26,283 nt of DNA from a virus. Shown here piece after piece: positions 1-26,283 of the stretch. A model generated the notes under the pieces. It made no database searches. It saw only the letters and a list, made by a program, of their open reading frames with translations, and was not told the DNA's origin. The stretch spans positions 1 to 26,283 of IMG/VR virus record IMGVR_UViG_3300046167_000124; one strand, written 5' to 3'. The position numbers and the translations under genes are program-made. The number at the start of each line of letters is the position of its first letter. Position 1 is the first letter of the stretch.

Positions 1-200
1 GCATCTTTAATAAAGTTTGAATCAAATGCTCCTTTCTGGATGACATATTTGTAGTCAATGTTTGGCATAATTGTTACACCTCCATTGTCTAAAGTTTTTC
101 CACTTAGCAAAGCTATAGACACATATTTTGATGCCCACTGACCTGCATAAGTACTAGTAATGTTGACCGTAGTTGCTAGGTCTACTTTGTGATTGCTCAT
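1..200 (-). CDS. Probable major capsid protein, N-terminal part (cut by window edge)
   Basis: Sixty-six residues are visible from ATG at 200-198, starting MSNHKVDLATTVNITSTYAG, and the frame stays open to base 1, so the C-terminal part is missing. The call is contextual: the gene follows a prohead protease and an acidic scaffold-like protein, the usual order protease-scaffold-capsid. The visible segment has no signal peptide or membrane segment and reads like the N-arm and first beta strands of a coat protein. The start lies 17 bases after the preceding stop, with an A-rich leader typical of Bacteroidetes. It could be another abundant virion protein; the capsid call is inference, the open frame is seen directly. 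Confidence 0.6.
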   Translation of the reverse strand, partial: MSNHKVDLATTVNITSTYAGQWASKYVSIALLSGKTLDNGGVTIMPNIDYKYVIQKGAFDSNFIKD

Positions 201-217
201 GTTTTTAATTTTAATTG

Positions 218-856
218 TTATTTGTGATTATTTAATTTTTCTAATACTCTATCCATAGTGCTTCTCGCTCTTCCTTTTGCTAAATGCACTCTTTCTTTTT
301 TCTCAACCTTTTCTGGGTTGTGATTAATTGGTTCAGCAGAAACTTCAACTTCATTTAATTCTACTTTAGCTGCTTCTACTTTTTCTTCTACTTTTTCTTC
401 TTTTGAATACACTTCTTCTTCTTTAGAATTTCTGTCTTGTTTATCTGATTTTAAATCAGCAATAGCATCTTCTAAGTTTTTAATTCTTTTTTCCATGCCT
501 TTCCAGTCTGCTACATCAGCTTCCTCATCCATTTCTTCTTCTTCTTTCATTTCTTCTTTTTCTTCTCCTGCTTCTTCCTTTTGTGGAACTTCATCGTCAA
601 CATCTTCTCTTACATCTCCAATGACTCCCTCTTCTTCAACTACTAATAAAGTGCCATCTTCAAATAAGTACTCACCAACTGGCATAGCTACTTTTTCGTC
701 ATCTGTCAAAATAAATACAGCTTTACCTTTTTCAAAAGATTCAGCTTCTATTCTAGTTCCGTTTTCAAGTTTTCTTTCTTCTAACTCTACTTTAACTTCT
801 GCTAGTTCCATTCCTAGAACTTGTTTTATTGATTCAACTATTTCTGATGCTTTCAT
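218..856 (-). CDS. Acidic scaffold-like protein
   Basis: A protein of 212 residues in three parts. Residues 1-80 form a compact domain with beta-rich wording (LFEDGTLLVVEEEG near 64-77). Residues 80-170 are extremely rich in Glu and Lys and predicted helical or disordered. The basic C-terminal tail ends near RARSTMDRVLEKLNNHK. An acidic helical protein between prohead protease and capsid genes is typical of capsid scaffolds, which are degraded by the protease during maturation. No catalytic motif is seen. It is preceded by a copy of the ACACTTT-N10-TGTACATATA element ending 23 bases before its ATG. The scaffold role is inferred from composition and position. An alternative is a capsid decoration or assembly factor. 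Confidence 0.6.
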   Translation of the reverse strand: MKASEIVESIKQVLGMELAEVKVELEERKLENGTRIEAESFEKGKAVFILTDDEKVAMPVGEYLFEDGTLLVVEEEGVIGDVREDVDDEVPQKEEAGEEKEEMKEEEEMDEEADVADWKGMEKRIKNLEDAIADLKSDKQDRNSKEEEVYSKEEKVEEKVEAAKVELNEVEVSAEPINHNPEKVEKKERVHLAKGRARSTMDRVLEKLNNHK

Positions 857-879
857 TTAAATATTTTTTAATTGCTTAT

Positions 880-906
880 TATATGTACAACAAAATTGAA
901 AAGTGT
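880..906 (-). promoter_or_regulatory. Late-gene upstream element, copy C
   Basis: On the minus strand ACACTTT (906-900) is followed after exactly 10 bases by TGTACATATA (889-880), then ATAAGC. The same bipartite sequence with the same spacing occurs at 1698-1724 and 9196-9222. Here the ATG of the scaffold-like gene is 23 bases further on, a normal leader length, so a promoter reading is straightforward for this copy. The left half overlaps a 7-bp hairpin (899-916) just after the Cys-rich gene. Confidence 0.55.
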
Positions 907-917
907 TTCCACTTTTT

Positions 918-1067
918 TTAGCTTGCCTGAGTTTTACCTATGCCCTGTGCATGAAGTGAGCCATCACAACAATCCACACTATAAGTGTTGTCTTTACACA
1001 AACACCCTCTGCGACTGGCTTTTGGTGAATTGTGTGCTAGGTTTTTAAATTTCTTCTTTCTTATCAT
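918..1067 (-). CDS. Small Cys-rich protein, 49 aa
   Basis: An ATG at 1067-1065 inside the end of the protease gene, in another frame, opens a 49-residue reading frame. It starts MIRKKKFKNLAHN and contains SRRGCLCKDNTYSVDCCDGS, that is C-x-C and C-C pairs 8 residues apart, ending HAQGIGKTQAS. The basic start and four closely set cysteines suggest a small metal-binding or disulphide-free knuckle; no known family was assigned with certainty. The 23-base overlap with the protease suggests translational coupling. Its place between protease and scaffold genes suggests a head-assembly role, by inference only. I recall similar short peptides in flavobacterial phages, but could not search. Confidence 0.7.
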   Translation of the reverse strand: MIRKKKFKNLAHNSPKASRRGCLCKDNTYSVDCCDGSLHAQGIGKTQAS

Positions 1068-1695
1068 ATTGTTTGTTTTGATTATCACAACCTTTGCAAA
1101 TAATATCCTTTATTTTTGCTATTAATTCTTCAGAAAGCACTTCTTCAGATAATTCTTCCTCTATTTGTTCTTTAGGTCTGTTAGCTTGATCTGAGAAAAA
1201 TCCTTCTATAGAAAATCCTTTGACTTTGCCTGTCTTTACATAATCATTCCATATTTCGTCATTATTAACTTTCATCGACACCATCCAAGTACCTTTTGGC
1301 ACATCTAAACCATATTTTACTGATTTATCCATTTTAGGGTCATCTACTAACCAAGATTCAACAACTGTTAGGTTTTGTATAGCCATTTGATGCTCTAAAG
1401 TTGCTTTTGATTGATTGCCTCTTATTAAAAACATTTCAGATGCCTTTTTTACAGTATCTGTGGAGAAATAGACATAATAGCCTTCATCTTTCTCATTCTT
1501 TCTATAAATGGGCTTGTTAGGTATTAAAGCAGCACCCATAAGGATTCGTTTTTCCTTATCAACCTCTGCCATTTTGATTTCTTGGTTTTTAAGTGCAATA
1601 AAATCTGATTCTATTGCAGGAGATTCAACAACTGAAATAGCTTCTATTCCTGAATGTTCGTTTTCTTCGTCTAAAAATAATTCTATTATATCCAT
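1045..1695 (-). CDS. XkdF-like prohead serine protease
   Basis: 216 residues. The N-terminus (IIELFLDEENEHSGIEAISV, then VESPAIESDFIAL) is typical of XkdF-type putative phage serine proteases. The later block has LEHQM with His102 and the VKGFSIEGFF segment with Ser162, the likely catalytic His and Ser of this family, although I infer this from motif similarity. The family cleaves scaffold and capsid precursors in the prohead. Fit with context: the scaffold-like and capsid-like genes follow directly. The conserved residues begin at the first Met, which supports the start at 1695. That ATG lies only 2 bases after the TGTACATATA element, leaving almost no leader. The C-terminal tail is Glu/Lys-rich and ends KKEEI. 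Confidence 0.8.
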   Translation of the reverse strand: MDIIELFLDEENEHSGIEAISVVESPAIESDFIALKNQEIKMAEVDKEKRILMGAALIPNKPIYRKNEKDEGYYVYFSTDTVKKASEMFLIRGNQSKATLEHQMAIQNLTVVESWLVDDPKMDKSVKYGLDVPKGTWMVSMKVNNDEIWNDYVKTGKVKGFSIEGFFSDQANRPKEQIEEELSEEVLSEELIAKIKDIICKGCDNQNKQYDKKEEI

Positions 1696-1697
1696 AA

Positions 1698-1724
1698 TAT
1701 ATGTACAATAATTTTTGAAAGTGT
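1698..1724 (-). promoter_or_regulatory. Late-gene upstream element, copy B
   Basis: Minus-strand ACACTTT (1724-1718), 10 bases, then TGTACATATA (1707-1698), then TT and the protease ATG at 1695. The left half overlaps the stop codon of the tape measure gene. If the element is a promoter, transcription would start at or after the ATG, giving a leaderless or internal transcript. Alternatively it is a translational or processing signal. Confidence 0.5.
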
Positions 1725-3445
1725 TACCCTATACTTGCTCCTTCGACAATATTTCTGTCTAAACTCTGTGCAGTAGTTACATCATTAGCCACTACAAAAG
1801 CTTTGACTGGCTCTTGAGCTTGACTTCCTATTGCTCCTGCTAACTGATTTGTTTCTGATGCTCCTACTATATTAAATGCAGGAGGACTTGGTGCAACTGA
1901 TACAGCAGCAGATGAACCACCACCTAAACCACCACCAGATAATGCAGCAGGTGCAGCAGGTGTTTGAGTAGAAACTATATTTTTAACATTAGCAAGACCT
2001 CCTGCAATAATTCCTGCTGCTGCTATAGGGCCAAAAATACCTCCCTGTGCTAAAGCCTTATTAGCTCCTGCATAAGTATCAATTACTGCTTGAGTAACTG
2101 CAATAGCTTTCCCAAATCCACTACTTTGACCTACAAGATTAGCAATCCCTCCTAAAGCTCCTGATATAATGTTAAGCTTTTGTTCTTCTGTTAGTTTTGT
2201 TATTATTACATCTGTTTTAGCAGCATCAGCATTAATTTTAGATATTTGTTTCTGATAATCTTGTTGAGCTTTTAATAAAAGAGCATTTTTTCGTTCTTCA
2301 TTGTCAACTTCTTTATCTATTAGTGCAGTTTGTATGTCTAATTGATTTTGTGCTTCTAATTTGGCTAATTCAACATCATCTAATCCTATTTGTTTTAATT
2401 CTAAATCTAAATCTTTTTGTTCCTGTAATAAAGCATTATAATTTGTCTGTTGCTCAGACCTAAACCCTGTAACTGTAGCTTCAATAGCAGCTTGTTCATT
2501 TAAAGCCTCTGTATAAGCTACTTGTAGAGCTACATTATCTTTATTTAAATCTAAAGCTGCTTTTGCTGAATCAACTGCAACTTGAGCATTTTTCTTCATT
2601 GTCTTTTCTTGCTCATCTAATACTTCTGCTAATTTTTCATTAGCCTCAATTCTTACTTGTATACTGTTTGAGGTATCGTCTCTTAATTGTCTTTGTATTT
2701 CTGCTTCTCTATCGTATTTTTCTAGTAAACCCTGATTTTCTGCATTTAAAAGCTGTGCTGAATTAGCTAACTGTGTGTTAGCCTGTGCTGCCTGAAAAGT
2801 AGATTTTACATATTTAGTAACATTAGTAGTTAATTCTTTTTGTTCTTTAGAAGCATCAATTAAATCTGTTCCTAGTTGTGCAATTTCTCCTGCAAGCCTT
2901 TCAATTCCTTCAGTATCTTTTTTATCAAATAATGTTTTTGCTGCTAATTGTAATGTTTTAAATCCTATCTGTGCTTTTATAATAGTAGGCATTAATAAAG
3001 TTTTTATACTATTTCCTACTCTAGCTATAGCACCTTTAAAATTTTCAAAAGAAGTAAACGATTCTATCACTCCATTAGTGATGTCAGTAAATATTTTAGC
3101 AGTAGTTTGGAATATAGTATTGCCAAAATCTACTACTTTTTGATTCTCGCCTAATACTTCAGTAAAAGTTTCAAAAGCTTTTAATATTAATCCAAAACCG
3201 ATAGCTTTAAAGGCAAGTCCCACACCACTAAACCCTTTTTTAAGTTTATTAACGCCTTTTGTTAACCCACTTAGTCCTTTCCTTGATTTTTTAGCTTGAG
3301 TGTCTAAAGATTTAAAGCTTTTTTTACTTTCTTTTTGATTGTCTACTAAGCTTTCATTTATAAGCTGTAAACTTTTTACAACATCTTCTAAACTAGCTTC
3401 TGCATTTTTAGTGTTTACCTTTAATTCTATTGGAATACTTTTCAT
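1724..3445 (-). CDS. Tail tape measure protein
   Basis: 573 residues. The N-terminal 70 residues are Lys-rich helix. Hydrophobic segments lie near residues 74-95 (VGLAFKAIGFGLILKAF) and near 465-485 (Gly/Ala/Ile-rich). Between them is a long Gln/Glu/Ala-rich coiled-coil region (about 180-410), and the C-terminal 70 residues are Gly/Ser/Ala/Pro-rich. This is the usual build of a short siphovirus tape measure, which sets tail length and occupies the tail tube. At the textbook ratio of about 0.15 nm per residue the tail would be near 85 nm, an estimate only. The start overlaps the previous small gene as TAATG, so translation is coupled. The gene is unusual in preceding the head genes. Confidence 0.85.
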   Translation of the reverse strand: MKSIPIELKVNTKNAEASLEDVVKSLQLINESLVDNQKESKKSFKSLDTQAKKSRKGLSGLTKGVNKLKKGFSGVGLAFKAIGFGLILKAFETFTEVLGENQKVVDFGNTIFQTTAKIFTDITNGVIESFTSFENFKGAIARVGNSIKTLLMPTIIKAQIGFKTLQLAAKTLFDKKDTEGIERLAGEIAQLGTDLIDASKEQKELTTNVTKYVKSTFQAAQANTQLANSAQLLNAENQGLLEKYDREAEIQRQLRDDTSNSIQVRIEANEKLAEVLDEQEKTMKKNAQVAVDSAKAALDLNKDNVALQVAYTEALNEQAAIEATVTGFRSEQQTNYNALLQEQKDLDLELKQIGLDDVELAKLEAQNQLDIQTALIDKEVDNEERKNALLLKAQQDYQKQISKINADAAKTDVIITKLTEEQKLNIISGALGGIANLVGQSSGFGKAIAVTQAVIDTYAGANKALAQGGIFGPIAAAGIIAGGLANVKNIVSTQTPAAPAALSGGGLGGGSSAAVSVAPSPPAFNIVGASETNQLAGAIGSQAQEPVKAFVVANDVTTAQSLDRNIVEGASIG

Positions 3446-3576
3446 TATTTAAAATATTTAATATGATTATAAACTTCTTTAAAGGTTTCAGGAATTTTGT
3501 TTTTACCTAATGCAATTTGTGAAAACTCACTTTTACATTTGGTTATTTTTATTAACTCTAGTATTTGTCCTATCAT
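3445..3576 (-). CDS. Small coupled protein before the tape measure, 43 aa
   Basis: ATG at 3576-3574 overlaps the stop of the upstream tail gene as ATGA, and its own stop overlaps the tape measure start as TAATG. The 43-residue product starts MIGQILELIKITKCKSEFSQ and ends HIKYFK; it is basic, probably helical, with one Cys and no membrane segment. The perfect two-sided coupling argues that it is a real gene. By position (between a large tail protein and the tape measure) it may help tail assembly, but I recognise no family. Confidence 0.65.
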   Translation of the reverse strand: MIGQILELIKITKCKSEFSQIALGKNKIPETFKEVYNHIKYFK

Positions 3577-5669
3577 GATAATTCGTTTAGTAATTCTAAG
3601 CTGCTTTCCCCTGTCAGCATATTGGTTTTAACTGTGTTTATTTTATAACTAATGTCATTGATAATAAACTTGTCATTTAAATTGTAGTTAAGTAAAATGC
3701 TTAAAGGCAAGTAAGCTTTAACCTTAGTCATTCTTCTTTTTATGTTAAATACATCAGAGATGTAAGAAGAGTAGTAATTTTGAAATAGGCTTTGGTTGTT
3801 TGTAGTTCCTGTATACTCATCTACCTCACTACCAAAATTAATAGTCTGTGAGGAGTTTAAATTAACATTAGAAGGTCTGTTGTAAGTTGTTAAACCTGCT
3901 GCTTCATTAGAAGTGACTCCATCTTTAAATGAAAGTTTAGAATCTGCACTACTAATAGTCTGGTTAATATTATAAAATATTAAAGGTTTTGTCAAATCAG
4001 TTTCTTGGTCTGCATTAACACTCCATCCCCATTGTATTTCACTTTGATTGTTAGTAAGAGTTGATGAACTGTTTTGGTCAGACAACCTTTCATAAACCAT
4101 TTTAGCGAAGGGGAGTTCTATAGTGTATTTAGTACCAACATCAATAGAAGTATCTCTTGAGGGAGGACTAAGCAAATCTCCAAACACTTGGTTTTGTATT
4201 CTGTTAAAATTTATAGCTAAAAAAGAATCTGGCTCTTGAAATTTAAACTGAATGTCATTATAAGGCAAAGCCATATTAATCTCACTAGTATTCATTTCAA
4301 CATGAGCAGTAATATCAAAAGAATTGCTAGTCGCATAAAAACTATCTAATGTTCTTACCTCAATAATGTTCTGGTCATTAACAAAAGCAGTTAAATTAAA
4401 AGTCTGAAATAAGCCTGTAAGTAGGTCTATAATTTTAATGTCAGGCACATTTTGATTGATATAAACAAAGCCTAGTGTATCGTTAGTCCCTCCATTTACT
4501 ACATAGTTGTTTGTTCCTCCACCAAAGTTTAAAATATCATTAGCTGTTAGTTCTAAAGTTGGAGTAAAGGATAAGGCTGAGGTGCTTTCTACAACCCATT
4601 GTATTTCATAATTAGCAGCAGTATTTCCATCTAGTGTAAAGGTCAAAGGATTACTCCCTGTTACATTTGTTATTTCAGCAAGTCTAGTGTTCGATACATT
4701 GTCAATAGCATAAGCTGTGTAGACTATTGAGTTGTCAGTCGGAACTATGCTCAATGTAGCAAAATAAACTATTTTGTCTGCTGTGTTTATATTGACAGTC
4801 CAAGTAGTGTTTCCTAAGTTAAAAGAATAATTGTCGCTTCCTGAAAGTTGCCAGTTACCAATTACTTTAGTTAAAACTTGTTGGCCGTCTGTATTTGTTC
4901 CTATTCTTCCTTTATTTCTAGCAAGCCATAAATATAAACTGGCAAAAGGCTCAGAGTTATTAAAAAAATCTGATGAAAATACAATGTCACTCGGAAATCC
5001 ATTAGCTACTGTATATCTAGCTTCAATAGCATCTATAATTTCTTGTAGTCTTATAGCAGGTTTTAAATTAGTATATTCAACTCCATGATTTAATGAACCC
5101 TGTCCGTTACTCTGATAATGAACATTATAATCTTCTTCATTTGTTGCATCTGAATTAAAAAAGTATCTTCCTGCTTCAGCTTGTATTAAAGGATAGACAA
5201 TAGCTCCACTACTGAGATAGGTGTCTGATTGTAAAGCATTTTTTACTATGAGCTTTGAATAAGTATGGTCATAAGCAGATAGGTTTAAAACGTCTAGTTT
5301 ATCTTCAGCTAATAAAGTTTTTAGGTTTACTGTATTTCCAAAAAATGTTACATTGTATGAGCTAGCCTGATTGTTTTTCATTTTAACTCCATTGAGCTGC
5401 AATACTCCTGTCTTAAATTCTAAAAAGTTTAATTCTAGCTTACTACTAATTTTAGTTCTGGCATCAAAGCCTGCATCAATATTGAAGTTGTAAAAGTGTT
5501 TAAATATCTTATTGTTATTTTTTGAGGCAGGTAAATTAAAAGACTTAGTAAAATCAGTAAATATTTTACCTACATCTCTTACGTTTTGTATAGATTGAGT
5601 GATAGTGACTGATTCGTCTTTAAACATATCAGCTCTTAGCCCATTAATATAAATTTGTAGTGCTAGCAT
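3573..5669 (-). CDS. Large tail protein, possible baseplate or tail-tip component
   Basis: 698 residues. The N-terminal segment (MLALQIYINGLRADMFKDES, then DVGKIFTDFTKSFNLPASKN) belongs to a type I associate with conserved large tail proteins of Bacteroidetes phages. The body is beta-rich, with many Asn/Thr/Ser stretches and repeated aromatic residues, and there is no signal peptide or membrane segment. The C-terminus (NYNLNDKFIINDISYKINTV) resembles a hub or tip domain. It lies between another virion protein and the tape measure, consistent with the distal tail or tail tip. The start overlaps the corrected stop of the upstream gene as TAATG. A specific enzymatic role is not visible, and the tail-tip assignment is inference. 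Confidence 0.6.
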   Translation of the reverse strand: MLALQIYINGLRADMFKDESVTITQSIQNVRDVGKIFTDFTKSFNLPASKNNNKIFKHFYNFNIDAGFDARTKISSKLELNFLEFKTGVLQLNGVKMKNNQASSYNVTFFGNTVNLKTLLAEDKLDVLNLSAYDHTYSKLIVKNALQSDTYLSSGAIVYPLIQAEAGRYFFNSDATNEEDYNVHYQSNGQGSLNHGVEYTNLKPAIRLQEIIDAIEARYTVANGFPSDIVFSSDFFNNSEPFASLYLWLARNKGRIGTNTDGQQVLTKVIGNWQLSGSDNYSFNLGNTTWTVNINTADKIVYFATLSIVPTDNSIVYTAYAIDNVSNTRLAEITNVTGSNPLTFTLDGNTAANYEIQWVVESTSALSFTPTLELTANDILNFGGGTNNYVVNGGTNDTLGFVYINQNVPDIKIIDLLTGLFQTFNLTAFVNDQNIIEVRTLDSFYATSNSFDITAHVEMNTSEINMALPYNDIQFKFQEPDSFLAINFNRIQNQVFGDLLSPPSRDTSIDVGTKYTIELPFAKMVYERLSDQNSSSTLTNNQSEIQWGWSVNADQETDLTKPLIFYNINQTISSADSKLSFKDGVTSNEAAGLTTYNRPSNVNLNSSQTINFGSEVDEYTGTTNNQSLFQNYYSSYISDVFNIKRRMTKVKAYLPLSILLNYNLNDKFIINDISYKINTVKTNMLTGESSLELLNELS

Positions 5670-7232
5670 TATTTAATATTGTTTATAGTGCTAAAGGCAT
5701 AATCAAAGCTCATTGTATAATTTATAAGTCCTTCATTAACTCCTTTTTTAAATGTTAAGCTTTTAGTTTTTATGTTTATTGGCAAGACATTGTTTCCGTC
5801 ATCTACAAATATTTGTTTACTAAGCATTATTTCTTCAATGACTTCATTGAAGCTCTCGTTAATAAATCCCTGTATTCATTTCAATCGATTCACTACCATT
5901 GACTCCATAAGTTGCTATACTGTGTTTAGAAATATCATAGCTAGGAGAAGAGGTAAAGTCCATTATATTTCTGTTGTAAGTGCTTCCTTTAACACTTAAG
6001 CTTTTTTGTGACCTTTTAAAAAATGGCATGATCTGTAAAGCTCCAAACTTGTTATAAAAGATTACTTGTAGTTGCTCATACTTAGGCTCACATACAGCCT
6101 CTAGGGTTAAAGTAAAACTTTGCTCATAGCCTGTTTTAGTAGAAACTACTGTAATAGTATCTCCTGTTTGTAACGTCAGAGTCGGAGTTACTCTTATGTA
6201 AACTATCTTTTCTGTTGAATCGGTAGAATCAGGAACTACAATAGGGGTTAAAATAGAACCCCAGTAATTTTGGTATAAGTTCCAGAACTCATCAGTCCTT
6301 TCCCATTTGATGTTTGCTCCTCCTCCACTAATAAAAGTGATAGTAGGCTCTGCTTCTGCAAATACTGGAAAGACAATGTCTGTACCCTGTTTAAAATATA
6401 TAGTTGTATTGCTTTGTAATAAAGCAGGAGTGTAATCAGGTCTAGCTACAATGCTATAATTGTCAGGAGTTGAAACCATAATATCAGCAGCTAATGCCAA
6501 TGATGTATTACTTTCTATAGCACTAATTGTAGTACTACCTCCCTCACTTAAATTGTTTACAGTATCTCCTAGACTTACTGTGTCTAAAAAGTTTTGTGTT
6601 GAGTCTTGTAATTTAAAAGCTACTGTTACTCCATCTGTTGTTCCTGTGACTACTGTGTTTATAGGATTAGTAGCTGTTCTAGGGTTTACACCTTCTTCAA
6701 AATATCCAAACCCATCAAAAGCTAAGTAAGGAGTGGCATCTTCTGCTGCTGCTGTTTGTCTTATGTTATAAGTTTCTCCACTTGTCATAATATCGGAACT
6801 TAGGCTAAGAGTAGTATTGCTATCTATTGCAGAAATAGTTGCTGTTGTTCCGTCTGTTGTATTGTTAACTGTATCACCAATTTGAACTGAACTTGTAAAG
6901 TTTTGAGTGCTGTCTACTAGCTTGTTTGCTGTTGTTCCAGTTGTTGTTCCAGAATCTTTAGTTATAACAGTAGAGGTTTTAACCCACACTCCGTCTGTTG
7001 AAAAGTTGCCATATTCTGTCTCTAAATAATCTTTAACAAGTGAGCTTATTTCAAAGGCTATGTAGTTGTTTCCTGATATGACTGTTTTGGTTAATGTGTA
7101 TTGTGATGGAGATGGAGAAGCTGTATAAGTACCTGAGTAAATATACAATGTCATTGTTGCTGATTCTATGCTTCCCTGTGAGGGAGTTATTTTTATAAAG
7201 TATGGACTTCTAGCATTTATTATTGCACTCAT
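5669..7232 (-). CDS. Virion or tail protein with duplicated beta module, interrupted by a +1 frame change
   Basis: From ATG at 7232 the frame runs 457 residues to TAA at 5861-5859, ending EMNTGIY. Skipping one base at 5870-5867 (GGGA) gives MNTG followed by FINESFNEVIEEIMLSKQIF, which stays open for 65 residues to TAA at 5671-5669. This overlaps the next ATG as TAATG. The corrected product is about 520 residues. The added tail (SLTFKKGVNEGLINYTMSFD) is coherent protein and I recall similar C-termini in related phage proteins. The body is beta-rich and holds two related modules of about 60 residues (near residues 100-157 and 197-261). It is probably a major tail or tail-associated protein; it follows the tail terminator and neck genes. 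Either an assembly indel or a true lesion explains the break. Confidence 0.6.
6447..6935 (-). repeat. Two diverged copies of a protein module inside one gene
   Basis: Copy 1 (about 6935-6759) contains LVDSTQNFTSSVQIGDTVNN and ISAIDSNTTLSLSSDIM. Copy 2 (about 6644-6447) contains LQDSTQNFLDTVSLGDTVNN and ISAIESNTSLALAADIM. They are separated by a unique segment (YLAFDGFGYFEEGVNP). The pattern suggests insertion of a mobile beta-sandwich-type module, duplicated afterwards; the DNA has already diverged. Confidence 0.75.
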
Positions 7233-7235
7233 GTT

Positions 7236-7727
7236 TTAAATATTTTCTGTTATGTCTTTTACTAATGATTCTGCTAATTCTTCAGGCAGTCTTTCAAAGG
7301 CTTTTTCAAAGGGTTTAGTAAAAAACATACTTGGTCTTATACCTTTGTAATAAATGCTTTTAGCTAAAGCAAAGTCTAATGATTTACGTTTTTCAAACTG
7401 TCCTCCTTTACCTCTTGGAGCTATTCCTTTAATTACTCCCCATTTATCAAATGCTTTAGGAGGAGGCATTTTATTTGTGTATTTAAAAGGTGTGTTAAAT
7501 TTTCTTTTTATACCACTTACCCCTTTATCTTGATACTCTCCATAGTCTTCCATTTCAAAAGACAGACTGAAACCCTCAGCAGTTTTCTCTAGGTTATATC
7601 CAATAGAATTATAAAGTGTTTTATTTACATTCTTTTTTTGTTTAGTAAGATTGCTTCTTGATTGTTGGACTACATACTTTCCAAACCTATTCAACTCTCT
7701 CTGTATCTCTTTTAATTCCATTAGCAA
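7236..7727 (-). CDS. HK97 gp10-like neck or tail-completion protein
   Basis: 163 residues, basic, with an N-terminal helix (ELNRFGKYVVQQSRSNLTKQ), a central EMEDYGEYQDKGVSG, then PFKYTNKMPPPKAFDKWGV, and a C-terminal helix after MFFTKPFEKAF. The Y-G-x-Y-x-D-x-G element and the P-P-P-K segment resemble HK97 gp10-type head-tail joining proteins. Its order next to the tail terminator gene fits such a neck role. It overlaps the preceding gene by 7 bases. The product starts MLMEL, and a second Met two residues on is equally possible. The function is inferred from motif wording and position. Confidence 0.55.
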   Translation of the reverse strand: MLMELKEIQRELNRFGKYVVQQSRSNLTKQKKNVNKTLYNSIGYNLEKTAEGFSLSFEMEDYGEYQDKGVSGIKRKFNTPFKYTNKMPPPKAFDKWGVIKGIAPRGKGGQFEKRKSLDFALAKSIYYKGIRPSMFFTKPFEKAFERLPEELAESLVKDITENI

Positions 7728-8176
7728 ATTGTCATATTTGTTGGAACTACTACGTCAAAAGTTACTGCCCATCCTGTTAAACTATTCTCAAACCTTTCGT
7801 TAAAAGGTTCACAGCTTGCTGTTCCCTCTACCTGATACAAGTCGCTAAATAAATCTCCTCTCATTAGCTTACTAACAATTCTAGCTGCTATATTAAGCTG
7901 TGTGTTTAGAATGTCTTGCTCGTTAGAGTTTCCTAGAAATGCAGAAGCACTTTCTGTTTTAGGATTGTCCACAATATCCATGCACATTATAGTCACATTA
8001 AATGTTGTTGTTGGAGCAGAGATAGTAGCTTGATTGACCATAATGTGTGATAATGGAAATATGGTTTGTTTAGCTAAGTCAATGTCATAAATGTTTCCAT
8101 AGCTTACAGTATTAACAAAAGGTTCTGCTTCTAAAGCTGTTTTAAGTGTGTCAATTATATTATAATAAGTTGTCAT
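7721..8176 (-). CDS. Tail terminator-like protein
   Basis: 151 residues, alpha/beta, with N-terminal helix TLKTALEAEPFVNTV, then KQTIFPLSHIMVNQA, VTIMCMDIVD and a C-terminal RFENSLTGWAVTFDVVVP. This matches my memory of conserved tail-terminator or tail-completion proteins of flavobacterial phages, which cap the tail tube before it joins the head. Its size and its place beside the gp10-like gene agree. It overlaps the genes on both sides by 4 to 7 bases (ATGA with the upstream gene), so it is part of the coupled tail operon. No catalytic residues are expected or seen. Confidence 0.55.
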   Translation of the reverse strand: MTTYYNIIDTLKTALEAEPFVNTVSYGNIYDIDLAKQTIFPLSHIMVNQATISAPTTTFNVTIMCMDIVDNPKTESASAFLGNSNEQDILNTQLNIAARIVSKLMRGDLFSDLYQVEGTASCEPFNERFENSLTGWAVTFDVVVPTNMTIC

Positions 8177-8460
8177 ATCGTTTTAATAAATATTGGAGTG
8201 AATGAGTTTATATCACTATTGTTTGCTTCTTTTATGTAATCGTCTAGCCATTCTAAAGCTGCATCAAATTCAAAAACTTCCTGTGTGACTTTTGCTTTTA
8301 TTAAACAATCCAGACATTTCCAATAATCGTATATAGCTCTTTTAGGATTAGTAGTAGATATGCCGATCATAGCATCTTCAAAGCCTTCAGCTAGAACAAT
8401 GCTTTCATCATAAGGAATTAGTCCTCTTTCATAAAGCTCCTCTACTAAAAACTCTTTCAT
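8173..8460 (-). CDS. Conserved-looking hypothetical protein, 95 aa
   Basis: A 95-residue acidic, mostly helical protein starting MKEFLVEELYERGLIPYDES with a central AIYDYWKCLDCLIK and FDAALEWLDDYIKEA. It has two nearby Cys but no complete metal site. Its ATG overlaps the stop of the frameshift-dependent tail chaperone frame as ATGA. Ribosomes that finish that -1 frame are therefore delivered to this start, which supports real use of the -1 frame. The function is unknown; a tail-assembly role is inferred from position. Confidence 0.6.
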   Translation of the reverse strand: MKEFLVEELYERGLIPYDESIVLAEGFEDAMIGISTTNPKRAIYDYWKCLDCLIKAKVTQEVFEFDAALEWLDDYIKEANNSDINSFTPIFIKTI

Positions 8461-8711
8461 ATCTTACTCTTTATCATTCTTCTTTCAAGTTCTATTTTCT
8501 CTTTTTCAAAAGTCAAAAACATTAAACATTGATGGACTGGTAACTTGGTAACTTCATCAATTTGGGTAACGTCTGAGTTACTAAGTCTATAAATGCTTGA
8601 ATACCAATTCCACTTTCTTCCAAAGTTTGCTTTTGCTGAGAGGTCAGATTCTCCACTTCCTGTTTGAAATAACTCGGAATATGATTCATTAACTCTTTGC
8701 TTAAACTCCAA
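8457..8711 (-). CDS. Tail assembly chaperone, -1 frame extension (gpGT-like)
   Basis: A -1 frame relative to the upstream chaperone gene, open from within a T9 run to TGA at 8459-8457. No ATG or other convincing start precedes its conserved part: the frame begins at TTG inside the T-run. It encodes EFKQRVNESYSELFQ, then FGRKWNWYSSIYRLSNSDVT and LPVHQCLMFLTFEKEKIELE. This W-x-W-Y ... LPVHxCLxFLxFEKEK block is familiar as the C-terminal part of tail assembly chaperones in Bacteroidetes phages. A -1 slip on T TTT TTT at 8717-8711 would join residues 1-161 of the upstream protein to these 84 residues (about 245 in total). That matches lambda gpG/gpGT logic. Independent initiation cannot be fully excluded. 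Confidence 0.7.
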   Translation of the reverse strand: MEFKQRVNESYSELFQTGSGESDLSAKANFGRKWNWYSSIYRLSNSDVTQIDEVTKLPVHQCLMFLTFEKEKIELERRMIKSKI

Positions 8712-9193
8712 AAAAAAACTAATGAACCAAGTACAATATCTAATGGCATTTTCTGCATATCGTATTTGTCATATGTCTCATAGTCCTCAATTAAATACTT
8801 GTTATTTTGTTTAAGTGTTATAGGTCTAAATAATACACCCATAGCTTTGTGCATAGTTTCCCAGTCTGTCAATGTGGAATCTAGGTCTACATATTCTCCA
8901 AAGGTCATATCGTCTAGCTTAGGTATAAATCCAAATTCTAACTCACCTCTATTAAAAGATGTAATAAACTTTGGTTTTTGTTCAAACAGTTTGTTAAGGT
9001 GTTTTGTTATTTTGTTTATGGAGGTGTATTTAATATTAAGCACATTCTTTAATTCAATGTTACAGAATATCTCTACCATTTTCTGTTGCAGAAACAAGCT
9101 ATCTTCATTGTCATTAGAAATCTTTAGGAACTTTTGATATTGCTCTAATGTTATTTCTGATAGTGTTTCAGGTACTAGGATTTTAACTTTCAT
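8522..9193 (-). CDS. Tail assembly chaperone, zero-frame product (gpG-like)
   Basis: 223 residues, mostly helical, starting MKVKILVPETLSEITLEQYQ, with FNRGELEFGFIPKLDDMTFG near 80-99. By position (before the neck and tail genes) and the overlapping -1 frame, it is the probable gpG-type chaperone that coats the tape measure during tail assembly. Residues 160-161 (FF) are encoded by TTT TTT in a run of nine T. The zero-frame C-terminus beyond it (FFWSLSKELMNHI, ESGIGIQAFIDLV) also reads as true protein. So 190 nt appear to be coding in two frames. An ACACTTT-N10-TGTACATATA element ends 2 bases before its ATG. Confidence 0.65.
   Translation of the reverse strand: MKVKILVPETLSEITLEQYQKFLKISNDNEDSLFLQQKMVEIFCNIELKNVLNIKYTSINKITKHLNKLFEQKPKFITSFNRGELEFGFIPKLDDMTFGEYVDLDSTLTDWETMHKAMGVLFRPITLKQNNKYLIEDYETYDKYDMQKMPLDIVLGSLVFFWSLSKELMNHIPSYFKQEVENLTSQQKQTLEESGIGIQAFIDLVTQTLPKLMKLPSYQSINV
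8711..8717 (-). promoter_or_regulatory. Candidate -1 ribosomal frameshift site T TTT TTT
   Basis: Minus-strand codons GTT TTT TTT TGG (8719-8708) contain the canonical X XXY YYZ heptamer T TTT TTT in the zero frame. After a -1 slip the next codon is TTG at 8711-8709, exactly where the downstream frame opens. I did not identify a convincing stimulatory pseudoknot by eye. A homopolymer of nine T is also a place where sequencing errors occur, but both downstream frames look like real protein. Confidence 0.6.
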
Positions 9194-9195
9194 AC

Positions 9196-9222
9196 TATAT
9201 GTACAATAAAATCACAAAGTGT
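9196..9222 (-). promoter_or_regulatory. Late-gene upstream element, copy A
   Basis: Minus-strand ACACTTT (9222-9216), 10 bases, then TGTACATATA (9205-9196), then GT and ATG of the tail chaperone at 9193. It lies in the short gap after the large terminase stop and marks the head of the tail gene block. Same spacing and core as copies at 1698-1724 and 880-906. Confidence 0.5.
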
Positions 9223-9234
9223 ACTCCACCCTAT

Positions 9235-10443
9235 TTAATAAATATGATATTCTCCTCTGTTTGGATTTTCAAGTTGATAGCTTACAGAATATCTTAAAGC
9301 ATCTATTAAATGGTTATGCTTATCTATTGGAGTTTGTGATTTTTTTTCAAGCCAACAATAATTATTTAATTCTTTTATAAGCTCATTAGAATTTTGGTCT
9401 ATAACTAAATCATAATCTTGGAGTAAACTTATTCCAAAAACTATACTTCCCTGTCCTTTAATTGTTGGAACAACATTATTAAATCTTTTTAATTCGCTTA
9501 TAAGTCTAGGTTCGGCACTATCACCAACTATCAAACTTCTTCCTGCAAATTTAGTGTTAAGCTCTGCAATTTGTGAGGTTGTTAAATGTGTTTTATAAAA
9601 ACATTGTTTTACATATATAATTTTATTAGTTGAATCTATACTAGTTTGTACTAATGTTGAGGGGTCGTTACTAAATCCATAATCCTGACCAAATACAGAT
9701 TTACTTATTTCTTTAAAATCACCAATTTTCCAGTTAGTAAATATTACACCCTCAGCTTTCTCAAGCCATGCTCCATTAACTATGTGTTCAAAGTTTTTAG
9801 GTCTCCTAATCTTCATCTGATCTATTTGTTTAATATAGCTAGCTGAAAGGTTTTCTATATTATCTAAATAGGTAGTATGTATGTAGGTTGTATCTCCTTT
9901 AGTTGTATTTGCTCCTGCTTGCACTCCTCTACCCTCAAACCACCTTTGATAAATAAAATGTTCTTTAGTAGTAGGATTTAGCATTAATATTATTCTATTA
10001 TGTTTTCCTTTTTGTCTGACTGATAAATCTATCTTATCAAATATTCCCTCGTCAGTTAATTCCTCTGCTTCATCCATTATCCAAGTCGTAACCCCCTGTA
10101 AAGACTTTAGGTTGGCTGTTTGGTCTCCAGATGATGTTTTGATACCTCTAAATAATATCTTGCTTCCTGTGAGCTTATTTATAATCTCATCTTTTGTAAT
10201 ATGAAAATATTCTTGATAGCCTAGTATTTCAATCTTCTCTTTAAATTCTGGTATAATTGAAATGTGTGCTGACCTTAAAGTGTATCTAGTAAATAATATT
10301 ACATGACCACGTTCAACAGTTAACCAGACTAGTATTGTATTTATTGAAAATGATTTGCCAGAACCTCTTCCTCCAGTAACAATATAATACCTACTATCTA
10401 CTTCTTTAAATATGCTCCACTTTTTATTTAAAGCTAATTTCAC
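9235..10443 (-). CDS. terL: Terminase large subunit
   Basis: 402 residues, the normal length for a PBSX/Terminase_3-type packaging motor. The ATPase domain has Walker A GGRGSGKS at 24-31 and Walker B WIMDEAEE at 121-128. The C-terminal nuclease domain has the expected acidic residues: Asp254 in FGQDYGFSND, Asp308 in LIVGDSAEP and Asp381 in HLIDALRYS. The enzyme cuts concatemeric phage DNA and pumps it into the prohead through the portal. It overlaps the small terminase gene by 20 bases. The gene appears complete, with no missing catalytic residue. Confidence 0.95.
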   Translation of the reverse strand: MKLALNKKWSIFKEVDSRYYIVTGGRGSGKSFSINTILVWLTVERGHVILFTRYTLRSAHISIIPEFKEKIEILGYQEYFHITKDEIINKLTGSKILFRGIKTSSGDQTANLKSLQGVTTWIMDEAEELTDEGIFDKIDLSVRQKGKHNRIILMLNPTTKEHFIYQRWFEGRGVQAGANTTKGDTTYIHTTYLDNIENLSASYIKQIDQMKIRRPKNFEHIVNGAWLEKAEGVIFTNWKIGDFKEISKSVFGQDYGFSNDPSTLVQTSIDSTNKIIYVKQCFYKTHLTTSQIAELNTKFAGRSLIVGDSAEPRLISELKRFNNVVPTIKGQGSIVFGISLLQDYDLVIDQNSNELIKELNNYCWLEKKSQTPIDKHNHLIDALRYSVSYQLENPNRGEYHIY

Positions 10444-10762
10444 TTAGTAGTTCTTTAAAGTCAATGCTAAACCCTTCGTTTTGTGTTACATCAATAGTGT
10501 CTTTAGGAGCACCATAGGCTGAGTCCATTAAAGCTTTGTAGGCTTGCACATCTCCGTTTCTAGCTTTTCTAACTAAACTTAATGTCATTATATCTTCTTG
10601 TGTTAAGAACTGCATTTCTCCGTTCATTGGGTTTTTAACATTCTCTAATGTATTTAACCACCTCTTAGCTATGGTTGCTCTATTTAATGTGCCTTTAGGT
10701 CTCCCATTCTTTTTAGGTTGATAGGATGAGCTAAACATTTTTAGGTTATCTTCTTTAGCCAT
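10424..10762 (-). CDS. terS: Terminase small subunit-like DNA-binding protein
   Basis: 112 residues, directly upstream of and overlapping the large terminase gene. The N-terminal part has KKNGRPKGTLNRATIAKRWL, a basic GRPKG-type start followed by a helix-turn-helix-like stretch. The rest is helical (TQEDIMTLSLVRKARNGDVQ, then AYKALMDSAYGAPKDTID). The R-K-A-x-N-G-D-x-x-A-Y element is common in small terminases or their neighbours. It would recognise the packaging site on phage DNA. It is shorter than many small terminases (about 140-180 residues), so it may be a minimal form. It overlaps the upstream methyltransferase gene by 8 bases. Confidence 0.7.
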   Translation of the reverse strand: MAKEDNLKMFSSSYQPKKNGRPKGTLNRATIAKRWLNTLENVKNPMNGEMQFLTQEDIMTLSLVRKARNGDVQAYKALMDSAYGAPKDTIDVTQNEGFSIDFKELLSEISFK

Positions 10763-11921
10763 TTTTCTCGTTTTTGTCTCGTTTTATATATTCTTTTCCA
10801 TTTATTTTAATACTTAGTTTAGAATCTAGCTTTAACATTCTATCTATTATAACTTGACAATACTTAGGGTCAAGCTCCATTCCATAACATTTTCTTTTTA
10901 ATTGGTGTGCTGCTACCATTGTAGAGCCAGAACCAAGAAAAACATCAAGCACTATATTGTTTTTTAATGAACAGTTTAAAATTCCCTCTGACATTAATTT
11001 TATTGGCTTTTGAGTTGGGTGCATATAAGAACCACCAAAATCTTTTTTTATATCCCAAACACTACCAATTCTTTTGCCTTTTAATGTTTCACCTCTATTC
11101 CAAACTAAAGCTATTTCAAAATCAGTAGAAAATCTTTTATATAAATCACCAAGTCCACCACCTCCTTTACTCCAAATTATCATATTTGTTATATCGCCAA
11201 AATACTCTTTTGTAAGTTCAATCCATTTACCAACAACTTGATAGGAAGTCCACATAAATATAAAACCTTTTGAATGTTCTAATATTTGAGGCATCCATTC
11301 TAATAAAAAAGTGTCATCATTTAATATTATGTCGTGCTTACTATCTTTTGAATCATAACTTATTCCATAAGGAGGGTCAGTAAATACCATATCAGCTTTC
11401 TCTCCATTCATTAGCTTTGCCACTTGGTCTGAATCTGTACTATCGCCACATAGTAAACGATGCTCACCTATTTCTATTAAATCACCAAGAACAACATCTA
11501 CTTGCATATTGTCTGGCTCAGTATAATCATCCTCCTCAGCTTCTAATACTTCATCAAACATTGGAGGGAGGTCTAAACCCCAATCGTTTAATTTATCTAC
11601 ATCCCATTCATTGGCTAACATATCCCAGTCCCATTCTCCAAAGCCTGAATTATCTTTTATTATAAATTCTTCCTTTTGCTCATCACTCCATCCCTTAGCA
11701 ATATCCACCCAGACTTCTTTTAAGCCTGCCTGTTTGCACGCTTTAGTTCTCATGTTGCCTCCTAGTACCATGTAGTTTTCATCGACCACTATAGGTCTTT
11801 TTTCTAGCATCTCTGGAAACTCTTTAATTGAGTTAACTAGCTTTTTAAATTTTACATCCTTAATAATTCTAGGATTATTAGGATTAGATTTAATTTCATT
11901 AAGTTTTATTAGTTGTTTCAT
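10755..11921 (-). CDS. ParB-like nuclease domain fused to DNA (adenine-type) methyltransferase
   Basis: 388 residues. The N-terminal ParB/Srx-like domain (about 1-95) has SNPNNPR and VLGGNMRTKACKQAG. After a linker, LGDLIEIGEHRLLCGDSTD introduces the methyltransferase. Motif IV is TDPPYG at 181-186, HPTQKP is at 301-306 and the AdoMet-binding motif I is DVFLGSGST at 326-334, followed by GMELDPKYC. The order IV before I is the beta-type arrangement of N6-adenine or N4-cytosine methyltransferases. No partner restriction enzyme is nearby, so it probably modifies phage DNA to avoid host restriction. ParB-MTase fusions next to terminases are common in phages. The target sequence cannot be read from the gene. 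Confidence 0.9.
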   Translation of the reverse strand: MKQLIKLNEIKSNPNNPRIIKDVKFKKLVNSIKEFPEMLEKRPIVVDENYMVLGGNMRTKACKQAGLKEVWVDIAKGWSDEQKEEFIIKDNSGFGEWDWDMLANEWDVDKLNDWGLDLPPMFDEVLEAEEDDYTEPDNMQVDVVLGDLIEIGEHRLLCGDSTDSDQVAKLMNGEKADMVFTDPPYGISYDSKDSKHDIILNDDTFLLEWMPQILEHSKGFIFMWTSYQVVGKWIELTKEYFGDITNMIIWSKGGGGLGDLYKRFSTDFEIALVWNRGETLKGKRIGSVWDIKKDFGGSYMHPTQKPIKLMSEGILNCSLKNNIVLDVFLGSGSTMVAAHQLKRKCYGMELDPKYCQVIIDRMLKLDSKLSIKINGKEYIKRDKNEKNG

Positions 11922-12006
11922 TTTTTATTTTTTGCCATAGTTTATTGTGCTTTTGTTTTATACATCTTATAACAAAAGTTAATAAGCATTACAGTTATGC
12001 TAATAA

Positions 12007-12153
12007 TTAATCTCTATATATAAATAACTTATTTTTTTTATCATTTACAGAAAAGCCATTTTTTTTGAGAATGTTAATTGCAATTTTAACCTCTCTCTCT
12101 TGCTTTCTGAAATGTTCAAAAATTTCATTACTTATTGCTTCCGATTTTGGCAT
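12007..12153 (-). CDS. Small hypothetical protein, 48 aa
   Basis: ATG at 12153-12151, starting MPKSEAISNEIFEHFRKQER and ending KNKLFIYRD. It is charged and probably one or two helices, then a short strand. It lies 9 bases after the neighbouring 85-residue gene in the same direction, with an A+T-rich start region. No family is recognised. The even mix of charged and hydrophobic positions (EVKIAINILKKNGFSV) and tight packing favour a real gene over chance, but only moderately. Confidence 0.5.
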   Translation of the reverse strand: MPKSEAISNEIFEHFRKQEREVKIAINILKKNGFSVNDKKNKLFIYRD

Positions 12154-12162
12154 AATTAATTT

Positions 12163-12420
12163 TTAAATTTTACTTCTATTCAATTTCAAATTATAAATTG
12201 AAATTTCTATACTTTGGATTTCTTTTAATAAACCTGTCATTTCATTGTGTGTTATATGTATTCTATTGTTATGCTTTTTCATGTTTTTATTAGAACTATA
12301 AGCAACCATATAACAACAATTATTTATAATAAACTGACATAGTTTTTTTTTATAATCTTCAAAATATTCAATATCCTTATCAAAACTTTTAATTAATCTA
12401 TCATGTTCACAAATCTCCAT
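12163..12420 (-). CDS. Hypothetical protein, 85 aa
   Basis: The frame can be opened at TTG (12423), but ATG at 12420-12418 is the better start, giving MEICEHDRLIKSFDKDIEYF. It is helical throughout, with a Cys pair (NNCCYM) near 35 and an HTH-like spread of basic residues in the middle; the C-terminal half could form a coiled coil. No domain is recognised. It is located 15 bases after the frame-disrupted gene at 12435-12844 and before the 48-residue gene, in the early/middle operon. Confidence 0.55.
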   Translation of the reverse strand: MEICEHDRLIKSFDKDIEYFEDYKKKLCQFIINNCCYMVAYSSNKNMKKHNNRIHITHNEMTGLLKEIQSIEISIYNLKLNRSKI

Positions 12421-12434
12421 CAAACTAAGTACTC

Positions 12435-12844
12435 CTATTTTTTATATTCCAGATATAATTTTTTCATTACGTTAACCATTTCTCTTACACATGAACCACA
12501 TGAGCTGACTTGCCTTCTTGATGCTAGCACCCTATTGTGTATAGCTACCATTTTTGTTTGCTCCTCGTGTGTTAGTGTTGACTTTCTGCTTTTATAAAAA
12601 ACATCGAGCCACTTGTACTCCTCATCATTTAAACATTCTGTTGACCTGTATGGAAACAATCTTATTTAGTAATGCTTTCCTTTCATCACATCCACAGTCA
12701 ATTCCTGTTACTTCACTGACTTTCTCCACTACTTTTTTTATTCCTGTTTTCTTAGTGAAATTTTTCTATGCTATCTCCAAGACCTTTAGATTTTGGAGCA
12801 GCTTTTTTTCTTGTTGCCTTTTTAGCTTTAGCCTGTTTTGCCAT
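12435..12844 (-). CDS. Conserved phage protein (about 135 aa) broken by two single-base shifts
   Basis: Three reading frames join into one coherent protein. Frame 1 starts at ATG 12844 (MAKQAKAKKATRKKAAPKSK, GLGDSIEK) and stops after two more codons at 12752. Dropping one T at 12758-12760 enters frame 2 (12759-12661): FTKKTGIKKVVEKVSEVTGI, DCGCDERKALLNK. Dropping one base near 12660 enters frame 3 (12659-12435): LFPYRSTECLNDEEYKW and later SSCGSCVREM. Joined, this matches a protein type I remember from Bacteroidetes phages, with a Lys/Ala-rich N-terminus, a DCGCD motif, LFPYR and a CGSC pair. The last segment has no ATG start of its own. The function is unknown; the Cys motifs suggest metal binding. 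The gene overlaps the sigma factor stop. Confidence 0.65.
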
Positions 12845-13370
12845 AATAATATTCTTTTGCTACTTCTTTTTTAATTGTTAGTTTACACCTCTTTAGTGTT
12901 TTGAATACAGCCTTACTGCTTATTGCAGTAGCTGTAGATATTTTTCTAATACTTGGTATGTGGTAGACATATAAGTTTAACATCTTTTTATCATACCAGT
13001 ACATATTACTAATAGTCTTTTCTATTTTGTTAAAGACTACTTCCATTTGTGGTTTGCTAGGTGTTTCTTCTGGTTGGTCTATGTTAGGAAAGTGATTATT
13101 AATACTTACTGTTAGGATTTTCTTTTTCTTGTAGTCATTAATTATTAAGCTCTTTAATGTTCTAAAGAAATACTTTTTATTTATTTTTCCGTCAAACTCA
13201 TAATATTTGACAGGATCAAATGAAGAATGTAAAAGAATTTTTAAATAAGCATCTTGTACAAAATCTTCAGCATTTTTTTTCTGTGTAAAGTTTAAAGCAT
13301 TTTTAATCACATATCTAACCCACTCCACATGGAACTTAGATATGTCTATTATTACTTGATCTTTACTCAT
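12828..13370 (-). CDS. Phage-encoded ECF-like RNA polymerase sigma factor
   Basis: 180 residues, the size of an ECF sigma factor. Region 2 spans about 18-82, with AEDFVQDAYLKI at 34-45 (core-binding helix) and FFRTLKSLIINDYKKKK (DNA melting and -10 recognition). Region 4 spans about 108-170 and ends in a helix-turn-helix, SIRKISTATAISSKAVFKTL, KRCKLTIKKEV. It would direct host core polymerase to phage promoters. It sits at the end of the early operon just before terminase and late genes, the place for a late-gene activator. A repeated element upstream of late genes (copies A-C) is a plausible target, but that link is inference. No anti-sigma gene is seen beside it. It overlaps its neighbours on both sides. 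Confidence 0.75.
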   Translation of the reverse strand: MSKDQVIIDISKFHVEWVRYVIKNALNFTQKKNAEDFVQDAYLKILLHSSFDPVKYYEFDGKINKKYFFRTLKSLIINDYKKKKILTVSINNHFPNIDQPEETPSKPQMEVVFNKIEKTISNMYWYDKKMLNLYVYHIPSIRKISTATAISSKAVFKTLKRCKLTIKKEVAKEYYYGKTG

Positions 13371-13738
13371 TTGACTAAAACTAATGTTGCATTAGGTTCT
13401 AGTTCATCAAGTAGTGCTTCGGTTAGTTTCCATTTTAGTCTCCAGACATCAGTCTCAAAACCTTTAACTTCAACAAGCTCTATTGAGCCATCAGGATAAA
13501 TTACTTTAAAATCAATAAAGTAATTACATATTTTCTTTTCATTTACATACAGTCTCAATGGATGTTGAGGTATGTACTCAACTATTTCTCCTGCTTTTAA
13601 TCTCCATTCTAATTCAGCAGCATAGGCAGCTTCTTTTTTACTATGGTAGGTTCTACCATTAAACTTCTGCTTAATTGCTTTGTACTTATTTCTGTTTTGA
13701 TATTTCTTAGTGTACATACTAAGCAATACATTATACAA
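13367..13738 (-). CDS. DUF1064 family nuclease-like protein
   Basis: 123 residues from the first ATG (MYNVLLS), or 116 from MYTKKYQ at 13717, which fits the family better. The core has SKKEAAYAAELEWRLKAGEI, NYFIDFKVIYPDGS and ELVEVKGFETD. These form the E...D...ExK pattern of a PD-(D/E)XK-type fold, as in DUF1064 proteins found in many phages near replication or recombination genes. A Holliday-junction or structure-specific nuclease role is often suspected for this family but not shown here. It overlaps the sigma factor start by 4 bases (ATGA), so the two are probably co-translated. Confidence 0.75.
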   Translation of the reverse strand: MYNVLLSMYTKKYQNRNKYKAIKQKFNGRTYHSKKEAAYAAELEWRLKAGEIVEYIPQHPLRLYVNEKKICNYFIDFKVIYPDGSIELVEVKGFETDVWRLKWKLTEALLDELEPNATLVLVK

Positions 13739-13763
13739 AAAATATCAATACAAAACAATACTT

Positions 13764-13940
13764 TCAAATACTTTTTTTCTCAACAATCATTTCTCTATCT
13801 AAATCTTCTACAACTTTTATAATAATGTTTTCTTTTTCTTTTAGTGTTTTAGTGTACTTATTGACTTTAACCCAAAGTCTTGGGGTTTCTAATTCTTTAG
13901 TAAAAGTTGGAAACAGAAACTGCTTCATAAATTTTAACAT
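13764..13940 (-). CDS. Small hypothetical protein, 58 aa
   Basis: ATG at 13940-13938 opens MLKFMKQFLFPTFTKELETP, and the frame ends at TGA 13766-13764 with MIVEKKSI. A second Met at codon 5 could be the true start. The mid part (RLWVKVNKYT, ENIIIKVVEDLDREMIVE) has strand-like alternation and could be a small beta barrel or OB-like fragment. No cysteine, membrane segment or known motif is present. It fills the 206-base gap between two larger genes, in the same direction. Confidence 0.55.
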   Translation of the reverse strand: MLKFMKQFLFPTFTKELETPRLWVKVNKYTKTLKEKENIIIKVVEDLDREMIVEKKSI

Positions 13941-13944
13941 AACT

Positions 13945-14400
13945 TTATTTTTTATCGATTTGTTTTAATTTTCTTATTGCCCATTCAATTCCTGAAGCAC
14001 CTCCCCAAGCATCCCACATAATGCCTCCACAACCTTCTGTGTAGGGAACATCTTTATGTTGCTGATGTCTTTTAAATGAAGCCATTCTTGCAATGGTATC
14101 TCGGCTTATTTTTTTCTTGTCAGCAAGTTGCCTAGCTCTAGTCCATCCAACTTTTGTTCCACAGCTTGAGCCGTTTTCTTCTTTGTACTTAATTGCTTTT
14201 TTAGCATTGTTAGAAGCAGAAGCAGGATAGTCATTGTATGATTCAAGATTTACTTCTTCATACTTGTCTCTGTATTGTTTTGAACAGACTGCTAGTCTTT
14301 GGTCGGTATTTGGAAATTCGCTTACAGTTACTGAATCACTCATGCACCTTTGCATAAAGTCTTTCCTAGATTCTGTACCTTTTGGTTTTGGTAGTGGCAT
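13945..14400 (-). CDS. Conserved phage protein with Cys-rich N-part and C-terminal WDAWGG domain
   Basis: 151 residues in two parts. Residues 1-50 (MPLPKPKGTESRKDFMQRCM, ... TDQRLAVCSKQY) resemble a short segment common in Bacteroidetes phage head or protease proteins (R-C ... F-P ... R-x-A-V-C). Residues 60-151 hold NNAKKAIKYKEENGSSCGTK, WTRARQLADKKKISRDTIAR, HQQHKDVPYTEGCGGIMWD and AWGGASGIEWAIRKLK. The second part is a strongly conserved domain that I have seen at the end of phage protease or structural proteins. Here it is a free-standing gene in the early region. The conserved Cys, His and Trp may mark a binding site. The function is unknown. Confidence 0.6.
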   Translation of the reverse strand: MPLPKPKGTESRKDFMQRCMSDSVTVSEFPNTDQRLAVCSKQYRDKYEEVNLESYNDYPASASNNAKKAIKYKEENGSSCGTKVGWTRARQLADKKKISRDTIARMASFKRHQQHKDVPYTEGCGGIMWDAWGGASGIEWAIRKLKQIDKK

Positions 14401-14405
14401 AATAT

Positions 14406-14945
14406 TTATTTAAATGTGAACTTTCTAGCTCTACGATTCCAACCTTCGGAAATAGTAGATTCTAGTTTTTTTGTTTCTTCGTTATGGTTTCTTATAGAAT
14501 TACTTTCTGCTGAATTAAACCTTTCTTCTAGGTAGGTTCTAAAAAAGGTTAGTATTTTATCTATTGACAGTCTTTCGTAAAACTCACCATATTGCCCTGA
14601 AATAATTCTTTTAAACAGTAGAGTTAGATCAGAGATTTTAAGCATATAAAACTCCTCAACAACCATGCTAGAACATAAATTAATTTGTTCCTCACTCATT
14701 GGTTTGTTAAGATTTAAAACTTTATTTAAATACAATAGCCAGAAAGTAATTAACCCCTCAGTAAATTGTCTACCATGTTCTCTTTGAAAACTTGCTACAC
14801 TTGGAGCTTTACTTTCAATAGCCTGTTGAATGTTTGCTATTTTACCTGCATGAAGCATACAGTTTTTAGGACTGTATTTTTCGAGCAAGTTCTTCTTGGA
14901 ACTCTTTTGAATAGCTGAGTCCATTTTTATTACTTTGTTTTTCAT
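14406..14945 (-). CDS. Replication-region protein, helicase-loader-like by position
   Basis: 179 residues, helical and basic, with the core SVASFQREHGRQFTEGLITF near 49-68 and FYERLSIDKILTFFRTYLEE near 125-145. It overlaps the DUF1376 gene by 80 bases in another frame; alternative starts (Met8 or Met30) would shorten this overlap. Proteins of similar wording sit beside DUF1376 or DnaD-like replication genes in Bacteroidetes phages. They may act in primosome loading, but no Walker motif is present, so it is not an ATP-dependent loader. Recognition is weak. Confidence 0.45.
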   Translation of the reverse strand: MKNKVIKMDSAIQKSSKKNLLEKYSPKNCMLHAGKIANIQQAIESKAPSVASFQREHGRQFTEGLITFWLLYLNKVLNLNKPMSEEQINLCSSMVVEEFYMLKISDLTLLFKRIISGQYGEFYERLSIDKILTFFRTYLEERFNSAESNSIRNHNEETKKLESTISEGWNRRARKFTFK

Positions 14946-15570
14946 TTATTATTTTTTGTGGGTAGATACCTTTCCACCCATTAGCCATAGCAGCTTCAAT
15001 AGATTCTACTGCATGAGATTCATTTTCTGATTCGTTTACAAGCTTTTTTAAAGCAGCTTGTTCACTTTGTAAAGTCCTGTAATTAAACTTAAATTCCTTA
15101 GCCTTATATATTTTCCAATTACTCCAAGTATTTAAAAATTGTTTAGAGTTATAAGGATATACTACTATTTCTTTTTCTTCTTCTATCTTCATCTTCTTCT
15201 TCATCTTCATAGAAGAGGTTTTTTTGGGTTTTGTTTGGGTTTTTACCTTAGGAGGTCTACCACCTTTATATCCGTTTATTGTTTGTTTTTTTATAAAAGC
15301 TATTCTTTCTAAAATAACATTGTTTAATCTTTCATTAAAGAAGTAATCACCATTATCAATAAATTTCTCTTTGACCATTTCTGGTAGGTTTTCCCAGTCA
15401 TAACCCAAAAACAACCTAAGCCTTTTTTTGGGTATTCCGTTTTCATTATATAAGCTCCATTGTTTGCATAATAGAGTAATATATATACCTCTTTCTTCCA
15501 TAGTTAAATCCATAACTCCAGTTAAGAAATCTTGAGCATATAATTGAAAGGCAGGTGATTTAGCTGACAT
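14866..15570 (-). CDS. DUF1376 domain replication-initiation-like protein
   Basis: 234 residues. The N-terminal 80 residues (SPAFQLYAQDFLTGVMDLTM, EERGIYITLLCKQW) are a classic DUF1376 start, a winged-helix type found in phage replication proteins. GYKGGRPPK follows at 110-118, then a low-complexity Lys/Met/Glu linker (115-138). The C-terminal domain (about 145-234) has FLNTWSNWKIYKAKEFKFNY and AMANGWKGIYPQKI, typical of DnaD-like or primosome proteins. It probably takes part in origin opening or helicase recruitment. It overlaps the DnaA-like gene by 11 bases. The linker is encoded by imprecise short repeats (15178-15225), a likely site of length variation. Confidence 0.7.
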   Translation of the reverse strand: MSAKSPAFQLYAQDFLTGVMDLTMEERGIYITLLCKQWSLYNENGIPKKRLRLFLGYDWENLPEMVKEKFIDNGDYFFNERLNNVILERIAFIKKQTINGYKGGRPPKVKTQTKPKKTSSMKMKKKMKIEEEKEIVVYPYNSKQFLNTWSNWKIYKAKEFKFNYRTLQSEQAALKKLVNESENESHAVESIEAAMANGWKGIYPQKIINEKQSNKNGLSYSKEFQEELARKIQS

Positions 15571-15988
15571 AGTGTATTTCTTTTTTTAAAACATTATTTA
15601 ATGAAAACATATTATTGGCTCTTACATAAAGCTCTTCCTGTTGACTGTCACTTAGCTTTGAAAAAATTATATCTATTTTTTCTTTATAAGTTGCTGTCTC
15701 ATGGTTTAAAATATTTCCACATTTATTTGTGCAGTAGCTGACTTTATTTCTAAAATCTTTATCAACTTGCATTAGGTCATTACACTTAGCTATTGCTATA
15801 CAGACAGTAGAATGAGACCTGTTTATTAATTTTGAAATCTCAACAGTTCCGTAGTTAGTTTTTTTTCTAGCTATATAGGAATAGATTTTTATTGCATCAG
15901 GATAAGGCTTTCTCCTAGTTTTTATGGAGATGTCAATGTCCTCATACAAACTCTCTACTACAGCTTTAATTTGAATTAAATCTTTCAT
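15560..15988 (-). CDS. DnaA domain IV-like DNA-binding protein
   Basis: 142 residues. The segment 26-82 (RKPYPDAIKIYSYIARKKTN, YGTVEISKLINRSHSTV at 46-62, KCNDLMQVDKDFR) follows the pattern of the C-terminal domain of the initiator DnaA. It includes the R-x-H-S-T-V signature that contacts the DnaA box. There is no AAA+ ATPase part. Such short DnaA-IV-like proteins occur in phages and probably bind origin or regulatory sites. The C-terminal 60 residues are helical with two Cys (SYCTNKCG). It sits between the winged-helix and DUF1376 genes, supporting a replication role. It might mimic or compete with host DnaA. Confidence 0.7.
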   Translation of the reverse strand: MKDLIQIKAVVESLYEDIDISIKTRRKPYPDAIKIYSYIARKKTNYGTVEISKLINRSHSTVCIAIAKCNDLMQVDKDFRNKVSYCTNKCGNILNHETATYKEKIDIIFSKLSDSQQEELYVRANNMFSLNNVLKKEIHYVS

Positions 15989-16472
15989 TGTTTTTTTCTT
16001 TATAATGACTTAAAGCTTTGTAAAGTCTATTGACCTGAGACTTAAATTTCATAAGTTTTTTATTTAAAATCTCAATAGAAGTTTCAGAAATAAACATCAT
16101 TTGATTTATAGTTTCAATGTCATTTGTTAACATATTTATATTGTTTTCAAACAAAGTAATCTGTCTTTGAATTACTCCTATACTACCCATAACATTTAAA
16201 ACTCTATAGGTAGTATTATTTAGTCCAGTCATAGGGTTTATAGAGCTTTGTTGCTCTTCAATTAAATATGAATTTTTGAGTTCATTTAATCTTGATCTAG
16301 CTGACTGAACTGAAATAGTTTTTATAACTGACAGTCTTGTAATTCTTGAAATATCAGAAGCAGATAAAGGCTTCTCATTTCTTTTCATTATATCAAGTAT
16401 TCTTTCTCTGTCGCTTTTAAATTCTTGTTCTTGATTTTTTAGTGAATCGTTTCTGTTTATAAGTGTTTCCAT
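15966..16472 (-). CDS. Winged-helix DNA-binding protein with C-terminal coiled coil
   Basis: 168 residues. Residues 20-90 (SDRERILDIMKRNEKPLSAS, DISRITRL, SVQSARSRLNELKNSYLIEE) form a winged helix-turn-helix of the kind used by regulators and replication factors. Residues 95-160 are a heptad-rich coiled coil, suggesting a dimer. Basic clusters flank the HTH. It overlaps the DnaA-like gene by 23 bases and follows the SSB-like gene by 2 bases. A replication or early-gene control role is inferred. No enzymatic motif is seen. Confidence 0.6.
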   Translation of the reverse strand: METLINRNDSLKNQEQEFKSDRERILDIMKRNEKPLSASDISRITRLSVIKTISVQSARSRLNELKNSYLIEEQQSSINPMTGLNNTTYRVLNVMGSIGVIQRQITLFENNINMLTNDIETINQMMFISETSIEILNKKLMKFKSQVNRLYKALSHYKEKNNERFNSN

Positions 16473-16474
16473 AA

Positions 16475-17110
16475 TTAAAAAGGTAAATCGTTAGGTTCAT
16501 CGTTATTCATGTCATCTTCTGAAATAGTTTCAGCATTGATGCCATTTTTCATTCTCCACTCTGAAGAAGTTTTTATTGTTTCTTGTAACCAAGAGGGTAC
16601 TAAGTCATTGTCAGAAGTTATTGCATCTGCATTGAAATTGTCATTGTAATCCCAGATAAAGCTGTGATTGAACTGTGCAGGACATTCAAGTCCTTTAGGT
16701 AAGGTAGAAATGCCACCTATATTAGCATAAGTCTTATCACCTACAGAGTTGTGAACTATTGAGAGCATACACTCAGCTCCTAGCAGTTTACTTAAATCAA
16801 AGGCTTGACAATCGTCAGCAGTTAATGCTTTACCTCTCCAGTTATTTAAAAAAGGAAGTAAGGCTGACTTTTCATGTAATGACTTAGTAAATTGTCTTTC
16901 TATTACATAAGGTTGCTCACCTTTGTCAGGATTAAATACTTTAGTTAAGGTCGGTAGCTCAAACTTTAATCTTATTAATGTTCTGCTTTTTTTCTCTCCC
17001 TGCCATTCTGTTGCTATTGTTCCAATGTCAATCATTGAAATACATCTTGCAGGGTAACTTCCTGAGGGAATAATGTCTCTCTTTTGAGAGTTTGAATTAG
17101 TTAGTATCAT
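16475..17110 (-). CDS. Single-stranded DNA-binding-like protein with acidic SSB-type tip
   Basis: 211 residues. The body (IIPSGSYPARCISMIDIGTI, LIRLKFELPT, ALLPFLNNWRGKALTADD) matches a class of phage proteins annotated as single-strand DNA-binding or DUF669-like, probably OB-fold. The C-terminus is acidic and ends NDEPNDLPF, closely resembling the conserved DDxxPF tip through which SSB recruits replication and repair partners. It lies in the replication cluster. The length exceeds that of a simple SSB, so it may be a replisome organiser with an SSB-like tail. The tail match is direct; the fold call is inference. Confidence 0.65.
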   Translation of the reverse strand: MILTNSNSQKRDIIPSGSYPARCISMIDIGTIATEWQGEKKSRTLIRLKFELPTLTKVFNPDKGEQPYVIERQFTKSLHEKSALLPFLNNWRGKALTADDCQAFDLSKLLGAECMLSIVHNSVGDKTYANIGGISTLPKGLECPAQFNHSFIWDYNDNFNADAITSDNDLVPSWLQETIKTSSEWRMKNGINAETISEDDMNNDEPNDLPF

Positions 17111-17112
17111 AG

Positions 17113-17346
17113 TTATTTATTTAGGGTTTGTTTAGGTTTATGTATTTTTAAAATAGGATCGAAGTAGCCTTTATCAATTAATTGGTAGGTGATACAATCT
17201 CCTGCATTAATTGACGAATGAGGAATGTTGTTAAACCATACTGCTACATCTCCGTTTTCCATAAAAACATCAAAGACAAAGTTTCCATGTTTTGTTCTTC
17301 TAGGTTGACTTACAGATTCTATTTTTTGATTTAGTTTAATTATCAT
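17113..17346 (-). CDS. Small beta-rich protein, 77 aa
   Basis: 77 residues: IKLNQKIESVSQPRRTKHGN, FVFDVFMENGDVAVWFNN, GDCITYQLIDKGYFDP. Alternating hydrophobic residues and Gly turns suggest a small OB-fold or SH3-like barrel. The gene is 2 bases upstream of the SSB-like gene, so the pair may cooperate in DNA binding, though this is inference. It overlaps the HTH gene by 11 bases. No family is recognised. Confidence 0.55.
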   Translation of the reverse strand: MIIKLNQKIESVSQPRRTKHGNFVFDVFMENGDVAVWFNNIPHSSINAGDCITYQLIDKGYFDPILKIHKPKQTLNK

Positions 17347-17521
17347 GAAATTGTGCTTTTAAAATTCTTAATTGTTTACCATGACAAGTAGCTTTAATCT
17401 TGCCAAGTTTAATTCTATTTCTTACTGTTCTATGACTTAGATTAAGGTATCTAGCAGTTTCATAAATAGTCATCTGCTTGTCTAAAGAATTAGCTTTTAT
17501 TATTTGCTCGTAAACTGTCAT
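17336..17521 (-). CDS. Excisionase-like helix-turn-helix protein
   Basis: 61 residues with the winged HTH of the MerR/excisionase family: KQMTIYETARYLNLSHRTVR, NRIKLGKIKATCHGKQLRIL. The pattern (T-x-x-E-x-A-x-Y-L-x-x-S ... V-x-x-x-I-x-x-G-x-I) is typical of excisionase-type DNA-binding domains. It may direct the integrase toward excision by binding attP arms or may regulate early genes. It is about 3 kb from the integrase and in the early operon, reasonable for an xis gene turned on at induction. Confidence 0.6.
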   Translation of the reverse strand: MTVYEQIIKANSLDKQMTIYETARYLNLSHRTVRNRIKLGKIKATCHGKQLRILKAQFHDN

Positions 17522-17523
17522 AA

Positions 17524-17772
17524 TTAAAATGCTAAAGGGTCATTCGTTAATTTTATACTCATCTCATTCATTATTTTTCTGTCAAGAGAATCGTAGTCTA
17601 TTTCTCTATGATTAATATTAGCATAAGGAGCTTCAGAAAAATAGATTACTTTATTATTGTGAGTGTCTATCAGGTTATAAATAGTGTCGCCTATTAACTC
17701 TGCTGCTGCTTTATCACTTTCAGCATAAACATCAAACTGTACTTGAACTCGGTATCTTTTTCGCTCTGTCAT
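17524..17772 (-). CDS. Hypothetical protein, 82 aa
   Basis: 82 residues: MTERKRYRVQVQFDVYAESD, KAAAELIGDTIYNLIDTHNN. The start is strand-rich, followed by a helix with Ala/Glu, like a small ferredoxin-like alpha/beta fold. The end is acidic (MSIKLTNDPLAF). It shares one base with the upstream gene and lies 2 bases from the HTH gene, hence one early operon. No function is recognised. Confidence 0.5.
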   Translation of the reverse strand: MTERKRYRVQVQFDVYAESDKAAAELIGDTIYNLIDTHNNKVIYFSEAPYANINHREIDYDSLDRKIMNEMSIKLTNDPLAF

Positions 17773-17987
17773 TAGGATTGTGGTGTTAGGTTAAATAATT
17801 CTATTCTTCTTTGTAAGATTCTTAAAACCTCTGATTGATACTGATTAGGGATTTGTTTATAACCAGAAAACCAGTTATTTCTAATTGATAGAGGTTTTTT
17901 TCTGTAGTGTTCAGCTAATACTTTTATTAACTGTTTTTGTTGGTTGCTGTCTAATAAATTAAATAGCTGTTGAATGTTCTGTTCCAT
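17772..17987 (-). CDS. Hypothetical protein, 71 aa
   Basis: 71 residues, helical: MEQNIQQLFNLLDSNQQKQL, IKVLAEHYRKKPLSIRNNWF, GYKQIPNQYQSEVLRILQRR. It is Gln-rich and basic, with no Cys or membrane segment. It overlaps the first early gene by 29 bases and the next by one base. It may be a small DNA-binding or regulatory protein; the family is unknown. Confidence 0.5.
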   Translation of the reverse strand: MEQNIQQLFNLLDSNQQKQLIKVLAEHYRKKPLSIRNNWFSGYKQIPNQYQSEVLRILQRRIELFNLTPQS

Positions 17988-18267
17988 TAGTTACAATGTT
18001 GTTTATTACGTTAATTTTTAAAGTTTTGTATTGTTGTGGTGTAAATTCTAAAGCTTGATCGTCTTTGTCCCAAACTGTTATATGTATGTCAAAAGAAGAA
18101 AGCCTGTTGTTGTAGTGACAATAGCCTGCAAGTTCAACAGCATAATCTCCAGACTTTAAACAATGATTATTTAAATCATAATTAGTTGAAGTGTATTCGT
18201 CTGAATAAAAAGGTAGGCTAATTGGTTGTAAATCAGATATTAATTTCGTAAATTGTATGCTTGTCAT
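17959..18267 (-). CDS. First early gene, hypothetical protein, 102 aa
   Basis: 102 residues starting MTSIQFTKLISDLQPISLPF. The central part is strand-rich (GDYAVELAGYCHYNNRLSSF, DIHITVWDKDDQALEF), followed by a helix. It is the first gene transcribed away from the repressor, so it would be the first expressed on induction. Its ATG lies next to TACTGTTT (18268-18275), the inverse of the AAACAGTA core repeated on the other side of the control region. The function is unknown. Confidence 0.55.
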   Translation of the reverse strand: MTSIQFTKLISDLQPISLPFYSDEYTSTNYDLNNHCLKSGDYAVELAGYCHYNNRLSSFDIHITVWDKDDQALEFTPQQYKTLKINVINNIVTNGTEHSTAI

Positions 18268-18404
18268 TACTGTTTATTATGTATTATTATAATTATTACA
18301 CTTACAAATATATAAAAAACAGTACAATAAAAAAATAAAATATACAATTAAAATGAAAAAACCTTAAAAAACAGTACAAATAACAACAACCAACCTAACA
18401 AAAA
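18268..18404. promoter_or_regulatory. Divergent control region between repressor and early operon
   Basis: A 137-base A+T-rich gap between genes reading outward. On the minus strand TATATTTG (18312-18305) matches the Bacteroidetes -7 consensus TAnnTTTG and would give about a 30-base leader to the early operon; no -33 TTTG at the usual distance was found. The repressor-side leader contains CAACAACCAACCTAAC and an A-run before ATG 18405. Repeats with the core AAACAGTA are listed separately. Confidence 0.5.
18314..18379 (+). repeat. Candidate repressor operators: two direct copies of AAAAAACAGTACAA
   Basis: The 14-mer AAAAAACAGTACAA occurs at 18314-18327 and again at 18366-18379, 52 bases apart. 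A third, inverted AAACAGTA core is at 18275-18268 beside the early-operon start. The first copy lies directly upstream of the TATATTTG box. Position and repetition suggest binding sites of the adjacent XRE repressor. Confidence 0.55.
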
Positions 18405-19073
18405 ATGAAAGATACTTATCAAAGAATTAACAAGATCATTGCTCATTATAGCATTACACTTAACACATTTTGTGAAAAACTTGGATTAATGTCTACAGCT
18501 ACTATTTCAAAAATTATTCACGAAAAAAGAACTCCTTCTCAAAAAACAATAGGAAGAATTATTAATGCTTTTCCAGAAATTAGCTACGACTGGCTAGTTA
18601 ATGGAGAGGGAGAAATGTTAAAAGCATCTAAAGAAAAAACACAAACAGTAAACAATGATGACTTAACAGTAACAAGTAAACAAATAATAGATTTTATTTC
18701 AACTGATATTAAAAAATTTATTGACACTCGTATTGGAAAAAATACAGATAATTTGAATAATAAATTTCTTGATGTTAAAGACGATATACTTGACGAAATT
18801 AATATGCTAATTAAACAGTCTCACAATAATACCCTAAATACAATGAAAAAATTGTATACTCCTAAAGGTGTTGAAAATTTAATGAATCAGGTAGACATTA
18901 TAAAGAAAAAATCAATAGTTACTAATAATAATTTTTTAAAAGCTCATGACAATACTTTGGATAAAATAGATGAGTTAAAAAATAAAATAATCGAAATAAG
19001 CAAAACAATTTCAGAAATTGAAACCTATAACTTATTAGAAGAAAAAAGAAAAGAAAAAATTGATAAAAAATAA
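18405..19073 (+). CDS. XRE-family phage repressor with coiled-coil C-terminus
   Basis: 222 residues, the only clear plus-strand gene of size. Residues 5-70 form a lambda-type HTH: NKIIAHYSITLNTFCEKLGL, MSTATISKIIHEKRTPSQKT. Then FPEISYDWLVNGEGEMLK, a signature common in Bacteroidetes phage repressors. The usual C-terminal S24/LexA-type peptidase is absent; instead residues 85-222 are Lys/Asp/Asn-rich coiled coil. Induction by RecA-driven self-cleavage is therefore unlikely. The gene is divergent from the early operon and faces operator-like repeats, which fits a lysogeny repressor. An alternative is an early regulator of cro type. Confidence 0.75.
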   Translation: MKDTYQRINKIIAHYSITLNTFCEKLGLMSTATISKIIHEKRTPSQKTIGRIINAFPEISYDWLVNGEGEMLKASKEKTQTVNNDDLTVTSKQIIDFISTDIKKFIDTRIGKNTDNLNNKFLDVKDDILDEINMLIKQSHNNTLNTMKKLYTPKGVENLMNQVDIIKKKSIVTNNNFLKAHDNTLDKIDELKNKIIEISKTISEIETYNLLEEKRKEKIDKK

Positions 19074-19130
19074 AATAAATAGACATAACGGAAAGAAGGT
19101 CTTCTGTTTTTAATCATAATATAATAACAT

Positions 19131-19283
19131 ATGAACTTTGAAGATTTTACAGAAGCAATTCACCACACTAAACATTTATCTCAAGAGGAAAAAGAAATTC
19201 TTTATAACAGATGGAGAAAAGAATATTTAAAAAAATTAAAAAATAAATACTCTTTTTTAAAAAATAAAAAAAGTAAAACTTAA
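19131..19283 (+). CDS. Small basic protein downstream of the repressor, 50 aa
   Basis: ATG at 19131, stop at 19281-19283. The product starts MNFEDFTEAIHHTKHLSQEE and ends in a very Lys-rich tail (FLKNKKSKT). It is helical, acidic at the front and basic at the end. It lies 57 bases after the repressor gene on the same strand, and its stop overlaps the stop of the convergent integrase gene by 2 bases. Coherent amphipathic composition suggests a real gene, possibly a co-factor of the repressor, but no family is recognised. Confidence 0.55.
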   Translation: MNFEDFTEAIHHTKHLSQEEKEILYNRWRKEYLKKLKNKYSFLKNKKSKT

Positions 19284-20470
19284 CTCCAAAGTTTATTACT
19301 TGTCTGAATTAAAGTATTTAAATTAAACTTTTTATATTTTAATAAAGTCTTTGCATCTTTTATGCCTGCAATTTGCATTAATTGGTGGTCTGGCATACCT
19401 CTTTCACTCATCAAAGTTATAAATGTACGTCTAGCTGTATGACTACCTATAAGTTTCCATTTAGGAAAAACTTCTTCTTTCTTGTTTTTACCCATGTATG
19501 AAACTTTTTTTATGCTATCATTGATCTTTAGTTCTTTACAAATCTCTTGTATTTTTAAATTAAATTTTTGACTAGATATTTTAGGCAACTTCCACTCGTA
19601 TTTATCTAATAATTTTTTTAATTTACTATGTAGAGGAATAAAAGAAGTAATTTTAGTTTTCTTAGCTTTTTTCACTATAGCTCCCTCTCTTACATCTGCT
19701 TTTTCAAACATAGAATAATCAGAAAACCTTTGACCTGTATATGCTCCGATTAGAAATAAATCTCTAGCTCTTTCATTAGATGCACTTAACTTTGCATCTT
19801 CTAATAATTTAAGCTCTAATTCTGTTAAATGCACATCATTAGTCTCATACTTAGCTATCTTTATATTATTATAGTCAGTCAATACTTTATAGCCTTTTTT
19901 ACTGCACCATGAGATCATTGTTTTAAAAATACTCATATACCTATGCAAAGTATTGTCATTCAAATTATATTCTTTTCTCATAAATGTTATAAATTCAGCA
20001 TAAAAATTGTCATCTAAATCATTTAATTTATATTGTTTTTTATTTAGCTTTTCGAAGTAAAGAGTTTTTGTAAGCATGGCTCGATACTTTATAAGCATTT
20101 TTACACCTACCTCCTGCATTTCTTCTCTTTCTTTTATAAATGCTTTCCAGAAATCTTTTAAATAAATTAATTGTTGTTTTTTTATGCTGAAATGCTCTTT
20201 TAAATGTCCTATAGTAAGCTCTTTACCATGATTATCTATAGCTTCATGTAGTTTGTCATTTATTCTGTTAAGCTCATCTGTAATACGTCTTAGCTTATAA
20301 CTATCTCCACCTCTTTTTAATTTAGGCAATCTGTTTTCTTTTGACCAGTCTTTTGGATTAATTTTTAATTGTGTACTAAGTTTAAATTTCTTATTTTCCT
20401 TTTTTACATAGTATTGTATTATTATTAATGAATCAGTATAAGAATTAGGTTCTTTTAAATAAAAAAACAT
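19280..20470 (-). CDS. int: Tyrosine-type integrase
   Basis: 396 residues, Bacteroidetes-type phage integrase. It has an N-terminal arm-binding region (1-95), a SAM-like core-binding domain (about 100-205) and a catalytic domain. Catalytic residues: Arg248 in TGQRFSD, Lys near 273, His344 and Arg347 in GSHTARRTF, and Tyr379 in LLKYKKF. The position usually held by His/Trp is Ile370 (QIAGIKDAKT instead of a GH-type motif). It recombines attP with attB in the host tRNA-Pro gene. The start at 20470 touches a pair of TAGTGGTAA arm repeats, so binding there could block its own expression. It is convergent with the repressor-side genes. Confidence 0.92.
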   Translation of the reverse strand: MFFYLKEPNSYTDSLIIIQYYVKKENKKFKLSTQLKINPKDWSKENRLPKLKRGGDSYKLRRITDELNRINDKLHEAIDNHGKELTIGHLKEHFSIKKQQLIYLKDFWKAFIKEREEMQEVGVKMLIKYRAMLTKTLYFEKLNKKQYKLNDLDDNFYAEFITFMRKEYNLNDNTLHRYMSIFKTMISWCSKKGYKVLTDYNNIKIAKYETNDVHLTELELKLLEDAKLSASNERARDLFLIGAYTGQRFSDYSMFEKADVREGAIVKKAKKTKITSFIPLHSKLKKLLDKYEWKLPKISSQKFNLKIQEICKELKINDSIKKVSYMGKNKKEEVFPKWKLIGSHTARRTFITLMSERGMPDHQLMQIAGIKDAKTLLKYKKFNLNTLIQTSNKLWS

Positions 20471-20492
20471 TAGTGGTAAGTTTAGTGGTAAG
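20471..20492 (+). repeat. attP arm: TAGTGGTAAG direct repeat pair
   Basis: TAGTGGTAAG at 20471-20480 and 20483-20492, 12-base period, directly beside the integrase start codon. The same pair with the same period recurs at 20667-20688, beyond the tRNA core. This is the arrangement expected of integrase arm-type sites. Confidence 0.7.
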
Positions 20493-20602
20493 TAAATATA
20501 TATTTAATTTACAATATTATTGGAATGTAATGGAAAATAAAAAGGGACAACATCGTATTTTTACCTTAAAATACAATAAAACTGTAAATTGATATAAATA
20601 AA

Positions 20603-20624
20603 TTCAACTCCTGCCACCCCGACA
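20603..20624 (+). other. attP core: 3' end of tRNA-Pro
   Basis: TTCAACT, CCTGC, CACCCCG, A, CA reads as T-loop, T-stem, acceptor strand, discriminator and CA. The implied 5' acceptor strand CGGGGTG is that of bacterial tRNA-Pro. The 5' half of the T-stem is missing upstream, so no tRNA gene is present. This is the identity segment shared with the host tRNA-Pro gene; recombination restores the tRNA 3' end on integration. Confidence 0.75.
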
Positions 20625-20625
20625 A

Positions 20626-20665
20626 AAACCTTTGTAAGTCATTGATTTACAGGGGTTTATTTTTT
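20626..20665. terminator. Bidirectional hairpin terminator beside attP core
   Basis: AAACCTTTGTAAGTCA pairs with TGATTTACAGGGGTTT around T20642: 16 pairs, three of them G-T. It is followed by ATTTTTT on the plus strand and by TTTTTG on the minus strand. It would stop lysis-operon transcripts before the integrase and also serve the host tRNA after integration. Confidence 0.65.
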
Positions 20666-20666
20666 G

Positions 20667-20688
20667 TAGTGGTAAATATAGTGGTAAG
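20667..20688 (+). repeat. attP arm: second TAGTGGTAA direct repeat pair
   Basis: TAGTGGTAA at 20667-20675 and TAGTGGTAAG at 20679-20688, again with a 12-base period and in the same orientation as the pair at 20471-20492. The tRNA-Pro core lies between the two pairs. Confidence 0.7.
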
Positions 20689-20699
20689 TTTGTTAATAA

Positions 20700-20804
20700 T
20701 TAGCCTATACAAACTACGTTAAAACAAACAGAGCAATAGTAGAAATAGCCATTTTGATTGCTGCCATTTATTTCCATTACTGTATTACATTTACTGCAAT
20801 TCAT
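20700..20804 (-). CDS. Small zinc-ribbon protein, 34 aa
   Basis: ATG at 20804-20802 overlaps the end of the metallophosphoesterase gene in another frame. The product starts MNCSKCNTVMEINGSNQNGY and has CSKC at 3-6 and CSVC at 24-27 (residues approximate), two CxxC knuckles that would bind one zinc. The frame ends VVCIG at 20700. The spacing and the aromatic FYYC before the second knuckle are typical of small zinc ribbons. It is the last gene before the terminator and attP. Role unknown; binding to nucleic acid or protein is inferred. Confidence 0.65.
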   Translation of the reverse strand: MNCSKCNTVMEINGSNQNGYFYYCSVCFNVVCIG

Positions 20805-21525
20805 TTTTTTTTCCTAAATCCATAAGCTCATTAATGCAGGTTTTACCACCAAAAACAACAGCACAACCAATAGCAGGCTTTTTTCCTCTTTTAGCATAAG
20901 CAAAACTATACTGGTCAAAGTCAATACCACAACCTACCTGACAACCAAATATTTTAAAGTTAGCTCCTACAAAATACTCCGTATAAGCCTGCGTGTGCAA
21001 ATGTCCCTGTACTGTACTCATCAAATCAGCTTTGCATTTAGTTCTAGCTGTTCCTGCTTCTCCATGTATGTATTGCACATTATCATAGACGACTCGGTCT
21101 TTAAACTTCCATTTAGGAGTATTTAAAACATCTTTATAAGATTTAATCCATGCCTTTGGTATATTTCCAGTAAAAGCTTTTCTTCTTATAAGTCTATCGT
21201 GGTTTCCAATAATAACATCTGCTTTTGGAAAAGCCCTATACCACCTAGCTATTCTTTTAATTGCGAACTCTAATTCTTCACCTCCACTCATTCCGTCAGG
21301 ATCAGTTTCATGATAAGAGCTAAAATGATTATCAATTAAATCTCCAATAAATATTACTTTATTACAGTTATATTTTGCATAGATATAACTACAATGGTCT
21401 AAATAAGAATCTTTACAAAATGGCTCATGGAGGTCTCCTATTATTAAAATACGAGATTCTTTTTTAATAATATTGTCGTAAGCAATTTTTTTATTGCCTT
21501 TAATTCTCGGTCTAAAATCTTTCAT
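20791..21525 (-). CDS. Calcineurin-like metallophosphoesterase
   Basis: 244 residues with all five metal motifs of the superfamily in order: GDLHEP at 30-35, GDLID at 61-65, GNHDR at 107-111, IHGE at 153-156 and GHLH at 174-177. It is expected to hydrolyse phosphoester bonds with two metal ions. The substrate is unknown; phage relatives may act on nucleic acid ends or nucleotides. No signal peptide is present, so it acts in the cytoplasm. The start overlaps the preceding small basic gene as ATGA. It lies at the end of the lysis cassette, so its role may be in late infection. Confidence 0.85.
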   Translation of the reverse strand: MKDFRPRIKGNKKIAYDNIIKKESRILIIGDLHEPFCKDSYLDHCSYIYAKYNCNKVIFIGDLIDNHFSSYHETDPDGMSGGEELEFAIKRIARWYRAFPKADVIIGNHDRLIRRKAFTGNIPKAWIKSYKDVLNTPKWKFKDRVVYDNVQYIHGEAGTARTKCKADLMSTVQGHLHTQAYTEYFVGANFKIFGCQVGCGIDFDQYSFAYAKRGKKPAIGCAVVFGGKTCINELMDLGKKNELQ

Positions 21526-21656
21526 TTACCCTGTCCTTTATATCTTTTCAAGTAATGTTTTGAGGATTTGAGTTTGCTAGATTTATTTTTAGAATGTATT
21601 CCTTTTCTTTTTTTTGATTTAGATTTATATACTGTTAAAATTTGATTTTTAGCCAT
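21522..21656 (-). CDS. Small highly basic protein, 44 aa
   Basis: ATG at 21656 overlaps the holin stop (TAATG), and its TGA overlaps the metallophosphoesterase start (ATGA). The product starts MAKNQILTVYKSKSKKRKGI and ends KHYLKRYKGQGK, with nearly half Lys/Arg/Ser. I remember similar short KSKKRKG...SKN/SSK...YKGQGK peptides in flavobacterial phages. A nucleic-acid-binding or packaged role is plausible from charge. No signal or membrane segment. Confidence 0.7.
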   Translation of the reverse strand: MAKNQILTVYKSKSKKRKGIHSKNKSSKLKSSKHYLKRYKGQGK

Positions 21657-22051
21657 TATTTTCTTTTAATTTTCTCAAATGACCTACCTCCAAAATAAGC
21701 TGAAATAACAGTAATTAAAGTGAGCTGTAAAAGGTCAATCCATGTGTCTTTAACTTCAAAATTTAAAACACCTGCATCAATAAAAATCATTAATACTGTG
21801 GAGATGACTAGGAATAACAAAACTATTGGTCTAACATTTTTAGAAAGCCATGTGCCTTTATTATCACTAACCCATCTTTCAGTTACGTTTTGTTGCATAT
21901 CAGCTTCAGCATCTACAAATACCTTAGTCATTTCATTCTCAAACTTTGCTCTATCTTCTTTTGAGAAAGTATGTTTAGCTATGATGTTACTTATTTTTTC
22001 TGCTACTCCCCCTGCTGCTCCACCAAATAGTTTTGATAATATATTTTTCAT
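21656..22051 (-). CDS. 3TM-type phage holin
   Basis: 131 residues. An N-terminal Gly/Ala-rich amphipathic segment (LSKLFGGAAGGVAEKI) and an acidic helix precede RWVSDNKGTWLSKNVRPIVL, the signature of the 3TM/GTA holin family. Two membrane spans follow, near 74-92 and 106-122, then AYFGGRSFEKIKRK. It would form membrane holes so that the amidase reaches peptidoglycan. It is four genes after the amidase gene in a coupled cassette. The family match is strong by wording; topology is inferred. Confidence 0.8.
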   Translation of the reverse strand: MKNILSKLFGGAAGGVAEKISNIIAKHTFSKEDRAKFENEMTKVFVDAEADMQQNVTERWVSDNKGTWLSKNVRPIVLLFLVISTVLMIFIDAGVLNFEVKDTWIDLLQLTLITVISAYFGGRSFEKIKRK

Positions 22052-22148
22052 AAATTAATTTTAAAGCAATTATTGATAATATAATTGTGTAAATGTTTAC
22101 ATGGCTTTCACCACAAATGCCAAGTAAGTGTCTAAGTGTTTCTATCAT
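21987..22148 (-). CDS. Small membrane protein with LGICGESH motif, 53 aa
   Basis: ATG at 22148 overlaps the upstream stop as ATGA. The product starts MIETLRHLLGICGESHVNIY, followed by a hydrophobic segment (TIILSIIALKLIY, residues 21-33). The last 20 residues lie within the holin gene in another frame and look less constrained. I recall short R-H-x-L-G-x-C-G-E-x-H peptides in lysis cassettes of Bacteroidetes phages. It may be a membrane-anchored holin partner. The C-terminus could be shorter in relatives. Confidence 0.6.
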   Translation of the reverse strand: MIETLRHLLGICGESHVNIYTIILSIIALKLIYEKYIIKTIWWSSRGSSRKNK

Positions 22149-22450
22149 TTTAGTTCTTTTAGTATTGTATATATTTCTTCTAATTCTTTTTCCATGTACT
22201 CAATTTTCAAATCTTGTCTGCCGTCTGCAGGCAAAGCACCTAATTCTCCTCTTGGCCATTTTATTCTAAACTCATCATTTAGACTTTGATTATATTGTAG
22301 TCGTGCTACATCCATTTGTAGTGTAGCAATTTCTGCAGTCAAAGTGAACCAAACACCTGTTATAGATAATATGCCAAATATTATACCTATTAAACTTTTT
22401 ATGTCTAATTGTATTTTAGAATTTTCTGCTAATTCTATTGGTTTTGTCAT
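22145..22450 (-). CDS. Membrane-anchored coiled-coil protein, 101 aa (spanin-like build)
   Basis: 101 residues: a short polar start, one membrane helix near 20-42, then a helical part with AEIATLQMDVARLQYNQSLN and a C-terminal coil YMEKELEEIYTILKEL. A short segment RGELGALPADGRQD breaks the coil. The layout (one membrane segment, then a long coil outside) resembles an inner-membrane spanin or a holin regulator. It is similar in layout to the 98-residue protein two genes upstream. Function is inferred. Confidence 0.55.
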   Translation of the reverse strand: MTKPIELAENSKIQLDIKSLIGIIFGILSITGVWFTLTAEIATLQMDVARLQYNQSLNDEFRIKWPRGELGALPADGRQDLKIEYMEKELEEIYTILKELK

Positions 22451-22455
22451 ATTAT

Positions 22456-22536
22456 TTATGATAAAGGTAAAACTGTAAATGAGCCAATTACTAATATGAT
22501 TACTATCATAAAGACAAACTCAATTAACTTGTTCAT
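22456..22536 (-). CDS. Tiny membrane peptide, 26 aa
   Basis: ATG at 22536 overlaps the upstream stop as ATGA. The whole product is little more than one membrane helix: MNKLIEFVFMIVIILVIGSF, then TVLPLS. It fills an 81-base gap in the lysis cassette, with coupling typical of the neighbours. It may modulate the holin. The small size limits certainty. Confidence 0.5.
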   Translation of the reverse strand: MNKLIEFVFMIVIILVIGSFTVLPLS

Positions 22537-22829
22537 CTTTTATATATTTTATCTTCTATTTTATCTAGTCTTTTATCTTTAGCTTCTATTTGATCTTCAA
22601 GAAATTCTATTCTTTGCTCAATAACTTCTAATGACTGTAAAGGAGGAAGCTTTTTTGCCACCTCTATTTCTTGTTTATTAAGTTCTATTTGTTTAGTCAA
22701 AGTGGAATAGGTCATAGTTAAGCTGATAATACCTCCTACTACCATTATAATAGTTTTTAAATCTAAGTTTAGATCAGGTTTGCCATCTCCGTCAATATCT
22801 ACATTGACTTTTTTATTTTTAATTCCCAT
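22533..22829 (-). CDS. Membrane coiled-coil protein with DxDxDG loop, 98 aa
   Basis: 98 residues. The N-terminal segment VDIDGDGKPDLNLDLK (9-24) matches the D-x-D-x-D-G calcium-loop pattern of EF-hand or dockerin-like sites. A membrane helix follows near 26-46, then a coiled coil (SLEVIEQRIEFLEDQIEAKD). It overlaps the amidase gene by 11 bases. The build is that of a spanin or holin-associated protein. Calcium binding before the membrane segment would be unusual; it rests on motif only. Confidence 0.6.
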   Translation of the reverse strand: MGIKNKKVNVDIDGDGKPDLNLDLKTIIMVVGGIISLTMTYSTLTKQIELNKQEIEVAKKLPPLQSLEVIEQRIEFLEDQIEAKDKRLDKIEDKIYKR

Positions 22830-23247
22830 TACTTATTTCTTTGTATTCTTCCTTAGCATCAAAACATGGACAGACTTTCTTATTAGTAAAATCTTTATGA
22901 CCATATACTGTAGCTTCAGGATATTTTTCTTTTAAATTTTTTAATAGTTTCTCTAATGATTCTTTTTGTTCAGGTGTTCTAGTATCTATCCATTTGTCCA
23001 TCGTTCTATCCATCCCTCCTATGTAACATATACCTATAGAATTTCTATTGTGACCTTTACAATGAGCACCTATTTTTCTTTCTGGTCTAGCATCTTGTAT
23101 CTCACCACTAAGAGTAATGACATAATGGTAACCACAATCTGACCAACCATTTCCAGTCACGTGCCATTCTGTTATGTCCTCTACATCAAACTCCTTATGT
23201 TCTGGAGTTGCCGAACAATGAACTATAAGCTTGTCTATTTTTCTCAT
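22819..23247 (-). CDS. N-acetylmuramoyl-L-alanine amidase (T7 lysozyme type)
   Basis: 142 residues, one catalytic domain like T7 lysozyme. Zinc ligands are His10 (IVHCSAT), His117 (YGHKDF) and Cys126 (KVCPCFD). Tyr40 in DCGYHYVI and Lys124 occupy the catalytic positions of T7 Tyr46 and Lys128. It cleaves the amide bond between muramic acid and L-alanine in peptidoglycan and causes host lysis. No signal peptide, so a holin is needed for release. The start overlaps the previous small membrane gene as ATGA. There is no T7-like long N-terminal tail for polymerase inhibition. Confidence 0.92.
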   Translation of the reverse strand: MRKIDKLIVHCSATPEHKEFDVEDITEWHVTGNGWSDCGYHYVITLSGEIQDARPERKIGAHCKGHNRNSIGICYIGGMDRTMDKWIDTRTPEQKESLEKLLKNLKEKYPEATVYGHKDFTNKKVCPCFDAKEEYKEISNGN

Positions 23248-23384
23248 AGTTTCTTAGTCTTTTTTATTGTATAGACAATAGTGCAGATAAGAAGAATTAT
23301 CTTCAACCATGTTTCTATTTCAGTCATTGTCAAAGCCAAAACGACAGAGTTTAAAAAATAAATCTTCATATCTGCAAAATCCAT
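23244..23384 (-). CDS. Small membrane protein upstream of amidase, 46 aa
   Basis: ATG at 23384; TGA overlaps the amidase start as ATGA. The product starts MDFADMKIYFLNSVVLALTM, then TEIETWLKIILLICTIVYTI and KKTKKL. One membrane helix (about 24-40) with a basic C-terminal end; the first half may be a second, weaker segment. I recall similar E-x-W-L-K-I-I-L-L peptides in flavobacterial phages, probably holin-like. It lies 2 bases after the preceding stop. Confidence 0.65.
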   Translation of the reverse strand: MDFADMKIYFLNSVVLALTMTEIETWLKIILLICTIVYTIKKTKKL

Positions 23385-23386
23385 AA

Positions 23387-23653
23387 TTAATTAATATACT
23401 CGTCTACTAACGGAGCTTCTTGTTTTTCTTCTATTGGCTCAAAACTTCCATCTTTTAGATCGATGTTAATTTTACCATAAGTTTCCTCAAGTTCCTTTTT
23501 AAATTCTTCTACTTTTTGCTGTGCTTGATTAAGTGCATGAAGCAAATGGAATTTTTGATTCTCTAAAGCTCCTATGTCATGTAAGGCTTTCGATTGCGTG
23601 TTTACATGACCTTGTAAAGTTTCTAATTCTTCTTTTTTGATTTTGTTACTCAT
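23387..23653 (-). CDS. Coiled-coil protein, 88 aa
   Basis: 88 residues, starting MSNKIKKEELETLQGHVNTQ, with a long heptad-type helix (FHLLHALNQAQQKVEEFKKE) and an acidic C-terminus (FEPIEEKQEAPLVDEYIN). No membrane segment. It lies between the tail fibre and the first small membrane gene. Short coiled-coil proteins with a G-A-L-E-x-x-K/Q motif are frequent here in Bacteroidetes phages. It may be a fibre-assembly or virion-associated protein; the role is unknown. Confidence 0.6.
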   Translation of the reverse strand: MSNKIKKEELETLQGHVNTQSKALHDIGALENQKFHLLHALNQAQQKVEEFKKELEETYGKINIDLKDGSFEPIEEKQEAPLVDEYIN

Positions 23654-23686
23654 TTTTATTTATTTAAGGGTTAATTTTTATTCGTT

Positions 23687-23746
23687 TTATTTACAATTAC
23701 ATTTGTTTTTTAAATCATCTATTTCTGCTTTTAGCTCTTTTATTAT
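23687..23746 (-). other. In-frame coiled-coil remnant after the fibre stop
   Basis: Directly after the fibre stop codon, and in the same frame, 19 sense codons read IIKELKAEIDDLKNKCNCK before the next TAA at 23689-23687. No start codon is available. Tail fibre chaperone domains often end in such a short coil. It may be a leftover from replacement of the fibre C-terminus or a readthrough extension. Confidence 0.35.
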
Positions 23747-26283
23747 TTATCCGCAATACAAAACACAAGAAACAAGTTTTACTTCTGTGTCTGTATTTCC
23801 TATCGTTACTTTTCCTATTGTTTTACTTCTAACAATGTCATCATCTTGTACTTTTGCAGTACCATCTCCATTTGATACTAATAAATCTCCACCCTCACAA
23901 GAACCTGTTACTAAAATAGAACCAATACCTACTGATGCAATTTTAGGTTTGTCATTTTCTTCTGAATATGTTTGTAATATTTTATCTAAAGAATTTTCGA
24001 GATTTACTATATCTGTTTTATATCTTTTAGAACTTGTTTGATAATACAATTCTTTTGAAGTTGTGTCATATCTTACATCAGCATAAGATGCTGTATATCC
24101 CCCAAGTGCATACATAAAAATTGTCCCCCCTGATGTTATACGCATTCTTTCGTTTGTACCATCTGTATAGAATAATAAATTTTGACCAGAAGATGCTCCT
24201 AAAGCCATATCTGCATTTCCAGATGACCTTTGTCCTATCCATCCTTTTTCTGTGCCACCAAGTTTAAAACTAATTACACCACCCCAAGTTCCATCAATAT
24301 TTAAATCTGTAAAAGGGGTTTGGCTATAAGGGTTTGTTATTGTATCAGTTCCAATTCCTACATTTCCGTTACCTTTAATAACCATTTTAGGAGTTAAAGC
24401 GTATGTTCCTGTATCGCTTGTTGATGGTTGTGTATAAAATTCAACATCAGCAGTTGTAGTTAAAACCATCATCGCTGCTTGAGCAGTTGCACTTGACCTT
24501 GCAAAAGTATCTGAACCTGAATTATATCTTAATCCATTAGAACCTATCCAAGTTTCCCCTGTTGTATTTGATATGTTATTTTCACTGCTTTGACCTATTG
24601 ATAAATTTCCTGTTTTAATATTAACGTTTCCAGAACTGTCTATACGCATTCTTTCTGTAACACTACCAGGAGAGGTTGTAGTAGTTCCTGTTCCAAAAGA
24701 TATACCTGCACCATTTCCTGACCCATTAAATTGCATATACCCCATCCAAGTACTATCAACTTTCATTGAAAGTCTCATACCCTGTGTTGTCCAGTCAGTA
24801 CCATTAGCATCCCTTACAGAATTTATATATAATTGGTTAAAATTGCTTACAGAATTTTGAAATGCTGCTAATCTTTGATAATCGCCTACATTATTTCCTA
24901 AATCATTTGGTCTTCTAACAGTTAATTGAACACCACTTTCAGGACTTGTATTTCCTAAACTTGCAGTTCCATCAGATGCTATACGCATTTTTTCTAAACC
25001 TGAGTGTCTAAATATAATTGGTATGCTTGGAGAATTAAAATTCATTGCTCCACCCACCATATTGATATAACCAGTTTGTGAACTTGCACTTCTTATTATT
25101 GCAATTCCACTATCAAACCCTGAATCTGAAGAATCTTTTACCATTAATTTAGCATCAGGGTCATCAGTTCCTATTCCTACGTTGCCGTCACCTAAAATAG
25201 TCATTACATTTGTACTTCCTGTTCTTGCTTGAAATATATAATCACTTGAATCTGTTGAATTTATTTTTGCTAAAATTCCATAACCAATTGAATTAGTGTT
25301 TTCAAATCTTCCTGCCCAATTATTTGATAAATTACCTGTAACTTCAAGTTTTGCAAAAGGATTAGACGCTCCGATTCCTACGTTTCCGTCACTATCTATG
25401 GTCATTCTTGTTGAATCAGAAGTTCCTAATAACATAGAATTATTACTGTGTAAATATGTAATATATCCTGCACTATTTTGTGCAGTATCAGCAAAATAAA
25501 TTGCACCTCTCCCATCCGTATCTCCACCAACAATAGTAATACCATTTTTATCATTTGCACCCGTGCTTCCTATAACAAGATTGTCAGCATTTGAATCATA
25601 GCTATTTGGATTGGATATTCCAATTCCTACGTTTCCATCACTGTCTATGGTTAATCTTTGTTCATTATTAGTCCAGAACGCTAAAGGGTATGCACCATAT
25701 TGTCTAACATCTGCCTGTCCAGTATCTTCAACTGAAATATATAAATCAGCATTTGTTAAACTTGCTGTTGAATTATTAATTTGTAATGTTGCATCAGTTT
25801 TAGATATTCTAACATCTCCTCCAAAAGTTCCTCCACCTGTCCAAGTATTTTCTCCATCAAAAGCTAATGTATATTTTACTTGGTCATTATGAGCAAACCT
25901 TAATCCACCACTCATAGTATCGCAATTAATAACACCTACATCTCCTGCTCCATAAGTTGTGTTTGTAGATGAAACTGCTTTTAGTTGCATATTTCCACTG
26001 TCTGAAACTATTAAAACTCTTGCAGTAGCTGAACTTCCAGAATTTGAATTTGTTACACTAAGTTGATTTGTAGTATTAGCATCAATAGTAGAACCTATAT
26101 TTCCAGAAGAAGTTATATCTCCTGCAAAGGTTGAGTTTCCAGAAGTATCAACAACAAAATAATCATTTGTACCTAATGCCGAATGTTCAGATAATTTAAA
26201 CTTATCACTATCAGAATCGTCAATACCTAAAGACCAATGTTGTGCATTATTAGCTAGAAAATTAATATAAGGGTCAGCTCCAC
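23747..26283 (-). CDS. Tail fibre with DGNVGIG repeats (5' end outside window)
   Basis: The frame is open to the right edge; the Met at 25990 is internal, because coherent sequence (WSLGIDDSDSDKFKLSEHSA, FVVDTSGNSTFAGDI) continues upstream. The visible part is about 845 residues. It contains about seven repeats of the type M-x-I-D-S-D-G-N-V-G-I-G, typical of phage and adhesin fibres. Near the end, SSKRYKTDI (from 24034) matches the start of the S74 intramolecular-chaperone domain, with its Ser and Lys. The rest of a normal S74 domain (about 100 or more residues) is missing and replaced by about 65 residues ending SCVLYCG. It probably binds host receptors at the tail tip. Confidence 0.8.
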   Translation of the reverse strand, partial: GADPYINFLANNAQHWSLGIDDSDSDKFKLSEHSALGTNDYFVVDTSGNSTFAGDITSSGNIGSTIDANTTNQLSVTNSNSGSSATARVLIVSDSGNMQLKAVSSTNTTYGAGDVGVINCDTMSGGLRFAHNDQVKYTLAFDGENTWTGGGTFGGDVRISKTDATLQINNSTASLTNADLYISVEDTGQADVRQYGAYPLAFWTNNEQRLTIDSDGNVGIGISNPNSYDSNADNLVIGSTGANDKNGITIVGGDTDGRGAIYFADTAQNSAGYITYLHSNNSMLLGTSDSTRMTIDSDGNVGIGASNPFAKLEVTGNLSNNWAGRFENTNSIGYGILAKINSTDSSDYIFQARTGSTNVMTILGDGNVGIGTDDPDAKLMVKDSSDSGFDSGIAIIRSASSQTGYINMVGGAMNFNSPSIPIIFRHSGLEKMRIASDGTASLGNTSPESGVQLTVRRPNDLGNNVGDYQRLAAFQNSVSNFNQLYINSVRDANGTDWTTQGMRLSMKVDSTWMGYMQFNGSGNGAGISFGTGTTTTSPGSVTERMRIDSSGNVNIKTGNLSIGQSSENNISNTTGETWIGSNGLRYNSGSDTFARSSATAQAAMMVLTTTADVEFYTQPSTSDTGTYALTPKMVIKGNGNVGIGTDTITNPYSQTPFTDLNIDGTWGGVISFKLGGTEKGWIGQRSSGNADMALGASSGQNLLFYTDGTNERMRITSGGTIFMYALGGYTASYADVRYDTTSKELYYQTSSKRYKTDIVNLENSLDKILQTYSEENDKPKIASVGIGSILVTGSCEGGDLLVSNGDGTAKVQDDDIVRSKTIGKVTIGNTDTEVKLVSCVLYCG

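Follow-up and report, generated by a model that had tools for sequence, protein, structure and literature searches.

Putative late promoters abutting start codons and a phage-encoded ECF-type sigma factor that probably reads them in phages of likely Bacteroidota hosts

In phages phiEco32 and 7-11, a phage sigma factor makes host RNA polymerase use a small number of well-conserved promoters that precede structural genes. The promoters of phage 7-11 were found from sequence alone, and the late promoters of this system carry an extra TATA element (PMC4331800). In Bacillota there are phage sigma factors that modify sporulation (PMC9429907). For Bacteroidota phages, little seems to have been published on late switches and promoters; a literature search, with most subscription journals outside its scope, returned no description of either.

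The DNA examined here (the window) is a virus record from IMG/VR, 26,283 bases long, with nearly all genes on the minus strand. A putative tyrosine integrase ORF (19280-20470, read by eye) and a divergent HTH repressor suggest that the phage is probably temperate. The closest cultured phages by terminase are the Nonlabens phages P12024L/S (55%), and a TerL search of bacterial genomes gave one Bacteroidetes MAG contig (62%), which makes a member of Bacteroidota the most likely host.

On the minus strand, the element ACACTTT-N10-TGTACATATA occurs in three exact copies, at 906-880, 1724-1698 and 9222-9196. A first-pass annotation had described these copies, with the 10-base spacing and TTGTACATATA in each, and we found its coordinates and strand to be correct throughout. 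The element never appeared in 100 dinucleotide shuffles. Even when up to three mismatches were allowed, the same three copies alone were recovered from the window, against 0.11 expected, and exact matches of TGTACATATA are confined to these sites. Among spaced words of the form 7+gap+10 on the coding strand, it is the sole word with three copies; unseeded 5+7 spaced-word counts over the window did not single it out, three copies being too few at this word size.

Each copy precedes the first gene of a late unit. Predicted late promoter 1 (9196..9222, minus strand) consists of a -35-like ACACTTT at 9222-9216, N10 and a -10-like TGTACATATA at 9205-9196. It stands before chap (8522..9193, minus strand, 223 aa; phrog_32199, unknown function, E 1.8e-13), a probable tail assembly chaperone judging by its position between terminase and tape measure. 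Predicted late promoter 2 (1698..1724, minus strand; ACACTTT 1724-1718, N10, TGTACATATA 1707-1698) precedes prot, an XkdF-like prohead protease (1045..1695, minus strand, 216 aa; Pfam Peptidase_S78_2, E 7.1e-16). Predicted late promoter 3 (880..906, minus strand; ACACTTT 906-900, N10, TGTACATATA 889-880) lies before scaf, an ORF for an acidic protein (218..856, minus strand, 212 aa; weak phrog_24921 match) whose position suggests a scaffold-like role. As already pointed out in the first pass, only 2 bases separate the element from the ATG in two copies (ATG at 9193 and 1695); in the third, there are 23 bases before the ATG at 856. A weaker fourth copy had also been proposed, TAACTTT-N10-TGTATAAAA at 11981-11955. 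This sequence is present but we rejected it as a promoter: it scores 5.1 of a possible 25.1 on the lineage matrix, a chance level shared by background matches in relatives, and it is unconserved, nothing resembling it being found before the same methyltransferase in L022, L028/L033, L031 and L032.

Next, we examined related genomes. A pattern scan of IMG/VR located the exact element in further contigs, and searches with sigma and terminase collected about 100 related loci, most with a sigma homologue. The two-block element recurs before late genes in the cultured phages P12024L/S as well as in these IMG/VR relatives, where it lies upstream of chap, prot and scaf orthologues. Late promoter 1 keeps its place and form before the same gene in relatives. 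Late promoter 2 is kept in members of the window lineage (L001, L004, L006, L009, L031, L033, L039) and only there, the element being missing before prot in distant lineages. Late promoter 3 is kept before the scaffold-like gene in the window lineage, and distant lineages have their own specific form at this place.

In 40 records, the fixed pattern ACASTTT-N10-YGTA matched the gene strand 41 times, versus 2 matches for a reversed-pattern control, so that the enrichment before late genes expected among relatives with the same sigma factor was indeed observed. With lineage matrices, most near-complete genomes yielded 2-3 strong sense copies at the same genes and a best antisense score well below; since the matrices include copies from the scanned genomes, their high scores are partly built in, and the antisense comparison and the fixed-pattern scan serve as the independent checks. 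Of the 5+7 spaced words in the genome of cultured P12024L, AAAAC-N17-CGTTAAT shows the strongest over-representation. Six copies of AAC-N16/17-CGTTAAT occur there versus 0.34 expected; each precedes a late or terminase gene, and the replication module has none. Additional matches to ACAGTTTATACAGTTAATGTA (G004, G019, G023; similar in G014) are probably coding, and the one examined, in L116, has no -10-like tail.

The window encodes a sigma factor of 180 aa (12828..13370, minus strand; phrog_1740 sigma factor, E 3.6e-7), which we infer to be the reader of the three promoters. It had been called ECF-like from sequence, and its predicted fold agrees. In the AF2 model (pLDDT 78), helices span 3-87 and 107-174, with a low-confidence linker at 87-105, and ECF sigma factors are its top matches in the PDB. 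The C-terminal domain superposes on sigma-E region 4 in complex with -35 DNA with an rmsd of 1.2 over 64 aligned columns and a TM of 0.85 when normalised to target length; over the whole protein, TM-scores stay low, as the linker is not fixed and the domains are arranged differently. A viral structure library likewise returned phage proteins annotated as ECF-type sigma factors, and length and layout are those of a two-domain ECF protein (domains 2 and 4, flexible linker, about 160-200 aa). Sequence evidence for the family is weak when this one protein is taken by itself: Pfam Sigma70_r2 matches the window sigma with 17.1 bits, under the 24-bit cut-off; at E 0.01, 11 of 51 homologues match r2 and 1 of 51 matches r4_2. 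No relatives were found in bacterial genomes by a peptide-pattern scan, the sigma profile retrieved nothing useful from PDB chain sequences, and tblastn with the window sigma gave no match in cultured phages, the link to P12024L having come from a profile search.

No recognised anti-sigma gene lies beside the phage sigma gene. In the window and in the B (L061) and C (L035) lineages, the region that begins 300 bases before the sigma gene and continues 1500 bases beyond it has no strong copy of the element, and we found no strong terminase or sigma promoter. The usual ECF autoregulation, with an own promoter upstream of the sigma operon, is thus not seen here; this feature is not universal among ECF groups and hence not strictly defining (PMC3817407). 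Since no copy was found before either gene, terminase and sigma in the window lineage must be transcribed otherwise.

ECF promoters have AAC at -35 and CGT at -10, separated by 16-17 bases. The L072 and P12024L lineages conform to this rule with AAC-N16/17-CGT. The window lineage, which reads (A/T)ACA(C/G)TTT-N10-(C/T)GTACATATA, has (A/T)AC and (T/C)GT with 15 bases between. It departs from the textbook spelling in having TGT for CGT and 15, not 16, bases after AAC/TAC. The spelling varies with the sigma lineage, distant copies within a phage having one spelling in common. YGTACATATA is among the lineage-specific -10 spellings; L031, L033 and L039 have the YGTATTATATAT spelling, with GTATTATATAT at every copy. 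TATAAC is combined with CGTTTATA in the large L072-like group, with TACATTA or GCATTA (TRCATTA) in the L061 group and with ACATTTATA in the L035 group, and P12024L and its relatives use AAAAC-N16/17-CGTTAATA.

These spellings bear on whether the elements could be operators of a non-sigma late activator or repressor, or recombination or boundary sequences between gene modules. TGTACA in the window copies is a palindrome and the copies do lie at module borders; however, the palindrome is lost in the CGTACATATA and GTATTATATAT variants, which are conserved all the same, the two blocks do not form an inverted repeat, the element has a constant, gene-strand-specific position relative to the ATG, and distant lineages show the two-block promoter spelling AAC-N16-CGT. 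Such an operator or boundary role has next to no chance of being the right one.

Co-variation of promoter and sigma factor was computed over 26 loci. The correlation of promoter similarity was 0.75 with sigma identity, 0.77 with that of the downstream protein chap and only 0.24 with that of the terminase just upstream. The partial Mantel correlation for sigma, given terL and chap, was 0.24 (permutation p = 0.0005), and that for terminase was about zero. What the element follows is sigma and the downstream gene rather than the neighbouring terminase, and hitch-hiking with the latter is excluded. Chap identity accounts for promoter similarity as well as sigma identity does, and because the two are themselves correlated (0.89), correlation alone does not prove the role of sigma. 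The use of one spelling at copies kilobases apart in a phage adds strength to the putative sigma link.

The same variation speaks to another possibility, namely that a host sigma factor, either the primary one or a host ECF factor induced on infection, reads the elements and the phage sigma does something else. Host flavobacteria do have several ECF sigmas, one mapped promoter class of F. psychrophilum has a -10 CGT box (PMC9723704), and a TAnnTTTG-like host -7 box overlaps the element start at one gene in most L072-like and L061-like relatives. Yet the window lineage does not keep TAnnTTTG, since TTTG, TTTT, TTTC and TTTA all follow ACAC there, and in the L072 lineage it is not kept at the scaffold copies or at those inside the sigma gene. 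Moreover, the spelling shifts with the phage sigma lineage, and nearly all relatives bearing the element carry the phage sigma where the contig covers that region. We consider reading by a host sigma very unlikely.

Transcription of ECF-dependent genes starts about 11-14 bases from the CGT box. Where a start could be assigned, the ATG is in most copies 11-14 nt from the first base of the -10 triplet, with 15 nt in two copies and 24-36 nt in most others; some instances whose start could not be assigned, including the sigma-internal copies, are left out of these counts. As the two distances match, the A of the ATG would be +1, and many late mRNAs are, by this geometry, probably leaderless. At two of the three window copies leaderless initiation is likely on the same grounds, the predicted +1 being the A of the ATG at 9193 for late promoter 1 and at 1695 for late promoter 2; for late promoter 3, A877 is predicted as +1, which would give a leader of about 21 nt. 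The first-pass annotation had named leaderless mRNAs as one way to explain the 2-base distance, and the distribution of distances favours this option. Leaderless mRNAs are unusual in flavobacteria (about 5%): they make up 5.5% of mapped mRNAs in F. psychrophilum (PMC9723704), and 87% of leaders in F. johnsoniae exceed 10 nt (PMC6847099).

The proximity of two copies to the ATG could instead reflect a translational or mRNA-processing signal, such as a Kozak-like context or a ribosome-binding leader, all the more as Bacteroidota mRNAs use A-rich contexts in place of Shine-Dalgarno sites (PMC6847099). Such a signal would hardly need an upstream block about 30 bases from the ATG at a fixed spacing to the downstream block, and both blocks are fully retained in copies whose distance to the ATG is 24-36 bases. 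Nor does it fit with element forms that differ by sigma lineage, with terminators preceding the element or with a constrained copy inside the sigma gene (see below), and we regard it as extremely unlikely.

As for the terminators, which are of the intrinsic type, 42 of 65 distinct upstream regions have a hairpin and T-run directly before the element at the gene after terminase, a predicted operon border; the window is without such a terminator. The internal copy is found in the L072 lineage, where codons 61-72 of the sigma gene contain the full element, followed by an in-frame ATGATG. Among 32 sequences, synonymous entropy within the sigma gene is lowest at these codons (0.08 vs a mean of 0.49), so the DNA itself seems to be constrained. 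The terminase genes of L074 are downstream of the sigma-internal copy, and in P12024L the terminase operon is headed by gp37, which is itself preceded by a copy. The sigma-internal copy is likely a promoter of the terminase unit, and it may also yield a C-terminal sigma fragment.

Taken together, we put the probability that the three elements are late promoters dependent on the phage's own ECF-type sigma factor at nearly nine in ten. The inference of the first-pass annotation to this effect gains support from the enrichment in relatives with the same sigma and from the form changing with the sigma lineage. The sigma, made from an early or middle operon, would direct host RNA polymerase to the three late promoters, its region 4 contacting the upstream block ACACTTT and its region 2 contacting TGTACATATA downstream. 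This would turn on the units for tail, protease and scaffold/head, directly behind the terminator with which the terminase unit closes in many relatives. At two copies, initiation at the ATG or a few bases away from it would produce leaderless mRNAs, and at the third a leader of about 21 nt. Elements, their places, conservation and co-variation with sigma lineage, the terminators and the sigma fold are what we observed; binding, start sites, timing and leaderless translation are deduced from them.

A broader proposal stands at somewhat less than even odds: that in a wide group of Bacteroidota phages, ECF-type promoters fused to the start codon drive much of late expression and so give many leaderless mRNAs, and that in one lineage the sigma gene carries its own internal target promoter for the terminase unit or for a sigma-4-only fragment. 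If true, leaderless late mRNAs could favour phage over host translation, and these phages would offer a testable case of leaderless late-gene initiation in a phylum without Shine-Dalgarno sites. Sharp 5' ends are predicted for the cultured phages P12024L/S. The system also supplies sigma factors with their matching promoters in at least five diverged lineages, which is useful for reading ECF specificity.

How does this arrangement compare with known systems? It shares with phiEco32 and 7-11 the working principle of a phage sigma with late promoters, and the phiEco32-type combination of such a sigma with few conserved promoters before structural genes is found here as well. Those phages are lytic and enterobacterial, encode a separate anti-sigma factor and have middle promoters ahead of their sigma gene, whereas here we have Bacteroidota phages with two-block ECF-type elements, many abutting the ATG, and saw no middle class or copy upstream of sigma. 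ECF sigmas, such as those of host flavobacteria (motif SM6, PMC9723704), are similarly two-domain proteins of about 180 aa, with AAC-N16/17-CGT matched in the L072 and P12024L lineages; in contrast to them, the present sigma is a phage gene with no recognised neighbouring anti-sigma and no self-directed upstream promoter, and its window lineage reads (A/T)ACACTTT and (T/C)GTACATATA.

Leaderless mRNAs of mycobacteria (PMC4633059) resemble the predicted late mRNAs in having the start codon at or beside the transcription start, and leaderless mRNAs are said to be common among phage transcripts (PMC5312081). Unlike these known cases, ours are predicted from geometry and would be tied to one phage sigma and its late genes, and, unlike mycobacteria, the hosts have about 5% leaderless mRNAs (PMC9723704). 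Phage late sigmas with cognate promoters are thus already known; the promoters, the host group and the start-codon geometry are what differ here.

Comparison of the window with related IMG/VR loci (L005, L012, L013 and others) revealed terminases only about 30% identical to that encoded at 9235-10443, together with phage-encoded ECF-type sigma factors of 94-99% identity and almost the same late promoters. On these identity values, the terminase has evidently been replaced wholesale between the window and these phages.

In some relatives, a late-promoter element also occurs within the sigma gene itself. In the related locus L074, it lies at 833-868, inside the coding sequence 652-1161, and it is likewise present in L072, L084, L086 and others, with an in-frame ATGATG coming after it. 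Synonymous variation at this internal element is the lowest anywhere in the sigma gene. In some phages of the L035 lineage (L144:11746, on the contig of L051, and L040), the late promoter is detached from its usual gene and, still kept, precedes a different short reading frame.

At window positions 895-920, a perfect hairpin (AAAGTG-GAAA-CACTTT), conserved in several window-lineage phages, includes the upstream block of the third promoter copy as one arm. The hairpin overlaps the -35 block and may be a terminator or an antisense terminator.

In the interval that separates the repressor from the first early gene (18280-18400), two copies of TTGTACTGTTTTTTA and one related ACAGTAATG adjoin a host-type -7 box, TATATTTG. 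Repressor operators and an early promoter are the likely identity of these sequences.

After the terminase, on the minus strand (8457-9193), ORF 8457-8711 overlaps ORF 8522-9193 in another reading frame, an arrangement resembling that of tail assembly chaperones produced via programmed frameshift.
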